A stretch of DNA of 64,000 bases from Methyloversatilis universalis EHg5. Lineage in GTDB: Bacteria > Pseudomonadota > Gammaproteobacteria > Burkholderiales > Rhodocyclaceae. The DNA lies in the NCBI RefSeq assembly GCF_000378945.1, contig NZ_KB900539.1, positions 427,241-491,240 on the forward strand. The letters are read 5' to 3'. This document shows positions 1 through 64,000 of this stretch, in pieces (positions within the stretch are counted from its first letter, which is position 1; every line of letters begins with the position of its first letter). The notes beneath the pieces were generated by a model. It was not told where the DNA came from, searched no databases, and saw only the letters and a list, made by a program, of their open reading frames with translations. The translations under genes were made by a program, and so were the position numbers.

Positions 1-1869
1 GGTGCAGCGCACCGTCCATGAGGTCAGCACCACTTTCTCGATCACCAGGCCGGAAGCCGGCAGCCGCGCGCTCAGGCGCTTGAAGCGCACTTCGCTGTCC
101 ACGGTGAAGTCCGCGTTCTGGGCAGCATTGGCTTCGTCGTTCCAGGTGCGGAAGCCGAAGCCCTGGATGTGCTGCTTCAAGGTGTTTTCGGCCAGCGCCG
201 AGCGCTGCGCCGGTGCGTTGGGGTCGCCCTCGGCCCAGCGTGAGGCCACCGCCACCGCGATCTTCGGATCGCCGTTGTTGCGGATGAAATCCACCCGTTC
301 GTCCTGCGACATCTGGTTCAGCGACTTCTGCACCTGGCGCACCTTGACCGCGGCCCGCACCTGGCCAGCCATCAGGCCGTCCTTGCCCAGCTGGGGTGGA
401 CCTTCTTCGAGCACCGCCTGGATGAAGTCGCCGCTGCGGTCGAGCAGTCTGGCCTGCAGCACGTCGTAATGCGCATTTACCGATTTCGGGTCGACGAACA
501 GCGCGACCGCCTTTTCGAGAATCTGCCGGCGCGCGTCTTCGCGCAGCGCCTGGGTCACGGCGGCCGGATTGTCGGCCAGCTTCGGATCGCTCGGGTCGGC
601 CAGGCCTATGGCGCTGATTACCGCCACGCCCGGGTCGAGCGGCGGCGCGGGCGTGACGGCCACCGGTGCCGCGGCGGCTGGCTCTGCCGCGACCGGGGCG
701 GTGGCCGCGGGGGCTGCTGCCTCCGGCGTCGGCCGGGTCAGCAGCCAGCCGCCCGCGGCGACCGCGACCAGTGCAGCCGTCACGGCGACCGCGATCGGGG
801 CGCGGGACGATGCCGGGCGGGACTGCGGGGCCGGCGCGGGAGGCGGTGTATCCGTGCGCGTCGCAGGTGCTGACGTGGCGGGGGCAACGGGTGTTTCGCT
901 GACCGTGGTGGGGCGTACTGGCTGTTGCAGCGTCGCATCGGCCGGAGCGGCGGGTGGTGCGCTGGCCATCGTCGCATTGGCGAGCGTGGCGTCCGACAGC
1001 GTGGCGTCGCCCAGATTGACCGTGGTGGAGTCGTCGTCCGCCTGCGCACCTGACAGCGCAGCGTCGAGCGCGCGCCGGAAGTCGGCTGCGTTCTGGAAGC
1101 GGTCTTCCGGCCGCTTGGCCATCGCCCGTTTCACCACTGCGTCGAGGCGGGCCGGCACATGTACGTTCAGCACCGAAGGCCAGGGCGGATCTTCCTTCAG
1201 CACCTTGTGCATGATGGTGGTGAGCGCGCCGGTGAACGGCTTTTCGCCGGTCAGCAGCTGGTACAGCACCACGCCAGCGGAAAACAGGTCGCTGCGGCCA
1301 TCCACGGTCTGGCCCATGAACTGTTCGGGCGACATGTAGGACGGCGTACCCATGACCGTGCCGGCCTGGGTCAGATTGGACGATTCGATGCGGGCCACGC
1401 CAAAATCGGCCACCTTCACCGTGCCGTCGGCCAGCAGGATGATGTTGGCCGGCTTAATGTCGCGGTGCACGACGCCGTTGCGGTGGGCGTGTTCCAGCGC
1501 GTCCAGCAGCTGGCCCATGATGCGGCCCACCAGCGGCAGCGCGATGCGCTCGTCCGAATCGAAGGCGTCCTTCAGTTCGCGGCCGTGCACGAATTCCATC
1601 GCGATGAAGGCGGTGCCGTCCGCTTCTTCACCATACTCATAGATGGCCACCACGTTCGGGTGGTTGAGCCGGCCGGCCGCCTGCGCCTCGCGCTTGAAGC
1701 GCGCGATCACCTCGTCCGCCTCGCTGCGCTCGATCTGTTCGCGTTTCAGCGTCTTGATCGCCACCCGGCGGTCGATGACCGGATCGCGGCCTTCGTAGAC
1801 GATGCCCATCGCACCCTGGCCCAGTTCGCGCAGGATGTTGTACTTGCCCAGTTTGGCGGGGATGCTCAC
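1..1869 (-). CDS. Serine/threonine protein kinase, membrane anchored (C-terminus cut by window edge)
   Basis: Hanks-type kinase that phosphorylates Ser/Thr on target proteins. I translated it from a GTG at 1869; no stop occurs before base 1, so the C-terminus is missing (623 codons visible). The glycine-rich loop GQGAMG is at residues 17-22, the VAIK lysine at 39, HRDIKPAN at 135-142 and DFG at 155-157, so the catalytic set is complete. An Ala/Pro/Thr-rich linker leads to one membrane segment near residues 355-375, and a C-terminal domain of unknown family follows, presumably periplasmic. Two CsgG/LpoB-like exported proteins lie directly upstream on the same strand and may be co-transcribed. 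The kinase call is firm; the target is unknown. Confidence 0.9.
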   Translation of the reverse strand, partial: MSIPAKLGKYNILRELGQGAMGIVYEGRDPVIDRRVAIKTLKREQIERSEADEVIARFKREAQAAGRLNHPNVVAIYEYGEEADGTAFIAMEFVHGRELKDAFDSDERIALPLVGRIMGQLLDALEHAHRNGVVHRDIKPANIILLADGTVKVADFGVARIESSNLTQAGTVMGTPSYMSPEQFMGQTVDGRSDLFSAGVVLYQLLTGEKPFTGALTTIMHKVLKEDPPWPSVLNVHVPARLDAVVKRAMAKRPEDRFQNAADFRRALDAALSGAQADDDSTTVNLGDATLSDATLANATMASAPPAAPADATLQQPVRPTTVSETPVAPATSAPATRTDTPPPAPAPQSRPASSRAPIAVAVTAALVAVAAGGWLLTRPTPEAAAPAATAPVAAEPAAAAPVAVTPAPPLDPGVAVISAIGLADPSDPKLADNPAAVTQALREDARRQILEKAVALFVDPKSVNAHYDVLQARLLDRSGDFIQAVLEEGPPQLGKDGLMAGQVRAAVKVRQVQKSLNQMSQDERVDFIRNNGDPKIAVAVASRWAEGDPNAPAQRSALAENTLKQHIQGFGFRTWNDEANAAQNADFTVDSEVRFKRLSARLPASGLVIEKVVLTSWTVRCT

Positions 1870-1965
1870 TCGGCTGCTCCGTCGGGATGCAGGCGGATGC
1901 ATCCGCCTGCGGGACCGGCTGTATCGCGGATCGCCCTGCCCGCAGCGCGGGCAGGGCAGGGCCGC

Positions 1966-2772
1966 TTACTTGTACTTCGAATCGATTTCCCAGACCGACT
2001 TCTGCACCAGGCGCTGAACCATGCCGTCCAGCGTGATGCCGCCTTCCTGGCTGCTCGACACGCCGAGAATGGAGGAACCCTTGGCGCCCACTTCCATCTT
2101 CTCTTCGGTATAGCCCTGGGCCAGCTGTTCGGTGGTGTTGGCGTCCATGATCTTGTAGCGCATGCCGATGATCCAGACACCGGCGGCAGCACCCGTCTCG
2201 ACCGAGCCGACCGCTTCGCCGGCGGCGTAGCTGCCGCGGCTGCCGCCGAGGATGCCGATGATGTTGCCCAGCGTACGGCCGCTCACGCCTTCCTTGGCAG
2301 CCGCCACCTGCTCGGCCTTCAGGATGTCGAACTTGACCACGTACTTGGTCGTCTTGAACTTGCCCTTCTGCAGCATCTTCTTGGCCGAACCTGGGTCGCC
2401 CATCGAGTAGGCCAGCTGGAACTCGTTCAGCAGCGGGCCGAGGTCGGAACGCTCCAGCACCTTGAAGTTGGCGTGTGAAAGCTCCAGTTCGCCGAAGTCG
2501 GCGATATTGTTCGACGCGAACTTCTGGGTGAAGGTGGCGTTATTGCTCTTGATTTCGCCCGGCACCACGATCACCGTCGGGCCCGGCTTTGACTTGTTGG
2601 TGTACTCGACTGCCTTGTACATGGCCTTGTCGGCACCTTCGTTCGCCTTCTGCGACACGCTGCTGCCGGCGGTCGGCGAGGCGCTCTCGAAGGTGGGCTG
2701 GGCGTGGGCCAGCGTCGCAATGCCGCCGAGGGCGGCGGCCAGTACGGCCGTGTGAAATCTGTTCAGTTGCAT
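1966..2772 (-). CDS. CsgG/HfaB-like exported protein
   Basis: 268-residue secreted protein. Residues 1-24 form a signal peptide ending in AHA. There is no lipobox cysteine, unlike true CsgG lipoproteins. The body carries features of the CsgG fold: a VLERSDLGPLLNE segment (residues about 104-116), a GlyAla-rich stretch, a VWIIGMRYKIMD strand and a C-terminal helix resembling the DGMVQRLVQKS segment of CsgG-type periplasmic domains. It lies between the Ser/Thr kinase and another exported protein of similar fold. CsgG relatives form outer-membrane secretion pores or periplasmic activators, but pore formation cannot be inferred here because the lipid anchor is missing. Family assignment is by eye and moderate. 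Confidence 0.65.
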   Translation of the reverse strand: MQLNRFHTAVLAAALGGIATLAHAQPTFESASPTAGSSVSQKANEGADKAMYKAVEYTNKSKPGPTVIVVPGEIKSNNATFTQKFASNNIADFGELELSHANFKVLERSDLGPLLNEFQLAYSMGDPGSAKKMLQKGKFKTTKYVVKFDILKAEQVAAAKEGVSGRTLGNIIGILGGSRGSYAAGEAVGSVETGAAAGVWIIGMRYKIMDANTTEQLAQGYTEEKMEVGAKGSSILGVSSSQEGGITLDGMVQRLVQKSVWEIDSKYK

Positions 2773-2847
2773 GGAAGTCCCTTTCCCTGAAAATGTCCGG
2801 AACCGTGTCGTTCCGTTGATTGGCCGCGCGATCCGGCTGCGCGACGC

Positions 2848-3558
2848 TTATTTGCCTTTCTTCTTGCCCTTCTTTTCTTCACCCACCGGACGGGCCGCGC
2901 AGTAGTCGCCGAGCAGCCGGTTCACCACGCCGTCCGCCTGTTCCTCGATCAGCGTGCGTGCCATCGCCAGCGTGTCGCTGCCCGAATAGGATTCGGCGCT
3001 GGCGGACGCTTCCGAGAGCCGGGTGCCGCCGGAGGTGAGCAGTGCGTAGTCGATGCTGACCGACACTTCGGGTATGTGCAGCACCGGATTCATGCCGCTG
3101 CGCGCCTCGATCAGACCGCGCATCACCAGCTGGGCGCCGAGCTTCTTGGACGCGGCGAGCGCGGCGTCCGGGTCGTTGCGGAAATAGGCATCCACTTCGG
3201 CCTGGGCGACCTGGGCACGGATTTCCTGCTGGGTCAGCGTGCGGATGCCCAGCTTCTGCAGGCGTTTGTGGATGGCGTTGAAATGCGGGCTGTAACGGGC
3301 CTGGTCGGCGGTGATGCCTTCGCCTGAGCGCTCGCCCATCACGATCATGATCTTGCGCCGCTTCAGTTCGTCCAGGCAGGGCTGGGGCAGCGCGGTCAGG
3401 CCGGCACTGGCAGCGGCGCTGCGGGCGGCGTCCTCGGCCGCGTCCTTCTGCGCGTCCTCGGTGAAGCTGAAGGCGCTGGCGGACTGGACGGCCATGCCGA
3501 CGGCCAGTGCGCCGGTCAGGCGCAGCAGGGTGCGTGCGGTGAGGTGCGGTCGCGCCAT
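2848..3558 (-). CDS. Exported protein, possible LpoB/CsgG-like domain
   Basis: 236 residues with a signal peptide (about 1-29, cleavage after SASA). The mature part begins with an Asp/Ala-rich helix and continues as an alpha/beta domain with LGAQLVMRGLIEAR (about 139-152), VSVSIDYALL and a long helix before a Cys near the end. The 'variable-RG-x-I' strand and 'disulphide-free beta-alpha' order recall LpoB/CsgG nucleotide-fold proteins. The tail is Lys-rich (EEKKGKKKGK). It is first in a probable three-gene unit with the CsgG-like protein and the Ser/Thr kinase, with gaps of 75 and 96 bases. I do not recognise a specific family; function is unknown. Confidence 0.6.
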   Translation of the reverse strand: MARPHLTARTLLRLTGALAVGMAVQSASAFSFTEDAQKDAAEDAARSAAASAGLTALPQPCLDELKRRKIMIVMGERSGEGITADQARYSPHFNAIHKRLQKLGIRTLTQQEIRAQVAQAEVDAYFRNDPDAALAASKKLGAQLVMRGLIEARSGMNPVLHIPEVSVSIDYALLTSGGTRLSEASASAESYSGSDTLAMARTLIEEQADGVVNRLLGDYCAARPVGEEKKGKKKGK

Positions 3559-3654
3559 CGGATTCTCCGGCGTTCGAAGACCGCTGGACTATAGCAAAGG
3601 CCATCGTCAGGCCTCAGCACGGCGCCGCACCGGATGTTGCATAGCGCACGAAAG

Positions 3655-3684
3655 CATGCCGGCCGGGTGTTCCCGGCCGGCATG
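3655..3684 (-). terminator. Stem-loop downstream of the PsiF-like gene
   Basis: Perfect 13-bp GC-rich inverted repeat (arms 3655-3667 and 3672-3684, loop TGTT) just past the stop of the PsiF-like gene on the minus strand. Reading leftward it is followed by a short TTTCG, so it resembles an intrinsic terminator with a weak T-tract. Confidence 0.55.
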
Positions 3685-3690
3685 TGGGCG

Positions 3691-4014
3691 TCAGGCTTTC
3701 ACGCAGTCGGCGACGAAGGCCTTGCGTTCGTCGCCCTTCAGCGACTTGTCGCGCGCGTCGGCGCGGCACTGCTTCCGTTTCTCGGCCAGCGCTGTCTTGT
3801 CCGTGCTCTTTTCCTTGTCGGCGCTCTTGCCGCCGGACAGGCACTGGCTCATGAAGCTGCTGCGTTCATCGCCTTTCAGCGCCTTTTCCTTCGCTTCCTT
3901 GTGGCAGTCGCGCATGCGGTCCTGCTGCGTGCCTGCGGATGCGGTACCGGGAAGAAATACGGATGCGGAAAGCCCGATCAGGGCGAGAACGAGCGTGTGA
4001 CGGATGTGCGGCAT
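3691..4014 (-). CDS. PsiF repeat family exported protein
   Basis: 107-residue secreted protein. I chose the ATG at 4014 because a GGAGG motif sits 8 bases upstream and the signal peptide (MPHIRHTLVLALIGLSASVF onward) then starts correctly; an upstream ATG at 4047 has no such support. The mature protein holds two PsiF-type repeats, each a charged helix with the pattern RMRDCHKEAKEKALKGDER and KQCRADARDKSLKGDERKAF, with paired cysteines. PsiF of E. coli is phosphate-starvation induced and its role is unknown. It lies alone between hprK and the CsgG-like unit, with a hairpin after its stop. Confidence 0.8.
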   Translation of the reverse strand: MPHIRHTLVLALIGLSASVFLPGTASAGTQQDRMRDCHKEAKEKALKGDERSSFMSQCLSGGKSADKEKSTDKTALAEKRKQCRADARDKSLKGDERKAFVADCVKA

Positions 4015-4121
4015 GACTGACCTCCAGACTGTGTGACGGATGGACAAGGCAAACGCGGACGGCCCCCCGGGTGGGCGGCCGTCCGCATCGTATGCTCATG
4101 TCATTGTCATGTACAGCCGGG

Positions 4122-5057
4122 TCAGCCATCCTCCCCGCCGAGGGCGCGGCGCTGCCGCTCGACGAATTCCAGCGTGGAATCAATGCCGCGGAAGCTCAGG
4201 ATGGTGGTGCGCACGGCGGCCTCCACCAGCACCGCCAGGTTGCGGCCGGCAGCGACCGGGATGACCACCTTGCGTATCTTCACGCCGAGGATGTCCATCA
4301 TTTCGTTGTCCAGCGGCATGCGAGTGGCTTCAGGCAGGCCGCTCACCTGTTTCTGCAGATGCACCACCAGCTGCAGCTTCATCTTGCGGCGGCAGGCGGT
4401 TTCACCGAACACGGTGCGGATGTTCAGCACGCCAAGGCCGCGCACTTCGAGGAAGTCCTTCAGCAGCTCCGGGCAGCGGCCTTCCAGCACATTCGGCGCG
4501 ATGCGGGAAATGTCGACGCAGTCGTCGGCCACCAGGCCGTGGCCGCGAGAGATCAGTTCCAGCGCCAGTTCGCTCTTGCCGACGCCGGAATCGCCGGTGA
4601 TCAGCACGCCCATGCCCAGCACGTCCATCGACACGCCGTGCAGCGTGGTCTGGTCGGCCAGCGAGCGGGCGAGATAGGCGCGCAGCTGGTCGATCACCGA
4701 TGCCGCGCTGCGCTGGGTCGTGATCAGCGGGATGCCGCGGCTGGCGCAGCCGGTGCGGATGGCTGCCGGCGGCTCCGCGCCGTCAGCCACGATGAAGGCG
4801 GGCGGGCGGGCGTCCTGCAGGGTTTCGACAATGTCCTCGACCTTGCGCGACGGTACCGACTCGGCCCACAGGATTTCCGGTACGCCGATGACCTGGATGC
4901 GCCGGGTGTGGATGGTGTTCAGGTGACCGACCAGATCGGCCGGCGACAGCCCGGTCTGGTCGGCGATGATGAGCGTTTCGCCGCTGCCGCACTGCCACTG
5001 CAGGCGCAGGCGGTCGCGGTTGTCCTCAAACAGCCGCGCGACGCTGAGCTTCCGCAT
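4122..5057 (-). CDS. hprK: HPr kinase/phosphorylase
   Basis: Bifunctional enzyme that phosphorylates and dephosphorylates the regulatory serine of the PTS carrier HPr. 311 residues, normal family length. The P-loop GDSGVGKS is at 155-162, and the HprK signature region LEVRGLGVLNIRTVFGE is near 205-221. I chose the ATG at 5057, where the protein begins MRKLSVARLF; the gene then overlaps the end of ptsN by 32 bases. In proteobacteria HprK usually works in an incomplete, regulatory PTS with PtsN. The rapZ gene that often follows hprK is absent; a PsiF-like gene lies downstream instead. Kinase call is firm. Confidence 0.95.
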   Translation of the reverse strand: MRKLSVARLFEDNRDRLRLQWQCGSGETLIIADQTGLSPADLVGHLNTIHTRRIQVIGVPEILWAESVPSRKVEDIVETLQDARPPAFIVADGAEPPAAIRTGCASRGIPLITTQRSAASVIDQLRAYLARSLADQTTLHGVSMDVLGMGVLITGDSGVGKSELALELISRGHGLVADDCVDISRIAPNVLEGRCPELLKDFLEVRGLGVLNIRTVFGETACRRKMKLQLVVHLQKQVSGLPEATRMPLDNEMMDILGVKIRKVVIPVAAGRNLAVLVEAAVRTTILSFRGIDSTLEFVERQRRALGGEDG

Positions 5058-5514
5058 GCGCAGGCTGCCAGGCAGTAAACAGGGTGTGGATGGCGGCCAC
5101 CTCGGTGGCCTGCTGCAGCTGTTCGCGGAAGGCCTTGTCGGCAAACATCTGCGCCAGTTCGGACAGGATCTGCAGATGCAGTTCGGTCGCCTGTTCAGGT
5201 ACCAGCAGTACGAACAGCAGATTGACCGGGCGACCGTCCGGCGCGTCGAAGGCAACCGGCGTTTCCAGGCGCACGAAACCGCCAATGGCTTCCTTCAGGC
5301 CCTTGATGCGGCCATGCGGGATGGCGACGCCCTGTCCCAGCCCGGTGGAACCGAGTTTTTCGCGGGCGAACAGGCTGTCGAACACCTGGCTGCGGGCGAT
5401 GCCCTGATTGTTCTCGAACAGCAGGCCGGCCTGTTCGAACACGCGTTTCTTGCTGCTGGCCTCGAGACCGAGGCAGATGTTGGTCGCCGGCAGCAGCTTG
5501 GCGATGAGCGTCAT
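5026..5514 (-). CDS. ptsN: PTS IIA-like nitrogen regulatory protein PtsN
   Basis: EIIA-Ntr, a cytoplasmic phosphoacceptor protein of the nitrogen-related PTS; it takes phosphate from NPr/HPr and regulates K+ transport, sigma-54 targets and carbon/nitrogen balance. 162 residues from the ATG at 5514 (MTLIAKLL). The longer reading back to 5616 adds a leader that does not look like PtsN. The active histidine is H67 in GVAIPHGRI. The family phrase PVNLLFVLLVPEQATE is intact. It sits in the classical order lptB-rpoN-hpf-ptsN and overlaps hprK. Confidence 0.93.
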   Translation of the reverse strand: MTLIAKLLPATNICLGLEASSKKRVFEQAGLLFENNQGIARSQVFDSLFAREKLGSTGLGQGVAIPHGRIKGLKEAIGGFVRLETPVAFDAPDGRPVNLLFVLLVPEQATELHLQILSELAQMFADKAFREQLQQATEVAAIHTLFTAWQPAHAEAQRRAAV

Positions 5515-5716
5515 GACTTCACTCGCGGAGATACACCGTGGCAACAGCTCGCTCCCGCAGGACGCGGTAAGCAGGAAAGGCGTGCAGCTTGATTCATCTG
5601 GAACGACTCCGGACACGCGGCGGGCGCGGTACCGCTGTTAACGGTGGCCGCGCCAGGAAGTTGATTGCGCTGCAGCAAAGACGGTGATTATACGCCGGCC
5701 GTGCAGCGCATCCGCT

Positions 5717-6037
5717 TCACTCCGCCGTCTGGTGCTTCAGCGCTTCGCGCGAGTGGTCGCTGGTCTTTTCCTTGTGCTTGAGCACCTGGCGATCGAGCTT
5801 GTCGATCAGGTTGTCCAGCGTGGCGTACATGTCTTCGCTTTCGGCTTCGACGAAGATGTCCTTGCCGCGCACATGCAGCGTGACTTCCGCCTTCTGTCGC
5901 AGCTTCTCCACCGACAGGATCACGGAAACACTGGTCACGTGGTCAAAGTGGCGGATCACGCGATCGAGCTTGGACTCGATGTACTCGCGGATGGCCGGGG
6001 TGACTTCAAGGTGATGGCCGGTGATGGTGAGGTTCAT
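5717..6037 (-). CDS. hpf: Ribosome hibernation promoting factor, short form
   Basis: 106 residues (MNLTITGHHLEVTPAIREY start), the size of short HPF/YhbH. It binds the 30S decoding region and promotes 100S ribosome dimers or inactive 70S in stationary phase. The beta-alpha-beta-beta-beta-alpha fold is visible, with the basic helix IESKLDRVIRHFD and the MYATLDNLIDKLDRQV helix. A GGAGG lies just upstream of the ATG. Its place between rpoN (46 bases upstream) and ptsN is the standard proteobacterial arrangement. No long-HPF C-terminal dimerisation domain is present, so a separate RMF-like factor would be needed for 100S formation. Confidence 0.93.
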   Translation of the reverse strand: MNLTITGHHLEVTPAIREYIESKLDRVIRHFDHVTSVSVILSVEKLRQKAEVTLHVRGKDIFVEAESEDMYATLDNLIDKLDRQVLKHKEKTSDHSREALKHQTAE

Positions 6038-6082
6038 GCTGCCTCCTTTCGTTACGGGACGAAAAATGCGGGGCGATCCGTA

Positions 6083-7528
6083 TCAGATCGCCTTGCGCAC
6101 GCTGACCGGCGGGATGTTCAGGGATTCGCGGTACTTGGCGATGGTGCGCCGCGCAACCACGATGCCCTGCTGGCCCAGTATTTCCGCGATGCGCGAGTCC
6201 GACAGCGGGCGCTTGGCATCCTCGGCGCCCACCAACTGGCGGATGAGCGCGCGGATTGCGGTGGCCGAGCAGGCCCCGCCGCTTTCGGTTGCCACATGGC
6301 TTCCGAAGAAATACTTCAGTTCGAACAGGCCGCGCGTGGTCGCCATGTACTTCTGCGAGGTCACGCGCGAAATGGTGGATTCGTGCAGTTCCAGCGTTTC
6401 GGCGATTTCGCGCAGCGTGAGCGGCCGCATCGCCACTTCACCGAATTCGAAGAACTGGCGCTGGCGTTCGACGATGGCCGCCGATACCCGCAGGATGGTG
6501 TCGAAGCGCTGCTGCACGTTCTTGATCAGCCACTTGGCTTCCTGCAGCTGGCCGGACAGGCCGCTGCCGCGCTGGCCCTGCAGGATTTCCGCGTACAGCC
6601 GGTTGATGCGCAGCCGCGGCATCGCTTCCGGATTGAGCATGGCGGTCCAGTGGCCGCGCACCTTGCGCACCACCACGTCGGGCACGATGTAGCGGGCGTC
6701 GATCGGCGCGAACTGGGCACCCGGACGCGGGTTCAGCGAACGGATCAGCGACTGGGCTGCGCGCAGCAGTTCCTCGTCGCAGCCGACCGCGCGGCGGATC
6801 TTGGCGAAATCGCGGGCGGCCAGCAGATCGATGTGCAGATCGATGATGACGCGTGCCAGCGTGGACACTTCGTCGGTCGGCAGCGCCTTGAGCTGAAGCA
6901 GCAGGCATTCGCGCGGGTCACGCGCGCCGACACCGACCGGATCGAAATTCTGCAGCTGGCGCAGCGCGATCGACAGATCGTCGAGATCGATGTCCTCTTC
7001 CGGCGGCAGCAGGTCGACCAGCTCTTCCAGCTCCTGATTCAGGTAGCCGTCGTCGTCCAGTGCCTCGATCAGCAGGCGGATCAGCGAGCGGTCGCGTTCG
7101 CACATCTGCGACAGCGCGAGCTGGCTGCACAGGTGGTCGCGCAGCGAAGTGCCGGCGGCCTGTACGTCCTGGTAGTCGCCGTCGTCGTCATCGCCGCCGC
7201 TGCGCGAGCCGTAGCTGCCGCTCTCGCCGGACCAGTCGTCCATATCGCCGCCGACCGGGCCGTCCTGCGGGCCGCTGTCCGCGGGCGCTTCGCTGACTTC
7301 GGACGGGCCGCTTTCGCGTTCGCGCGTGTCGCCACCCATGCTGTCAGGGGGCGGCTGATAGCTCGCTGCCTCGCTGTCGTCGCGCTCCAGCATCGGGTTC
7401 TCGTCCAGGAAGCGTTCGATCTCCTGGTTGAACTCGATGGTCGACAGCTGAAGCAGCCGGATGGACTGCTGCAGCTGCGGTGTCAGCGCGAGATGCTGGG
7501 AAAGTTTGAGTTGCAGCGACTGCTTCAT
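6083..7528 (-). CDS. rpoN: RNA polymerase sigma-54 factor
   Basis: Sigma factor for -24/-12 promoters, active only with AAA+ enhancer-binding proteins. 481 residues. Region I is the Gln/Leu-rich N-terminus (MKQSLQLKLSQHLALTPQL) that binds activators. Region II is a long acidic linker (about 50-120, many Asp, Glu, Gly). The core-binding domain and the HTH follow, and the RpoN box ARRTIAKYRE lies near residue 460. Relevant targets may be in this window: elements resembling its promoters lie before two PEP-CTERM genes and before the nickel/cobalt operon. The gene is 22 bases after lptB and is probably in the same transcript. Confidence 0.97.
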   Translation of the reverse strand: MKQSLQLKLSQHLALTPQLQQSIRLLQLSTIEFNQEIERFLDENPMLERDDSEAASYQPPPDSMGGDTRERESGPSEVSEAPADSGPQDGPVGGDMDDWSGESGSYGSRSGGDDDDGDYQDVQAAGTSLRDHLCSQLALSQMCERDRSLIRLLIEALDDDGYLNQELEELVDLLPPEEDIDLDDLSIALRQLQNFDPVGVGARDPRECLLLQLKALPTDEVSTLARVIIDLHIDLLAARDFAKIRRAVGCDEELLRAAQSLIRSLNPRPGAQFAPIDARYIVPDVVVRKVRGHWTAMLNPEAMPRLRINRLYAEILQGQRGSGLSGQLQEAKWLIKNVQQRFDTILRVSAAIVERQRQFFEFGEVAMRPLTLREIAETLELHESTISRVTSQKYMATTRGLFELKYFFGSHVATESGGACSATAIRALIRQLVGAEDAKRPLSDSRIAEILGQQGIVVARRTIAKYRESLNIPPVSVRKAI

Positions 7529-7550
7529 GGTTACCGGTTCTGGCCGTCGT

Positions 7551-8291
7551 CTACAGGCGGAAATGCTCGCCGAGATAGACCTTCCTGACGCTTTCGTTAT
7601 ACACGATTTCTTCCGGCCGGCCGCTCGCCAGCACCTCGCCGGCGTTGATGATGTAGGCGCGGTCGCAGATGCCCAGGGTTTCGCGCACGTTGTGGTCGGT
7701 GATGAGTACGCCGATGCCGCGATCCTTCAGGAAGCGGATGGTTTTCTGGATGTCGATCACCGCGATCGGGTCCACGCCGGCGAACGGTTCGTCCAGCAGG
7801 ATGAAGCGTGGCGAAGTGGCCAGCGCACGGGCGATCTCGACCCGGCGGCGCTCGCCGCCGGACAGCGCGGCAGCCGGGCTCTTGCGCAGGTGGGCGATGC
7901 CCAGTTCGTCCAGCAGTTCGTCCAGCCTCGCCTTGCGGCGGGCGGCGTCCTTCTCGTTCAGTTCCAGGATGGCGAGGATGTTCTCTTCGACGTCCAGCTT
8001 GCGGAATACTGAATTTTCCTGCGGCAGGTAGGACAGACCGGCGTGCGCGCGCCGGTGTATCGGCAGATGGGTGAGCCGCTCGCCGTCCAGCTGTATCTCG
8101 CCGCCGTCGGCGCTGACCAGGCCGACGATCATGTAGAAACAGGTGGTCTTGCCCGCGCCGTTCGGGCCGAGCAGACCGATCACTTCGCCACTGCCGACTT
8201 CGAAGGACACTTCCTTCACCACCGGGCGCGACTTGTATTTCTTGCGCAGCCTCTCGACCTTGAGCAGGCTGGCGGTCCGGTTCTCACTCAT
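7551..8291 (-). CDS. lptB: LPS export ABC transporter ATP-binding protein
   Basis: Cytoplasmic ATPase of the LptB2FGC complex that extracts LPS from the inner membrane. 246 residues from the ATG at 8291 ([15 protein letters not shown]). Walker A is GPNGAGKTT, the signature is [15 protein letters not shown], Walker B is [13 protein letters not shown], and the switch histidine is in ITDHNVRET. It overlaps the end of recX by 8 bases. Usually lptC and lptA lie directly upstream of lptB; here recA-recX take that place and no lptA or lptC is seen in the window. Confidence 0.95.
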
Positions 8292-8727
8292 CTTGTTCGG
8301 GCTGTTCGCGCAGTACCTTGTGAATGCTATCGGCGGAAAAGCCGCGTGACTGCAGAAATCTGGCCTGTTTCGCCCAGCTTTTCGCATCCGTCGGCCGATC
8401 GTCGAACTTCTTCGCCCACACCGCACGGGCGCGGGCATGCTCGTCCTGTTCGACCGAAGCCAGCGCCTCGCCCACTTCGCTGTCCGGTATGCCGCGCTGC
8501 TTCAGGTCGTGCAGCAGCCGGCGGGTACCGAAGCGGGCCGCACGTGACGCCACGAACTGGCCGGCGAAACGTGCGTCCGACAGCAGACCGCTGTCTTCCA
8601 GTCGGGCGAGCAGTGTGGCGATCGCTTCGTCGTCACCGTCGTCGCGCAGCTTGCGCGTCAGTTCGGCGCGGCTGTGTTCGCGCCGCGCGAGCAGGCGCAA
8701 TGCCTTCTCGCGCAGCGCGTCGCTCAC
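8284..8727 (-). CDS. recX: Regulatory protein RecX
   Basis: Small helical protein that binds RecA filaments and limits recombinase activity. 147 residues, with the tandem three-helix repeats typical of RecX, for example [19 protein letters not shown] and a C-terminal [20 protein letters not shown]. The start is a GTG at 8727 that overlaps the recA stop (GTGA), so translation is coupled to recA. It overlaps lptB at its 3' end by 8 bases. Confidence 0.93.
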
Positions 8728-9758
8728 GCAGCGTCCGCCTTGCTGTCAGGCGCGATCACCGCCAGTTCAGGCATGGTGCAGGCCACGCGCACCTTGTTCT
8801 CGATTTCGCGGGCCATGGCCGGATTGGCGCGCAGGAATTCGCGCACATTGTCCTTGCCCTGACCGATGCGGTCGCCGCTGTAGGAATACCAGGCGCCTGA
8901 CTTCTCGATGAACTTGTGCAGCACGCCCAGTTCGATGATTTCGCCTTCGCGCGAAATGCCCTCACCGTACAGGATGTCGAATTCGGCCTGCTTGAACGGC
9001 GGCGCCACCTTGTTCTTGACCACCTTCACGCGGGTTTCCGAGCCGACCACTTCTTCGCCCTTCTTGATCGCGCCGGTGCGGCGGATGTCCAGGCGGACCG
9101 AGGCGTAGAACTTCAGCGCATTGCCGCCAGTGGTGGTTTCCGGATTGCCGAACATGACGCCGATCTTCATCCGGATCTGGTTGATGAAGATGACCAACGT
9201 ATTGGTGCGCTTGATGTTGGCGGTCAGCTTGCGCAGCGCCTGGCTCATCAGGCGGGCCTGCAGGCCGGGCAGCGAATCGCCCATTTCGCCCTCGATTTCC
9301 GCCTTCGGCGTCAGTGCGGCCACCGAGTCGATCACGATGATGTCCACACCACCCGAACGCACCAGCATGTCGGCGATTTCCAGCGCCTGTTCGCCGGTGT
9401 CCGGCTGCGAAATGAGCAGGTCGCTCACATTGACGCCCAGCTTGCCGGCGTACTGCACGTCGAGCGCGTGTTCGGCGTCGATGAAGGCCGCGGTGCCACC
9501 CAGCTTCTGCATTTCGGCGATCACCTGCAGCGTGAGCGTGGTCTTGCCGGACGATTCCGGACCGTAGATCTCGACCACCCGGCCGCGCGGCAGGCCGCCG
9601 ATGCCGAGCGCGATGTCCAGTCCGAGCGAGCCGGTCGATACCGCCTGGATGTCGTTCTCGAGCTGGCCATCGCTCATGCGCATGATCGAGCCCTTGCCGA
9701 ACTGCTTTTCGATCTGCGCCAGCGCTGCGGCGAGCGCCTTGGCCTTGCTGTCGTCCAT
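8724..9758 (-). CDS. recA: Recombinase RecA
   Basis: DNA strand-exchange protein and LexA co-protease. 344 residues from the ATG at 9758 ([13 protein letters not shown]). Walker A is GPESSGKTT, the MAW motif region is [24 protein letters not shown], and the C-terminus is short and acidic (PDSKADAA). Only 29 bases separate it from pncC, so it may be part of the pncC transcript or carry a promoter inside pncC. I looked for a clear LexA-type CTGT-N8-ACAG site upstream and did not find one. Confidence 0.98.
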
Positions 9759-9787
9759 GCGTAATCCTTTCGTCTGAATGCGGTCGA

Positions 9788-10309
9788 TTATGGCACAGTT
9801 CTTGCCACGGGGTCTTGCGGCGTCGCACCCAGCAAAGCCAGGAGCACGGCCAGTGTATGACATGAGGATTGTCGGCGGACCGCTTCGCGGTCACCGTCGA
9901 AGTGCCGGGTTTCGGTACGGGTGCGGCCGTCGGCCAGCGCCCAGCCGAAGCACACGGTGCCCACCGGCTTGCCCGGCACCGCGCCACCCGGGCCGGCAAT
10001 GCCAGTGATGGACAGCGCGGCCGTCGCGTCCGAATGCGCGAGCGCCCCGCGCGCCATCTCCAGCGCCACCGGCTCGCTGACCGCGCCGTGCGCGTTCAGC
10101 GTCGCTTCGGCGACCCCCAGCATGCGCTGCTTGGCGGCATTGGAGTAGGTGACGAAGCCGCAGTCGAACCAGGCCGAACTGCCCGCGGTGGCGGTGACGA
10201 TTTCAGCCACCCACCCTCCGGTGCAGGATTCTGCTGTGGCAAGTATCCCGCCTGCGGCCTGCAGCGCGGCCCCGATTTCGGCCGACAGTCTTTCCAGTTC
10301 AGCGTCCAT
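9788..10309 (-). CDS. pncC: CinA C-terminal domain protein, NMN amidohydrolase
   Basis: Nicotinamide-nucleotide amidase that converts NMN to NaMN in the pyridine nucleotide cycle. 173 residues, a stand-alone CinA C-terminal domain without the N-terminal MoCF-like half. Family motifs: [13 protein letters not shown] (about 24-36), [26 protein letters not shown] and [12 protein letters not shown]. It lies 12 bases after pgpA and directly before recA, the frequent cinA-recA order. Confidence 0.92.
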
Positions 10310-10321
10310 CGCCGTCCTGCA

Positions 10322-10828
10322 TCAGAAAATCGCGCCGTACAGCCGCCAGGCGACCGCGATCGAGGCGGCGGCGAACACTGCGGCGATCACGTCGTCCAGC
10401 ATGACGCCGAAGCCGTGCTTCATGTTCACATCCACCCAGCGCGCCGGGGGCGGCTTGAAGATGTCGAAGAAGCGGAAGGCGAAGAAAGCCAGCAGCTGCC
10501 ACCAGAAATTGACTGGCGTCACCCACAGTACCAGCCAGAAGGCGACGATTTCGTCCCACACGATGGCGCCGTGATCGGGTACGCCCAGTACCCGGCCCAC
10601 CCGCTGGCAGCAGGCCGAGCCCAGCGCGAAAGCGACCAGCAGGAAAAGCGCGAACGCGCCGTCGGAGAACGAGGGCTTGATCAGCAGGTAGAGCGGCCAC
10701 GCGGCCAGCGTGCCCCAGGTGCCTGAAGCGTAGGGAATGAGGCCGCTGCCGAAACCGCAGGCCAGCATGTGGGCCGGATGGACCAGAAAGCCGGGGCCGG
10801 GATAGGGCGTTTTTGTTTTCAGTTTCAT
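10322..10828 (-). CDS. pgpA: Phosphatidylglycerophosphatase A
   Basis: Inner-membrane phosphatase that removes phosphate from phosphatidylglycerol-phosphate. 168 residues with several hydrophobic helices. PgpA motifs are visible: FGSGLIPYASGTWGTLAA (about 27-44), DHGAIVWDEIVAFW with the acidic active-site pair, and FFDIFKPPPARWVD. It lies 22 bases after thiL, a common gene pair in proteobacteria, and probably shares its transcript. Confidence 0.94.
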   Translation of the reverse strand: MKLKTKTPYPGPGFLVHPAHMLACGFGSGLIPYASGTWGTLAAWPLYLLIKPSFSDGAFALFLLVAFALGSACCQRVGRVLGVPDHGAIVWDEIVAFWLVLWVTPVNFWWQLLAFFAFRFFDIFKPPPARWVDVNMKHGFGVMLDDVIAAVFAAASIAVAWRLYGAIF

Positions 10829-10850
10829 GGTGCGCAGGCGGGCTGCCGGA

Positions 10851-11834
10851 TCAGGAAAAATGGTCGTAGCCGCGACGCACCACCGGCAGCGGTCGGCCGG
10901 CGTCGTCGATCAGTTCAACACCGCTTCCGGCCCGCAGTTGGCCGATGCGGTTCAGCGTCAGGCCGAGACGGGCGGACAGTGCGGCCAGCGCCGCGTCGGC
11001 GGCAGGCGGGGCGCAGAACAGCAGTTCGTAATCGTCGCCACCGGCCAGCAGCGCGTCACTGACCGCGGCCGGATCGGCGCAGGTGGCGTCGAGCGCGGCC
11101 CGGGGCAAGGCGGCATCCTCGACCTCCGCGAGCAGACCGCTGGCCGCCGCGATGTGACCCAGATCGGCCAGCAGGCCGTCGGACACGTCGATCATCGCGG
11201 ATGCGATGCCGTTGAGCGCCGCACCGAGTGCCACCCGCGGCTGAGGCTGTTCGAGTGCGGCGATGCAGTCGGCGCGCGCAGCGGGCGCCAGCGTGAGCCG
11301 GCCCAGCAGATCCGCCAGACCGAGCGCCGCCCGGCCCGGCTGGCCGGACACCCAGATGCGGTCACCGGCCTGCGCACCGCCGCGGCGCACCGCACGGCCG
11401 CGGGCCACCTCGCCGAAGGCGGTGACGCAAAGATTGAGCGGGCCGCGGGTGGTGTCGCCGCCGATCAGATCCACGCCGAAGGTGTCCGCACAGTCGAAAA
11501 AGCCGGCAGCGAAGGCGGCCAGCCAGTCGTGATCGACGCCGGGCAGCGACAGCGCGAGCGTGACCCAGCGCGGCGTCGCGCCCATCGCGGCGACGTCGGA
11601 CAGATTGACCGCAAGCGTCTTCCAGCCCAGGCGGTGCGGATCGGTGTCGGGCAGGAAGTGGGTGCCGGCGACCAGCATATCGCTGGTGATCGCCAGTTCG
11701 TGGCCCGGCGACGGTGAAACCAGCGCACAGTCGTCACCCGGGCCGAGCGCGGCGGCCCGCATCGGCCGCACGAAGTACCGGCGGATGAGGTCGAACTCGG
11801 GGCTGGGGGCGGCAGTGTGGCGCGTGGTGCTCAT
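10851..11834 (-). CDS. thiL: Thiamine-monophosphate kinase
   Basis: ATP-dependent kinase that makes thiamine diphosphate from thiamine monophosphate. 327 residues. PurM/ThiL-family motifs: GPGDDCALVSPSPGHELAIT with the metal-binding aspartates (about 32-51), DVAAMGATPRW (about 83-93), GGDTTRGP, and DVSDGLLADLGHI near residue 217. It is the fourth gene of a probable ribE-ribBA-ribH-nusB-thiL-pgpA unit. Confidence 0.94.
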   Translation of the reverse strand: MSTTRHTAAPSPEFDLIRRYFVRPMRAAALGPGDDCALVSPSPGHELAITSDMLVAGTHFLPDTDPHRLGWKTLAVNLSDVAAMGATPRWVTLALSLPGVDHDWLAAFAAGFFDCADTFGVDLIGGDTTRGPLNLCVTAFGEVARGRAVRRGGAQAGDRIWVSGQPGRAALGLADLLGRLTLAPAARADCIAALEQPQPRVALGAALNGIASAMIDVSDGLLADLGHIAAASGLLAEVEDAALPRAALDATCADPAAVSDALLAGGDDYELLFCAPPAADAALAALSARLGLTLNRIGQLRAGSGVELIDDAGRPLPVVRRGYDHFS

Positions 11835-11918
11835 GCGGGCACTCCGGCCGGCGCGTCAAAGCTGTCTGAAGCGCCCGCGGCGCACACCGCACGCATCGTT
11901 TGTGGCGCTGGAGCGGGA

Positions 11919-12392
11919 TCAGCCGCGCGGGCGGTTGCGCGCCGCTTCGACCTCGACCGCGCGCAGCGCCGGCGCGAGCTTGTCCAGCACGCCGTTGACG
12001 AACTTGTGGCCGTCGGCGCCGCCGAATTCCTTGGTCAGCTCGATCGCTTCGTTGATCACCACCCGGTAGGGCGTTTCGATCATGTGCGCCAGTTCGTAGG
12101 TAGCCACCAGCAGGATGGCGTGCTCGACCGGCGACAGCTCTTCGACCTTGCGGTCGATCAGGCCGGAGAAATGGCCGCGCAGCGTCTCGGCATTGTCCAG
12201 CGCGCCATTCAGCAGCTGGCGGAACAGCTTGCGGTCGACCTTGGAAAACCCGGGGTCCTCGCTGAGGTGGGCGTCGATGGCCGGTGCGTCGTTGCCGGAC
12301 AGCAGCGACTGATAGATGCCCTGCACCGCGTATTCGCGGGCGAGGCGGCGGCCGGACTTGCGCGGGGCGTCGGGTTTGGTGTCCATGGTCAT
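11919..12392 (-). CDS. nusB: Transcription antitermination factor NusB
   Basis: Binds boxA RNA with NusE (S10) in rRNA antitermination. 157 residues, all-helical. Conserved stretches include [37 protein letters not shown] and [30 protein letters not shown], the NusB C-terminal signature. It overlaps the 3' end of ribH by 4 bases, the classic ribH-nusB coupling. Confidence 0.95.
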
Positions 12393-12862
12393 TCGGTCAG
12401 CGTGGCGAGCAGGCGCGCCATTTCGACCGCGGCTCGGGCACAGTCGCTGCCCTTCTCGTGCATGCGGGCGATCGCCTGATCGTCGTTTTCGGTGGTCAGC
12501 ACGCCGTTGGCGATCGGCACGCCGGTCTTGAGCTGGATGTCCGCCACGCCGCGCGCCATTTCGTTCGACACGATCTCGAAGTGGTAGGTCTCGCCGCGGA
12601 TGACCGCGCCGAGTGCGACCAGCGCGTCGTACTTGCCGGACAGCGCAAGGCGCTGCAGCACCAGCGGCAGTTCCAGCGCGCCGGGCACGGTCACGATCAG
12701 CGTGTCGGCCGGTGCCACGCCCAGCTTGCGCAGTTCGTCGCAGCAGGCGGACAGCAGGCCGTTGCCGATGTCCGGGTTGAAGCGTGCGGTCGCGATCGCG
12801 ACGCGCAGGCCTTTGCCGTCGAGGTTTTCCTCGATTTCGGGGATGTCGTTGAAGCGGGGCAT
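12389..12862 (-). CDS. ribH: 6,7-dimethyl-8-ribityllumazine synthase
   Basis: Condenses DHBP with the pyrimidinedione to make the lumazine precursor of riboflavin. 157 residues. Motifs: [14 protein letters not shown] (about 24-37), [34 protein letters not shown] and [15 protein letters not shown] with the active His of the RGETYHF region. It is separated from ribBA by 125 bases that hold a repeat-like hairpin, and overlaps nusB. Confidence 0.95.
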
Positions 12863-12920
12863 GTCGATGTCCGTGTCAGTTGTTCATTGCGCTGGATGAG
12901 GGCGCCGCGCCATCCGCCGG

Positions 12921-12981
12921 GCCGCCCCAAGGATGGGCGCAGCCCCCTCGGGGGGCAGCGAACGGAGTGAGCGTGGGGGCC
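12921..12981. repeat. GC-rich dyad resembling betaproteobacterial intergenic repeats
   Basis: The gap between ribBA and ribH holds a nested palindrome. The inner stem is GCCCCC / GGGGGC around 12942-12956. An outer GCCCCA / TGGGGGC pair flanks it, near 12923 and 12974. The wording (CCCCTCGGGGGGCAGCGAACGG) resembles REP-like elements that I recall between genes in Burkholderiales and relatives. Only one copy was noticed in this window. Confidence 0.5.
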
Positions 12982-12987
12982 AACATC

Positions 12988-14076
12988 TCAGTCTTGCAGG
13001 TAGCCGGTCAGTTCGAGATCGAAGCCGGCCATGCTGGGAATCTTGCGCGGGCTGGCGAGCAGCCGCATCTTGCGCACGTTCAGCGAGCGCAGGATCTGCG
13101 CGCCGACGCCGAAGGTGCGGGCGTCCCAGCGTACCGCGGGTGCTGCCGTCGGGTCGGTGAGCAGGCCGCGCAGATCGGCGTCGGTTTCGGTCCGGCGCAG
13201 CATGACGATGACGCCGCTGCCGGCTTCGTTGATCAGCTGCATCGCGCGGTCGATGCTGAAGCTGTGGCGGTCGTTGCCGGCATCCAGGAAGTCGAGTACC
13301 GAAATCGGCTCGTGCACCCGCACCAGGGTTTCGACTTCGGGCGTGATGTCGCCCTTCACCAGCGCCAGATGGATTTCGCCGGTGGTGGTGTCCTCGAAGC
13401 CGTGCAGCGTGAAGCGGCCGTAGGCATTGCTCACCTCGCGCTTCGACACTTCGCGCACCAGCGCTTCATTGGCGGCGCGGTAGGCGATCAGGTCGCGGAT
13501 GGCACCGATCTTCAGGCCGTGTTCGGCGGCGAATTCGATCAGGTCCGGCAGGCGCGCCATGGTGCCGTCGTCCTTCAGGATTTCGCAGATCACGCCTGCG
13601 GGCTCCAGCCCGGCCAGCTGGGCCAGGTCGCAGCCGGCTTCGGTGTGGCCGGCACGGATCAGCACGCCGCCTTTCTGCGCCTGCAGCGGGAAGATGTGGC
13701 CGGGCATCACGATGTCTTCCGGCTTGGCGTTGCGGGCAACCGCGACCTGGATGGTACGGGCGCGGTCGTGGGCCGAAATGCCGGTGGTGACGCCGGTAGC
13801 GGCTTCGATCGATGCGGTGAAGGCGGTGCCGTGCGGGGTGCGGTTGTCGCGCACCATCTGCTTCAGGCCCAGCTGGGCGCAGCGCTCTTCGGTCAGCGTC
13901 AGGCAGACCAGACCGCGGCAGTGCTTCACCATGAAATTGATGGCCTCGGGGGTCACGAATTCGGCGGCGAGCACCACGTCGCCCTCGTTTTCGCGATCTT
14001 CCTCGTCGACCAGGATGACCATGCGGCCTGCCTTGATGTCGGCGATGATGTCCTTGACCGGCGCCAGTGCGCTCAT
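12988..14076 (-). CDS. ribBA: 3,4-dihydroxy-2-butanone 4-phosphate synthase with degenerate GTP cyclohydrolase II domain
   Basis: Supplies the four-carbon precursor of riboflavin from ribulose 5-phosphate. 362 residues. The N-terminal RibB half (1-200) is intact: MVILVDEEDRENEGDVV with acidic metal ligands, CRGLVCLTL, and GHIFPLQAQKGGVLIRAGHTEA. The C-terminal half looks like RibA (VRVHEPISVLDFL), but the zinc-binding CxSxLHSECLTGD and CDC segments are missing, so GTP cyclohydrolase II activity is unlikely. It overlaps ribE by 4 bases. No ribA or ribD was seen in the window. Confidence 0.92.
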   Translation of the reverse strand: MSALAPVKDIIADIKAGRMVILVDEEDRENEGDVVLAAEFVTPEAINFMVKHCRGLVCLTLTEERCAQLGLKQMVRDNRTPHGTAFTASIEAATGVTTGISAHDRARTIQVAVARNAKPEDIVMPGHIFPLQAQKGGVLIRAGHTEAGCDLAQLAGLEPAGVICEILKDDGTMARLPDLIEFAAEHGLKIGAIRDLIAYRAANEALVREVSKREVSNAYGRFTLHGFEDTTTGEIHLALVKGDITPEVETLVRVHEPISVLDFLDAGNDRHSFSIDRAMQLINEAGSGVIVMLRRTETDADLRGLLTDPTAAPAVRWDARTFGVGAQILRSLNVRKMRLLASPRKIPSMAGFDLELTGYLQD

Positions 14077-14684
14077 TTGTGTGTGCCCTCTGCAGACATC
14101 ATGCGCTCGGCGTAGCGGGCGATGAGGTCGATTTCAAGATTGACCCGGCTGCCTGCCTTCAGGCTGCCGAGCGTGGTGACCTGTACCGTGTGCGGAATCA
14201 GGTTGATCGAAAATTCGCAGCCGTCGTCGACGTCGGCTACGCGATTCACGGTGAGGCTCACGCCCTGAATCGTGATCGAGCCCTTGCGGGCGATGTAGCG
14301 ACCCAGCGCCTGCGGCGCGACGATGACCAGTTCGTGCGATTCGCCGATGCGCTCGAAGCGGCGCACCGTACCCACGCCGTCGACGTGGCCGCTGACCAGA
14401 TGACCGCCGAGGCGGTCGGACAGGCGCAGCGCCTTTTCCAGATTCACTTCGCCCGGCGCATCCAGGCCCACGGTGCAGTCCAGCGTTTCCTTCGATACGT
14501 CGAACTGCGCGTTGCGGCCGTCCATGCCGATCACGGTCAGGCACACGCCGTTGTGAGCGATCGAGTCACCGAGCGCGACGTCGTCCAGGCCGAGGCCGGC
14601 GGTGTCCACGGTCAGGCGGACGCCCTGTTCAAGCGGGTCGATGCGGGTGATGCGGCCGACGGCGGCCACGATGCCGGAAAACAT
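14073..14684 (-). CDS. ribE: Riboflavin synthase, alpha subunit
   Basis: Dismutates two lumazine molecules to riboflavin. 203 residues made of two lumazine-binding repeats: MFSGIVAAVGRI at the N-terminus with DSIAHNGVCLTV, and the second repeat with GHLVSGHVDGVG and GSITIQGVSLTVN. First gene of the riboflavin cluster here. Its stop overlaps the ribBA start (ATGA). The 41 bases before it hold no obvious FMN riboswitch, and dsbD ends there. Confidence 0.95.
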   Translation of the reverse strand: MFSGIVAAVGRITRIDPLEQGVRLTVDTAGLGLDDVALGDSIAHNGVCLTVIGMDGRNAQFDVSKETLDCTVGLDAPGEVNLEKALRLSDRLGGHLVSGHVDGVGTVRRFERIGESHELVIVAPQALGRYIARKGSITIQGVSLTVNRVADVDDGCEFSINLIPHTVQVTTLGSLKAGSRVNLEIDLIARYAERMMSAEGTHK

Positions 14685-14725
14685 GGGAAGGTCGATGCGG
14701 GGAAAGGAAGCGGGATTTTACGCGA

Positions 14726-16573
14726 TCAGCGGGCGCTGCTGACGGCCGCGATGCGGTCCAGCGTCGCAACGAAGCGCTCCGGCGGCACAAAACCCACAGT
14801 GCGCACCGATTCGACCTCCCGGCCAGCGCTGAAGAACAGCGTACCCGGCGGTCCGTACAGGCCGAAACGCTGGAGCAGTGCCTGATGTGCCGGGTCGTTG
14901 CCGGTCACGTCGGCTTTCAGCAGCGTGAAACCGGCCAGTTTCGCGCGCACGGCCGGATGGGCGAAAGTGTCGCGCTCCATTTCCCGGCAGCTCACGCACC
15001 AGTCGGCGTAGATGTCCAGCATGACCGGGCGGGTGCTGGCCGCCAGCCGGGCGTCCAGTTCGGCCACGCTGCGCACCGGCTCGAAAGCCGGTCCGGCTTC
15101 GGCCGCGGCGCCGCTGCGCAGCACCGAAAGCGGCTGCAGCGGATCGCGCGACCCGGCAGCAGCACCGATCAGGATGCTGGCGCCGGCCAGCAGCGCGATC
15201 ACGCCCACGCCCTTCCACAGCCGCTGCCACCCCTTCGCGTGTGCGGGCAGCGGGTCGAGCGCGTGCAGATGCATGCTGGCGCCGATCAGCAGCGCGGCCC
15301 ATGCCAGCATCACCAGCAGGCCGGGCAGCACCGGCTGGGCGATCCAGATCGCGGTGGCCAGCAGCAGCACGCCGAAGAAGCGCTTTACGCCCTCCATCCA
15401 CGGGCCGGTATGCGGCAGCAGCGAACGCGAGGCGACACCGACCGCGATCAGCGGCGCACCCATGCCCAGCGCCATGGCGAACAGCGCCAGACCGCCGAGC
15501 GCGGCATTGCCGGTCTGCGCGATGTAGAGCAGGGCGCCGGCCAGCGGCGCGGCGACGCAGGGACCGACGATGAGCGCCGACAGCGCGCCCATCGCGACCA
15601 GCCCGCCGACCGAGCCGCGGCGGTGATTGGCGCTGTCGGACAGCCGCGACTGCAGTGCGGTCGGCAGCTGCAGTTCGTACAGGCCGAACATGGACAGCGC
15701 CAGCGCGACGAACAGCAGCGCGAAGCCGCCCAGCACCCAGGCGTTCTGCAGCGCGGCCGACAGCAGCGTGCCGGACAGCCCGGCCGCCACGCCGACCGCA
15801 GCATAGGTCACCGCCATGCCCAGCACGTAGGCGGTCGACAGCGTGAGCGCGCGTCCGCGTGTCACCTGCGCGCCGTGGCCGACGATGATGCCGGACAGGA
15901 TGGGCACCATGGGCAGCACGCAGGGGGTGAAGCACAGCAGCAGGCCGAAGCCGAAAAAGCAGGCGACCACCCAGGCGGGGTGGCCGTTTTCGAGCAGGCG
16001 GCGGGCGAACGAGCCGTCGTCGGCGGTCGGTGCCCCGCTGACGTCGGCTTTCGAGGCAGCGGGCGGCGTTTCGCTGGCAGGGCCTGCCGTCTGCGCCCGC
16101 AGCCTGTCCAGCAGCCCGCGCCCTTCCGGGTCGCTCGCCGCCCACACCCGCTCGCCCGGCCGGGCCGGATCCAGCCTGACCGTCTGTTCGGTCGGCGGAT
16201 AGCACACCCCGGCATCGGCACAGCCCTGGGAACTGACCTTGAGCGTGACCGGGCTGCCGCCGGCGGCGGTCAGCGGCAGCAGTACTGGCAGGCTGCCGCG
16301 GTGCACCTCGACTTCGCCGAAAATCTCGTCCTTCTTGCGGCTGCCCGGCGGGATGTCCGGCACGCCGAGCACCGCCTGTTCGGCCGCGAAACCGAACTTG
16401 TCGCGATACAGGTAATAGCCGTCGGCGATGTCGAAGCGCACTTCGACCGTGTTGCGGTCGATCACCCGGGCCGACAGCCTGAAGGCCTGTTCCAGCGGCA
16501 GCAGTTCGGGGCCTGCACGCAGGGCCGGGCTGGCCAGCAGCGCCAGCCAGACCAGCAGAATGCGCATCAGCAT
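14726..16573 (-). CDS. dsbD: Thiol:disulfide interchange protein DsbD
   Basis: Carries reducing power from cytoplasmic thioredoxin across the inner membrane to DsbC, DsbG and cytochrome c assembly. About 615 residues: signal peptide, periplasmic alpha domain with the CADAGVCYPP cysteine pair, eight-helix transmembrane beta domain (about 220-470, including FTPCVLPMVPILSG and VGPCVAAPL), and a thioredoxin-like gamma domain with YADWCVSCREME near residue 520. I chose the ATG at 16573; an ATG at 16567 is also possible. Either overlaps the cutA stop, so translation is coupled. The combination cutA-dsbD is common in proteobacteria. Confidence 0.94.
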   Translation of the reverse strand: MLMRILLVWLALLASPALRAGPELLPLEQAFRLSARVIDRNTVEVRFDIADGYYLYRDKFGFAAEQAVLGVPDIPPGSRKKDEIFGEVEVHRGSLPVLLPLTAAGGSPVTLKVSSQGCADAGVCYPPTEQTVRLDPARPGERVWAASDPEGRGLLDRLRAQTAGPASETPPAASKADVSGAPTADDGSFARRLLENGHPAWVVACFFGFGLLLCFTPCVLPMVPILSGIIVGHGAQVTRGRALTLSTAYVLGMAVTYAAVGVAAGLSGTLLSAALQNAWVLGGFALLFVALALSMFGLYELQLPTALQSRLSDSANHRRGSVGGLVAMGALSALIVGPCVAAPLAGALLYIAQTGNAALGGLALFAMALGMGAPLIAVGVASRSLLPHTGPWMEGVKRFFGVLLLATAIWIAQPVLPGLLVMLAWAALLIGASMHLHALDPLPAHAKGWQRLWKGVGVIALLAGASILIGAAAGSRDPLQPLSVLRSGAAAEAGPAFEPVRSVAELDARLAASTRPVMLDIYADWCVSCREMERDTFAHPAVRAKLAGFTLLKADVTGNDPAHQALLQRFGLYGPPGTLFFSAGREVESVRTVGFVPPERFVATLDRIAAVSSAR

Positions 16574-16914
16574 GGTTCGTCCGCTCCGCCGCAGCCGGCG
16601 TCCACCCACTGCAGATAGGCCGGCAGGCCGCGCGTCACCGGCAGCGCGATGATTTCCGGCAGGTCGTAGGGGTGCAGTGCGCGCAGCGCCGCTTCAAGCC
16701 CGGCGTAGGCGTCGGCGGTGGTCTTGATCGCCAGCGGCACTTCGCTGGCGTCTTCCAGCGCGCCCTGCCAGACATAGACCGAGCGCACCGGCGCGCCAAT
16801 GCTGACGCAGGCGGCGTGGCGGCCTTCGACCAGCGCACGTGCGATGCGCGCCGCGGTGTCGGCGTCGGGCAGCGTGGTCAGTACCAGCAGCGCGCTGGGC
16901 AGGCCGGCGCTCAT
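16567..16914 (-). CDS. cutA: CutA-like divalent cation tolerance protein
   Basis: 115 residues from the ATG at 16914 (MSAGLPSALL), which overlaps the preceding hydrolase stop (ATGA); this coupling decides the start over the longer reading. CutA forms a PII-like trimer. Family motifs: VLTTLPDADTAARIARALVEGRHAACVS, SVYVWQGALEDASEVPLAIKT and HPYDLPEIIALPV near residues 80-92. Its biochemical role is unsettled, with proposals in copper tolerance and in thiol/disulphide metabolism, the latter in keeping with dsbD next door. Confidence 0.92.
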   Translation of the reverse strand: MSAGLPSALLVLTTLPDADTAARIARALVEGRHAACVSIGAPVRSVYVWQGALEDASEVPLAIKTTADAYAGLEAALRALHPYDLPEIIALPVTRGLPAYLQWVDAGCGGADEPC

Positions 16915-17576
16915 TGCCCGGCCGGTGCGGTGGCGCGCCACCAGCGTTCGATCAGCTGGCGCAGCACATGCAGCTTGCCGTGGAAGAAATGGCCGCTGTC
17001 GCCCAGTACCGACACCGGCAGGCTCTGCGGCGCCGCCCAGGCCAGCACGTTGGCGAGCGGCACGACCTGATCGCGCTCGCCATGGATCACCAGCGCGTCC
17101 TCGCGCACCGGGCCCGGTGCGTAGTGCCGTATGCCCTCGACGCTGCCGGCGGCCAGGCCGACCAGCACCATGCCGGCCACCGGCCGGCCGTTCTCGGCCA
17201 GCCGGTCGGCCACGCGTGTGGCGACGAAGGCGCCGAAGGAGAAGCCGGCGACGATGACCGGCAGGTCGCCGTAGGCATTCAGGCCATGCTCGATCACCGC
17301 CAGCTGGTCGTCGGTTTCGCCGTGGCCTTCGTCATGCGTGCCTTCGGTCGCGCCGACGCCGCGGAACTGCGAGCGCAGCGTGACGCAGCCCAGCTCGCGC
17401 AGCGCGCGCGCCACGGTCACCACCACCTTGTTTTCCATGGTGCCGCCGAACAGCGGGTGCGGATGGCCGATCAGCGCCAGTGCGCGGGGCGCGTGGTCCG
17501 GCTGCTCGGCCAGCACTTCGATGCCGCCGACCGGGCCGGCGATGACCGTGCGGTCGGACTGGATGCGCGCGTTCAT
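16911..17576 (-). CDS. Alpha/beta hydrolase
   Basis: 221-residue cytoplasmic hydrolase, probably an esterase or dienelactone-hydrolase-like enzyme. The oxyanion region is HPHPLFGGTMENKVV (about 38-52), the nucleophile elbow is GFSFGAF with Ser113, an acidic residue lies in VIHGERDQVVP (about 163-173), and the catalytic His is in GDSGHFFHGK. The start at 17576 overlaps the ferredoxin stop by one base (TGATG). Relatives are annotated as YpfH or KANL3-like hydrolases; no substrate can be named. Confidence 0.85.
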   Translation of the reverse strand: MNARIQSDRTVIAGPVGGIEVLAEQPDHAPRALALIGHPHPLFGGTMENKVVVTVARALRELGCVTLRSQFRGVGATEGTHDEGHGETDDQLAVIEHGLNAYGDLPVIVAGFSFGAFVATRVADRLAENGRPVAGMVLVGLAAGSVEGIRHYAPGPVREDALVIHGERDQVVPLANVLAWAAPQSLPVSVLGDSGHFFHGKLHVLRQLIERWWRATAPAGQ

Positions 17577-17884
17577 CAGACTTTCAGCCGCTCGACCACG
17601 CGGCCGTGCTGCAGGTGTTCGGCAATGATTTCGTCGATGTCCTCGCGGTCGACATAGGTGTACCAGACCGCTTCCGGGTAGACCACCATGACCGGCCCCT
17701 GATCGCAGCGGTCCAGACAGCCGGCCATGTTCACCCGGGTTTTGCCTTCGCCGGACAGACCCAGCGCCTTGACCCGCTGTTTGGCATAGTCGCGCAGCGC
17801 CGAGGCGCCGAGCGCGGCGCAGCACTGTTCGCCTTCGGCGCGCTGGTTGCAGCAGAAGAATACGTGGTGCTTGAAGTGACTCAT
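17576..17884 (-). CDS. Thioredoxin-like [2Fe-2S] ferredoxin
   Basis: 102 residues of the thioredoxin-fold ferredoxin type also known as Shethna protein-like. Cysteine-rich N-terminus FFCCNQRAEGEQCC and a second CLDRCDQGPVMVVYP motif (about 56-70) give the four ligands of the cluster. It is likely an electron carrier, with the partner unknown. It precedes the hydrolase with a one-base stop/start overlap. Confidence 0.9.
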   Translation of the reverse strand: MSHFKHHVFFCCNQRAEGEQCCAALGASALRDYAKQRVKALGLSGEGKTRVNMAGCLDRCDQGPVMVVYPEAVWYTYVDREDIDEIIAEHLQHGRVVERLKV

Positions 17885-17911
17885 GAGCGTGCGGTTCCGG
17901 TGAAAGCGTGA

Positions 17912-19015
17912 TTATCGGTGATCGTGCGCCGCGTGGCGGCCCCGGCTTTCCTTCAGTTGCAAAGCCATCAGGTAGGGCAGCGCGAAATAGGGCCACAGCG
18001 CCGACGTGAGCCGGGTCAGGCCGCTGAAGTTGAAGAAGTGGCCGGCCCGCCAGGCGTCTGACACGGCCGACGGGTAGGGGTTGTCCGGCGCCAGATTGAC
18101 CAGGGCCACACCGGCCAGCAGCGCCAGCGCAGCGACGCCGAAGCGCAGCGACAGCGGCAGCCACAGCGCGACGCGCAGCGCCAGCGTGCCGGCCGCCAGT
18201 CCGGCCAGCGCGCCCGGCGTCATCCACAGCCAGGCGCCGCCGTCCGGCACCAGCACCGCGCCCGAACCGGCCTTCACCACCAGCGCGATGCCGAAGGTGC
18301 TGCCCAGCAGCCACAGACTGCGCGCCCGCATGGTGTGCCAGCCGATCACGCCCACGCTCACCATGGCGCACACGCAGGCGCCGATCTCGACCGCGCGGTA
18401 GCGCCGCTCGGTGAAATCGACCGGCGCCTCCAGCCCGAACAGGCCGCGCAGGTCGCCCAGGCCGAACAGCGGCGTGTCCGGGTCGATCTGCGCCAGCCAC
18501 CACAGGAACAGCAGCAGCAGCGCGAATTCGCCGATGTGGCCGCGCACGATGCGCCGCGTGCGCCAGCGCGCCAGCAGGCCGCCGTGGCCGAGCAGAGGCC
18601 CCCAGCGCAGGCCCAGCAGCGCGCCGAACGCGCCGCCGACGGTATTGGAGGCGACATCCAGATTGGACGGCACCCGGCTGGGCAGGAAGTGCTGCAGCAC
18701 TTCCATCGACACCGACAGCCCGCAGGACAGCAGCACCGCCGTGCCGAAGGCCGCCGCGCGGCGGTGGCCCGGGGTCAGCGCCGCCACCGCCAGGAAGCCG
18801 AGCGGCAGATAGCCCAGCGCGTTGGCGATCACGTCGAAGCGTGTCCAGTAGCGCGGCCAGGGGGCGAGCAAGAAGCCGAACAGGTCGCCGCCGGCGTCGC
18901 GCACCGGTCCCATCGGGTGCAGGCTGGCGTAGGCGATGAGCAGCGTCCACAGCAGCGCCAGATTGCGCGCGAGGTGGGTGGTGTGCGGCGAGGCCGGGCG
19001 GGGCGGTCGGGTCAT
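17912..19015 (-). CDS. VanZ family membrane protein
   Basis: 367 residues with multiple transmembrane segments. The N-terminal third has VanZ features: RNLALLWTLLIAYASLHP near 18-35, RFDVIANALGYLPLGFLAV near 60-78, and LQHFLPSRVPSNLDVASNTVGG near 107-128. The C-terminal half adds further hydrophobic helices and ends in a basic tail. I chose the ATG at 19015, which overlaps the upstream yqaA-like stop (ATGA). VanZ was named from teicoplanin resistance, but most family members have no known role. Confidence 0.85.
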   Translation of the reverse strand: MTRPPRPASPHTTHLARNLALLWTLLIAYASLHPMGPVRDAGGDLFGFLLAPWPRYWTRFDVIANALGYLPLGFLAVAALTPGHRRAAAFGTAVLLSCGLSVSMEVLQHFLPSRVPSNLDVASNTVGGAFGALLGLRWGPLLGHGGLLARWRTRRIVRGHIGEFALLLLFLWWLAQIDPDTPLFGLGDLRGLFGLEAPVDFTERRYRAVEIGACVCAMVSVGVIGWHTMRARSLWLLGSTFGIALVVKAGSGAVLVPDGGAWLWMTPGALAGLAAGTLALRVALWLPLSLRFGVAALALLAGVALVNLAPDNPYPSAVSDAWRAGHFFNFSGLTRLTSALWPYFALPYLMALQLKESRGRHAAHDHR

Positions 19016-19428
19016 GTCACGATGCCTGCGATGAGGGCATAGCGGGCGCCCTTGCCCAGCGCCATCATGAAGGCGCTGCGCAGCGGCGGCAGCCGCAGCC
19101 AGCCGGCGGCGATGCACAGCGCGTCGCCGATCAGCGGCACCCATGAGAGCAGCAGCGCCGGCGTACCGTGCCGCTGCAGCAGCGCCAGCCGGCCCGGCAG
19201 TTCCTTGCGCGGGATGAAGCGGCCCATCGCGTAGCTCACCATGCCGCCGGCGGTATTGCCGGCGGTGGCCAGCAGCAGCGCGGTATCGCGCTGTTCCGGG
19301 TGGGCGAGAAGCACCGCCAGCAGCACCGCTTCCGAACCGCCGGGCAGCACGGTCGCCGACAGGAAGCTGGCGGCCGCGAGCCCGGCCAGGCTGGCGTCGG
19401 CGCCCGGCATGAAGTCCATGCTCAGCAC
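19012..19428 (-). CDS. YqaA family (SNARE-associated/VTT-like) membrane protein
   Basis: 138-residue inner-membrane protein of the YqaA branch of the DedA superfamily. Motifs: FLSATVLPGGSEAVLLAVLL (about 22-41), TAGNTAGGMVSYAMGRFIP and WVPLIGDALCIAAGWLRLPP. An internal ATG at 19419 is an alternative start. It is divergent from ilvA; the 104-base gap between them must hold both promoters. DedA relatives act in phospholipid scrambling or membrane homeostasis; no specific role can be assigned. Confidence 0.85.
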   Translation of the reverse strand: MLSMDFMPGADASLAGLAAASFLSATVLPGGSEAVLLAVLLAHPEQRDTALLLATAGNTAGGMVSYAMGRFIPRKELPGRLALLQRHGTPALLLSWVPLIGDALCIAAGWLRLPPLRSAFMMALGKGARYALIAGIVT

Positions 19429-19532
19429 CGGCCGGCGACCGCCATTTGCCCACGGCGCGCGCGCGCTGCTAGGCTTGCAGGCTTGCGCAGCGGCCAGACC
19501 CGCGCCGCTGCGGGCCGCATTCCGTACCCATC

Positions 19533-21044
19533 ATGCAAACCGACTACCTCGAAAGAATCCTCAACGCGCAAGTGTACGACGTTGCGGTCGAAACGCCGCT
19601 GGACGCTGCGCCCAACCTGTCGCGGCGCATCGGCAATACCGTGCTGTTCAAGCGCGAGGACATGCAGCCGGTGTTTTCGTTCAAGCTGCGCGGCGCCTAC
19701 AACAAGATCGCCCAGCTGTCGGACGAAGCCCGCGCGCGCGGCGTCATCTGTGCGTCGGCCGGCAATCACGCCCAGGGCGTGGCGCTGTCGGCGGCCAAGG
19801 TGGGCTGTCGGGCGGTCATCGTGATGCCGACCACGACGCCGCGCATCAAGGTGGACGCGGTGGCGGCGCGCGGCGGCGAGGTGGTGCTGGCCGGCGAATC
19901 CTATGACGAGGCTTATGCGCACGCACGCAAGCTGGAGGCGGAACAGGGGCTCACCTTCGTGCACCCCTTCGACGATCCGGACGTGATTGCCGGCCAGGGC
20001 ACCATAGGCGTCGAAATCCTGCGCCAGCATCCGAAGCCGATCGACGCGGTGTTCTGCTGCGTCGGCGGTGGCGGTCTGATCGCCGGTGTCGCGGCCTATA
20101 TCAAGCGGCTGCGCCCGAACACCCGCATCATCGGCGTCGAGGCGTCGGACGCCGACGCGATGGCGCGTTCGCTGGCCGCCGGCAAGCGCATACAGCTAGA
20201 CAGCGTCGGGCTGTTCGCCGACGGCGCCGCGGTCAAGCTGGTGGGCGAGGAAACCTTCCGGCTCGCACAGCAGTACGTGGATGAAATGGTGCTGGTCGAT
20301 ACCGACGCCATCTGCGCCGCAATCAAGGACGTGTTCGAGGACACCCGCTCCATTCTGGAGCCGGCGGGCGCGCTGGCGGTGGCTGGCGCCAAGGCCTGGG
20401 CGGCGCGCAACAACGTGAAGGGCAAGACCCTGGTCGCGGTGGCCAGCGGCGCCAACATGAACTTCGACCGCCTGCGCTTCGTCGCGGAGCGCGCGGAGAT
20501 TGGCGAATCGCGCGAGGCGGTGCTGGCGGTGACGCTGCCGGAGCGTCCGGGCGCCTACCGCGAACTGGTGTCGCTGTTCGGTCGGCGCAACATCACCGAA
20601 CTGAACTACCGCTACAAGGACGCGAAGGAAGCGCATGCCTTCGTCGGCGTGCAGGTGTCCGGCCGTACCGAAGCGGCCGAACTGGTCGGCCATCTGGCGG
20701 CCAACGGCTATCCGGCGCTGGACCTGACCGACGACGAAATGGCCAAGCTGCACGTGCGCTACATGGTCGGCGGCCGCAGTCCGGACGTCGGCCATGAGCA
20801 GGTGTTCCGCTTCGAATTCCCGGAGCGCCCGGGCGCGCTGATGAAATTCCTCGATTCGATGAGCCGCGACTGGAACATCAGCCTGTTCCACTACCGCAAC
20901 CACGGTGCCGACTACGGCCGGGTGCTGGTGGGCATCCAGGTGCCGCCGGGCCATGCAGATGCGCTGCAGCGCTTCCTCGACACGCTGGGTTACGACTACA
21001 CCGAAGAAACCGCCAACCCGGCCTACAAGCTGTTCCTCGGATGA
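19533..21044 (+). CDS. ilvA: Threonine ammonia-lyase, biosynthetic
   Basis: PLP enzyme that deaminates threonine to 2-oxobutanoate, the first step of isoleucine synthesis. 503 residues, the long biosynthetic form. The catalytic PLP lysine is K51 in SFKLRGAYNK, the glycine loop is CVGGGGLIAGVAAYIK (about 173-188), and SAGNHAQGVA lies near 74-83. Two ACT-like regulatory domains (about 325-503) carry feedback inhibition by isoleucine: ERPGAYRELVSLFG and ERPGALMKFLDSM. It overlaps the next gene by 4 bases (ATGA). A direct repeat GGCTTGC lies upstream, around 19473 and 19481. Confidence 0.96.
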   Translation: MQTDYLERILNAQVYDVAVETPLDAAPNLSRRIGNTVLFKREDMQPVFSFKLRGAYNKIAQLSDEARARGVICASAGNHAQGVALSAAKVGCRAVIVMPTTTPRIKVDAVAARGGEVVLAGESYDEAYAHARKLEAEQGLTFVHPFDDPDVIAGQGTIGVEILRQHPKPIDAVFCCVGGGGLIAGVAAYIKRLRPNTRIIGVEASDADAMARSLAAGKRIQLDSVGLFADGAAVKLVGEETFRLAQQYVDEMVLVDTDAICAAIKDVFEDTRSILEPAGALAVAGAKAWAARNNVKGKTLVAVASGANMNFDRLRFVAERAEIGESREAVLAVTLPERPGAYRELVSLFGRRNITELNYRYKDAKEAHAFVGVQVSGRTEAAELVGHLAANGYPALDLTDDEMAKLHVRYMVGGRSPDVGHEQVFRFEFPERPGALMKFLDSMSRDWNISLFHYRNHGADYGRVLVGIQVPPGHADALQRFLDTLGYDYTEETANPAYKLFLG

Positions 21045-22030
21045 GGCGGGCCGCGGGCATGGTGCGGCGGCTGTCCGGCTGGCTGGCCGGCGCAACGGGA
21101 GTCATGGGCGTGCTGGTCTGCGCCGCGGCGCAGGCAGGGCCGCTGGCCTACATCACGAACCAGGGCTCGCACGAAGTGACGGTGGTCGATGTCGATGCCT
21201 CGGCCATCGTGGCCAGGCTGCCGGCCGGCAAGTCGCCGGCCGGTGTCTGGGTCAGCGAAGCGGCGGGCCGCGCCTTCATCAGCAGCCCGGACAGCGCCAG
21301 CGTCACCGCCATCGATCTCGCCACCCGCACCGTGGCTGGTGAGATGAAGGCCGGTCGCAGCCCGGTCGGCATCACCGTCACGCCGGACGGGCGCCGCGTG
21401 CTGGTGGCCGACTGGTTCTCGCACCGGGTACTGGTGTTCGACGCTGCCCGCCTCGCCGCGCTGGGCGAGATCGAGGTCGGCAATGCGCCGGCCGGTCTGG
21501 TGGCCGCACCGGACAGCCGTACCGTCTATGTCGCCAACCGGGATGACAACGCGGTCGGCGTGCTGGACCTTCAAACGATGAAGCAGACCGCGTCGATCGC
21601 GGTTGGCAGCCATCCGTTCGCGCTCGAACTGTCGGCCGACGGCCGCACGCTGTATGCGCTCAATGTGTGGAGCGACGACGTGAGCGTGGTCGATACCGCG
21701 CAGGCACGCGTGGTCGCGACGCTGCCGGTGGGCAAGGCGCCGTACGGCATCGCCTTTTCGGAAGACGGTGCGCGCGCCTATGTCACCAACCAGAAGGGCG
21801 ACAGCGTGTCGGTGATCGATACCGCCGCACGCCGCGTCATCGCGACCTGGCCATCGGTCGTTTATCCCGAGGGCGTGGCGGTGGCCGGCGATAAACTGCT
21901 GGTCGTGAGCTGGATGGACGATCTGGTCGGCGTGTACGACGCGCGGACCGGGCAGTCGCTGGGCAGCATCGAACTCGGGCGCAATCCGCGCGGATTCGGT
22001 CGCTTCATCCACCGGCCGGCAGCCCGTTGA
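21041..22030 (+). CDS. Exported YVTN-type beta-propeller protein
   Basis: 329 residues with a signal peptide (about 1-36, ending AAAQA). The rest is a seven-bladed propeller of YNCV/YVTN repeats, seen in AYITNQGSHEVTVVDVDA, AGRAFISSPDSASVTAIDLA, VYVANRDDNAVGVLDL and AYVTNQKGDSVSVIDTA. It is periplasmic and of unknown ligand. Such proteins occur beside PQQ-dependent dehydrogenases, but none is in the window. The ATGA overlap with ilvA suggests co-transcription, which is not obviously functional. Confidence 0.85.
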   Translation: MRRAAGMVRRLSGWLAGATGVMGVLVCAAAQAGPLAYITNQGSHEVTVVDVDASAIVARLPAGKSPAGVWVSEAAGRAFISSPDSASVTAIDLATRTVAGEMKAGRSPVGITVTPDGRRVLVADWFSHRVLVFDAARLAALGEIEVGNAPAGLVAAPDSRTVYVANRDDNAVGVLDLQTMKQTASIAVGSHPFALELSADGRTLYALNVWSDDVSVVDTAQARVVATLPVGKAPYGIAFSEDGARAYVTNQKGDSVSVIDTAARRVIATWPSVVYPEGVAVAGDKLLVVSWMDDLVGVYDARTGQSLGSIELGRNPRGFGRFIHRPAAR

Positions 22031-22118
22031 TCGGGCTCGCCGTTGCCGCTATCGTTTCAAGCCTTTTCAATTTCCGGGCGGTTCGCCGCACCATTCTGAC
22101 AACGAGGAGAGTCACCCC

Positions 22119-22646
22119 ATGCGTTTTGTTTCGGCGTTCATCATGATGCTGGCCGCGTCGCTGGCCGCATCGGTCGCCCATGCTCACGGCCCCACGCGCC
22201 AGAAGGCTTTCGAAACCGTCACCATCAAGGCCAGCCCGGACGCGGTGTGGGCCAAGGTGAGCGACTTCACCCAGCTGCAGGGCTGGCATCCGGCGGTGGA
22301 AAGCAGCACGGCCACCAATGGCAGCAATGCCGGTTCGGTGCGTACGCTGAAGCTCAAGGGTGGCGGCGAGCTGGTCGAGACGCTGGAAGCCATCGACCCG
22401 GCAGCGAAGAAGTTCTCCTACCGTGCCAAGGACGGCGGTGCGCTGCCGGTGACCAACTACAGTTCCAACCTCACGGTGAAGGCCGGCGACGGCGGCACCT
22501 CGGTGGTCGAATGGCGCGGCGCCTTCTACCGCAAGTACATGAACAACGATCCCCCGAAGGGTGAGGACGACGAAGCCGCGCTGACCGCGGTGTCCGGCGT
22601 GTACAAGAGCGGTCTGGAAAACCTGAAGAAAATCATGGAGAAGTAA
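22119..22646 (+). CDS. Exported SRPBCC (START/Bet v1-like) protein
   Basis: 175 residues with a signal peptide ending AHA near residue 25. The mature domain follows the SRPBCC pattern: TIKASPDAVWAKVSDFTQLQGWHPAVESS at the N-terminus, a central beta sheet, and the C-terminal helix VYKSGLENLKKIMEK. The fold binds hydrophobic ligands, though the ligand here is unknown. A GAGGAG motif precedes the ATG. It follows the beta-propeller by 88 bases, so the pair could be one periplasmic module, and it ends at a strong terminator. Confidence 0.85.
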   Translation: MRFVSAFIMMLAASLAASVAHAHGPTRQKAFETVTIKASPDAVWAKVSDFTQLQGWHPAVESSTATNGSNAGSVRTLKLKGGGELVETLEAIDPAAKKFSYRAKDGGALPVTNYSSNLTVKAGDGGTSVVEWRGAFYRKYMNNDPPKGEDDEAALTAVSGVYKSGLENLKKIMEK

Positions 22647-22663
22647 GCCGTCTCTCCATGACG

Positions 22664-22694
22664 AAAAGCCGGGCCCGGTGGCCCGGCTTTTTTT
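22664..22694. terminator. Strong intrinsic terminator after the SRPBCC gene
   Basis: Inverted repeat AAAAGCCGGGC / GCCCGGCTTTT (22664-22674 and 22681-22691) with a 6-base loop and a T-run through 22694. The A-run on the left side lets it also serve the convergent minus-strand gene that ends at 22718. Confidence 0.85.
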
Positions 22695-22717
22695 CGCCGT
22701 TGTCCGGTGTGTGCGCC

Positions 22718-23227
22718 TCAGGGGAAGACCGGAATGTCCGGATCGGCGCCGTGCGACATCGCCAGCGGGTGCAGGCTGCGCACCCGTTCGGTGATTTCTT
22801 CGAGGCGGGCGCGCGGCAGGTCCAGCATGACCAGCATCTGCCCCTGCTCTATCGCCTGGGCGAACGCCTTCAGATGCGAATTGGCCGCGGTCAGCCCCAC
22901 CATGCCGCCCACCCAGGCGCCGGCACCGGCGCCACCCAGGCCGGACGCAAGCAGCACGCCGCCGGCGATCATCGCCGCACCCGGCGACAGTGCCAGCCCG
23001 ATCAGGCCACCCAGTATGCCCACGCCGCCACCCAGCGCCAGTCCGCGCTGCGCTGCCGGCGAGAAGTCCGACTTCTGCAGCATGCTGGCTTCCGGCAGTT
23101 CATCCAGCGCCGTACCGCGCCGCGCGAGGACGTGGATGTGTCGTTCGGGGATGCGCGCGACCAGCATGTCATTGACGATGGTGCGCGCGGTGTCGATGCC
23201 GGGTACCAGGAAATAGATGCGCTTCAT
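22718..23227 (-). CDS. Glycine-zipper membrane protein, DUF1269-like
   Basis: 169 residues from the ATG at 23227, chosen because GGAGG lies 6 bases upstream (MKRIYFLVPGIDTARTIV). A short alpha/beta start, probably dimerising, is followed by two Gly/Ala-rich membrane segments (about 63-120, ALGGGVGILGGLIGLALSPG and AGGVLLASGLGGAGAGAW) and a soluble C-terminus with QGQMLVMLDLPRARLEEI. Similar proteins are annotated as DUF1269 or general-stress membrane proteins. Function unknown. Confidence 0.65.
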   Translation of the reverse strand: MKRIYFLVPGIDTARTIVNDMLVARIPERHIHVLARRGTALDELPEASMLQKSDFSPAAQRGLALGGGVGILGGLIGLALSPGAAMIAGGVLLASGLGGAGAGAWVGGMVGLTAANSHLKAFAQAIEQGQMLVMLDLPRARLEEITERVRSLHPLAMSHGADPDIPVFP

Positions 23228-23339
23228 GACGTCCTCCTTCATGCAGGGCCTTGCAGGCGCGCACCCCGGGTACGGCAGGCGCGCGATCAGGTCGGGACTG
23301 CTTCCAGCATAGACCGCCTGCGCATGCCTGCCCGGCGCT

Positions 23340-23924
23340 TCAGCGGCGGGACGTGAAGACGTCTGCTTCGGTCACGATCCAGTCCATCGGCAGGTCATGC
23401 GGCTGCGGCTGCAGGTCGTCCAGCCGGCCGTCCTCGATGGCCACGCCGACCGCCACCGGCGTCGGCACGAGGGCGGCCAGCGTGCGGTCATAGTGGCCCG
23501 CGCCATAGCCCAGCCGGTAGCCCCGGCCGTCAAAGCCGTTGCAGGGGATGAGCAGCAGCGCCGGCACCACCGCTTCGCCGTCGGCCGGGTAGGGGATGCC
23601 GTAGCGGTCGGTCGCCATCACGGTGTCCGGCGCCCAGCGGCGGAAGGTCATGGGCTGGCCCTTTTCGCCCACCACCGGCAGCGCGGCCCAGCGCGCCGGG
23701 TCGGCGGCCAGCCAGCGGCGCATCAGCGGCAGCGCGTCGAATTCGCCGCGGTAGGGCCAGGTGAAGCCGACCGAAACCGGCCCGAGCTGCGCCAGCAGCG
23801 CCTCGACCCGGGTTTCCAGTGCGGCATGTAGCGGCGCAAGCGTGGCGGCATCCATGGCCTGCCGGCGGCCGACCAGTTCGAGGCGCAGCGCCTTGCGGCG
23901 CGCGCGATCGTCGGGAACATTCAT
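23340..23924 (-). CDS. fau: 5-formyltetrahydrofolate cyclo-ligase
   Basis: Converts 5-formyl-THF to 5,10-methenyl-THF with ATP. 194 residues. The diagnostic C-terminal motif GFDGRGYRLGYGAGHYDRTL is at about 129-148, and the basic N-terminus ARRKALRLELVGRRQAM is typical. In many proteobacteria this gene follows the 6S RNA gene; here 6S RNA is at about 48 kb instead. It is divergent from slt across 42 bases. Confidence 0.93.
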   Translation of the reverse strand: MNVPDDRARRKALRLELVGRRQAMDAATLAPLHAALETRVEALLAQLGPVSVGFTWPYRGEFDALPLMRRWLAADPARWAALPVVGEKGQPMTFRRWAPDTVMATDRYGIPYPADGEAVVPALLLIPCNGFDGRGYRLGYGAGHYDRTLAALVPTPVAVGVAIEDGRLDDLQPQPHDLPMDWIVTEADVFTSRR

Positions 23925-23966
23925 CTGCGAGAGGTATCATTCGTGCACACCCGGAAACACTAGCAG

Positions 23967-25919
23967 ATGGCCATACGAATCCCGCTTTTCCCGCTGCGCG
24001 CGCTGCTGTTGGGCGCCAGCCTGCTCCTCCCGGCTGCCGCCTCCGCCCAGGATGCCGCCTTTCTCGCCGCGCGCGACGCCTTTGCCGCCGGTAACCGCCA
24101 GCTCTTCGAACGCCATGCCGCCGGTTTGCAGTCGCATACGCTCGCCGCGTATGTCGAGTACTACCGGCTGAAGATGGATCTGGAGCGGACCTCGCCCGAT
24201 ACCGTCGCCATCTTCCTGGAGCGCAATGCCGACACCGTGATCGCGCAGCGGCTGCGCAGCGACTGGCTGCGCCTGCTGGCGAAGAACGAACAGTGGAGCA
24301 GCTACCGTACCGAGTACGCGAAGCTGCCGGCCAAGAACCCGACGCCCGAAAATGATCTGCGCTGCCACGCGGCGCGGGCGCTGCAGGTTCTGGGCGACCC
24401 GGCCGCCGCCACCGAAGCGCGTGCGCTGTGGGACACCTTGGACGATGCGCCGTCGGCCTGCACGCAGGTCTTCGCCGCGCTGTTCGATGCCGGTCGCCTG
24501 AGCGAGGACGATGTGTGGGCACGCGCCCGCCGCCAGATGGAAGCCAAGCGGCCGGGGCAGGCGGGCGCACTGCTGGATCTGCTGCCCGAGGCCAGCCGCC
24601 CGGGCCGGGTGCTGGATGACATCGTCGCCAGTCCGACCCGCTGGCTGGACCGCCAGCCGGCCAATTTCTCGATCACCCGTCGCGGCCGCGAACTGGCGCT
24701 GATGGCCATCGCCCGGCTTGCACGCAGCGACGTACGGGCCGCCGAGCGCGCGCTGGAAGTGATTGCCGCGCGCCTGAGCCCGCGCGAGCGCGGCTATGCC
24801 TTCGGCCAGCTCGGCTGGCAGGGCGGCATGCAGCACGACCCGCGTGCGCTGCAGTGGTGCCGTTCGGCCGACGACGATCTGTCCGGCGATGAAGTGTTCG
24901 GCTGGTGCACCCGCGCCGCGCTGCGCGCCGGCAACTGGAAGGCGGTGCGTGACTTCACCGGCCGCATGCCGGAAGCGCTGGCCGACCGGCCGGAGTGGAT
25001 CTACTGGAACGGCCGCGCCCGCTCGGCGACCGGGCATGTGGACCAGGCGCGCGAACAGTACCGCCGCATCGCCGACCAGCCGCAGTTCTACGGCCTGCTG
25101 GCGCGCGAGGAACTGGGCCAGCAGGCGGCGCTGCCGCCGGCCGCGGCCGAGCCGACGCCGGAAGACATCCGGCGCGCAGAACTGATGCCGCCGATACAGC
25201 GGGCGCTCAAGCTGTTCGCGCTCGATCTGCGCACCGAGGCGCTGCGCGAATGGAACTGGGCCATCCGCGAAGCGGACGACCGCACGCTGCTCGCGGTCGC
25301 CCATCTGGCGGTGAACAAGCAGCTGTGGGACCGCGCGATCGCCACCGCGGACCGCACCGTGGCTGAGCACGATTACGCCTTGCGCTACATCGCGCCGATG
25401 CGCTCGGCGGTCGAACCGCACGTGAATGCCCGCGCCCTCGATCTGACCTGGGTGTATGGCCTGATGCGGCAGGAAAGCCGCTTCGTCATGAACGCGAAGT
25501 CCTCTGCCGGTGCTCAGGGGCTGATGCAGGTGATGCCGGCCACCGCCAAGTGGGTTGCGAAGAAGATCGGCATGAACGGCTATCACCCGTCGCAGATCGC
25601 CGATACCGACACCAATCTGCGGCTGGGTACCAGCTATATGCGGCTGGTGCTGGACAGCCTGGACGACCACCCGGTGCTGGCCAGCGCCGGCTACAACGCC
25701 GGCCCGGGCCGCGCCAAAAAATGGCGCGCGGCACGACCGCTCGAAGGCGCCATCTATGCCGAAACCATCCCCTTCACCGAAACCCGCGACTACGTGAAGA
25801 AGGTGATGACCAATGCGGTGATGTACAGCCTGGTGTTCGGCCTGAAAGAGCCTGGCCTCAAGCAACGTCTCGGCACCATACAGCCGGGCGCCGGTCCGTC
25901 GCCGGACGACCCGATCTGA
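23967..25919 (+). CDS. slt: Soluble lytic murein transglycosylase
   Basis: Cleaves the glycan chain of peptidoglycan to 1,6-anhydro-muropeptides in the periplasm. 650 residues: signal peptide (1-27, ending ASA), a long superhelical ring of alpha-hairpins (about 30-450), and a C-terminal SLT catalytic domain. The catalytic Glu is in YGLMRQESRF (about 496-505), followed by SSAGAQGLMQVMPATA and SAGYNAGPGRAKKW. Length and order match the Slt70 family. Confidence 0.95.
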   Translation: MAIRIPLFPLRALLLGASLLLPAAASAQDAAFLAARDAFAAGNRQLFERHAAGLQSHTLAAYVEYYRLKMDLERTSPDTVAIFLERNADTVIAQRLRSDWLRLLAKNEQWSSYRTEYAKLPAKNPTPENDLRCHAARALQVLGDPAAATEARALWDTLDDAPSACTQVFAALFDAGRLSEDDVWARARRQMEAKRPGQAGALLDLLPEASRPGRVLDDIVASPTRWLDRQPANFSITRRGRELALMAIARLARSDVRAAERALEVIAARLSPRERGYAFGQLGWQGGMQHDPRALQWCRSADDDLSGDEVFGWCTRAALRAGNWKAVRDFTGRMPEALADRPEWIYWNGRARSATGHVDQAREQYRRIADQPQFYGLLAREELGQQAALPPAAAEPTPEDIRRAELMPPIQRALKLFALDLRTEALREWNWAIREADDRTLLAVAHLAVNKQLWDRAIATADRTVAEHDYALRYIAPMRSAVEPHVNARALDLTWVYGLMRQESRFVMNAKSSAGAQGLMQVMPATAKWVAKKIGMNGYHPSQIADTDTNLRLGTSYMRLVLDSLDDHPVLASAGYNAGPGRAKKWRAARPLEGAIYAETIPFTETRDYVKKVMTNAVMYSLVFGLKEPGLKQRLGTIQPGAGPSPDDPI

Positions 25920-26052
25920 TCTGTCGCACCACTGAGTCCGCCCACCGGCACTGATCGGCTGGCTTTCGCTTTGGCCGGTCGGGCGGATGACCGGTTTCCA
26001 TTCCTGTAGCGCCATCCCTCGACGGCAAGCCGTTTCCGGAACGCCGTCGCCT

Positions 26053-26068
26053 TGGTACGGAGTTTGCG
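26053..26068 (+). promoter_or_regulatory. Candidate sigma-54 promoter before the nickel/cobalt operon
   Basis: TGGTACGGAGTTTGCG has the GG-N10-GC spacing of -24/-12 promoters and differs from the TGGCACG-N4-TTGCW consensus at two positions. Start site would be near 26079, giving a leader of about 85 bases before the GTG at 26163. Not proven; it is overlapped by the dyad at 26067-26095. Confidence 0.4.
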
Positions 26069-26095
26069 TAAGAAGAAATAAAAAATTTTCTTACG
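26067..26095. promoter_or_regulatory. Perfect inverted repeat, candidate metal-regulator operator
   Basis: Arms CGTAAGAA (26067-26074) and TTCTTACG (26088-26095) are separated by 13 A/T-rich bases, so the half-sites are 21 bases (two turns) apart. NikR-type operators have a similar two-turn layout but different letters (GTATGA-N16-TCATAC). It sits over the putative -12 element and start site, a repressor-like position. Confidence 0.5.
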
Positions 26096-26162
26096 ATCAA
26101 CATCCAGTCTGTGGCCTCGCTTTGCTGCGGGAGCCCCGGATGACAACAAGGGAGACCAGGCA

Positions 26163-28319
26163 GTGAAGACCGGATTGAAAGGATCGAGGCTGACAGCCGT
26201 TTTGCGGACATTTCCGCTGCTTGTGCTGTCAGCTGCGGACGCAGGTGCCGCATCGGCGGAGGACAGAAAAGCGGTGCGTCTGCCGGAAGTCGAGGTGCGT
26301 GCCGATTTGGTGCGGGTTGCACCGCACGAGATCAGCGACGATGTGCAGGCCTTGCCGGCATCGGTCACCGTGCTTGAGAAGGCGGAGCTGGATCGCAGGA
26401 CCATCACCAGCTACGGTGACATCTTTCGCGGCATGACCGGAGTCAGCCTGATGCAGTACGGTCAGGGTCTGGTCGCCTACGAAATCAAGGCGCGGGGATT
26501 TTCCAGCGGGCACGGCAGGGATATCGCGGTCTATCTTGATGGCATGCCCTTGAATGTCACCGGCTCTCAGCACACCAATGGCTATATGGACATGGCCCAG
26601 CTGATTCCGGAACTGATCAGCCGGGTCGAGTTCGTGCGGGGGCCATTCAGCGTGCTGGCCGGCAACCATGCAATCGCCGGGTCGGTTCAGCTGTTCACGG
26701 ATGCGCATGCCAGCTCCGGGGTGAAGATGACGGTCGACAACTTCGGTCAGGTGCGCGCCCTGCCGGTGCTGAATACGCCAGTGGGCAACGGGCGTCTGCT
26801 GCTGGCGGCAGATGTGACGCGTGGTGACGGTTATGCAGATCAGAGCCGCATCGAGCGCGAGAACGTATTTGCGCGTTACATGTTCGACCTTGGTCAGGGT
26901 CTTGCGTCGGTGCGATTCCAGGCCTACGAGGCAGAGGCCGATGCGCCGGGCTATCTTGATCTGGGGCGTATACGCAGCGGCGAGATCAGCCGTCGCGACG
27001 CGCTGTCACGAGGTATCGGCGATGCCAAATCGCAGCAGAATCTGGTGTTCAACTACCGCTCGAACGATGAGGCGGGGCAGCATGCCGGAGGAGGATGGTT
27101 TGCAACGGTCTATGTGAATCAGGACGTGCGCCGGCGATGGACCAACTACGCGCTGGGCGGACCGATAGGCGCCAGCGTGGACCTCGGTCAGGAGCGCGAT
27201 CGGCTGTCGCAGTTCGGCTTTGACGTGCGCAAGACGCGCACTTTCGATACCGCGGGCATGCCGTCGCAACTGATGGCCGGTGTCCAGTTCAACGACGAAC
27301 GCATCGACGCACGACGCTTCCGGACCGATGCCTGGCGGCATCGCATCAGCGGTCCCGGTGATGTGGTGTCGGTCGGTCGCGATGTCGACACCCGGACTTC
27401 GGCCTTCTATGCCCAGTATCAGCTGCAGCCGGTCAGCCGGTTGAAGCTCAGTGCGGGGCTGCGCTACGACCATCTCCGTTTCGATATCGGACTGCGCCCG
27501 GAAGACGACAGCTTTGCTGCCGCTGCGCTGGTTGGCGCAGAGTCAGTGTCGCGTTCGCGCAGCCAGTTCAGTCCGAAGTTCGGCTTGGCCTGGGCGCTCT
27601 CCGACAGCGGGGAGCACCGGGCGGAAATCTACGCCAATGCCGCTCGCGGGCTGAAAAGCCCCTATCCGTTCGCCGACTACTACGCGAACCTGGGGGTGAC
27701 TGCAGCACTACCGGGGCTGGACGTGTCTGCCGTGCGCAGTTACGAGGCCGGTCTGCAGGGCGCAGCGGCCGACCGCCGCTACAGCTGGCGGCTGGCGCTC
27801 TGGAACACCCGTCAGGACAGTGAGGCCGGGGTAAACAGCGTGGGCGTGTTCGAAAGTTTCCAGAAGACGGACCGGGACGGCATGGACGTCGAGGGCCGCC
27901 TGCATTTCAGTGACGCGTTGAACGTGTTCGGCAACTTCAGCCGGGTGCGTGCCCGCAGCCTGAATCCGACCACGCCCGGCGCCGATCACATCACCAATGT
28001 GCCGGAGTACAGCCTGACGCTGGGAGTGGATGGCGTCATGCAGGCCGGAGTGAATCGCTTTGATCTTTCTCTGGCGGACACCCTCACCGGGCCGCAGTCG
28101 CTGACGTCAGACGATTCGATGCGAGCCGGTCGCTACAACCGCTACACCGGCCGGATCGCGTGGTCTCGTCCGGACTGGCGTGGTACGAGCGTATTCGCGT
28201 CTGCGGTGTATTACGACCGCCCGCTGAACGAGGTGCAGTTCGACTTCGGCGGGGGCGCCGTGGGCGTATCGCCCCGCCCGCAGTTGCAGCTCACCACCGG
28301 CATCCAGATTCCTCTCTGA
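26163..28319 (+). CDS. TonB-dependent receptor, probable nickel/cobalt uptake
   Basis: 718-residue outer-membrane receptor that imports a ligand using TonB energy. GTG start at 26163 with AGGGAGACC upstream. Signal peptide about 1-31, then a TonB-box region, a plug domain (SYGDIFRGMTGVSLM and YEIKARGFSSGHGRDIAVYLDGMPLN, about 55-175), and a 22-strand barrel ending in an aromatic-free TTGIQIPL tail. It is first in an operon with NikK/NikL-like proteins and CbiMQO. Receptors in this setting are predicted nickel or cobalt transporters, so the metal here is probably Ni2+ or Co2+, perhaps as a chelate. Confidence 0.87.
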   Translation: MKTGLKGSRLTAVLRTFPLLVLSAADAGAASAEDRKAVRLPEVEVRADLVRVAPHEISDDVQALPASVTVLEKAELDRRTITSYGDIFRGMTGVSLMQYGQGLVAYEIKARGFSSGHGRDIAVYLDGMPLNVTGSQHTNGYMDMAQLIPELISRVEFVRGPFSVLAGNHAIAGSVQLFTDAHASSGVKMTVDNFGQVRALPVLNTPVGNGRLLLAADVTRGDGYADQSRIERENVFARYMFDLGQGLASVRFQAYEAEADAPGYLDLGRIRSGEISRRDALSRGIGDAKSQQNLVFNYRSNDEAGQHAGGGWFATVYVNQDVRRRWTNYALGGPIGASVDLGQERDRLSQFGFDVRKTRTFDTAGMPSQLMAGVQFNDERIDARRFRTDAWRHRISGPGDVVSVGRDVDTRTSAFYAQYQLQPVSRLKLSAGLRYDHLRFDIGLRPEDDSFAAAALVGAESVSRSRSQFSPKFGLAWALSDSGEHRAEIYANAARGLKSPYPFADYYANLGVTAALPGLDVSAVRSYEAGLQGAAADRRYSWRLALWNTRQDSEAGVNSVGVFESFQKTDRDGMDVEGRLHFSDALNVFGNFSRVRARSLNPTTPGADHITNVPEYSLTLGVDGVMQAGVNRFDLSLADTLTGPQSLTSDDSMRAGRYNRYTGRIAWSRPDWRGTSVFASAVYYDRPLNEVQFDFGGGAVGVSPRPQLQLTTGIQIPL

Positions 28320-28336
28320 ACGATACGGGACAACAC

Positions 28337-29029
28337 ATGAATGCATTGATTCGATGCCTTGTGAGCGCAGCGTGTGCGCTCGGCGTACTGCCTGTCATGG
28401 CTCATGACGCCTGGGTGGAGCTGGACGGTCCCCGCTATCCGGTCCTGTACGGGCATGGCGCTGACGTGCTGGCCTACGATGCGACGAAGGTCCAGCGAGT
28501 TCGCGCCTGGCAGGGCGCCAGAGAACTTGATGTTGCGCTGGACAGGTCCGTGCAGCCGGTGGCGGCACAGGGCAGCGGCGAACCTGATCTGATGACGGTC
28601 GAGTTCGATAACGGCTTCTGGTCCAAGGTGGGCGGAGAGTGGAAGAATCTGCCTCGCACAGCGGTGCCGGAGGCCAGTGAGGCAGGGCAATCACTGAAGT
28701 TCGGCAAGACGGTATTGCGCTGGACGCCACGAGTGCGGCAACCGGTCGGCCTGCGCATGGAAATCGTGCCGCTCGCCGAGCGCGCGCCGCGGACCGGAGA
28801 ACGCCTGACCTTGCGCGTACTGTTCGAAGGCAAGCCGCTGGCCGGTGCGGCGGTGGAACTCGACGGCCACGCGTCTGCATCGACCCTGCGTACCGACGAG
28901 CGGGGCGAGGTGTCCGTGCCGGTCCGTGCCGGGCGACAGCTGATCGGCGTGTCGCATGTCATCCCCTATGCTGGCCCCGAGGCAGAGCGCACCACGCTCG
29001 CCGCCAATCTGCGCTATCAGACGCCATGA
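28337..29029 (+). CDS. NikK-like periplasmic metal-handling protein (DUF4198)
   Basis: 230 residues from the ATG at 28337 (MNALIRCLVSAACALGV). Signal peptide ends at VMAHD. The mature N-terminus starts with a histidine (HDAWVELDGPRYPVLYGHG), a typical DUF4198 opening that may coordinate metal. The C-terminal half is an Ig-like beta domain (LRVLFEGKPLAGAAVELDG). DUF4198 proteins accompany nickel and cobalt ECF transporters. It lies 17 bases after the receptor and overlaps the next gene (ATGA). Confidence 0.8.
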   Translation: MNALIRCLVSAACALGVLPVMAHDAWVELDGPRYPVLYGHGADVLAYDATKVQRVRAWQGARELDVALDRSVQPVAAQGSGEPDLMTVEFDNGFWSKVGGEWKNLPRTAVPEASEAGQSLKFGKTVLRWTPRVRQPVGLRMEIVPLAERAPRTGERLTLRVLFEGKPLAGAAVELDGHASASTLRTDERGEVSVPVRAGRQLIGVSHVIPYAGPEAERTTLAANLRYQTP

Positions 29030-29493
29030 TGCGCGGCGTGCTGATCGCCCTGCTGCTGGCCCTGTCCCTGCCAGCCTGGGCACACGGACTGCGCCTGTCG
29101 GCCGCTGCTTCGGCGACCGGCTTTGCCGGCCGTGCCTACTATTCCGACGATACGCCTGCGGCGGGCGAGCGGGTGCGGGCGCTGACGGCGGACGGGCAGT
29201 CCGTTGCGGACACGCTGACCGGGGCGGACGGCCGCTTCACGTTGCCGATAGCCGTGGCCGGACGCTACACGCTGGTGGCGTCGGGCGAGGAGGGGCATCG
29301 CAGCGAAGCCATCCTCGATTTCGCGCCGCCGGCCGAACAGCCGTGTGCAACGGTGATGCGAACCGAACTGCAGCAGCTGCGCGAGGATTTCGCGCGCAGT
29401 GAATCGCGCATCCGCATGCATGAGGTGATCGGCGGGGTCGGCTATCTGGTTGGCTTGGCCGGGTTGATGATGATGTGGCGCGCGCGCCGCTGA
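29026..29493 (+). CDS. NikL-like exported protein, one C-terminal membrane segment
   Basis: 155 residues. Signal peptide (about 1-19, ending PAWA) then a mature N-terminal His (HGLRLSAAA). The middle is a carboxypeptidase-regulatory-like beta domain with FAGRAYYSDDTPAAGERVRAL and TGADGRFTLPIAVAGRYTLVA. A helix with ELQQLREDFARSESRIRMHEV leads to a C-terminal transmembrane anchor (GGVGYLVGLAGLMMMW). It seems to replace CbiN/NikN in this operon, as NikL does in some nickel ECF systems. Overlaps the DUF4198 gene. Confidence 0.7.
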   Translation: MMRGVLIALLLALSLPAWAHGLRLSAAASATGFAGRAYYSDDTPAAGERVRALTADGQSVADTLTGADGRFTLPIAVAGRYTLVASGEEGHRSEAILDFAPPAEQPCATVMRTELQQLREDFARSESRIRMHEVIGGVGYLVGLAGLMMMWRARR

Positions 29494-29513
29494 CGAGGAG
29501 CCGGAGAGAGCGG

Positions 29514-30119
29514 ATGCATATTGCTGAGGGTGTGCTGAACTGGCCTGTGCTCGCAGGGGGGGCGGCGATCACTGCGGTACTGACCGGTGTCGGGCTGAAG
29601 CGGCTCGACGACGACAGGCTGCCTCTTGCCGGAATGATGGCCGCGCTGTTCTTCGTTGCGTCGCTGATCCATGTGCCGGTAGGGGTCGGCAGCGTGCACC
29701 TGGTGCTGAACGGTCTGTGCGGAATCATGCTGGGCTGGGCCGCCTATCCGGTGATTCTGGTGTCCCTGTTGCTGCAGGCGCTCCTGTTCGGCTTCGGCGG
29801 GCTGACCTCGCTGGGTGTCAATGCCGTGGTGATGGGGCTGCCGGCACTGCTGTGCGGCCTGCTGTTCGCCCCGCCGGCCGGTCTGCAGCCCAGGGCAGCA
29901 CTGATGCGCGGCGGGTTGGCAGGTGCCGTCGCCATTGCCGGCGGTGTGCTGTTGATGACGCTGGCTCTGTATCTCAGCGGCGGCCGTGCCTTCATGCCGC
30001 TGATGACCGGCGTTCTGGTCGCCCACCTGCCGGTAGCCGTGATCGAAGCGCTGGTGACCGGCATCGTGCTGAGCACGCTGATCCGCATGCGTCCCGCACT
30101 GCTGGCGGCTCAGGCATGA
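29514..30119 (+). CDS. cbiM: Nickel/cobalt ECF transporter S component, CbiM/NikM family
   Basis: Substrate-specific membrane protein of an energy-coupling-factor transporter. 201 residues from the ATG at 29514, giving the diagnostic MHIAEG N-terminus in which Met1 and His2 bind the metal. A further ligand His is in VGVGSVHLVLNGLCG (about 58-72). Six or seven membrane segments follow. Whether the metal is Ni2+ or Co2+ cannot be decided from this protein. Its stop overlaps the cbiQ start. Confidence 0.92.
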   Translation: MHIAEGVLNWPVLAGGAAITAVLTGVGLKRLDDDRLPLAGMMAALFFVASLIHVPVGVGSVHLVLNGLCGIMLGWAAYPVILVSLLLQALLFGFGGLTSLGVNAVVMGLPALLCGLLFAPPAGLQPRAALMRGGLAGAVAIAGGVLLMTLALYLSGGRAFMPLMTGVLVAHLPVAVIEALVTGIVLSTLIRMRPALLAAQA

Positions 30120-30844
30120 ACCTGCCGCAGCCTGACCTGATGCGGCGGTTCGATCCGCGCTGCCGCGTGGCCGCGGCAGGTCTGCTGTCGCTGTGGGTGA
30201 TTGCCGGTCCGTCCCTGAGCGCGCTCGCGGTGGCCCTGCTGATGCTGCTGGGCACCGTGTCGTACTCGGGCGTGCACGCCCTCAGACGGCTGGGGGCAAT
30301 GAATGTGTTCATGCTGCTGGCGGTCTGCACGCTCCCCTTCTCGGTGTCCGGGGCGCCGGCGGCGCAGTTCGGAAGCTGGAGCGCGTCGCACGAGGGGCTG
30401 GAACAGGCGGTGCGCATGCTGCTCTCCGGCAATGTGCTGCTGCTGACGATGACCGCGTTCGTGACCGCAATCGAGCCGATCACCCTGGGGCATGCGCTGC
30501 TACATCTGCGTGTGCCGAAGCGACTGATACGCGTCTTCCTGTTCGCGCTGCGCTATATCGATGTGCTTGATCAGGTGCGGCTGCGTCGGTTCCGGGCGAT
30601 GAAGCTGCGCGGCTTCGTTCCCCGGGCCGATTTGCATACCGTACGCACGACCGGCTATGCCCTCTGCCTGCTGATCGCCGACGCGGTGGATCGTGCGCAC
30701 CGGATTTCACTGGCCATGAAATGCCGTGGCTGGCGTGGAGAGTTTCCTGTGCTGCTGCACTTCAGTGCCGGCCGCATCGATGCGGCCGGCATTCTTTTAC
30801 TGCTGCTCGTACTCGGGCTTCTGCAGGTATGGAGTGCATCCTGA
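30116..30844 (+). CDS. cbiQ: ECF transporter T component, CbiQ/NikQ family
   Basis: Membrane coupling protein that links the ATPase to the S component. 242 residues from the ATG at 30116, which overlaps the cbiM stop (ATGA). The longer in-frame reading back to 29717 lies inside cbiM and is not real. Two conserved coupling helices carry the family's Ala-Arg-Gly type signatures: RFRAMKLRGFVPR (about 160-172) and AMKCRGWRG (about 199-207). Overlaps the ATPase gene by 16 bases. Confidence 0.92.
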   Translation: MNLPQPDLMRRFDPRCRVAAAGLLSLWVIAGPSLSALAVALLMLLGTVSYSGVHALRRLGAMNVFMLLAVCTLPFSVSGAPAAQFGSWSASHEGLEQAVRMLLSGNVLLLTMTAFVTAIEPITLGHALLHLRVPKRLIRVFLFALRYIDVLDQVRLRRFRAMKLRGFVPRADLHTVRTTGYALCLLIADAVDRAHRISLAMKCRGWRGEFPVLLHFSAGRIDAAGILLLLLVLGLLQVWSAS

Positions 30845-31515
30845 ATACGGTGCTTGTGCTCAGCAATCTGCGGTTCGGGCGATCTCCCGGCGAGGCCTTG
30901 ATCCGGGGGCTGAATCTCGAAATGAATCCCGGTGATCGTGTCGGGCTGTCCGGTCATAACGGCTGCGGAAAATCTACGCTGCTGCAGATCGTGGCCGGAC
31001 TGATCGCGCCGGGAGAAGGGTCGGTCGAACTGTTCGGCTGCGCCTGCCGCAGCGAAGACGATTTCCGTCCGCTTTACGGGCGGCTCGGACTGCTGTTCCA
31101 GGATTCCGATGACCAGCTGTTCTGCCCGACGGTGGAGGAGGACATTGCTTTTGGCCCGCTCAATCAGGGGTGCAGCCGTGGCGAAGTCAGGGCCCGCGTC
31201 GACGAAGTGATGAACACGCTGAACATTGCGTCGCTCGCCCGTCGTCCGATAGGGCATCTTTCGGGCGGACAGAAAAGGCTGGTGGCGCTGGCCGGTCTGC
31301 TTGCCATGCGGCCAGAACTGCTGCTGCTTGACGAACCAGATACCGGCCTCGACCCGGCGGCCCGTGAGCGTCTGATACATGTGCTCGGGCGATTGCCCCA
31401 GGCCATGCTCGTGGTGTCGCACGACAGGCTTTTCCTGCGTGGCATTGCAGGCAGGTGCTACGACATGGAAGACGGTTGCCTTCACCCGCGTGGCGCACCG
31501 ACGCACGCCGTCTGA
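30829..31515 (+). CDS. cbiO: ECF transporter ATP-binding protein, CbiO/NikO family
   Basis: ATPase of the nickel/cobalt ECF complex. 228 residues from the ATG at 30829. Walker A GHNGCGKST at 42-50, Q-loop LLFQDSDDQLFCPTVEEDIAFGP, signature LSGGQKRLVALAG, Walker B LLLLDEPDTGLDP and the switch His in VVSHDRLFL. Shorter than the usual 270-residue CbiO but with all ATPase motifs. Last gene of the operon. Confidence 0.93.
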   Translation: MECILNTVLVLSNLRFGRSPGEALIRGLNLEMNPGDRVGLSGHNGCGKSTLLQIVAGLIAPGEGSVELFGCACRSEDDFRPLYGRLGLLFQDSDDQLFCPTVEEDIAFGPLNQGCSRGEVRARVDEVMNTLNIASLARRPIGHLSGGQKRLVALAGLLAMRPELLLLDEPDTGLDPAARERLIHVLGRLPQAMLVVSHDRLFLRGIAGRCYDMEDGCLHPRGAPTHAV

Positions 31516-31567
31516 CGCAGGCTGGTAGCATCTTGCGCCGTATCCATTGCGCGAGTGGTGTTGAGTC

Positions 31568-32524
31568 ATGTTTCCGAAAACCGTCCTTCTGATCGGTGGC
31601 GCCGGCTTCGTCGGCAGCCAGGTGGCTGGCCTGCTGGCCGAACGCAATGTGCGCGTCATCGTGCCCACCCGTCGCCGTGACCGTGCCAAGCACCTCATCC
31701 TGCTGCCCATGGTCGATGTGGTCGAAGCCGACGTACATGACCCGGCTGAACTCGCACGGCTGACAGCCGGCGCGGACGCGGTGATCAACTGCGTCGGCAT
31801 CCTGCACTCCCGCAGCGGTCAGCCCTGGGGCCGCGATTTCGACCGTGCCCACGTCGCGCTGCCCAAGGCCATCGCCGCCGCGGCGAAGGCGGCCGGCGTG
31901 CAGCGGCTGGTGCACGTCAGCGCGCTGGGCGCAGCCGATGGTGCGCCGTCCGAATACCTGCGTTCCAAGGCCGCGGGTGAAGCCGCCGTCCGCAACGGCG
32001 GCGTGCCCTGGACCGTATTCCGCCCCTCGCTCATCTTCGGCGACGGCAAGTGCTTCCTGTCGATGTTCGCCGGCCTGCTGAAGATCGCGCCGGTGTTCCC
32101 GCTGGCCGGTGCGGACACCCGCTACCAGCCGGTGTCGGTGCGCGATGTCGCGCGCTGCATCGTGCGCGCGCTGGACGATGATGCCGCCATCGGGCAGACC
32201 TTTGCGCTGTGCGGCCCCAAGGTCTACACCATGCGCGAACTGGTGAGGATGACCGGCCGCGCCATCGGCGCCGAGCGCTGCGTGATCGGCCTGCCTGGTC
32301 CGCTGGCGTCGCTGCAGGCGCTGGCGCTTGAGCTGGCGCCCGGCCCCACGCTGATGTCGCGCGACAACCTGCGCTCGATGCAGGTCGACAATGTGTGCGA
32401 ATCCGGCTGCACGCTGCCCTTCGATTTCGTGCCGGCGACGCTGGAGAGCGAAATCGACGCCTGTCTGGCCGATTTCCGGCCGACCGACCGCTTCGAGCAT
32501 GCGCGCTCGAAGGCGCACAGATAG
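31568..32524 (+). CDS. NDUFA9-like NAD(P)-binding oxidoreductase
   Basis: 318 residues of the atypical short-chain dehydrogenase type that includes the NDUFA9 complex I accessory protein. The Rossmann motif is LIGGAGFVGSQVAGLLAERNVRV (about 8-30), and the fold continues with ADAVINCVGIL (about 76-86) and LVHVSALGA. The typical YxxxK becomes YLRSKAAGE. Bacterial members are thought to bind NADPH and quinone-like lipids, with function unclear. It ends one base before cca starts. Confidence 0.85.
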   Translation: MFPKTVLLIGGAGFVGSQVAGLLAERNVRVIVPTRRRDRAKHLILLPMVDVVEADVHDPAELARLTAGADAVINCVGILHSRSGQPWGRDFDRAHVALPKAIAAAAKAAGVQRLVHVSALGAADGAPSEYLRSKAAGEAAVRNGGVPWTVFRPSLIFGDGKCFLSMFAGLLKIAPVFPLAGADTRYQPVSVRDVARCIVRALDDDAAIGQTFALCGPKVYTMRELVRMTGRAIGAERCVIGLPGPLASLQALALELAPGPTLMSRDNLRSMQVDNVCESGCTLPFDFVPATLESEIDACLADFRPTDRFEHARSKAHR

Positions 32525-33748
32525 ATGGAGATCTACCGCGTCGGCGGCTCGGTCCGTGACGAGCTGATGGGCCTGCCGCCCGGCGATCGCGACTGGGTGG
32601 TGGTTGGCGCGACGCCGGAAGACATGGTCGCCGCCGGCTACACCCCGGTCGGCCGCGACTTCCCGGTATTCCTGCATCCGGTCACGCACGAGGAACACGC
32701 GCTTGCGCGCACCGAACGCAAGACCGCGCCCGGCTACCGCGGCTTCGTGTTCCACGCCGACCGCACGGTCACGCTGGAGCAGGATCTGCTCCGCCGCGAC
32801 CTCACCATCAACGCGATTGCGCGCGCTGATGACGGCACGCTGATCGATCCGTGCAACGGCCGCGCCGACATCGCGGCACGCGTGCTGCGCCACGTGAGCG
32901 AAGCCTTCGTCGAAGACCCGGTACGCATCCTGCGCCTGGCGCGCTTCGCCGCGCGCTTCCACGACTTCACGGTGGCGCCGGACACCATGGCGCTGATGCG
33001 CGACATGGTGGACAACGGCGAAGCCGATGCGCTGGTGGCCGAGCGGGTGTGGCAGGAACTGTCGCGCGGGCTGATGGAGACCCGCCCTTCGCGCATGATC
33101 GAGGTGCTGCGCGCCTGTGGCGCGCTCAAGGTGGTGCTGCCGGAGGCGGACGCGCTGTTCGGCGTGCCGCAGCCGCCACAGCACCATCCGGAAATCGACA
33201 CCGGTCTCCACCTGATGCAGTGTCTGGACTGGGCGGCGGCGCACCGTGCGTCGCTGGCCACCCGCTGGGCGCTGGTGGCGCACGATCTGGGCAAGGGCAC
33301 CACGCCGAAGGAAGAATGGCCGCGCCACATCGCGCACGAGGCGCGCAGCGCCAAGCTGGCGCGTGAGGTGGCCGAGCGTCTGCGCGTACCGGTCGACATC
33401 GCCGACATCGGTCGCTTGGTGGCGCAGGAACACACGAATGTGCACCGCGCCGCCGAACTGCGCGCCGACACGATGGTGAAACTGCTGGAACGGTTGGACG
33501 TGATGCGCAAGCCGGAGCGGCTGGAAGACATCCTGCTCGCCTGCGAGGCGGACGCGCGCAGCCGGCCGGGTCGCGATGAGGCCGGCTATCCGCAGGCCGG
33601 CATCGTGCGTGCGGCGGCCGCCGCATTCAGGTCGGTCGATGCCGGCGCGGTGGCGAAGAAACTGGCCGAGTCCGGCAAGGCCTCAGGCCCGGCCATCGCT
33701 CAGGCGGTGCAGAAAGCCCGGGTGGAGGCGGTCGCGGCGCTGCGCTGA
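32525..33748 (+). CDS. cca: Multifunctional CCA-adding enzyme / phosphohydrolase
   Basis: Adds and repairs the 3' CCA end of tRNAs. 407 residues. The nucleotidyltransferase head has RVGGSVRDELMGLPPGDRDWVVVG with the metal aspartates (about 4-27). RRDLTINAIA and RILRLARFAARF follow. The C-terminal HD phosphohydrolase domain is present (ALVAHDLGKGTTPKEEWPRH, about 255-275), giving the proteobacterial multifunctional form. Immediately follows the NDUFA9-like gene. Confidence 0.95.
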   Translation: MEIYRVGGSVRDELMGLPPGDRDWVVVGATPEDMVAAGYTPVGRDFPVFLHPVTHEEHALARTERKTAPGYRGFVFHADRTVTLEQDLLRRDLTINAIARADDGTLIDPCNGRADIAARVLRHVSEAFVEDPVRILRLARFAARFHDFTVAPDTMALMRDMVDNGEADALVAERVWQELSRGLMETRPSRMIEVLRACGALKVVLPEADALFGVPQPPQHHPEIDTGLHLMQCLDWAAAHRASLATRWALVAHDLGKGTTPKEEWPRHIAHEARSAKLAREVAERLRVPVDIADIGRLVAQEHTNVHRAAELRADTMVKLLERLDVMRKPERLEDILLACEADARSRPGRDEAGYPQAGIVRAAAAAFRSVDAGAVAKKLAESGKASGPAIAQAVQKARVEAVAALR

Positions 33749-33771
33749 GTCGGACGCCGGCGCGCGCAGGC

Positions 33772-33799
33772 AGCCACCGCCGCACGAGCAGCGGTGGCT
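33772..33799. terminator. Hairpin between convergent cca and ilvD
   Basis: Arms AGCCACCGC (33772-33780) and GCGGTGGCT (33791-33799) with a 10-base loop that can pair a little further. There is no T-run, so termination may be Rho-assisted. Confidence 0.4.
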
Positions 33800-33807
33800 G
33801 GGCCGGG

Positions 33808-35673
33808 TCAGCCGCGCTTCAGCTGGGACAGGTCTCGCACCGCGCCGGTGTCGGCGCTGGTGGTCATCAGCGCGTAAGCCTGCAGCGCGGTCGACACCAC
33901 GCGTTCGCGTGCGTGCGGCGTCCAGGCGGCCGCGCCGCGGTCCTCTTCCGCTTCACGGCGGTGCGCCAGTTCGGCGTCGTCCACGGCGAGATGGATGGTG
34001 CGCTTCGGGATATCGATCTCGATCACGTCGCCGTCCCTGACCAGCGCGATCAGGCCGCCCTGGGCTGCTTCCGGCGAGGCGTGGCCGATCGACAGGCCCG
34101 AGGTGCCGCCGGAGAAGCGGCCGTCGGTCAGCAGCGCGCACGCCTTGCCCAGGCCCTTGGACTTCAGATAGGTGGTCGGGTACAGCATTTCCTGCATGCC
34201 CGGGCCGCCCTTCGGGCCTTCGTAGCGGATCACCACCACGTCGCCGGCCTTCACCTGGTCGCCGAGGATGCCGGCCACCGCGTCGTCCTGGCTTTCGAAC
34301 ACCTTGGCGGTGCCGGAGAACTTCAGGATGGAATCATCGACGCCGGCGGTTTTCACGATGCAGCCGCGCTCGGCGATATTGCCGTACAGCACGGCCAGCC
34401 CGCCGTCCTGGCTGAAGGCATTGGCCTTGTTGCGGATGACGCCGTTCTCGCGGTCGATGTCCAGTTCCGGGTAGCGGCGGTCCTGCGAGAACGCGACCTG
34501 GGTCGGGATGCCGCCGGGCGCGGCGCGGTAGAAGGTGCGGATCGCTTCGTCCTGGGTGCGCACGATGTCGTACTTGTCGAGTGCCTCGCCCAGCGTGGCG
34601 CTGTGCACGGTCGGCAGGTCGCGGTGGATCAGGCCGGCGCGGTCCAGTTCGCCGAGGATGGCCATGATGCCGCCGGCACGGTGCACGTCTTCCATATGCA
34701 CGTCGGACTTGGCCGGTGCCACCTTGGACAGGCAGGGCACGTGACGCGAAATGCGGTCGATGTCGGCCATCGTGAAATGCACGCCGGCTTCCTTGGCCGC
34801 GGCCAGCAGGTGCAGCACGGTGTTGGTCGAGCCGCCCATCGACACGTCCAGCGCCATCGCGTTCTCGAAGGCCTGGAAGCTGGCGATCGAGCGCGGCAGC
34901 ACCGAGGCGTCGTCGCCTTCGTAGTACTTGCGGCACAGTTCCACCGCCAGCTGGCCGGCGCGCAGGAACAGCGCTTTGCGGTCGGCGTGGGTGGCCAGCA
35001 CTGAGCCGTTGCCCGGCAGGCTCAGGCCCAGCGCTTCGGTCAGGCAGTTCATCGAATTGGCGGTGAACATGCCGGAGCAGGAGCCGCAGGTGGGGCAGGC
35101 GCTGCGCTCGTAGGCTTCGGCCTCTTCGTCCGAACAGTTGCTGTCGGCACCCTTGACCATCGCGTCGACCAGGTCGACCGCGATGATCTTCTGGCCCCCG
35201 CTGTTGGGTAGCACGACCTTGCCGGCTTCCATCGGGCCGCCCGACACGAACACGGTCGGGATGTTCAGCCGCAGTGCGGCCATCAGCATGCCCGGGGTGA
35301 TCTTGTCGCAGTTCGAGATGCAGACCAGCGCGTCGGCGCAGTGGGCATTCGCCATGTATTCGACGCTGTCGGCGATCAGTTCGCGCGAGGGCAGTGAGTA
35401 CAGCATGCCGCCGTGGCCCATCGCGATGCCGTCATCGACCGCGATGGTGTTGAATTCCTTGGCCACGCCGCCGGCCTTCTCGATCTCGCGCGCGACCATC
35501 TGGCCGAGATCCTTCAGGTGCACGTGGCCGGGCACGAACTGGGTGAAGCTGTTCGCGATGGCGATGATGGGCTTGCCGAAATCGCCGTCCTTCATGCCGG
35601 TGGCGCGCCACAGTGCGCGGGCGCCGGCCATGTTGCGGCCGTGGGTCGAGGTACGGGAACGGTAGGCGGGCAT
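33808..35673 (-). CDS. ilvD: Dihydroxy-acid dehydratase
   Basis: Iron-sulphur enzyme of valine, leucine and isoleucine synthesis. 621 residues. Start ATG at 35673 ([20 protein letters not shown]). Cluster cysteines appear in [12 protein letters not shown] (about 122) and [18 protein letters not shown] (about 193-210). Substrate motifs [12 protein letters not shown] and [15 protein letters not shown] are intact. Together with ilvA at 19.5 kb this window holds two of the branched-chain steps, though not in one operon. Divergent from a glycosyltransferase. Confidence 0.96.
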
Positions 35674-35738
35674 GGAAGCTCCTGCAGAATCGGGTAAAAG
35701 CGGAATTCTATCCGCCCCGTACCGTTCCGTCCCTGCCC

Positions 35739-36809
35739 ATGTACCGACCGAAACTGCTGTTCGTCACCCGTAGCCGCTACTGGCGGCCGGGCAATGGCGA
35801 AGCCACCCGCACCGCGGCGCTGATCGAGGCGCTGGCCGCGGTGTGCGATCTCACCGTATTTTTCCCGGAGCGCGCGGAGGACAGCGCGCGGACCTGTGTC
35901 GAGGCGGCGCCCCACCGCTACCGGCTGGCCGCCGGCAACGTGGAGCGGCCGGAGCGGGCCGGTGTACTGGCCGCGATGCAGTCGCTGTGCCGGCAGCTGG
36001 CGCCGGACGTGGTGGTGCTGTCGCGGCTGCAGCTGGATTTCCTGCGGCGCGCTGTGCCGCCGGGCGTGCGGCTGGTAATGGATACCCACGATCTGGTCAG
36101 CGACAACGCCGCTGCGCGCCGGCGCGAAGGCGCAGAAGTGCCTGAACCGCTGGAATTCGCGCAGGAAATGACGTTCCTCGGCCAGTACGACCGGGTGCTG
36201 CTGATTCAGCCGAACGACCATGCGCGGGTGGCGGCGGTGCTGGGTGAGCGCGCGCTGTGTGTGCCGCATCCGGTGGTGCTGCCGGCGCAACCACTGCGGC
36301 CGGACAGCCGGGTGATCGGCTATGCCGCCAGCCAGTGGGTGGCCAATCGGCATGGTCTGCAGTGGTTCTTCGACCAGGTCTGGCCGGCGTTGAGCGGTGC
36401 CCGGCTCGATCTGGCCGGCCACATCGCCGCCTGCGTGGCCGATCCGCTGCCGCCCGGGGTCGCCCGGCGCGGTTTCGTGCCCGACGTCGCCGACCTGTGG
36501 TGCGGCATCGACGTGGCGATCAATCCGGTGCGCTGGGGCTCCGGCCTGAAGATCAAGACGGTGGAGGCGCTGGCGGCCGGGCTGCCGCTGGTCACCACGA
36601 AGGAGGGGGCGCGCGGGCTGGAAGATCTGGCCAGCCGCGCTTTCCTGCAGGCGGACGACGCGGCCGGGTTCGCCGCCGCCTGCCAGTCGCTGCTGGACGA
36701 GCCAGAGCGTCGTGCCGCGCTGGCCGCCGCTGCCCATGCCGCCGCCCGTGCCCGCTTCACGCCGGACGCCTGCTTCGGGCCGCTGTTCGACTGGCTGAGG
36801 GCGGCCTGA
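35739..36809 (+). CDS. Glycosyltransferase, GT4-like
   Basis: 356 residues from the ATG at 35739 ([20 protein letters not shown]). The GT-B fold is visible: N-terminal Rossmann half, then a C-terminal half with [32 protein letters not shown] (about 267-298), which carries the E-x7-E nucleotide-sugar motif of GT4 enzymes. No signal peptide, so cytoplasmic. A role in polysaccharide or LPS synthesis is likely, but the sugar is unknown. Divergent from ilvD over 65 bases. Confidence 0.82.
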
Positions 36810-36911
36810 AAGCGGGGCCGGCGCCACATTTCTTCATGCGCGGTTCATCTCAAGGACGGACGCTTTGCACCGATAATTGATTCTGTTCTGTCGAACTGGG
36901 CTGAAAGCGGC

Positions 36912-37742
36912 ATGCTGGGTCGAATCGTCCTCCTGATCGTGGCGCTGTGCGCGCTCTGCCTTCCTGCCGTTGCGCAGGACGCGCGGCCGCTGCGCATCGG
37001 TGTGGCGCCCCACACCAGTTCGCGCGTCATCATCGAAATGTATCAACCGTTGCGCCTGCATCTGCAGAAGGCGCTGGGGGTACCGGCCAGCATCATGACC
37101 GCCCCCGATTTCACCGAATTCGCCCGGCGCGCGATCAACCTCGAGTACGACCTGGTCATCACCACCGGCCACCAGGCCGAACTGCTCAAAAGTGACGCCC
37201 GCTACCGGCCCCTGCTGACGTACAAGGCGCCTTTCCGGGCGGTGATGGTGACCGCCGCCGGCAGCAAGGCGCGCAGCGCGCGCGACCTGACCGGCCAGCC
37301 GGTGGCCGGCCTGAGTCCGTCTTCGCTGGTCACCCTGTGGGGCCTGCACTGGATGGCCGACAACGGCGCCACCGGAACCCAGGTGCGCTTCGTCAGCGCT
37401 GCCGACAGCGTGGCCCAACTGCTGCTGAATGGGGAGGTAGCGGCCGGCACCATGTCGCTGGCCAATTTCCAGGGGCTCACGCCTGAAGTGCAGGCCCAGC
37501 TGCGCTTCCTGTCGGAAAGCCCGGCGCTGGCCGGCCGCGTCTATCTGCTCAGTCCGTCGGAGTCTGCCCGGGCGGCGGCCATCGATGCTGCGCTGTGGTC
37601 TTTCGCGGATTCACAGGCCGGTCGCGACTATTTCGTGCGCTACAAGCTGGAGGGCTACCGCAAGCTGGGCCCGGGCGAACTCGAGGTGATGGCGCCCTAC
37701 GCCGCCGAAGTGCGGGAGCAGCTGAAGAAATCGGCACAGTGA
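36912..37742 (+). CDS. PhnD-like phosphate/phosphonate-type periplasmic binding protein
   Basis: 276 residues. Signal peptide about 1-22 (ends PAVAQ). The mature part has the PhnD/type-2 binding fold: LRIGVAPHTSSRVIIEMYQPLRLHLQKALG, ARRAINLEYDLVITTGHQAELL and FADSQAGRDYFVRYKLEGYRKL. No ABC permease or ATPase is nearby. Instead it is followed after 24 bases by a hybrid histidine kinase, so it probably acts as a periplasmic ligand sensor for that kinase. Confidence 0.85.
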   Translation: MLGRIVLLIVALCALCLPAVAQDARPLRIGVAPHTSSRVIIEMYQPLRLHLQKALGVPASIMTAPDFTEFARRAINLEYDLVITTGHQAELLKSDARYRPLLTYKAPFRAVMVTAAGSKARSARDLTGQPVAGLSPSSLVTLWGLHWMADNGATGTQVRFVSAADSVAQLLLNGEVAAGTMSLANFQGLTPEVQAQLRFLSESPALAGRVYLLSPSESARAAAIDAALWSFADSQAGRDYFVRYKLEGYRKLGPGELEVMAPYAAEVREQLKKSAQ

Positions 37743-37766
37743 ACAAGCCGCAGTGAAAAGCCTGCA

Positions 37767-40046
37767 GTGAACAACCCCTTCCGCCTCGGTCTGAAACGCT
37801 CGGTACGCGGGCGCCTGCTGCTTGCCGCGCTGCTGGTCGAGGCGGTCATGCTCACGCTGCTGGTGAGCAACAGCGTGCGGCTGCAACGGGCCAATATGAC
37901 CGAGCAGGCGGAAGAGCACGCGCGTCAGATCATGCCCATCCTGAACGCGGCACTGGTCGCGCCGATGGCGCAGAGCGATTACGCCACGCTGCAGGCGGTG
38001 CTGGACGAAAGCGTGTCCAGCCGCGGCATCGCCTATCTGCTGCTGCAGGACACCCAGGGCAAGACAATGGCGGCCAGCGGTATCGCCCGCCATGCCAGGC
38101 TGCCCGAACTGGACCCGGTATTCGATCTCGCCAGCGAAGAAGATCCGCCGGTGTACGACCTCAGCACACCGATCGCGCTGGCCGGCCAGCAGCTGGGCGT
38201 GCTGCGTTTCGGTCTGGACATGTCGGCGCTGAAGGCTGCGAACCGGCAGCTGCTGCTGCAGGGCGCGGCCATCGCCGGCGGTGAACTGCTGCTGTCGGTG
38301 GCGCTGCTCACCGTGCTCGGGCTGTGGCTCACCCGCCAGCTGGTGCAGCTCACCCGGGCCGCCGAAGCAGTCGGACAGGGGCGGGTGACGCCGGACCCGG
38401 TGGTCGAAGGCGAGGACGAGGTGGGCCAGCTCGGTCGTGCCTTCAACGCCATGTCGGCCGCGATACGCGAGCGCATCGGCGAGCTGGAGGCGCTGCACGA
38501 CAAGGAACGCGGTCTGGCACGTGAGGCGTCAGAAGCCAACGGCCGCTTCGAGGCGCTGCTGGAGGCGATGGACATCGGCGTGCTGCTGGCCGATCGAGGA
38601 GGCCATGTGCTCTACATGAACGAGCACCTGCCGCGCGTGTGGGCCTTGCCGCCGTCACCGGAACCGGAACGGCTGGCCTCGCTCGAGCGGATAGAGGCCA
38701 TCTGCCGGGGCTGCGTGTCCGGTCCGAAGCGGGCGCCGGTGTTCGCGCCGGTCGACGATGTGCGCGAACTGCACCTGGACGACGGCCGTACGCTGCTGCA
38801 GCGCAGCTTCGCGGTACGTGACGACGAAGGACGGGAAATCGGCCGGCTCTGGTTGAGCGAGGACATTACCGCCGACCGTGCAGCGGAGGACGAACTGCGC
38901 CGCGCCAAGGAAGAGGCCGAAAAGGCCAGCCGCGCCAAGGCGGCTTTCCTGGCCACCATGAGCCACGAAATCCGCACGCCGATGAACGGCATCATCGGCA
39001 TGACTGACGTGGTGCTCGACGGTCCGCTCAGCGACGAACAGCGCGAAAGCCTGGGCTGGGTGAAGTCGTCTGCCGACAGTCTGATGGGCATCCTGAACGA
39101 CATCCTGGATTATTCGAAGGTGGAAGCCGGGCAGATGACCATGGAGGCGGTGGATTTCGATCTGCCCGCGCTGCTGGCTGACACGCTGGCCTTGTTTTCC
39201 GCCCAGGCCTCGGCCAAGGGCATCGCGCTGAACAGCAGGCTGGAACCCGGCCTGCCGTCGCTGGTGGTGGGCGATCCGCTGCGGGTGCGCCAGGTGCTGT
39301 CCAATCTGGTGTCGAACGCCATCAAGTTCACCGACCGTGGCGGCGTGACCGTCGGGCTGGCGCCCTTGGCGGAAGGCATGATCGTACTGACCGTGCGCGA
39401 CAGCGGTATCGGCATCGCGGCGGACAAGATCGATCAGGTGTTTGCACCGTTCTCGCAGGCCGATTCGTCGACCACCCGCAATTACGGGGGCACCGGTCTG
39501 GGCCTGTCCATCGTGTCGCGGCTGGTGGAACTGATGAAGGGCCGGCTTTCGGTGCAGAGCGAGCCGGGGGAGGGCACTGTGTTCCGGGTGGATCTGCCGC
39601 TGCCGGCGGCCCGCAACCGGGATGCGCAGGCGCCGGCGCAGGCGGCTGACGCGGAAGTACTGACGCTGGACGCCGACGTGCTGATCGCCGAAGACACGCC
39701 GGTCAACCAGGTGCTGCTCAAGCGCCTGCTGTCGCGCCACGGCGTGCGCATCACCCAGGCTTCCGATGGCGCACAGGCGGTCGAGGCCTGCCGCAAGCGC
39801 CATTTCGATCTGGTGCTGATGGATGTGCAGATGCCGGTCATGGACGGCCTGGACGCCACCCGGCACATCCGGGCGCTGGACGATGTCTACTGGCAGCACG
39901 CGCCCATCATCGCCATCACCGCGAACGCGCTGGAAGAGGACAGGCAGCACTGCCGCGAAGCCGGCATGAACGACTTCATTTCCAAGCCCTTCCACGCCCG
40001 CCAGCTGATCGAAACGCTGGCGCGCCACCTGGCGGATCGTGGTTGA
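37767..40046 (+). CDS. Hybrid sensor histidine kinase with receiver domain
   Basis: 759-residue membrane kinase. Two transmembrane segments (about 15-35 and 170-192) bracket a periplasmic sensor. A HAMP linker (about 193-250), a PAS-like domain (about 270-375) and a coiled-coil link follow. HisKA carries the phosphorylated H400 in MSHEIRTPMNG, then the ATPase domain with the N box LSNLVSNAIKFTD, G1 DSGIGIA and G2 GGTGLGLSIVSRL. The C-terminal receiver domain has Asp686 in VLMDVQMPVMDG and K in SKPFHAR. It lacks an Hpt domain and an output domain. Likely paired with the upstream binding protein. Confidence 0.92.
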   Translation: MNNPFRLGLKRSVRGRLLLAALLVEAVMLTLLVSNSVRLQRANMTEQAEEHARQIMPILNAALVAPMAQSDYATLQAVLDESVSSRGIAYLLLQDTQGKTMAASGIARHARLPELDPVFDLASEEDPPVYDLSTPIALAGQQLGVLRFGLDMSALKAANRQLLLQGAAIAGGELLLSVALLTVLGLWLTRQLVQLTRAAEAVGQGRVTPDPVVEGEDEVGQLGRAFNAMSAAIRERIGELEALHDKERGLAREASEANGRFEALLEAMDIGVLLADRGGHVLYMNEHLPRVWALPPSPEPERLASLERIEAICRGCVSGPKRAPVFAPVDDVRELHLDDGRTLLQRSFAVRDDEGREIGRLWLSEDITADRAAEDELRRAKEEAEKASRAKAAFLATMSHEIRTPMNGIIGMTDVVLDGPLSDEQRESLGWVKSSADSLMGILNDILDYSKVEAGQMTMEAVDFDLPALLADTLALFSAQASAKGIALNSRLEPGLPSLVVGDPLRVRQVLSNLVSNAIKFTDRGGVTVGLAPLAEGMIVLTVRDSGIGIAADKIDQVFAPFSQADSSTTRNYGGTGLGLSIVSRLVELMKGRLSVQSEPGEGTVFRVDLPLPAARNRDAQAPAQAADAEVLTLDADVLIAEDTPVNQVLLKRLLSRHGVRITQASDGAQAVEACRKRHFDLVLMDVQMPVMDGLDATRHIRALDDVYWQHAPIIAITANALEEDRQHCREAGMNDFISKPFHARQLIETLARHLADRG

Positions 40047-40047
40047 G

Positions 40048-40093
40048 ATAACTCAAGGTTATTGAATTATTGTCTTTTGACTCCTTGAGTTAT
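40048..40093. promoter_or_regulatory. Eleven-base inverted repeat overlapping the fpr -35 region
   Basis: Perfect arms ATAACTCAAGG (40048-40058) and CCTTGAGTTAT (40083-40093), 24 A/T-rich bases apart, just after the kinase stop. There is no T-run. The right arm covers the -35 box of the predicted fpr promoter, so a regulator-binding role fits better than termination. Confidence 0.5.
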
Positions 40094-40114
40094 GGTGCGC
40101 TGCGGCGCTATAAA
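40085..40114 (+). promoter_or_regulatory. Predicted sigma-70 promoter of fpr
   Basis: TTGAGT (40085-40090) and TATAAA (40109-40114) with an 18-base spacer. The transcript would begin near 40121, about 30 bases before the fpr ATG. Confidence 0.6.
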
Positions 40115-40152
40115 TCATCATCCCATCAATTTCCGACCTTTCTTTAATTGCC

Positions 40153-40929
40153 ATGGCTGCCGTCGCCCCTGAAAAAGTCCTGAGCGTTCATCACTGGAAC
40201 GACACCCTGTTCAGCTTCAAGACCACGCGTGACCCGTCGCTGCGCTTCCGCAACGGCCATTTCGTCATGATCGGACTGGAAACCGGCGGCAAGCCGCTGC
40301 TGCGCGCCTACAGCATCGCCAGCGCCAACTACGAGGAGCACCTCGAATTTTTCAGCATCAAGGTGCAGGACGGTCCGCTGACCTCCAAGCTGCAGCACCT
40401 GAAGCCGGGCGATGAAATCCTGGTCGGCCGCAAGCCGACCGGCACGCTGGTGCTGGACGATCTGAAGCCGGGCAAGCATCTGTATCTGTTCGGCACCGGC
40501 ACTGGCCTGGCGCCCTTCCTGAGCCTGATCCGCGACCCGGAAGCGTACGAGCGCTTCGACAAGGTCATCCTGTTCCACGGCGTGCGCCACGTGAACGAAC
40601 TGGCCTACCAGGACTACATCGAGAACGAACTGCCGAACGATGAGTTCCTCGGCGAGCTGGTGCGCGACAAGCTGCTGTACTACCCCAGCGTGACCCGCGA
40701 GCCCTATCGCAACCGCGGTCGTCTGACCGATCTCATCATCAGCAACAAGATGACCGACGACCTCGGCCTGCCGCCGCTGAACCCGGAAACCGACCGTGCG
40801 ATGATCTGCGGCAGCCCGAGCATGAACAAGGACACCGCCGATCTGCTGGATGCGCGCGGCTTCGTCATCTCCCCGGGGATCGGCGAACCGGGCGACTACG
40901 TGATCGAGCGCGCCTTCGTCGAGCGCTGA
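40153..40929 (+). CDS. fpr: Ferredoxin--NADP reductase
   Basis: FAD enzyme that exchanges electrons between NADPH and ferredoxin/flavodoxin. 258 residues, bacterial Fpr subclass. FAD-binding RAYSIAS (about 52-58), NADP-binding GTGTGLAPFLSLIRD (about 114-128) and a C-terminal ERAFVER. Starts at MAAVAPEKVLSVHHW. It has its own promoter with an overlapping dyad; in pseudomonads fpr is oxidative-stress controlled, so a similar control is possible. Followed by a strong bidirectional terminator. Confidence 0.95.
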   Translation: MAAVAPEKVLSVHHWNDTLFSFKTTRDPSLRFRNGHFVMIGLETGGKPLLRAYSIASANYEEHLEFFSIKVQDGPLTSKLQHLKPGDEILVGRKPTGTLVLDDLKPGKHLYLFGTGTGLAPFLSLIRDPEAYERFDKVILFHGVRHVNELAYQDYIENELPNDEFLGELVRDKLLYYPSVTREPYRNRGRLTDLIISNKMTDDLGLPPLNPETDRAMICGSPSMNKDTADLLDARGFVISPGIGEPGDYVIERAFVER

Positions 40930-40964
40930 TCCGCAGGCGCGCGTGCGCGCGGCACAGGCCTGCA

Positions 40965-40998
40965 AATGAAAATGGCACCGTAAGGTGCCATTTTCATT
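40965..40998. terminator. Bidirectional intrinsic terminator between fpr and the PEP-CTERM gene
   Basis: Perfect 15-bp stem AATGAAAATGGCACC / GGTGCCATTTTCATT with a GTAA loop. A-rich and T-rich ends on both sides make it suitable for both converging genes. Confidence 0.88.
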
Positions 40999-41014
40999 CT
41001 GGAGTACGCTGCGA

Positions 41015-41989
41015 TCAGCTGTCGCGACGGCGTCGTCGTGCCAGTGCAGCGGCACCGCCGGCCATCGCCAGCAATGCCAGGCTGCCCGGCTCCGGCACCG
41101 CGTTCGCGGTGACCGCAAACGCCAGCGGGTCGGCGTCTATTTCGGACGGGTCGCCGTAGAAGGCGCTGGCGTTGCCCTTGGAGGTCACACACCCCTCGAC
41201 CAGACCGGTGTCGGCCGTCGCCGCAGCCAGCGTCGCCACTTCACCGTAGCCGCAGTAGTTGTAGCCACCATAACCGCCGTAGCCGTCATAGCCACCGCTG
41301 CCGGAATAGGAATACACCCCGACATTGCTCAGTGCGCTGTCGCTCAGTTCAGCCAGCACGTCCAGCGACTCGCCCGGATCCAGAATGCCCAGATCCACCG
41401 TGACATAGCTGCTGCCCCAGCTGTAGTAGCCGTCGCTGCCGTCGTCGCCCGAGTTCAGGTCCGTGCCCGACTTGGTCGACGTGGTGCTGCCGCCGGTGTT
41501 GTCGATGCCGGCGGACGAGAACCACACTTGCTGGCTATTCACCTTGATCGACGCCGAATAGCTGGAGCGCAGGTATTCGTCGGGATCCAGCGTAGCGTAG
41601 GCGGACGTGGACAGAGAACCACCGTAGATCTTGAAGCTCAGCGTGTAGTGCTGGGCGACGCCGCTGGTATTGACCACGGTGTTCAGGAAGCTGGCAAAGG
41701 CGGTGCCGCTGCCGGTGTAGCCGGTGGCATAACTTGAAACGGCATAGGCACCGGACGACGACGAGAAGGCGTAGCCGGAGGCGGAGTCATAGCTGCCACC
41801 CCAGGCGTAGGTGCTGCTGTTCTGGTAACCGGCATAGGAGTAGGTGCTCTCGACGCCCACGCTGCCGTTGCTGCTGGCCGAGGTGCTGGCACCCAGTACC
41901 GGCGCCGCCGCAGCGAACGGTGCATGGCCCAGCCAGAAGGCCAGCGATACGGCCATCAGCGTCGGGCGGGTATGAAGACGTACTTTCAT
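41015..41989 (-). CDS. PEP-CTERM sorted exported protein, Ser/Gly/Tyr-rich
   Basis: 324 residues. N-terminal signal peptide (about 1-29) and a C-terminal sorting tail: VPEPGS, then a hydrophobic helix (LALLAMAGGAAALA) and RRRRR. Exosortase EpsH/XrtA cleaves such tails in bacteria that make exopolysaccharide. The middle is low-complexity Ser/Gly/Tyr (GYGGYGGYNYCGYG) and is likely secreted and possibly glycosylated. No exosortase gene is in the window. A sigma-54 promoter candidate lies 39 bases upstream. Confidence 0.88.
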   Translation of the reverse strand: MKVRLHTRPTLMAVSLAFWLGHAPFAAAAPVLGASTSASSNGSVGVESTYSYAGYQNSSTYAWGGSYDSASGYAFSSSSGAYAVSSYATGYTGSGTAFASFLNTVVNTSGVAQHYTLSFKIYGGSLSTSAYATLDPDEYLRSSYSASIKVNSQQVWFSSAGIDNTGGSTTSTKSGTDLNSGDDGSDGYYSWGSSYVTVDLGILDPGESLDVLAELSDSALSNVGVYSYSGSGGYDGYGGYGGYNYCGYGEVATLAAATADTGLVEGCVTSKGNASAFYGDPSEIDADPLAFAVTANAVPEPGSLALLAMAGGAAALARRRRRDS

Positions 41990-42027
41990 TGTGTTTGAGT
42001 CCTGTAGGATGCGACCGCGTCTTCATT

Positions 42028-42043
42028 AACAAGAAGCGTGCCT
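42028..42043 (-). promoter_or_regulatory. Candidate sigma-54 promoter of the PEP-CTERM gene
   Basis: On the minus strand AGGCACGCTTCTTGTT reads as GG-N10-GT, close to the TGGCACG-N4-TTGCW consensus with the final C of the -12 replaced by T. The start would be near 42019, about 30 bases before the ATG. Confidence 0.5.
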
Positions 42044-42135
42044 AATTGTTAACAAATCATTAAATCAATGGCTTGGGGTGCTCTGTGCGTATTGCATCCG
42101 GGGTTGTGTAAAAACGGGCGACAGGAATCCACAGA

Positions 42136-43332
42136 ATGAGCCGCGTACTGATGGCGTGGGAATTGGGCGCCAATATGGGTCATATCGACCGTATGCTCAT
42201 CACCGCACGCGGCTTGCGCGAACGGGGGCATGAGGTCGCGTTCGCACTCAAGGATCTGGCGCGCGCGCACGGTCGGGTGGTGGCGGATGGCTTTCCGGTA
42301 CTGCAGTCGCCGGTGTGGTTGCCGCGCATGGTCAATCCGCCGCGTCTGGTCAATTACTCCGCAGTGCTGGCCGCAGCCGGTTGGCTCGATGCCGCTGGTC
42401 TGGCGGGGCTGATGTCGGCCTGGCGTGCGCTGTTCGATCTGTATGAACCCGATCTGCTGGTGTGTGACCACGCACCCACCGCCATGCTGGCGATGCGGGG
42501 CCGCGGCGTACCGGTGGCGGCCATCGGCAACTGTTTCGAGATTCCGCCGCATCGCGACGTGTATCCGGCGATGAATTACTGGAATCACGATGAGGTGCAG
42601 CTGTGCGCGCGCAGCGACGCCACAGTGCTTGCGCCGGCCAACCGCGCACTTGAGCTGCTGGGTGAGCCGGCGATGCCGAGGCTGACCGCGCTGTTCGACG
42701 GCGTGCGCTGCCTCGCCGCCACGCTGCCCGAACTGGCGCATTACCCGGATTACGACGACAGGGTCGACATGGTGGGCCCCAGCTTTGTCGGTGACAGCGG
42801 CGTTGACCCGGTGTGGCCGGCGGGCGAAGGCCCGCGGGTGTTCGCCTATCTGTCGCCCGAACATGCGGACTTCAACGCGGTGATGGGTGCGCTGCGCGAC
42901 AGCGGCCTGCGCGCGCTGGTCCATGCCAAGGGGCTGTCTCCGGATGCCGCAGCCCGGCTGGCCGGCCCGCGGCTGCGTTTCGAATCGCAGCCGGTCAAGA
43001 TGTCGCCGGTGGTGCGCGACGCCGACATCGTGATCACCCACGCCAGCATCGGCACGGTCAGCGCCGCCGCGCTGGCGGGCTGCGTGCAGCTGACGCTGCC
43101 CAATCACATGGAACAGTACATGGTGTCGCGCCGCATCGCCGATGGCGGTTTCGGTCTGGCGGTGGCGCCGGGCAGCAAGTCGGTGGACTATCCGGCGCTG
43201 CTGCGCCGGCTGCGCGATGAACCGTCCTTTGCGCAGGCGGCGGCTGAACTGGCTGCGCGGCACGTCGACGCCGACCCGGTGCTCACCGGTGCCCGCATTG
43301 CGACCGAACTCGACGCGCTGATGGCGCGCTGA
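42136..43332 (+). CDS. Glycosyltransferase, GT1/MGT-like
   Basis: 398 residues, GT-B fold of the UDP-glycosyltransferase/MGT type. N-terminal MAWELGANMGHIDRMLITARGLRERGHEV (about 6-34) has the acceptor-binding His. The C-terminal half has the donor-binding motif region with ITHASIGTVSAAALAGCVQLTLPNHMEQYM (about 303-332). No signal peptide. Divergent from the PEP-CTERM gene across an A/T-rich 146-base gap. Acceptor unknown. Confidence 0.82.
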   Translation: MSRVLMAWELGANMGHIDRMLITARGLRERGHEVAFALKDLARAHGRVVADGFPVLQSPVWLPRMVNPPRLVNYSAVLAAAGWLDAAGLAGLMSAWRALFDLYEPDLLVCDHAPTAMLAMRGRGVPVAAIGNCFEIPPHRDVYPAMNYWNHDEVQLCARSDATVLAPANRALELLGEPAMPRLTALFDGVRCLAATLPELAHYPDYDDRVDMVGPSFVGDSGVDPVWPAGEGPRVFAYLSPEHADFNAVMGALRDSGLRALVHAKGLSPDAAARLAGPRLRFESQPVKMSPVVRDADIVITHASIGTVSAAALAGCVQLTLPNHMEQYMVSRRIADGGFGLAVAPGSKSVDYPALLRRLRDEPSFAQAAAELAARHVDADPVLTGARIATELDALMAR

Positions 43333-43345
43333 ACCGTCTGCCCGC

Positions 43346-45097
43346 TTACTCGCCGCCGCCCAGCTGCGAGTTGTAGAGGTTGGCGTACATGCCACCGGCC
43401 GCCAGCAGATCGGCGTGCCGGCCGATTTCGGCGATGCGGCCGCGGTCCATCACCACGATGCGATCGGCGCGCTCGATGGTGGACAGCCGGTGGGCGATCA
43501 CCAGCGTGGTGCGGTTCTTCATCAGCACCTCCAGCGCGGCCTGCACCTGGCGTTCCGATTCGGTGTCCAGCGCCGACGTGGCTTCGTCCAGGATGAGTAC
43601 CGGCGCGTTCTTCAGCAGCGCGCGCGCGATCGCCAGCCGCTGCCGCTGGCCGCCGGACAGCTTGACGCCGTTCTCGCCGATCAGCGTGTCGAAGCCCTCC
43701 GGCATCGCCTGGATGAAATCGAAGGCCTGCGCTGCACGCGCGGCCGCCTCGATGTCTTCCCGGCTGGCGCCGCGCATCGCGCCGTAGGCGATGTTGGCCG
43801 CGACCGAATCGTTGAACAGCACCACGTCCTGGCTCACCAGCGCCATGTTCGCGCGCAGGCTGGCCAGCTTCACGTTCTGGATGTCGTGCCCGTCGAGCAG
43901 GATGCGGCCCGAGGTCGGCGCATAGAAGCGCGCGAGCAGATGGGCCAGCGTGGTCTTGCCGGAGCCGGACGCGCCGACCAGCGCCACCGTTTCGCCCGGT
44001 GCGATCGACAGGTCGAAGTGCTGCAGCACCTTCTGTTCCCGGTCCGGATAGCCGAAGCCGAGCTGGTCGAAGTCGATGCGCCCGTGCGCGCGCGCGATCT
44101 CTATCGTGCCGGCATCGCGTTCCGCGTCCTGGTCGATCAGCTGGAACACGCTTTCCGCCGCGGCCAGGCCGCGCTGCAGCGGCGCGTTCACGTCGGTCAG
44201 ACGCTTCAGCGGTGCCAGCAGCATGAGCATGGCGGTAACGAAACCCATGAAGCCGCCGACCGTGGTGCGCTGTGCCGCCGAATCATTCAGCGCGATCGCG
44301 ATCACGATGCCGAGCGACATCGCGGTGAGCACCTGGGTCATGGGCGACACCAGCGAGGCAGCCACGATGTTGCGCATGTTCTGCCGGCGCTGCTTGCGGC
44401 AGGCCGCCTCGAAACGGCCCATTTCGTAGTCCTGGCCGCCGAAGATCTTCACCACCTTGTGCGCTTCGATGGTTTCTTCCAGCGTGTGCGCGATGCTGCC
44501 CATGGCGGTCTGCGCGCCGCGCGCCGATTCGCGGATGCGGCGCGAACTGAGCCGCACGATGAGCGCGATCAGCGGCAGCATGCCCAGCACGATGAGCGTG
44601 AGCGTCCAGTTCAGCCACAGCAGCCAGGCCATCAGACCGAGCACGGTGAGCGAGTCGCGCACGAACACGGTGATCACGTTGGTGGCGGCCTGGGTCACGC
44701 CCTGCACGTCGTAGGCCACTTTTGAAATGAGCGCGCCGGACGACTGGTTGTCGAAGAAGCGGGTGGGCAGCGCAAGCAGGCGGCCGAACATGGCGCGGCG
44801 CAGGTCCAGCACCACGTTGTTCGCCGCCCAGGCGAAGGCGTAGTCAGCGATGAAGCCGAAAATGCCGCGCACCACGAACAGCAGCACGATGGCCAGCGGG
44901 TAGAACCAGATCGCGTCCGGGTCCTGGCCGTTGAAACCGCCGTCGAGCAGCGCCTTCATGATGGCCGGGAAGGCCGGTTCGGCGGCCGCGGTGAGTGCCA
45001 TGCAGACGATGGAAACGGCGAAGGCGATCCAGTACGGGCGCACATAGCCGAGCAGGCGCACATAAAGCGCGCGGCTGGAAACCTGGGGTGAAGTCAT
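43346..45097 (-). CDS. msbA: Lipid A export permease/ATP-binding protein MsbA
   Basis: Half-transporter that flips core-lipid A across the inner membrane; works as a homodimer. 583 residues. N-terminal six-helix ABC exporter domain (about 15-315), then nucleotide-binding domain with Walker A GASGSGKTT, signature KLSGGQRQRLAIARAL and Walker B VLILDEATSALD. Closely matches the MsbA length. Convergent with the GT1 gene, only 13 bases apart. The usual partner lpxK is not next to it. Confidence 0.9.
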   Translation of the reverse strand: MTSPQVSSRALYVRLLGYVRPYWIAFAVSIVCMALTAAAEPAFPAIMKALLDGGFNGQDPDAIWFYPLAIVLLFVVRGIFGFIADYAFAWAANNVVLDLRRAMFGRLLALPTRFFDNQSSGALISKVAYDVQGVTQAATNVITVFVRDSLTVLGLMAWLLWLNWTLTLIVLGMLPLIALIVRLSSRRIRESARGAQTAMGSIAHTLEETIEAHKVVKIFGGQDYEMGRFEAACRKQRRQNMRNIVAASLVSPMTQVLTAMSLGIVIAIALNDSAAQRTTVGGFMGFVTAMLMLLAPLKRLTDVNAPLQRGLAAAESVFQLIDQDAERDAGTIEIARAHGRIDFDQLGFGYPDREQKVLQHFDLSIAPGETVALVGASGSGKTTLAHLLARFYAPTSGRILLDGHDIQNVKLASLRANMALVSQDVVLFNDSVAANIAYGAMRGASREDIEAAARAAQAFDFIQAMPEGFDTLIGENGVKLSGGQRQRLAIARALLKNAPVLILDEATSALDTESERQVQAALEVLMKNRTTLVIAHRLSTIERADRIVVMDRGRIAEIGRHADLLAAGGMYANLYNSQLGGGE

Positions 45098-45175
45098 GGC
45101 AGGCGTAGGGCGGAGAAGCCGCGATTATCCCGGATCACGCGGTTTTCCGTCACCGGCGCCGAGGATCTGCCACCG

Positions 45176-45757
45176 CTAGCGGTTCATCGCGCGCAGCTTG
45201 GGGCCGAGCGGGCCGATCGTCAGATGGGTGAGCCGGCCGAATTCGAACTCCAGATTCAGCCAGCGATTCGCTGGCAGGCCCAGCAAGGTGCCGGTCAGCG
45301 CGCGCATCGGACCGTTGTGGGCGACGATGACCAGCGCCTTCGTATCGGCCCGGTGCGCTTCAAACGCTGCCCACACCCGCGCCGCCATGTCGGCGTACAG
45401 CTCTCCGCCCGGTGCGCGGAAGTCGATCAGCGAATGACCCCACACCTCGAAGCCTTCGGGCGGGATTTCGGCGAAGGGCTTCATTTCCCATTCGCCGAAA
45501 TCCAGTTCTGCCAGCCGTGCGTCGGTGTTCACCCGCGTCGCCAGTGCTTCGGCGAGCAGACGGGCACGGCTCAGAGGACTGCTGACCACGCGGGCATCCG
45601 CCGGCAACAGTGGCGTGAGCCGGCTGGCGACTGCGGCAGCGTCTTCCGCCAACGGCAGATCGACCGCGCCGTAACACAGCGACGGATCCACCTCGGGCTT
45701 CGGATGACGTATCAGGTAGAGGTCCAGCGGATCACTCAGGCGGAACAGTTCGTTCAT
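45176..45757 (-). CDS. Histidine phosphatase, alpha-ribazole phosphatase-like
   Basis: 193 residues from the ATG at 45757 (MNELFRLSDPLDLYLIRHP). Phosphoglycerate-mutase superfamily: LIRHPKPEVDPSLCYG (about 13-28), where RHG is replaced by RHP as in CobC-type enzymes, VVSSPLSRARLLAEAL, LAELDFGEWEMKPF and the second catalytic His in IVAHNGPMRA. CobC removes the phosphate from alpha-ribazole-5'-phosphate in cobalamin synthesis. A paralogue lies 0.6 kb away, so assignment of which is CobC is open. Confidence 0.85.
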   Translation of the reverse strand: MNELFRLSDPLDLYLIRHPKPEVDPSLCYGAVDLPLAEDAAAVASRLTPLLPADARVVSSPLSRARLLAEALATRVNTDARLAELDFGEWEMKPFAEIPPEGFEVWGHSLIDFRAPGGELYADMAARVWAAFEAHRADTKALVIVAHNGPMRALTGTLLGLPANRWLNLEFEFGRLTHLTIGPLGPKLRAMNR

Positions 45758-45902
45758 GGTGTTGCATTCATGGCATGACGCCAAACCGGGCGTCATCGTT
45801 TCGAAATGTGAGGTTGGAGCACTGTGTAACGCCGGGATTGCACTGTGATGCGCTGCAAAAAATTCTTACTTGATCTGACGCAAATGCCTTCCCCGTGCGG
45901 GG

Positions 45903-45931
45903 TTGAAAGGTTTGCTGCGCTGCACTACATT
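45903..45931 (+). promoter_or_regulatory. Predicted sigma-70 promoter of the small exported protein
   Basis: TTGAAA (45903-45908) and TACATT (45926-45931) with a 17-base spacer, within the 223-base gap before the gene. Predicted start near 45938. Confidence 0.6.
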
Positions 45932-45980
45932 CAACTCAACGACAGCATTTTCTGCTTTTCAACTTGCAAGGAGCTTCACC

Positions 45981-46241
45981 ATGAAAACCACTGCACTCCG
46001 CATCGCTCTCGCGTCTGCACTCGCGATCGCCACGCTCGGCGCCTCGGCCGCCACCGAAGCATCGGTGTCGTCCGGCGCGGTCGGTCACCCCGAAGACTAC
46101 CGGGTGTTCATCGATGCGCCCACCGGCTACGCTTTCGTGAAGACCCCGTCGCGCTGGGTGTTCACCCGCAAGGTGGACAGCGCACGTGTCGCCGAATCGT
46201 CCGCCGACAAGCGGGTCGAGAAGGCCGAAGCCAGCCGCTGA
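45981..46241 (+). CDS. Small exported protein of unknown function
   Basis: 86 residues from the ATG at 45981, with AAGGAG seven bases before it. Signal peptide about 1-23 (ends GASA). The mature part is a short charged domain, HPEDYRVFIDAPTGYAFVKTPSRWVFTRKVDS, ending in a Lys/Ala-rich tail. I recognise no family. It sits between two paralogous phosphatases and has its own promoter and a strong terminator, so it is an independent transcript. Confidence 0.75.
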   Translation: MKTTALRIALASALAIATLGASAATEASVSSGAVGHPEDYRVFIDAPTGYAFVKTPSRWVFTRKVDSARVAESSADKRVEKAEASR

Positions 46242-46265
46242 TCCATCGCGGTCACCGCAGCATCT

Positions 46266-46295
46266 GAAAAAGCCACCCGAAAGGGTGGCTTTTTC
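46266..46295. terminator. Intrinsic terminator after the small exported protein
   Basis: GAAAAAGCCACCC / GGGTGGCTTTTTC stem (46266-46278 and 46283-46295) with a GAAA loop. Symmetric A/T ends make it bidirectional; the phosphatase that ends at 46316 on the minus strand also uses this region. Confidence 0.85.
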
Positions 46296-46315
46296 TTTTG
46301 CCGATCCGCTTTCCG

Positions 46316-46885
46316 TCATTGTCCTGAGCGGACTTCCCTTGCTGTTTGGCCGACCTGCTGCCAGTTGAGGCCGTCACGCCGCAATTCAATCCAGCCGCCC
46401 TGAGGGCAGGCAATGTCCAGCCACGCCGGCTGAGGCAGCCCGAGCAGGCGACCGGCGATCACCCTGAGCGGCCCGCCGTGGGCCACCACTACCTGAACAT
46501 GCTCTGCGTGTTCAGCCCAGGCGGCGTCCACCCGACGCGCCATATCGCTGGCGGATTCGCCGCCCGGTGGTCGGAAACCCCAGACATCCGCCGCCCAGCG
46601 ATCGATGTCGGCGCGTGGCAAGCCGTCGTAGGGTTGCATTTCCCAGGCGCCGAAATCGATTTCCTGCAGGCGGGCATCGAAGTGCGGCGCGGGGTGCAGC
46701 AGGCGGGCCAGTTCTGCACAGCGCTGCAGTGGACTGCTCAGCAGGCTGAAGTTCTCGGGCAGGCAAGCGTTCAGTGCTGCGGCCATCGCGTCCGGCGGTG
46801 CGGCCAGCGCCACGTCGGTGCGTCCGTAACAGATGCCCGGCGGAACCGCGACCGGCGGATGCCGCACCAGCCAGAGCCGTTTCAC
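46316..46885 (-). CDS. Histidine phosphatase, alpha-ribazole phosphatase (CobC-like)
   Basis: 189 residues from a GTG at 46885 that overlaps the cobU stop (GTGA), which decides the start over longer readings. Motifs: LVRHPPVAVPPGICYGRTDVAL (start, RHP), LLSSPLQRCAELARLL, LQEIDFGAWEMQPY and VVAHGGPLRV with the second catalytic His. Coupling to cobU makes this one the stronger candidate for the real alpha-ribazole-5'-phosphate phosphatase of the lower cobalamin pathway. Confidence 0.88.
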   Translation of the reverse strand: MKRLWLVRHPPVAVPPGICYGRTDVALAAPPDAMAAALNACLPENFSLLSSPLQRCAELARLLHPAPHFDARLQEIDFGAWEMQPYDGLPRADIDRWAADVWGFRPPGGESASDMARRVDAAWAEHAEHVQVVVAHGGPLRVIAGRLLGLPQPAWLDIACPQGGWIELRRDGLNWQQVGQTAREVRSGQ

Positions 46886-47418
46886 GGTTGCTTGAAATGC
46901 AGAGGCAGGCCGGCAGCGACCAGGGTGACCTGCTCGCACACGCCCGCGATCGCCTGATGCAACCGGCCCGCTTCATCGACAAAGACGCGCGACAGTCTGC
47001 CCATGGGCACCACGCCCCAGCCGACCTCGTTGGACACCAGCGCGATCCGGCCCGGCAGGTCGGGCAGTGTTTCGAGCAGTGCGTTTCGCTCGTGGACGAA
47101 GCGCTCGGGCAGGGGTGCGCCGCGCTGCTCGTCCAGATCCATCAGCAGGTTGGACAGCCACAGCGTCAGGCAGTCCACCACCAGGAAGCGGCCGGGTGCA
47201 GCGGTGTCACGCAGCGCCTGTGCCAGTCCGAGCGGCGCTTCGACCACCGTCCAGTCCGCTGGCCGGTTTGCACGGTGGCGGGCGATGCGCTCCGCCATCT
47301 CGCCGTCGCCGGCTTCGGCGGTCACCACCATCACCACCTCGAGGCCGCTGTCGGCGGCCCGGCGTTCGGCGTAGGCGCTCTTGCCGCTGCGGGCCCCACC
47401 CAGTATCAGTTCGCGCAC
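46882..47418 (-). CDS. cobU: Adenosylcobinamide kinase / guanylyltransferase
   Basis: Phosphorylates adenosylcobinamide and adds GMP, a step in nucleotide-loop assembly of cobalamin. 178 residues from the GTG at 47418, preceded by GAGGG, giving VRELILGGARSGKSAYAER; the P-loop GGARSGKS is at 7-14. Further motifs: VVMVVTAEAGDGEMAERIARHR, FLVVDCLTLWLSNLL and ALVSNEVGWGVVPMG. The longer reading from 47511 runs past this start without support. It is divergent from the zapB-like gene. Confidence 0.92.
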   Translation of the reverse strand: MRELILGGARSGKSAYAERRAADSGLEVVMVVTAEAGDGEMAERIARHRANRPADWTVVEAPLGLAQALRDTAAPGRFLVVDCLTLWLSNLLMDLDEQRGAPLPERFVHERNALLETLPDLPGRIALVSNEVGWGVVPMGRLSRVFVDEAGRLHQAIAGVCEQVTLVAAGLPLHFKQP

Positions 47419-47488
47419 GCTCCAGCCCTCTGCAATAGGAATGCGGATTGTAAGACCGCGCCGCCGGACGGCGCGGCGGGCCCTTGTC

Positions 47489-47518
47489 TTGACCGTTCCG
47501 CCGGCGCGCACCTATAGT
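47489..47518 (+). promoter_or_regulatory. Predicted sigma-70 promoter of the zapB-zapA unit
   Basis: TTGACC (47489-47494) and TATAGT (47513-47518) with an 18-base spacer. The start site would fall at or near 47525, the A of the ATG, so the transcript is probably leaderless. Confidence 0.6.
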
Positions 47519-47524
47519 TCGCCG

Positions 47525-47719
47525 ATGGATCACGATATCAACCAGCTCGGCGACCGGCTCGACATCCTGCTCGGTCGCTTCCGCGCGCTGCATGACGAAA
47601 ACATCGTCCTGCGCAATCGCGTTGCGGCGCTCGAAGGCGAGAACAGGGTGCTCGGCGACAAGGTCGCCGCAGCACGCGAAAAGGTGAGCGGTCTTCTGGA
47701 AAGGCTGCCCCAGGAATGA
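47525..47719 (+). CDS. zapB: ZapB-like cell division coiled-coil protein
   Basis: 64 residues (MDHDINQLGDRLDILLGRFR). One continuous coiled coil with heptads (LRNRVAALEGENRVLGDKVAAAREKV), a short relative of ZapB found just before zapA in many proteobacteria. Such proteins help organise the Z-ring. No Shine-Dalgarno is visible. Its 3' end overlaps the zapA start by 4 bases. The longer in-frame reading from 47381 lies within the cobU promoter and is not favoured. Confidence 0.75.
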   Translation: MDHDINQLGDRLDILLGRFRALHDENIVLRNRVAALEGENRVLGDKVAAAREKVSGLLERLPQE

Positions 47720-48021
47720 GCGATTCCAATCTGGTCGAAATCACGATACTCGGTCGCGAATACCGGGTGCAGTGCCGCGAAGGCGAACGCGATGCGTTGA
47801 ACGCGTCGGTCGAGCTGGTGGAGCGCCGCATGCGCGATCTGGCTGAAGCGACGCGTGCGTCCGGCGAGCGTCTTGCGGTCATGTGTGCGCTGAATCTCGC
47901 GCACGAAATTTTTCAGATCCAGGCGACTGGCGGTGTTGATTTGGTGCCGCTGCGGCGTAGAATCAATGCCATGCAGTCGCGTGTCGACGAGGCGCTTTCC
48001 GCACAGGAAAAGCTCTTCTAG
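47716..48021 (+). CDS. zapA: Cell division protein ZapA
   Basis: Bundles FtsZ filaments at midcell. 101 residues. N-terminal globular part VEITILGREYRVQCREGERDALNASVELVERRM (about 6-38) and a C-terminal coiled coil ending AQEKLF. Overlaps the zapB-like gene (ATGA), so the two are coupled. The 6S RNA gene lies immediately downstream, the usual proteobacterial layout. Confidence 0.92.
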   Translation: MSDSNLVEITILGREYRVQCREGERDALNASVELVERRMRDLAEATRASGERLAVMCALNLAHEIFQIQATGGVDLVPLRRRINAMQSRVDEALSAQEKLF

Positions 48022-48054
48022 AAGCGGTTGCAGCAAGGTGAAAGTCCTTGCGCA

Positions 48055-48240
48055 TCAATCCCCTGCGGTGTTCGCCAAGGTCATAGATTCCTTGAACCAA
48101 TGTCTCATTGGCATGAGGTCGCGAACCATCGACGCCGCTGTTGTGCGCACCCCTTGCGGGTGTGCCTGATGTGGCAGGAACGCGGCCGCTCTGAACCCCC
48201 GGTTCAGGATGCCGGCCTAGCGACATACGCGGGGGTCCCC
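48055..48240 (+). ncRNA. ssrS: 6S RNA
   Basis: No protein fits here. The stretch has the 6S pattern: a 5' closing strand CCCCTGCGGTGTTCGC (from 48060) that pairs with the 3' strand GCGACATACGCGGGG (ends about 48235), a large open centre, and internal hairpins around CACCCCTTGCGGGTG and the GAACCCCCGGTTC pair. 6S RNA binds the sigma-70 holoenzyme and mimics an open promoter in stationary phase. Ends are estimated from the pairing and may be off by several bases. Position after zapA supports the call. Confidence 0.85.
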
Positions 48241-48289
48241 GATTCGAAGTAGTACGGTCCGTCGCCCGACACCCCGGGCTGACTGACCC

Positions 48290-48316
48290 GGCCGCCAGAA
48301 GCGGCCTTCTCTCCTT
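48290..48316 (+). terminator. Possible terminator downstream of 6S RNA
   Basis: GGCCGC / GCGGCC hairpin (48290-48295 and 48301-48306) followed by TTCTCTCCTT. The T-tract is interrupted, so it is only a candidate end for a 6S precursor. The rest of 48241-48564 contains another dyad at 48343-48366 but no gene. Confidence 0.4.
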
Positions 48317-48342
48317 GCCCTGGCTACCCTGTCAGGGTCTGC

Positions 48343-48366
48343 CTGTGTAGCGCATCTGTTACACAG
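48343..48366. promoter_or_regulatory. Inverted repeat upstream of the oxalate cluster, possible operator
   Basis: CTGTGTA (48343-48349) and TACACAG (48360-48366) flank a 10-base spacer, about 200 bases before the acyl-CoA ligase. The TGTGTA-N10-TACACA shape resembles GntR- or LysR-type sites. No regulator gene is close by. Confidence 0.4.
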
Positions 48367-48564
48367 TGCTCCATTGAAGATTTGTGCTGCGCCAGCTTTG
48401 CTGGAGCAGACCGTTTTGCGGCGCCGCGTCTTGAACCAGCGTTCAAACTCGGAAAGACTCGGTCGCCCATATCGTCCGGTGCGTCCATACGACGCATACG
48501 GGCCTGTCGCGGAACCGGATGCACCCATCCGTTCCTTCGTTCTATTGAGCTTTGCGGAGTCTGT

Positions 48565-50091
48565 ATGTCCGGTATTTCCACGCTTGCCGAGCTGTTTTCC
48601 AACGGTGCCGATTCGGCAGTGGCGCTGTCTGCGCCCGCGCGCACCGATCTGAGCTTCGGCAACCTGCGCGCACTGATGTCGCGCACCGTTGCACGACTGA
48701 ATGAACTGGGCATCGGTCGCAACGACCGCGTCGCCATCGTCCTGCCGAATGGCCCGGACATGGCCAGCTCCTTCATCAGCATCGCCTCCGGTGCCACTGC
48801 TGCGCCGCTGAACCCGGGCTATCGCGCCGAGGAATTCGAGTTCTACCTGTCCGACCTGAACGCCAAGGCCCTGGTGGTCGAACGCGGCAGCGTGTCGCCG
48901 GCGATCGAAGTCGCGCAGAAGCTGGGTGTGCGCGTGCTCGACCTGGTGTCGAACGAAGCCGCCGGCGACTTCTCGCTCGAACCGCGTGACGCGGCCACTG
49001 TCGCTCCGGCCGCCAACGGCGGTTCGGCCCAGGCTGACGACGTCGCGCTGGTGCTGCACACCTCGGGCACGACCTCGCGTCCGAAGATCGTTCCGCTGAC
49101 CCAGCGCAACGTGTCCGCCTCGGCGCAGAACATCCGCGCGACGCTGGCCTTCACCGAAAAAGACCGCGGCCTGAACATCATGCCGCTGTTCCATATTCAC
49201 GGCCTGATCGCCGGCATCATGGCGCCGCTGTCCGCCGGTGCTTCGGTGTTCTGCACGCCGGGCTTCGACGCGCTGAAGTTCTTCTCGCTGATGGATGAAG
49301 CGCACCCGACCTGGTACACCGCGGTGCCGACCATGCACCAGGCCATCCTGTCGCGCGCCTCGCGCAACAAGGAAATCATCGAGCGCAATCCGCTGCGCTT
49401 CATGCGTTCGTCGTCGTCGTCGATTCCGCCGCAGGTGATCCGCGAACTGGAAGAAACCTTCGGCGCACCGCTGATCGAAGCCTACGGCATGACCGAAGCG
49501 TCGCACCAGATGGCGTCCAACCCGCTGCCGCCGCGCGCCCGCAAGCCGGGCGCGGTCGGTCTGGCCGCCGGCCCTGAAGTCGAGATCATGGACGACGACG
49601 GCAACATCCTGCCGGCCGGCGAAATCGGCGAAATCGTCATCCGCGGCGCCAACGTGACGCCGGGCTACGAGAACAACGAAAAGGCCAACAAGGAAGGCTT
49701 CACGAACGGCTGGTTCCGCACCGGCGACCAGGGCAGCAAGGACGCCGAAGGCTATCTGTCGCTGACCGGCCGCCTGAAGGAAATCATCAACCGCGGTGGC
49801 GAGAAGATCTCTCCGCGCGAAGTCGATGAAGTCCTGATGGACCACCCCGCCGTGGCGCAGGTCGTGACCTTCGGCATTCCCCACCCCAAGCTGGGCGAGG
49901 AAGTCGGCGCGGTCGTCGTGCTGCGTGAAGGTCAGCAGGCCACCGACAAGGAAATCACCGCTTTCGCCGCGACCCGGCTGGCCGATTTCAAGGTGCCGCG
50001 CAAGATTCTGTTCATGGACGAAATCCCGAAGGGTGCGACCGGCAAGCTGCAGCGCATCGGTCTCGCCCAGAAACTGGGCCTGGGTGGCTGA
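48565..50091 (+). CDS. Acyl-CoA ligase, probable oxalate--CoA ligase
   Basis: 508 residues of the AMP-forming ANL family. ATG at 48565 with GCGGAG upstream; the longer reading from 48382 is not supported. Adenylate-binding TSGTT (166-170), then LFHIHGLIAGIMAPL, TWYTAVPTMHQAIL and EAYGMTEASHQMASNPLP (about 308-325), which match the oxalate-CoA ligase AAE3/Pcs60 branch closely. The hinge is GRLKEIINRGGEKISPREVD, and the C-terminal catalytic Lys is in PKGATGKLQRI. The oxalate assignment comes from this likeness and from the neighbouring transporter and PanE-like genes. Malonate or another short dicarboxylate remains possible. Confidence 0.82.
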   Translation: MSGISTLAELFSNGADSAVALSAPARTDLSFGNLRALMSRTVARLNELGIGRNDRVAIVLPNGPDMASSFISIASGATAAPLNPGYRAEEFEFYLSDLNAKALVVERGSVSPAIEVAQKLGVRVLDLVSNEAAGDFSLEPRDAATVAPAANGGSAQADDVALVLHTSGTTSRPKIVPLTQRNVSASAQNIRATLAFTEKDRGLNIMPLFHIHGLIAGIMAPLSAGASVFCTPGFDALKFFSLMDEAHPTWYTAVPTMHQAILSRASRNKEIIERNPLRFMRSSSSSIPPQVIRELEETFGAPLIEAYGMTEASHQMASNPLPPRARKPGAVGLAAGPEVEIMDDDGNILPAGEIGEIVIRGANVTPGYENNEKANKEGFTNGWFRTGDQGSKDAEGYLSLTGRLKEIINRGGEKISPREVDEVLMDHPAVAQVVTFGIPHPKLGEEVGAVVVLREGQQATDKEITAFAATRLADFKVPRKILFMDEIPKGATGKLQRIGLAQKLGLGG

Positions 50092-50145
50092 CAGGCACTC
50101 TCCCTTCCGCGCAGTACCGTTTTTCACAAAAAAGGAGACATGCAC

Positions 50146-51150
50146 ATGACCAAATTCGGGAAGTGGGCCGGCCGTGCCCTCGTAACCGCCATTGCCACCA
50201 TCGGTCTGACCGGCGTCGCACAGGCGTGGGAGCCGACCAAGCCGGTCGAGTTCGTGGTGCCGGCGGGTACCGGTGGCGGTGCCGACCAGATGGCCCGCTT
50301 CATCCAGGGCATCGTGGCCAAGAACAAGCTGATGGCCCAGCCGCTGGTGGTCGTGAACAAGTCCGGCGGTGCCGGCGCGGAAGGTTTTCTGGAAGTGAAG
50401 GGCGCCAAGGGCGACCCGCACAAGATCATCATCACCCTGTCGAACCTGTTCACCACGCCGCTGGCGACCGGTGTTCCGTTCAACTGGCGTGACCTCACCC
50501 CGGGTGCGATGCTGGCGCTCGACCAGTTCGTGCTCTGGGTGAATGCCGACGCGCCGTACAAGACCGCCAAGGACTACGTCGAAGCGGTCAAGTCCAAGCC
50601 GGCCAACACCTTCAAGATGGCCGGTACCGGCTCGAAGCAGGAAGACCAGATCATCACCGCGATGATCGACAAGGCCACCGGCAAGAAGATGACCTACGTG
50701 CCGTTCAAGGGCGGCGGTGACGTGGCGGTGCAGCTGGTCGGTGCCCACGTCGATTCGACCGTGAACAACCCGATCGAGGCGGAAGCCCACTGGCGTGGCG
50801 GCAAGCTGCGCCCGCTGTGCATCATGGACAGCGAAAAGCTGCCGTACAACGAGAAGGTGACGGCGACCCAGTCGTGGGGCGACATCCCGACCTGCAAGAG
50901 CGCGGGCGTTCCGGTCGAGTACCTGATGCTGCGCGGCATCTTCCTGGCGCCGGGCGTGACCCAGGACCAGGTCGACTTCTACGTGAATCTGTTCAAGAAG
51001 GTGCGCGAGACGCCGGACTGGGCCGAGTTCATGAAGAAGGGTGCGTTCAAGCAGACCTTCATGACCGGCAAGGAATTCAGTGACTGGCTCGGCAAGACCG
51101 AAGCCATGCACTACGGCCTGATGAAGGAAGCGGGTTTCCTGGCCAAGTAA
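50146..51150 (+). CDS. Tripartite tricarboxylate transporter, Bug-type binding protein (TctC)
   Basis: 334 residues from the ATG at 50146, which lies 8 bases after GGAG; an ATG at 50140 is too close to it. Signal peptide about 1-26 (ends AQA). Bug family pattern: PVEFVVPAGTGGGADQMARFIQ (about 33-54), VVVNKSGGAGAEGFLEVKGAKGDPHKIIITLS and TFKMAGTGSKQEDQIIT. Binds a carboxylate in the periplasm and delivers it to TctAB. Sits between the ligase and tctB. Confidence 0.9.
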   Translation: MTKFGKWAGRALVTAIATIGLTGVAQAWEPTKPVEFVVPAGTGGGADQMARFIQGIVAKNKLMAQPLVVVNKSGGAGAEGFLEVKGAKGDPHKIIITLSNLFTTPLATGVPFNWRDLTPGAMLALDQFVLWVNADAPYKTAKDYVEAVKSKPANTFKMAGTGSKQEDQIITAMIDKATGKKMTYVPFKGGGDVAVQLVGAHVDSTVNNPIEAEAHWRGGKLRPLCIMDSEKLPYNEKVTATQSWGDIPTCKSAGVPVEYLMLRGIFLAPGVTQDQVDFYVNLFKKVRETPDWAEFMKKGAFKQTFMTGKEFSDWLGKTEAMHYGLMKEAGFLAK

Positions 51151-51171
51151 TCCCGGCTGCAGTGGCAATGC

Positions 51172-51198
51172 ATACGGGCGGGTCTTCCCCGCCCGTAT
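51172..51198 (+). terminator. Stem-loop between tctC and tctB
   Basis: Perfect 11-bp stem ATACGGGCGGG / CCCGCCCGTAT (51172-51182, 51188-51198) with a 5-base loop followed by TCGTTTCG. It is probably a partial terminator or mRNA 3'-end stabiliser that lets tctC be expressed above the permease genes. Confidence 0.6.
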
Positions 51199-51254
51199 TC
51201 GTTTCGATGCGCCGCAAAGATGTTCACTTCCTGTTTTTTTGATTCTGGAGATTC

Positions 51255-51767
51255 ATGATGGAGCGATCCGAGGACGCCGCCGAAGCCGGCATGTCCAACC
51301 GCTGGCCGGAAATCCTGGTCGCGCTCTTCCTGTTCGCCATCGGCGTCATCGTCGTGTCCGACAGCATCCGTGTCGGTACCGGCTGGGAAGAGGGTGAAGG
51401 TCCGCGCGCCGGCTATTTCCCGTTCTACATCGGCAGCATCCTGCTGATTTCGAGCGGCTGGATCCTGATCGGTGCGCTGGCCAGGATACGCAAGCCGCAA
51501 CCTCAGTTCGCCACCTGGGAAGAGCTGCGGTCGGTCATGCAGATGCTGGTGCCGCTGTCCATCTACATCGTGGCAGTGGTCTTTCTGGGCCTGTATGTGT
51601 CCTCCTTCGTGCTGATCGCCTACTTCATGAAGGTGCACGGCAAGTTCGGTGTCATCGGCACCGTGCTGACTTCGGTCGGTGTGCCGCTGGCCGCCTTCAT
51701 GCTGTTCGAGCGCTGGTTCCTCGTGCCGCTGCCCAAGGGGCCGCTCGAGCTGATGCTCGGCCTCTGA
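51255..51767 (+). CDS. Tripartite tricarboxylate transporter small membrane subunit (TctB)
   Basis: 170 residues with four predicted membrane segments (EILVALFLFAIGVIVV, FYIGSILLISSGWILIGAL, SIYIVAVVFLGLYVSSFVLI and a C-terminal LTSVGVPLAAFMLFERW). These match the TctB family in length and pattern. An adjacent ATG at 51258 is an alternative. It starts after the stem-loop and is 30 bases before tctA, with CTGGAG before the start. Confidence 0.88.
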   Translation: MMERSEDAAEAGMSNRWPEILVALFLFAIGVIVVSDSIRVGTGWEEGEGPRAGYFPFYIGSILLISSGWILIGALARIRKPQPQFATWEELRSVMQMLVPLSIYIVAVVFLGLYVSSFVLIAYFMKVHGKFGVIGTVLTSVGVPLAAFMLFERWFLVPLPKGPLELMLGL

Positions 51768-51797
51768 TCGTCAGAACAACCCACATCCGAGATCGAG

Positions 51798-53294
51798 ATG
51801 GAAGAACTCAACAACCTCATGCACGGGTTCAGCGTCGCGCTGACCCTGCCCAACCTCGGCTTCATGGTGCTCGGCATCACGCTGGGCATCCTGATCGGCG
51901 TGCTGCCGGGCCTGGGCGGTGCCAACGGCATCGCCATCCTGCTGCCGCTCACGTTCTCGATGGACCAGACGTCCGCCATCATCATGCTGTCCTGCATCTA
52001 CTGGGGCGCGCTGTTCGGCGGGGCGATCACCTCCATCCTGTTCAACATTCCGGGTGAACCCTGGTCGGTGGCCACCACCTTCGACGGCTTCCCGATGGCC
52101 CAGCAGGGCAGGGCCGGCGCGGCGCTGACGGCCGCCTTCACGTCGTCCTTCGTCGGTGCCTTCTTTGCGGTGCTGCTGATCACCTTCCTCGCGCCGCTGG
52201 TGGCGAAGTTCGCGCTGAAATTCGGTGCGGCGGAAATGTTCGCGGTGCAGATGCTCACCTTCTGCTCCTTCGTCGGCATGAGCAAGGAACCTCCGGCCAA
52301 GACGCTGGCGGTGATGGCGCTCGGCTTCGCGATGGCGGCGGTGGGCATGGACACGGTGACCGGCACCTTGCGCATGACCTTCGGCTACCCGGAACTGCTG
52401 AAAGGCTTCGACTTCCTGATCGCGGTGATCGGCCTGTTCGGCATCGGCGAAATCCTGCTCACGATGGAAGAAGGTCTGGCCTTCAAGGGCAAGAGCGCAA
52501 AAATCCAGCTCAACGTCGTGCTGCAGACCTGGAAGGAACTGCTGCGCTACTGGCGGACTTCGCTGCGCTCGGTGCTGGTCGGCTGCTGGATGGGCGTCAC
52601 CCCGGGCGGTGCGACGCCGGCGTCCTTCATGGCCTACGGTCTGGCTCGTCGCGGTGCAAAGGACAAGGACACCTTCGGCAAGGGCAATATCGAAGGCGTG
52701 GTGGCACCGGAAACCGCGGCGCACGCCGCCGGCACCTCAGCGCTGCTGCCGATGCTGACGCTGGGCATTCCGGGTTCGCCGACCGCCGCCGTGCTGCTGG
52801 GCGGTCTGCTGATCTGGGGCCTGCAGCCCGGTCCGCTGCTGTTCACCGAGAAACCGGACTTCGTCTGGGGCCTGATTGCCTCGATGTACCTCGGCAACAT
52901 CGTGGGCCTGATCGTGGTGCTGACCACGGTGCCCTGGTGGGCCGCCATCCTGCGCATTCCGTTCTCGGTCATCGGCCCGGTCATCATCGTGATCTGCGCG
53001 ATCGGCGCCTACACGGTGCACAGCTCGATCTTCGACGTGGTGATGATGCTGGTGTTCGGCGTGTTCGGTTACCTGTTCAAGAAGCTGCGCTACCCGCTTG
53101 CACCGCTGGTGCTGGCGCTGGTGCTCGGCGACATGGCCGAATCGAGCTTCCGCCAGTCCATGCTGCTGTCGCAGGGCAGTCTCGACATCTTCTGGGCCAA
53201 CCCGCTGGTGGCCGGTCTGATGCTGCTGTCCTTCACCATGCTGCTGTGGCCCATCGTGCCGGCACTGAAGCACTACCTGCGCGGCCGCGGCTGA
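51798..53294 (+). CDS. Tripartite tricarboxylate transporter large membrane subunit (TctA)
   Basis: 498 residues, about 12 transmembrane segments, the main channel of the TTT system. TctA signatures: GVLPGLGGANGIAILLPLTF (about 36-55), SCIYWGALFGGAITSILFNIPGEPWSVATTFDG (about 67-100) and GVVAPETAAHAAGTSALLPMLTLGIPGSPTAAVLLGGLLIWG. Uses the membrane ion gradient together with TctB and TctC. Its substrate is probably oxalate here, judged from the ligase and PanE-like neighbours. Confidence 0.93.
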   Translation: MEELNNLMHGFSVALTLPNLGFMVLGITLGILIGVLPGLGGANGIAILLPLTFSMDQTSAIIMLSCIYWGALFGGAITSILFNIPGEPWSVATTFDGFPMAQQGRAGAALTAAFTSSFVGAFFAVLLITFLAPLVAKFALKFGAAEMFAVQMLTFCSFVGMSKEPPAKTLAVMALGFAMAAVGMDTVTGTLRMTFGYPELLKGFDFLIAVIGLFGIGEILLTMEEGLAFKGKSAKIQLNVVLQTWKELLRYWRTSLRSVLVGCWMGVTPGGATPASFMAYGLARRGAKDKDTFGKGNIEGVVAPETAAHAAGTSALLPMLTLGIPGSPTAAVLLGGLLIWGLQPGPLLFTEKPDFVWGLIASMYLGNIVGLIVVLTTVPWWAAILRIPFSVIGPVIIVICAIGAYTVHSSIFDVVMMLVFGVFGYLFKKLRYPLAPLVLALVLGDMAESSFRQSMLLSQGSLDIFWANPLVAGLMLLSFTMLLWPIVPALKHYLRGRG

Positions 53295-53393
53295 TCGGAA
53301 ACAGGGCCGCCCGCCGCACGACGGCCGGGCGGCACAGGCGGCGGGGCGCTCTGACCGGGCGCTCCGCCGCGCTACATCGAAGGAGATGAACGA

Positions 53394-54398
53394 ATGAAGA
53401 TTGCAGTCGTTGGCGCCGGCGCCATCGGTGGCTACCTCGCGGTGAAGCTGTCCCGCGCGGGCAATGACGTGACCTGCATCGCGCGTGGCCCCAATCTGGC
53501 GGCCATCCAGGCCAAGGGCATGTCGCTCATCCTGGAGGACGGCACGGTCGAAGACGCGCCGAACATCCGCGGTGTGCAGAAGATGAGTGATGCCGGCGTG
53601 CAGGACGTCATCCTGCTGACGCTGAAGGCGCATCAGGTGAAGGACGTGGCGGCCGACATGCGCGCGCTGTTCGGCCCGGACACCGTGGTGGTGACCATGC
53701 AGAACGGCATTCCCTGGTGGTATTTCCACAAGCTGGGCGGCGACTACGAAGGCACGCCGGTTACCTCGGTCGATCCGGACGGCATCGTCGCCGCCAACAT
53801 CGAGGTCGAGCGTGTCATCGGCTCGGTGGTCTATCCGGCGTCCGAACTGGTCGAGCCGGGCGTGATCAAGCTGATCGAAGGCAACCGCTTCACGCTGGGC
53901 GAGCTGGACGGTTCGCGTTCGCCGCGCATCGAGGCGCTGTCGCAGGCCATGATCGCCGCCGGCTTCAAGTCGCCGGTGTCGAAGGACATCCGCTCCGAAA
54001 TGTGGGTGAAGCTGTGGGGCAACCTGAGCTTCAACCCGATTTCGGCGCTGACCCACGCGACGCTGGAAGACATCTGCCGCTTTCCGCTGACCCGCGAACT
54101 GGCCGCCAACATGATGCGCGAGGCGCAGGCGGTCGGCGAGAAGCTGGGCGTCGAATTCAAGATCGGTCTGGACAAGCGCATCGCCGGTGCCGAGGCGGTG
54201 GGGGCGCACAAGACTTCGATGCTGCAGGACGTCGAAGCTGGCCGCCCGCTGGAGTTCGAGGCGCTGGTCGGTTCGGTGCGCGAACTGGGCCGCATCACCG
54301 GCATCGCGACGCCCAACATCGACGCCGTCTACGCGCTGGTGTCGCTGCTGGCGCGCTCGCTGGCGGACAAGAAGGGCAAGCTGTCCATCGCCGGCTGA
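53394..54398 (+). CDS. PanE/ApbA-family reductase, possible oxalyl-CoA reductase
   Basis: 334 residues. N-terminal Rossmann motif IAVVGAGAIGGYLAVKLSRAG (first 22 residues) and C-terminal ketopantoate-reductase domain with the catalytic lysine K206 in WVKLWGNLSFNPISALT. The automatic name would be 2-dehydropantoate 2-reductase. However, it is last in an operon with an oxalate-CoA-ligase-like gene and a tripartite transporter. A PanE homologue (PanE2) is reported as the oxalyl-CoA reductase of Methylobacterium extorquens, so reduction of oxalyl-CoA to glyoxylate is a real alternative. AAGGAG precedes the ATG. Confidence 0.85.
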   Translation: MKIAVVGAGAIGGYLAVKLSRAGNDVTCIARGPNLAAIQAKGMSLILEDGTVEDAPNIRGVQKMSDAGVQDVILLTLKAHQVKDVAADMRALFGPDTVVVTMQNGIPWWYFHKLGGDYEGTPVTSVDPDGIVAANIEVERVIGSVVYPASELVEPGVIKLIEGNRFTLGELDGSRSPRIEALSQAMIAAGFKSPVSKDIRSEMWVKLWGNLSFNPISALTHATLEDICRFPLTRELAANMMREAQAVGEKLGVEFKIGLDKRIAGAEAVGAHKTSMLQDVEAGRPLEFEALVGSVRELGRITGIATPNIDAVYALVSLLARSLADKKGKLSIAG

Positions 54399-54421
54399 AC
54401 CTCGCCGACTGTGTGACACAG

Positions 54422-54453
54422 CGGGGCGCCTGCGGGCGCCCCGTTTGTTTTTG
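54422..54453 (+). terminator. Intrinsic terminator after the PanE-like gene
   Basis: CGGGGCGCC / GGCGCCCCG stem (54422-54430, 54435-54443), 4-base loop, then TTTGTTTTTG. It closes the oxalate/TTT unit before the TauE-like gene. Confidence 0.85.
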
Positions 54454-54495
54454 TGTTGAGATAGCGCCCCTTCGTCCTTTTTGCGGCGCACCACC

Positions 54496-55314
54496 ATGTT
54501 CTTCCCAGACCTCGGATTCGTGCTCGCCTGCCTTGCGCTCGGGACGGTGGCGGGCTTTTTCGCCGGCATGCTGGGCATTGGCGGCGGCACGCTGCTGGTG
54601 CCGATACTGGTCATGCTGTTCGAGCAGATCCACGTCACGCCCGACCACATCCTGCATCTGGCGCTCGGCACCTCGATGGCGGCCATCGTGGGGTCGTCCA
54701 TCATCAGCCTGCGCACCCACCACGCGCACGGTGCGGTGGACTGGCCGACGGTGCGCACGATGACGGCAGGCGTGCTGATCGGTACCGTCGCCGGCACCTA
54801 TGTCGCGCGGCTGGTGTCGACCCAGACGCTGTCGCTGTTCTTCGCGGTGTTCGTCGTCTATGTGGCGCTGAACATGCTGATCGGCATCAAGCCCAAGCCT
54901 TCGCGCCAGCTGCCGGGCACCGGCGGGCTGATCGCTGCCGGCGGCGGCATCGGTCTGGTGTCCGCGCTGGTGGCGGTCGGCGGCGGCGCGATGACCGTGC
55001 CTTTCCTGACCTGGTGCAACCGCGACATGCGCAACGCCATCGGCACCTCGGCCGCGCTTGGTCTGCCGATCGCGCTCGGCGGTACCGCCGGCTACATCTG
55101 GAACGGTCTGCACGCCGACAATCTGCCGGCCCAGGCCATCGGCTATGTGCACCTGCCGGCGCTGGTGACCATTGTTGCGGCCAGCCTGCTCACCACGCCG
55201 ATGGGTGCGCGCGCGGCGCACCGGGTGCCGGTGGCCACACTCAAGCGGGTGTTCTCCATCCTGCTGGTCGCGCTGGCGGCGCGCATGCTGTGGAAGCTCT
55301 GGGCGGCGGCGTGA
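54496..55314 (+). CDS. TauE/SafE family sulfite/organic anion exporter
   Basis: 272 residues from the ATG at 54496; the leading TTG-based reading is not favoured. About eight membrane segments, with family motifs GTVAGFFAGMLGIGGGTLLVPIL (about 13-35), LHLALGTSMAAIVGSSIISLRTHH and a second half GLVSALVAVGGGAMTVPFL. This family moves sulfite, sulfoacetate or other small anions. It lies beyond a terminator, so link to the oxalate genes is only positional. Confidence 0.87.
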   Translation: MFFPDLGFVLACLALGTVAGFFAGMLGIGGGTLLVPILVMLFEQIHVTPDHILHLALGTSMAAIVGSSIISLRTHHAHGAVDWPTVRTMTAGVLIGTVAGTYVARLVSTQTLSLFFAVFVVYVALNMLIGIKPKPSRQLPGTGGLIAAGGGIGLVSALVAVGGGAMTVPFLTWCNRDMRNAIGTSAALGLPIALGGTAGYIWNGLHADNLPAQAIGYVHLPALVTIVAASLLTTPMGARAAHRVPVATLKRVFSILLVALAARMLWKLWAAA

Positions 55315-55323
55315 GCGTGGTGC

Positions 55324-55842
55324 TCAGGGGGCCCGGTGTACCGCGGCACCCAGCCGGCTCACCGCCTGCTCCTGGTCGGCTGCGCGGGCGTCGGCACTCA
55401 TCGCGGTAAAGCTCACGGTCAGTTCGCCCACCTTCAGCATGCCCTGACGCAGCCGGGTGTAAGGCTCGGGCGTGCTGCCCGCGGCGCCGTCGAAATAGAG
55501 GCCGCCAGGCAGTTCGCGCAGCGGTGCGCCGCCGGCGCCCACGGTTTCAGCGGTGCGCTGTACCCGGGCGCGGATTTCCGCCGGGCTGGAGGGCGGCTTG
55601 CGGTCGGCCGCCTTCCACACCGGCGTCAGCACCCATTGCGCCAGACCGTCGGGTGCGGCCAGGGTCACCGTGGGCGGCATGCGCGGATCGTGGCGGCGGA
55701 TGTCCACCGTCCAGTCGTCCGGCACTGACAGTTCCAGCGCGCCGGCTTCGGCGCACGGCACGCTCAGTGCCCGGTCGCCCGCCTCGGCGCAGGTGCCGGC
55801 CACCATCATCGCCAGCCCGATCGCGAAAAGCCGCAACTGCAT
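55324..55842 (-). CDS. Small exported protein of unknown function
   Basis: 172 residues from the ATG at 55842, with GGAGGTG seven bases upstream. Signal peptide about 1-21. The mature part has ELSVPDDWTVDIRRHDPRMPPTVTLAAP near its N-terminus, then a domain with LRELPGGLYFDGAAGS and TRLRQGMLKVGELTVSFTAMS. I do not recognise a named family. It lies 11 bases after mgtE on the same strand and may be in its transcript. Convergent with the TauE gene. Confidence 0.7.
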   Translation of the reverse strand: MQLRLFAIGLAMMVAGTCAEAGDRALSVPCAEAGALELSVPDDWTVDIRRHDPRMPPTVTLAAPDGLAQWVLTPVWKAADRKPPSSPAEIRARVQRTAETVGAGGAPLRELPGGLYFDGAAGSTPEPYTRLRQGMLKVGELTVSFTAMSADARAADQEQAVSRLGAAVHRAP

Positions 55843-55853
55843 GGACACCTCCG

Positions 55854-57296
55854 TCAGAGCAGGAACAGGGTGGCCAGTCCGAGGAAGATGAAGAAGCCGC
55901 CGGAATCGGTCACCGCGGTGATGAGCACCGAAGAGCCCACCGCCGGATCTCGTCCATAGCGCGCCATCAGCATGGGCACCGATACACCGACAAAGGCGGC
56001 CAGCAGAAGGTTCAGCGTCATCGCACCGGTCATCACCATGCCGAGCGCCCACGAGTCGTACAGCCAGCAGGCGAGCAGGCCGAGCAGGCCACCCCACACG
56101 ATGCCGTTGATCAGCGCCACGCCCATTTCCTTGCGGTACAGGCGGCGTGCGGCTTCAGGCTGCAGCTGGCCAAGCGCGATCGCGCGCACGATCATGGTGA
56201 TGGTCTGGTTGCCGGAGTTGCCGCCGATGCCGGCCACGATGGGCATCAGCGCGGCCAGCGCCACCAGCTTTTCGATCGAGCCTTCGAAGGCGCCGATCAC
56301 GCGCGAAGCGAAGAAGGCGGTGACCAGATTGATCGCCAGCCAGGCCCAGCGGTTGCGCACCGAATCCATGATCGGCGCGAAAATGTCCTCTTCCTCGCGC
56401 AGACCGGCCTGGGCCAGCAGCTCTTCTTCCGACTGTTCGCGGATGAAGTCCATCACCTCATTCACGGTGAGCCGGCCGATCAGCTGGTCGTGGTGGTCGA
56501 TCACCGGCGCCGACACCAGATCGTAGCGCTCGAAGGCCTGGGCGGCGGATTCGGCGCTGTCATCGGCGTGCAGCACCAGCTGATGATCCTGCATCACGCT
56601 GGCCACCTCGACCTCGACGTCGTTCACCAGCAGCGTATTCAGCGACAGCGCGCCGCGCAGCTTGTCGTCGCGATCGACCACGAAGATCTGGTCGGTGTGG
56701 TCCGGCAGTTCGTCGAAGCGGCGCAGGTAGCGCAGCACCACTTCCAGCGTCACGTCCTCGCGGACGGTCACCATGTCGAAATCCATCAGCGCGCCGACCG
56801 AATCTTCCGGGTAGGACATCGCTGCGCGCAGCTGTTCGCGCTCCTCGTGATCGAGCGAGCTGAACACGTCCTGCATGACCTCGGTCGGCAGGTCGGGCGC
56901 GAGGTCGGCCAGTTCGTCCGCGTCGAGCTGTTCGACCGCGGCCACCAGCTCCTTCGGCTCCATCGCGTCGATCAGCGATTCGCGGACCGCGTCCGACACT
57001 TCGAGCAGGATTTCGCCGTCGCGCTCGGCGCGCACCAGATCCCACACCAGCAGACGGTCGTCCGGCGGCAGTGCTTCCAGGATGTAGGCGATGTCGGCCG
57101 GGTGCATCGCATCGAGCTTCTTGGTCAGCTCGTTGTGATGCTGTTTCGCGATCAGGTTCTCGACCAGCTCGTGGCGCGGCATTTCCTGGCGGTGCACCAG
57201 GCTTTCCACCCGCTTCTGACGGTCGAGCAGCGTCCTCACCTCTTGCAGGCGCTGTTGCATCGCGTCGGAGTGCAGGATTTCGTCGGCGTCGGCCAC
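55854..57296 (-). CDS. mgtE: Magnesium transporter MgtE
   Basis: 480 residues. Cytoplasmic N-domain of helical repeats (about 10-140), two CBS domains (about 140-270, SVGALMDFDMVTVREDVTLEVVL and FERYDLVSAPVIDHHDQLIGRLTVNEVMDFI), then five transmembrane helices with PIVAGIGGNSGNQTITMIVRAIALGQL (about 345-371), the family signature. CBS domains sense Mg2+ and close the pore at high concentration. It shares the divergent region with the RNase II gene. Confidence 0.94.
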   Translation of the reverse strand: MADADEILHSDAMQQRLQEVRTLLDRQKRVESLVHRQEMPRHELVENLIAKQHHNELTKKLDAMHPADIAYILEALPPDDRLLVWDLVRAERDGEILLEVSDAVRESLIDAMEPKELVAAVEQLDADELADLAPDLPTEVMQDVFSSLDHEEREQLRAAMSYPEDSVGALMDFDMVTVREDVTLEVVLRYLRRFDELPDHTDQIFVVDRDDKLRGALSLNTLLVNDVEVEVASVMQDHQLVLHADDSAESAAQAFERYDLVSAPVIDHHDQLIGRLTVNEVMDFIREQSEEELLAQAGLREEEDIFAPIMDSVRNRWAWLAINLVTAFFASRVIGAFEGSIEKLVALAALMPIVAGIGGNSGNQTITMIVRAIALGQLQPEAARRLYRKEMGVALINGIVWGGLLGLLACWLYDSWALGMVMTGAMTLNLLLAAFVGVSVPMLMARYGRDPAVGSSVLITAVTDSGGFFIFLGLATLFLL

Positions 57297-57450
57297 GTGT
57301 CGCGGATTCCGGGTCGGGCCAGCCGGGGTGGCGGGCGGGCAGCCGATTGTAGCCGTCAGACGTGACGGTCCCGAGGCTTTTTGCCGCGATGCGACAGTGC
57401 GAGACCGCTTTCAACGATAATCACGGGCCGAATTCCTGTTGCCCCGTTTC

Positions 57451-59466
57451 ATGAACGTTCTTTTCGAAGAGGACGGCCACTTCCGCGCCGGTTCCGTGAT
57501 GACTGACAGCGTGTCCTCGCTGCAGGTCGAACTGCCCAGTGGCAAGCGCTCCAAGGTGAAGGCGGCCCATGTGCTGCTGCGCTTCACCAGCCCCGAGCCG
57601 TCCGCGCTGCTGGCTGCCGCCGAAGCCCAGGCCGCCGAACTTGACGCCCCCTTCCTGTGGGAAGTGTGCGGAGACGACGAGTTCGCCTTCGAAGAACTGG
57701 CGCGTGAATACCATGGGGCCGCACCGACGGCGGTGCAGTCCACCGCCGTCCTGCTGGGCCTGCATGCCGCGCCGGTGTATTTCCACCGCAAGGGCCGCGG
57801 CCGTTTCCGCAAGGCGCCGCCGGACATTCTGAAAGCCGCATTGGCCGGCCTGGAAAAGAAACGGCTGCAGCAGGAACAGATCGAACACTGGAGCGCCGAA
57901 CTGCAGGCTGGCCGCACGCCGCCCGAAATCGCGGCCTGCTCCGCGCAGATCCTGTACAAGCCGGACCGCAACCGCCTGGAAACCAAGGCGGTCGAGGCCG
58001 CCGCCGTGGCCGCCGGTCTGTCGGTGGTCGGCATCATGGCCCGGGCCGGGGCCTTCGCGTCCAGCCACGAATATCACCTCGGCCGCTTCCTGTTCGAGTA
58101 CTTCCCGAAGGGCACCGATTTTCCGACCCACGAAGTGCCGCCGGTCGGCGAACTGCCGGATGCCGGCGTGCGTGCCTTTTCGATCGACGACGCCACCACC
58201 ACCGAAATCGACGACGCCTTCTCGGTGCGCCCGAAAGAGGGCGGCGGCTGGCGCATCGGCATCCACATCGCCGCGCCGTCGCTGGCCATCCAGCCGGGCA
58301 CGCCGCTGGCCGACATCGCCCGCGGGCGGCTGTCCACCGTCTACTTTCCCGGCCGCAAGATCACCATGCTGCCGGACGAAGCGGTCGAGGCCTACACGCT
58401 GGCCGAAGGCCGTGACTGCCCGGCGCTGTCGCTCTATCTCGACGTCGAGACCGATCTGCGCATCACCGCGAAGGAAACCCGCATCGACCGCGTGAACGTG
58501 GCCGCCAATCTGCGTCACCACGCGATCGAGCCGCTGTTCAACGATGACACGCTGGCCGCGGGCGACCTGCCCGCTTTCGAGTGGCGCGACGAACTGCTGC
58601 TGCTGTGGCGTCTGGCTGAAGTGCTCGAAGCCGGCCGCGGCAAGCCGTCCGCCAACAGCGGCCAGATGGATTTCAACTTCTACGTCGATTGGGCACAGAG
58701 CACCGAAGACGGCGAAGGCCGGGTGGACATCCTGCGCCGTGCCCGTGGCAGCCCGCTGGACAAGCTGGTGGCTGAGCTGATGATCGTCGCCAACAACACC
58801 TGGGGCGCGGATCTGCGCGACGCCGGCATTCCGGCGCTGTACCGCGCCCAGGGCGCCGGCAAGGTACGCATGACCACGGTCGCCGCGCCGCACGAAGGTC
58901 TGGGCGTGGATTGCTACGCATGGTCGACCTCGCCGCTGCGCCGCTACGTCGATCTGGTGAACCAGTGGCAGATGATCACGCTGTTGCGCGGCGAGCCGCC
59001 GGTGTTCCCGCCCAAGTCCGAGGCGCTGCTGTCGGCGCTGCGCGATTTCGAACTGGTGTACGCCGCCTACGCCGACTTCCAGCGCTCGATGGAGCGCTAC
59101 TGGTGCCTGCGCTGGCTGCGCCAGCGCGCTGCCGATGGCGATGCGTCGCCGCTGTCGGCCATCGTGCTGCGCGAATCACTCATCCGTCTCGAGCAGATTC
59201 CGCTGGTGCTGCGCTGCCCCAGCCTGCCGGCGCGCGATCCGCGTTCGCGGGTCGAGGTCGAGGTGGAGCAGATCGACCTGCTGGGCAATGACGCCCGCGC
59301 CCGCTGGGTGGGCGATCTGGCTGCGCTGGCCGGTGCAGCCGCGGTGTCGGAAGAGGAACTGGCGGAAGAGATCGCCGAAGCCGAACTGCCGCCTGACACG
59401 CCGCCGGCCGAGGCGCCGCTGCCTGAAGTGACGCCCGCAGCGCCGGAAAGTGGTGAGGCGGACTGA
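57451..59466 (+). CDS. RNase II-type exoribonuclease (RNB domain)
   Basis: 3'-5' exoribonuclease with 671 residues. ATG at 57451 (MNVLFEEDGHFRAG). The catalytic RNB domain spans about 235-560 and has the metal-binding DDATTTEIDDAFSV near 246 and STVYFPGRKITMLP. YAWSTSPLRRYVDLVNQWQM follows near 487. The N-terminal part may hold a beta-barrel RNA-binding domain; no full S1 domain was identified at the C-terminus, which is acidic and Pro-rich. Divergent from mgtE; closed by a terminator. Confidence 0.9.
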   Translation: MNVLFEEDGHFRAGSVMTDSVSSLQVELPSGKRSKVKAAHVLLRFTSPEPSALLAAAEAQAAELDAPFLWEVCGDDEFAFEELAREYHGAAPTAVQSTAVLLGLHAAPVYFHRKGRGRFRKAPPDILKAALAGLEKKRLQQEQIEHWSAELQAGRTPPEIAACSAQILYKPDRNRLETKAVEAAAVAAGLSVVGIMARAGAFASSHEYHLGRFLFEYFPKGTDFPTHEVPPVGELPDAGVRAFSIDDATTTEIDDAFSVRPKEGGGWRIGIHIAAPSLAIQPGTPLADIARGRLSTVYFPGRKITMLPDEAVEAYTLAEGRDCPALSLYLDVETDLRITAKETRIDRVNVAANLRHHAIEPLFNDDTLAAGDLPAFEWRDELLLLWRLAEVLEAGRGKPSANSGQMDFNFYVDWAQSTEDGEGRVDILRRARGSPLDKLVAELMIVANNTWGADLRDAGIPALYRAQGAGKVRMTTVAAPHEGLGVDCYAWSTSPLRRYVDLVNQWQMITLLRGEPPVFPPKSEALLSALRDFELVYAAYADFQRSMERYWCLRWLRQRAADGDASPLSAIVLRESLIRLEQIPLVLRCPSLPARDPRSRVEVEVEQIDLLGNDARARWVGDLAALAGAAAVSEEELAEEIAEAELPPDTPPAEAPLPEVTPAAPESGEAD

Positions 59467-59484
59467 AGATCGGACAGGCCTGAA

Positions 59485-59518
59485 ATGAAAAAAGCCGGCG
59501 TGAGCCGGCTTTTTTCAT
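59485..59518. terminator. Bidirectional intrinsic terminator
   Basis: A 15-bp stem ATGAAAAAAGCCGGC / GCCGGCTTTTTTCAT with a GTGA loop. It serves the RNB gene and the convergent PEP-CTERM gene. Confidence 0.9.
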
Positions 59519-59532
59519 GGTGCATGCCGAGC

Positions 59533-60195
59533 TCAGCGCGGCAGACGGCGACGAGCCACCATGGACACGATGCCCAGACCGGCCAGCAGCATGGCGTAGG
59601 TGTCGGCTTCCGGCACCGGTGCGGCGACGAAACCGATTTCAAGGCGTCCCTGGTCGGTACTGAACACCGCGGCGGTCGAGCTGGCACTCAGCGTGAGCGT
59701 CAGGTTGGACACCACCAGCGACGAGAAGCTGCCAAAAGACTGCGTGCCGCCCAGGTTGTAGTAGCCGGTGCGGATGGTCGGCAGGCTGAGCTGGGTGGTG
59801 CGGTTCAGCAGTTCGGAGAAGGCGGTGAGCGGGCTGCCGTTGATCGACACGGTGCCGCTGATCCAGGCGCCGGATTCGCCGGAACCGAACTCCGAGAAGG
59901 ACAGATTGCCGATGAAGCCGGTCAGCGCGCCGCTCAGCGTGTAGCCCGGGTTGGCGACCACGGTGAAGCTGGGCAGCACGAATTCGGTGGTGGCGTCATT
60001 GACCACCAGCGAGTCCGGCAGCGTCCAGCCGAAGCCGACCGTGTTGCCACCGCCTCCGGAATTGAACGAAATGCCGCCGAGCACGGAGCTGTCGTCATAG
60101 GTGACCGAATATCCGCCGAAATCGACGGTCTGGAAGGCGGCTGAGGCCGGCAGGGCAAAGGCGCCCAGTACGGCGGCGAAGGCGAGAGCTTTCAT
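59533..60195 (-). CDS. PEP-CTERM sorted exported protein
   Basis: 220 residues from the ATG at 60195 (MKALAFAAVLGAFALPASAA). Signal peptide about 1-19. The body is a beta-rich secreted domain (FQTVDFGGYSVTYDDSS, LSGALTGFIGNLSFSEFG). The C-terminus has the sorting signal PVPEADTYAMLLAGLGIVSM followed by VARRRLPR. Cut and moved by exosortase. A sigma-54 promoter candidate lies 38 bases upstream, at the same distance as in the other intact PEP-CTERM gene. Confidence 0.88.
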   Translation of the reverse strand: MKALAFAAVLGAFALPASAAFQTVDFGGYSVTYDDSSVLGGISFNSGGGGNTVGFGWTLPDSLVVNDATTEFVLPSFTVVANPGYTLSGALTGFIGNLSFSEFGSGESGAWISGTVSINGSPLTAFSELLNRTTQLSLPTIRTGYYNLGGTQSFGSFSSLVVSNLTLTLSASSTAAVFSTDQGRLEIGFVAAPVPEADTYAMLLAGLGIVSMVARRRLPR

Positions 60196-60232
60196 CGAAC
60201 ATCCTCGTCGGAAATTGAAAACATCACGCTCT

Positions 60233-60248
60233 TGCAATAAGCATGCCG
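60233..60248 (-). promoter_or_regulatory. Candidate sigma-54 promoter of the second PEP-CTERM gene
   Basis: On the minus strand CGGCATGCTTATTGCA has GG-N10-GC and 14 of 16 positions in common with TGGCACG-N4-TTGCA. The start would be near 60223, about 28 bases before the ATG. Confidence 0.6.
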
Positions 60249-60345
60249 CAATCGGACGGTCGCGTGCCGTCTTGCTTTGCGGGCAGCGGCCGGCGGCAAG
60301 CCCGGGGGGCTGTCAAGAAAGCCGACAGCGTGGCGGGGCTGGGGG

Positions 60346-62052
60346 TCAGGGGCGTTGGGGCTCGGACGCGCTGTTCCGGGGCGGGGGGGCGACATCGCCG
60401 CGCCGACGGCCGGGTTGCGGCCGCCTGCGCCAGATGCGAAGGAAGGAGCGCACCTTCTGCCGCGGCGTCAGCGCGTCGTCGGATACCGCGTCCATGAATT
60501 CGGACAGCGCGCTCGATTTTTTCAGCGTGTAGAAGGTGAGCAGCAGCGTGGGCACCGCCACCGCCACCACTGCGCCGATCTTGCCGGCCAGCGTGGCCGG
60601 CGGGCCGTCGAAAATGTTCATGCCGAGGAAGCCGGTGACGATGGTGCCGACCAGACCGAAGATGGTCACCACGGTCAGGCGCAGCAGGGTTTCGTTCTGG
60701 CGGCGGCTGTCGTCCGCTTCCAGATAGTTGTCCATGTCCAGGATTTCCGCGCGCAGTTCGTTGTACAGCGCCTCGTTGCCGAGGTTGCGGCTCCACATGT
60801 CGAACAGATCCTTGGCCATCGACTGCTTCGACACCTCGCCGAACCAGTAGCGGTGGTTGAAGCGCAGGAAGATTTCCATCGTCGCGCGGATGCTGCGCTT
60901 GAAGCGGCGGCGTGAATCGACTTCGTCGGCGTCGAGCAGGCTCACCGCCACCACCAGCCGGTCCATCAGCATGAGCAGCGAAGCGCGGTGGAAGTGGGCG
61001 ATCAGGCCGATCAGGAAATACTGGTGGCGGAACTCGGCCAGAAGGCCGTTCTGCGGGTCGGAATAGCCGGCCAGCCCGTGCTTGCCCACCATTACCATGT
61101 TCGGCCCGGTGCAGATGACCCGCGTGCTGGCGTTGTCGCTGCGCCGTTCCGGGCCCCAGAAACGGTCGTAGCAGGCGGTGCGCTCGAAATCCGACATCAC
61201 CGCCTCGGAATACGGCAGCGGCCGGCCGTCGTCCGGCTGCGTGGCCTGGCCCAGCCGGACGAAATCCTCGCGCGTCAGCGCGAAGGGGTCGTCGAAGGCG
61301 AGGTAGGTCATCTTGGGCTGGCGGTGATATTCCAGCTGCCGGTAGCGGATGTCGCCCGGCGCTTCCGAGTGGTGCTGCACCATCGGATGGAGCAGATATT
61401 CCCAGTGCCGGCCGATGGCCGAGGCGCGGTGTTCCCACACATGGCGCAGATAGCGTTCGCGCTCGTTGTAGTCGGACTCGGCCAGCACCCGGCCTTCGCG
61501 GTCCAGCCACTGCACGCTGCGCATGCACTGAGCGGCCCGGCCGTCGTCGCTCCACTTCGCGGGAAAGGCGCGGCCGAAGCGGAACATCAGTTCCTGCACC
61601 CGGGTCAGCGGCAGATCGTCGGCATACACCTCGAGCGCCAGCAGCACCACGTCGACGTCATAGAAGAAGTAGAGGTCGAGGTGCTGCACCTTCAGATCCA
61701 GCTCGCTGCCGTCTTCGCAGCCCAGGCGCACGCGGTCGATGTCGTGCCGGCGGAACACCCGGATCGGCGATTCGCCATAGCCGCGCAGGCTGGAACTGGA
61801 GCGTCCCTGGCCGTACAGAAAGCGCTGCACGTGCGGCAGGAATGTGACGAACTCGCGGTAGTGGCGTTCGTGGAAGTCGGTGGGCGAGCCGGTGAATTCG
61901 TCGCGCTGCTCGCGCCACGGATTGTTCTCGGTAATGGCGGCCAGCGCCTCGGAGTGGCGCTGCACCTGTTCGCCTGAGCGCAGTGGCATCAGCCGCAGCG
62001 GCCACAGCAGGATCTGGCGGAAATGGCGGGCGACGGGCGACGGTGCGGTCAT
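60346..62052 (-). CDS. CorA-like membrane protein with enlarged soluble domain
   Basis: 568 residues. The C-terminal two-helix pore of CorA/MIT proteins is clear: LLRLTVVTIFGLVGTIVTGFLGMNIFDG (about 474-501) with the GMN selectivity motif, then VVAVAVPTLLLTFYTL. The N-terminal 450 residues are much longer than in CorA (usually about 260) and contain Trp/Tyr/Arg-rich stretches such as HDIDRVRLGCEDGSELDLK and HHSEAPGDIRYRQLEYH. The tail is basic and Pro-rich. It is possibly a divalent-cation transporter of an unusual subgroup; transport is not shown. Confidence 0.75.
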   Translation of the reverse strand: MTAPSPVARHFRQILLWPLRLMPLRSGEQVQRHSEALAAITENNPWREQRDEFTGSPTDFHERHYREFVTFLPHVQRFLYGQGRSSSSLRGYGESPIRVFRRHDIDRVRLGCEDGSELDLKVQHLDLYFFYDVDVVLLALEVYADDLPLTRVQELMFRFGRAFPAKWSDDGRAAQCMRSVQWLDREGRVLAESDYNERERYLRHVWEHRASAIGRHWEYLLHPMVQHHSEAPGDIRYRQLEYHRQPKMTYLAFDDPFALTREDFVRLGQATQPDDGRPLPYSEAVMSDFERTACYDRFWGPERRSDNASTRVICTGPNMVMVGKHGLAGYSDPQNGLLAEFRHQYFLIGLIAHFHRASLLMLMDRLVVAVSLLDADEVDSRRRFKRSIRATMEIFLRFNHRYWFGEVSKQSMAKDLFDMWSRNLGNEALYNELRAEILDMDNYLEADDSRRQNETLLRLTVVTIFGLVGTIVTGFLGMNIFDGPPATLAGKIGAVVAVAVPTLLLTFYTLKKSSALSEFMDAVSDDALTPRQKVRSFLRIWRRRPQPGRRRGDVAPPPRNSASEPQRP

Positions 62053-62094
62053 CGGCGGGCGGCGGCAGGCTGCGGGCGAACGGGATGCGCGAGT

Positions 62095-63669
62095 TTAGCG
62101 CAGCGGCCGGCGCTGTTCCGGCGGCACCGCGCGCCTGTCCTTCACCACGGTCAGCGGCAAGCCCATGCGTTCGACCCGGGCGATTTCCTGGCCGGCCAGC
62201 ACTTCATCACAGGCCATGTGGGTGGTCGAAATGAAGAAATCGGCGCGCACCCAGTCCTTGGTCACCTGGTAGCGCGCGGCCGGCAGCCAGGCCTGGGCCT
62301 GCACCGACTCGGCGCACACCGCCACCTGCCACGGTTCGGCCGGAGCCGGTTCCGCATCGAGTCGGGCGCGCAGCAGGCCGGTCGCTTCGCGCACGCCGTC
62401 CGACCAGTAGTCGGTTTCCCAGCGGCCGGGCGCGCCGGCGAAGCCGCCGGCCAGCCGGTTGTAGTTCATGTAGTGGTAGGGGGCCAGGCGCGCCATGTCG
62501 ATCAGCGGCAGCGCGACGCCCACCGCGCACAGCGCAGCGAAAAGCGCGGCCGGCAGCGGCCGGCCACGCAGCGCCCGTGCGGTAGCGACCAGACCGCCGG
62601 CGGCGATCAGCGCCAGCGGCGGCAGCAGGAAGGTGAAGTGGCGTACGCCGTTGTACAGCGCCGGGCGGGTGGCGATGGCCAGCAGCAGTGGCAGGCCGGC
62701 GGCCAGCAGCACCGGCAGCCAGTGCATCCAGCGGATGCGGCGGGCGCCGACAAGGCCGGCACCGACGGCGAGCAGCAGTCCGGCCAGCGTCAGTTCCGGC
62801 TGGCGCGCCGCGAGGTAGAGCGGCAGGTAGTGGCGCGGCACTTCGCCGATCTTCATCTGCACGCCGTCGAGCACGGTGAACAGTTCGAAGGTGAAGTGGG
62901 AGAAGGTGGTGAGCGCGCTGAACAGATTGCCTGGCGCCTGCACCGACCACGGCCAGAACACGCCCATCAGCACCACCGCCACCGGCACCGCCGGCAGCAG
63001 TGCGCGCAGCGAAGCGAAGAGGTGGGCCGCGCGCGCGCGCAGGTCGCCGGCGGACAGGGCGCTCGCCGCCAGCACGGTCAGCCCCAGCGTCATCACCGCG
63101 AACACCGCGCCTACCCGCAGCCCGAAGGCGCAGCCGATGGCCGCACCCAGCTGCAGCACCTGCGACAGCGGTGGCCGGGGCAGCGCGGGCACCAGGCGCA
63201 CGATGCAGAAGGTGGCCCAGGCCATGCAGGCGGCGAACGGAATGTCCTTGGTATGAGTAAACAGCGCACCGCCCCAGGCGCCGGTCAGCATCAGCAGCAC
63301 CACTGCGGTCAGCCCGTGTGTGGCGCCGCCGAGCAGACGGCCGGTGCGATGCACAGCGTACAGCCCGCCCAGGCCGAACAGCGCGGTCAGCAGGTGGCGC
63401 AGGTCCCACACATTCATCGCCGGCAGCAGGCGTTCGGCCAGCGCCGCGATCAGGTCGAACAGGCCGCCGTACAGGTAGAGGTTCTTGTACTGGAAGGCCG
63501 ACAGGTCGGTCAGGCCGGAGGCGTAGTAGTCGAGCAGCAGGCGGCCATAGACGTGCTGCACCTCTTCGTCATTGCTCAGGCCGTGCTGGCCGAAGCCGTG
63601 CAGCACGTAGAGGACGAGGGCGATGGACAGCAGGGCGGGGGCGAAGCGGCGAAAAGCGGCTGGAATCAC
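62095..63669 (-). CDS. Polytopic membrane glycosyltransferase-like protein (ArnT/PMT family)
   Basis: 524 residues with about ten membrane helices and a soluble C-terminus. N-terminal loop HGLSNDEEVQHVYGRLLLDYY (about 29-50) has the acidic pair typical of family-39-type glycosyltransferases that use lipid-linked donors, and the later FTHTKDIPFAACMAWATF matches this group. Likely transfers a sugar in the periplasm or outer leaflet. The acceptor is unknown; proximity to the PEP-CTERM genes permits glycoprotein or polysaccharide roles. Confidence 0.72.
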   Translation of the reverse strand: MIPAAFRRFAPALLSIALVLYVLHGFGQHGLSNDEEVQHVYGRLLLDYYASGLTDLSAFQYKNLYLYGGLFDLIAALAERLLPAMNVWDLRHLLTALFGLGGLYAVHRTGRLLGGATHGLTAVVLLMLTGAWGGALFTHTKDIPFAACMAWATFCIVRLVPALPRPPLSQVLQLGAAIGCAFGLRVGAVFAVMTLGLTVLAASALSAGDLRARAAHLFASLRALLPAVPVAVVLMGVFWPWSVQAPGNLFSALTTFSHFTFELFTVLDGVQMKIGEVPRHYLPLYLAARQPELTLAGLLLAVGAGLVGARRIRWMHWLPVLLAAGLPLLLAIATRPALYNGVRHFTFLLPPLALIAAGGLVATARALRGRPLPAALFAALCAVGVALPLIDMARLAPYHYMNYNRLAGGFAGAPGRWETDYWSDGVREATGLLRARLDAEPAPAEPWQVAVCAESVQAQAWLPAARYQVTKDWVRADFFISTTHMACDEVLAGQEIARVERMGLPLTVVKDRRAVPPEQRRPLR

Positions 63670-63743
63670 GGAGAGGGGGTGGAAGAAGTGAGCGTTCGCT
63701 CAACGCACGACCCCGCCCGGCGCTGACAGCCGCACAAAAGAAA

Positions 63744-63765
63744 ACGCCCCGCGCGGGCGGGGCGT
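63744..63765 (-). terminator. Intrinsic terminator of the right-end PEP-CTERM gene
   Basis: ACGCCCCGC / GCGGGGCGT stem (63744-63752, 63757-63765) with a 4-base loop. An A-run to the left becomes TTTTCTTTT on the minus strand. Confidence 0.8.
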
Positions 63766-63785
63766 CGTGCGGACGGTGTCCGGAA

Positions 63786-64000
63786 TCAGGCGCGGCGGCG
63801 GGCGATCAGGCCGAGCACGCCCAGACCGGCGGCGAACATGGCCCAGCCACCGGGTTCCGGCACCGGCATGGCCGGCGCGATCGGCGGCAGTGCGCTGCCG
63901 GTGTAGAGCACCGCGTGCGACAGGTTCTGCGCGATGCCGCGCACATTGGTCGCCACGCCGGCGGTGGTGTTGAAGCTCAGGCTGCTGACCGGTGAAGCGC
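63786..64000 (-). CDS. PEP-CTERM sorted protein, C-terminal fragment
   Basis: Only the last 71 residues are in the window; the N-terminus lies beyond base 64000. I translated it from the right edge to the TGA at 63786. It ends with MPVPEPGGWAMFAAGLGVLG and LIARRRA, the PEP-CTERM signal with the hydrophobic helix and basic tail. Upstream residues include SLSFNTTAGVATNVRG, typical of beta-rich secreted domains. Confidence 0.85.
   Translation of the reverse strand, partial: ASPVSSLSFNTTAGVATNVRGIAQNLSHAVLYTGSALPPIAPAMPVPEPGGWAMFAAGLGVLGLIARRRA

Follow-up and report, generated by a model that had tools for sequence, protein, structure and literature searches.

A candidate operon for oxalate uptake, activation and reduction in Methyloversatilis universalis EHg5

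Layout and conservation of the gene unit

The window analysed here is a stretch of 64,000 nucleotides from M. universalis EHg5, and all positions are counted within it. Five genes lie together on its plus strand, each running from ATG to stop with an intact frame. They encode a stand-alone ligase of the ANL superfamily and of the oxalate-CoA ligase (AAE3/Pcs60) type (48565–50091, 508 amino acids; PF00501 and PF13193), the binding protein TctC (50140–51150, 336 amino acids; PF03401, 90.5 bits), the small membrane subunit TctB (51255–51767, 170 amino acids; PF07331, 64.7 bits), the large membrane subunit TctA (51798–53294, 498 amino acids; PF01970, 503.2 bits) and a PanE-like protein (53394–54398, 334 amino acids; NF005089, 462.9 bits against a cut-off of 223) that we predict to be an oxalyl-CoA reductase. 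The Pfam domains of the five products (AMP-binding and AMP-binding_C, TctC, TctB, TctA, and ApbA with ApbA_C) all score above their gathering thresholds. The intergenic gaps are, in order, 48, 104, 30 and 99 bp.

An earlier sequence-only reading had described a single-strand unit with short gaps, a ligase with oxalate-CoA ligase (AAE3/Pcs60) motifs and a terminator after the last gene. The coordinates, intact frames and gaps of 30–104 bp confirm the first point, and the quoted motifs are present in the ligase. The terminator is a strong intrinsic one at 54420–54445 on the plus strand, 3' of the reductase gene, with an 11-pair stem, a T-rich tail and a fold z-score of −4.0 that none of 200 shuffles equalled. 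A weak terminator-like stem-loop between TctC and TctB (51178–51196, plus strand) may be due to chance; 9 terminator-like sites were observed in the 8.1 kb scanned, with 4.9 expected. A promoter scan returned one site, within zapA, where 0.8 were expected, and the stretch from the 6S RNA gene to the ligase is poorly conserved across three species of the genus.

Within a sample of 101 genomes of the family, the gene order is identical in all four other ligase-bearing genomes, and it is also kept at six additional loci. The unit is therefore not a chance arrangement. A TauE/SafE-family membrane protein is encoded 3' of the terminator (54496–55314, plus strand; PF01925, 185.2 bits). A gene of this family also follows the reductase in three of those same four genomes, and lies no more than 7 kb from it at 9 of 80 named loci and 3 of 41 order-sample loci. 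It probably belongs to the unit, as a predicted accessory member.

Ligase and transporter

The closest PDB sequences to the ligase are 5ie0 (461 bits), 6qjz (442 bits) and 8aff (388 bits), all of them oxalate-CoA ligases to which it is homologous across most of its length. The next family among its PDB matches is FadD13, at 227 bits. This homology supports a predicted function as an oxalate-CoA ligase; NCBIfam gives the protein no name, the top model being FadD7 at 425.7 bits, below its cut-off of 650. The solved relatives are AAE3/Pcs60 enzymes of plants and yeast, whereas the ligase here is bacterial, lies in an operon and is partnered by a reductase. The eukaryotic downstream route presumably differs from such a pairing. 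Besides the genome of the window, 12 genomes of the same order carry a ligase match of at least 730 bits, and in 11 of these a reductase of the same clade shares the fetched locus with the ligase. In one genome (G073) the ligase adjoins TctCBA, yet there is no reductase match at E ≤ 1e-50.

With TctA, TctB and TctC all present, the locus encodes a complete tripartite tricarboxylate transporter (TTT), resembling known TTTs (TctCBA, TphC/TpiBA and AdpC) in its three-part make-up and Pfam families. Because the solved binding proteins are all distant from TctC, at 109 bits at most, the ligand assignment rests on genomic context; similarity to them was rejected as evidence on the transporter.

Relatives of this TctC adjoin Oxc/Frc or ligase/reductase genes. 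Within 9 kb of the 36 closest TctC loci, any oxalate gene is found at 30, the ligase at 5, and Oxc or Frc at 24, mostly without the ligase. The remaining 6 have no oxalate gene, and neither does any of 6 weaker TctC loci. The tree places the TctC of the window in a starred clade; of its 55 rows, 27 are Frc/Oxc-linked. Ligase-linked TctCs turn up at more than one position among the Frc/Oxc-linked ones, and the starred branches force at least three label changes. What the two groups share is oxalate, which argues against the alternative that the ligase and reductase handle oxalate while TctCBA is a mere neighbour importing another di- or tricarboxylate. That alternative draws on the distance of the nearest solved TctC, on the diversity of ligands bound by TTT binding proteins (PMC5812351, in the part available) and on the varied company of the ligase, which at 31 loci among the 80 named ones is found with TctA at 12, with OxlT at 8 and with neither at 11. 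We consider it unlikely, and an oxalate transporter is a credible assignment for TctCBA. Until now oxalate has been at most a guess as a TTT substrate: it occurs 0 times in the TTT review (PMC5812351) and, in the accessible portion of the C. metallidurans genome paper (PMC2864759), only in a list of possible ligands.

The PanE-like reductase

The family model cannot separate an oxalyl-CoA reductase from PanE, because NF005089 is itself named 2-dehydropantoate 2-reductase. Residues K72, N98, K176, S244 and E256 of E. coli PanE, which together with N180 and N184 we take to have active-site roles in that enzyme, are invariant in the aligned rows, and the N180/N184 pair is retained in the reductase clade. 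As the clade keeps this set, the residues do not exclude ketopantoate reduction, and they were rejected as a distinguishing test.

In a tree built with a quick method, the reductase of the window belongs to a starred set with Methylobacterium inside, in which 29 of the 33 rows are ligase-linked. Relatives in four Methylobacterium records fall in the same set and are 62–65% identical to the window protein. E. coli PanE and a second PanE-family protein of the genome (L083) stand apart (95*); their branches are long, and their precise position is unsure. Grouping with true PanE was rejected given the distance from E. coli PanE. The phylogeny proposed in the sequence-only reading, as run with E. 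coli PanE and these Methylobacterium relatives, thus places the enzyme far from E. coli PanE. Orthology with Methylobacterium extorquens AM1 PanE2 was approached through three named Methylobacterium genomes, each of which has one strong homologue, of at least 453 bits, all others being at or below 54 bits.

We counted neighbours within 7 kb at 121 loci of the reductase clade (80 named and 41 from the order sample). At least one of the ligase, Frc, Oxc, a related TPP enzyme or OxlT is present at 72 of them, and Frc, Oxc or OxlT, disregarding the ligase, at 41. Some of these neighbours pass curated cut-offs, namely oxalate_frc (L055 and L072), oxalate_oxc (L071) and the oxalate/formate antiporter (L055). 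By comparison, 14 loci were counted for PanE-like proteins at a greater distance (below 48% identity), and none of them has an oxalate neighbour. The ligase is found at 42 of the 121 loci and Frc, Oxc or TPP-enzyme neighbours at 29, and because the two never occur together (0 of 121) they are apparently alternative ways to oxalyl-CoA. No recognised oxalate gene lies within 7 kb at 49 of the 121 loci; at 20 of these the sequence ends no more than 3 kb from the reductase, and others adjoin unrelated genes, for example lgt or dsbC. At the M. oxalidis locus (L109) the reductase is present and the ligase is absent from its 14 kb.

The phylogeny and the neighbours that pass curated oxalate models support the suggestion that the PanE name is probably wrong, and with it a predicted oxalyl-CoA reductase of the PanE2 type. 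It is very unlikely that the enzyme is instead a true or dual ketopantoate reductase that lies beside the ligase for reasons unconnected with oxalate. Besides the family name and the retained active-site residues, such a role would gain from the doubtful status of L083. This other PanE-family gene, found when a further panE was looked for as had been proposed, scores 203 bits with the broad TIGR00745 model, above its cut-off of 141, but misses the nearest equivalog (361 against 382) and is without the two Asn residues of E. coli PanE. L083 is thus not proven to be a ketopantoate reductase, and the operon reductase could also serve pantothenate synthesis. A ketopantoate reductase with no link to oxalate sits poorly, however, with the distance from E. 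coli PanE, with the presence of the ligase, Frc, Oxc and OxlT near members of its clade but not near the counted distant PanE-like proteins, and with the distribution of the gene, which has a match at E ≤ 1e-50 in 69 of 200 same-order genomes and none in the other 131, so that it is not generally needed.

It is also very unlikely that oxalate is a side substrate and that some other small dicarboxylic or 2-oxo acid, such as malonate or oxamate, is what the unit activates. An AAE3-like adenylation domain also begins an NRPS in the same genome, so this ligase type may serve beyond oxalyl-CoA. Against this, the solved structures closest to the ligase are those of oxalate-CoA ligases, and oxalate is separately indicated by the genomic company of the reductase and by that of the transporter.

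Proposed route, known systems and fate of glyoxylate

Taken as a whole, the unit is very probably an oxalate assimilation operon of the ligase–reductase type. Gene content, conservation, phylogeny and genomic association underlie this reading, as do the serine-cycle-like genes of the host and its lack of Oxc, Frc and Gcl matches above cut-off. The uptake, activation and reduction put forward in the sequence-only reading each find separate comparative support, in the Oxc–Frc neighbours of TctC relatives, in the solved ligases, and in the phylogeny and curated neighbours of the reductase, respectively. Periplasmic oxalate would be captured by TctC and carried inward by TctA/TctB using an ion gradient. 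The ligase would convert oxalate, ATP and CoA to oxalyl-CoA, which the PanE2-type reductase would reduce to glyoxylate and CoA, probably with NADPH, and the glyoxylate could then enter the serine cycle by transamination. We infer every substrate, the cofactor, the energy coupling and the direction of transport in this scheme.

Frc requires formyl-CoA. The ligase would fill the role that formyl-CoA transferase has in Oxc–Frc organisms, so that the decarboxylase would not be needed. In the genome as searched, the sole match to the Oxc model scores 193.8 bits, far below the cut-off of 739.4, and the same protein passes the acetolactate synthase model; matches to the Frc model reach at most 152.6 bits (cut-off 504.2). 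The earlier statement that neither gene is present thus holds, within this search, at the scale of the genome.

Oxalate assimilation through PanE2 was reportedly described by Schneider in 2012 for M. extorquens AM1, where oxalate is activated by formyl-CoA transferase. The route predicted here shares with that of AM1 a PanE-family enzyme reducing oxalyl-CoA to glyoxylate for the serine cycle, but has an ATP-dependent ligase and a TTT in the same operon, in a genome with no Frc or Oxc above cut-off. Oxc–Frc–OxlT oxalotrophy has the reductase and transporter clades in common with it in many genomes, whereas at none of the 121 reductase loci does the ligase occur together with Frc or Oxc. As far as the available text of each paper goes, M. 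extorquens PanE2 has been employed to convert oxalyl-CoA to glyoxylate (PMC8411744) and has been purified and assayed with glyoxylate (PMC9485241).

Among the matches listed in an open-access search by title and abstract, no description of a ligase–TctCBA–reductase operon was found. We think it likely that the unit represents a widespread unnamed module. Its ATP-dependent oxalate-CoA ligase would stand in for the pair of Frc and Oxc and supply an oxalyl-CoA reductase, and uptake would fall to a first oxalate-specific TTT; transporter and reductase would be interchangeable between ligase and Frc/Oxc systems, with the reductase genes carrying the name of a pantothenate enzyme. In its accessible part, one oxalotrophy survey tallies the genes for OxlT, Frc, Oxc and oxalate decarboxylase (PMC10192776), and a survey by those genes would miss a bacterium like M. 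universalis EHg5. A newer one includes oxalyl-CoA reductase; neither PanE nor any ligase is named in the text examined (PMC12927642). If correct, our reading would supply a substrate for one clade in an over-expanded family of transporters, correct the function of a reductase clade and provide a compact, directly testable route from oxalate to glyoxylate. A sequence-pattern scan found at least 583 relatives of the reductase, and one such scan of viral contigs found none.

As to the fate of glyoxylate, the genome has no Gcl above cut-off and no match to malate synthase G. It does carry a serine-cycle-like cluster with genes for a hydroxyacid dehydrogenase, a BhcA-like aminotransferase, GlyA, malate-CoA ligase beta, a citE/malyl-CoA-lyase-like protein and formate-THF ligase, several of which score below their equivalog cut-offs. 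These genes could use glyoxylate. Three Fae-family genes are also present, and the host is probably methylotrophic.

Operon layout and the candidate oxalate-CoA ligase

The sequence-only reading of this region, that it encodes the uptake of oxalate, its activation to oxalyl-CoA and reduction to glyoxylate, proves right in substance; the substrates are ones that we infer. The five genes lie where it placed them, all on the + strand and each open from ATG to stop: the ligase (48565-50091), TctC (50140-51150), TctB (51255-51767), TctA (51798-53294) and a PanE-like reductase (53394-54398), separated in that order by 48, 104, 30 and 99 bp. By eye, the starts of ligase, TctC and PanE each follow a ribosome-site-like sequence, and a stem-loop scan finds a weaker stem-loop between TctC and TctB. 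The terminator reported behind the last gene is a strong intrinsic one (54420-54445, fold z-score -4.0). The operon is flanked upstream by zapA and, between zapA and the ligase, a 6S RNA gene (48057-48239, + strand; Rfam RF00013, 52 bits). Beyond the terminator, 97 bp from the reductase, lies a TauE/SafE gene (54496-55314, + strand) that is kept together with the operon in relatives; in Azospirillum ramasamyi (locus L106) a gene of this family sits between oxlT and the reductase.

The ligase has AMP-binding and AMP-binding_C domains and was not named by any model in an NCBIfam search. A sequence search against solved structures returned oxalate-CoA ligases at the top (461, 442 and 388 bits), chains that we take to be of plant and yeast origin, and FadD13 as the next family (227 bits). 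The ligase is matched in 15 of 200 same-order genomes at E <= 1e-130. Twelve genomes besides the window's score at least 730 bits, and 11 of these carry a reductase of the window's clade at the same locus. The exception, G073, has a divergent TctCBA adjoining the ligase and gave no reductase match in the same-order search (E <= 1e-50).

Relatives and neighbours of the reductase

The reductase passes NF005089, a model named 2-dehydropantoate 2-reductase (462.9 bits, cut-off 223), and retains the active-site residues of E. coli PanE, which leaves context and tree position as the sole arguments against a pantothenate role. The same-order search (E <= 1e-50) matched 69 of 200 genomes, the window's counted. 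At 48% identity or above we examined 41 of the 44 places outside the window's genome (G081, G144 and G030 were left out), and below 48%, 15 of 47. To the 41 we added 80 named loci from one scan of genome contigs, with at least 583 relatives among the matches listed, giving a clade sample of 121 loci that are not wholly independent, as L047 and L125 encode an identical protein. Neighbours were labelled by phmmer scores against reference proteins at thresholds of our choosing; some references or neighbours also pass curated cut-offs for oxalate_frc (L055, L072), oxalate_oxc (L071) or the oxalate/formate antiporter (L055).

Within 7 kb of the reductase, the ligase occurs at 42 of the 121 loci (11/41 order, 31/80 named), the named share being biased as a frequency because their ranking went by resemblance to a ligase-linked Methylobacterium reductase; the order sample is the less biased. 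Formyl-CoA transferase (Frc), oxalyl-CoA decarboxylase (Oxc) or a related TPP enzyme occurs at 29 (8/41, 21/80), and none of the 121 has both these and the ligase within that distance. At least one of ligase, Frc, Oxc, TPP enzyme and the antiporter OxlT is present at 72 loci (19/41, 53/80); disregarding ligase and TPP enzyme, Frc, Oxc or OxlT is nearby at 41. Forty-nine loci show no oxalate gene; in 20 of them the sequence ends within 3 kb, and one of the 49 (L151) starts with the final 50 residues of a ligase. Around PanE-like proteins of lower identity (<48%), oxalate genes were found at none of the 14 loci counted; a fifteenth, L097, was left out for a score below the chosen threshold, and an AMP-binding neighbour at L090 (226 bits) falls short of the one set for the ligase.

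The sequence-only reading had called for a phylogeny and a search for another panE. In a quick tree of 142 proteins, with SH-aLRT as the only support, the window reductase groups with Methylobacterium in a starred set; of the 33 rows in this set, 29 are ligase-linked. E. coli PanE lies apart, as does L083, the other PanE-family gene of the host genome, on long branches that leave their exact position unsure. L083 passes TIGR00745 and has no Asn pair corresponding to E. coli N180/N184. Three named Methylobacterium genomes each hold one strong homologue, of the window reductase's clade; sections of four papers cover M. extorquens PanE2 (PMC8411744, PMC9485241, PMC10127448, PMC12686821).

Transport and proposed alternative routes to oxalyl-CoA

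TctC is matched (E <= 1e-60) in 45 of 200 same-order genomes, 44 besides the window's, and 42 of these 44 loci were examined (G090 and G052 left out). Among the 36 scoring at least 440 bits, 30 have an oxalate gene within 9 kb (Oxc or Frc in 24, ligase in 5, reductase in 4); the six weaker loci have none within that distance. Of the six close loci without one, L200, L209, L217 and L218 have a contig end on the expected Oxc side, and L218 retains an Oxc-like fragment (272 bits) below the chosen threshold. The closest 55 rows of the TctC tree form a single starred clade (27 Frc/Oxc-linked, 18 ligase-linked, 4 reductase-only, 6 none), in which the ligase-linked rows occupy more than one position. 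Oxalate is the simplest factor common to these neighbourhoods. One Oxc-Frc-linked transporter (L202) also has, close by, genes for a Complex1_51K flavoprotein and a formyl transferase, which would fit formate metabolism.

What appears to be new here is the combination of known reductase and ligase chemistry in a single bacterial operon with a member of the tripartite tricarboxylate transporter (TTT) family. In the portions of the literature cited, oxalate appears for this family only as one listed possible ligand: the word does not occur in a TTT review (PMC5812351), and the C. metallidurans genome paper names it only within a list of possible ligands (PMC2864759).

The ligase-reductase pair was found among sampled loci with TctCBA, with OxlT or without a recognised transporter, and once with an ABC transporter, at the plasmid locus L104, where the ligase relative is annotated 'AMP-binding protein'. 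There (pSC52_2, Rhodobacteraceae bacterium SC52), a FadR-type regulator, the ABC transporter, ligase and reductase are consecutive. We infer that the ligase and Frc/Oxc are two alternative routes to oxalyl-CoA. Frc requires formyl-CoA supplied by Oxc; the ligase would require ATP and CoA only. Near Frc and the reductase, TPP enzymes at L055:8583-10304 (-) and L057:12085-13866 (+) score far under the Oxc cut-off and closer to acetolactate-synthase and 2-hydroxyacyl-CoA-lyase models; each may be an oxalyl-CoA or glyoxylate enzyme that has gone unrecognised. A fumarylacetoacetate-hydrolase-family gene (for example L057:6935-7720) is found no more than 7 kb from the reductase at 63 of the 121 loci and is absent from the window operon. 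At L246 it stands between reductase and TauE.

Host genome, distribution and ligase paralogues

A search of the whole host genome (4.09 Mb, 2 contigs) found no Oxc or Frc over cut-off, extending the absence first noted in the window. Glyoxylate carboligase likewise gave none over cut-off, and malate synthase G no match. Three Fae-family genes score over cut-off, as do clustered GlyA, malate-CoA ligase beta and formate-THF ligase; the same cluster holds, under equivalog cut-offs, a hydroxyacid dehydrogenase, a BhcA-like glyoxylate aminotransferase and a citE/malyl-CoA-lyase-like gene. A PEP-carboxylase-like frame was read by eye. This gene set fits a serine-cycle methylotroph; glyoxylate offers a natural way into the metabolism of such an organism.

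The ligase occurs in 5 of 101 sampled family genomes: the window's, both other listed genus members (91% identical) and two others. All four besides the window's keep the ligase-TctC-TctB-TctA-reductase order with zapA upstream, and three have TauE next after the operon. In the order sample, the reductase is absent (E <= 1e-50) from five other same-family genomes. The counts and kept order thus indicate an operon stable within the genus and rare across the family.

Another AAE3-like adenylation domain of the host shares 55% identity with the window ligase and comes with a phosphopantetheine carrier (L225:7565-9466, -; own genome C1 ~358001-367465, with the adjoining frame). The large NRPS frame after it (L225:2-7564, -), clipped at the stretch end, has three condensation and two AMP-binding stretches. 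From this arrangement, the domain and carrier are a predicted oxalate-ligase-like starter module. Further AAE3-like paralogues occur in G207, of the same genus (54% identical), and in G026 and G102.
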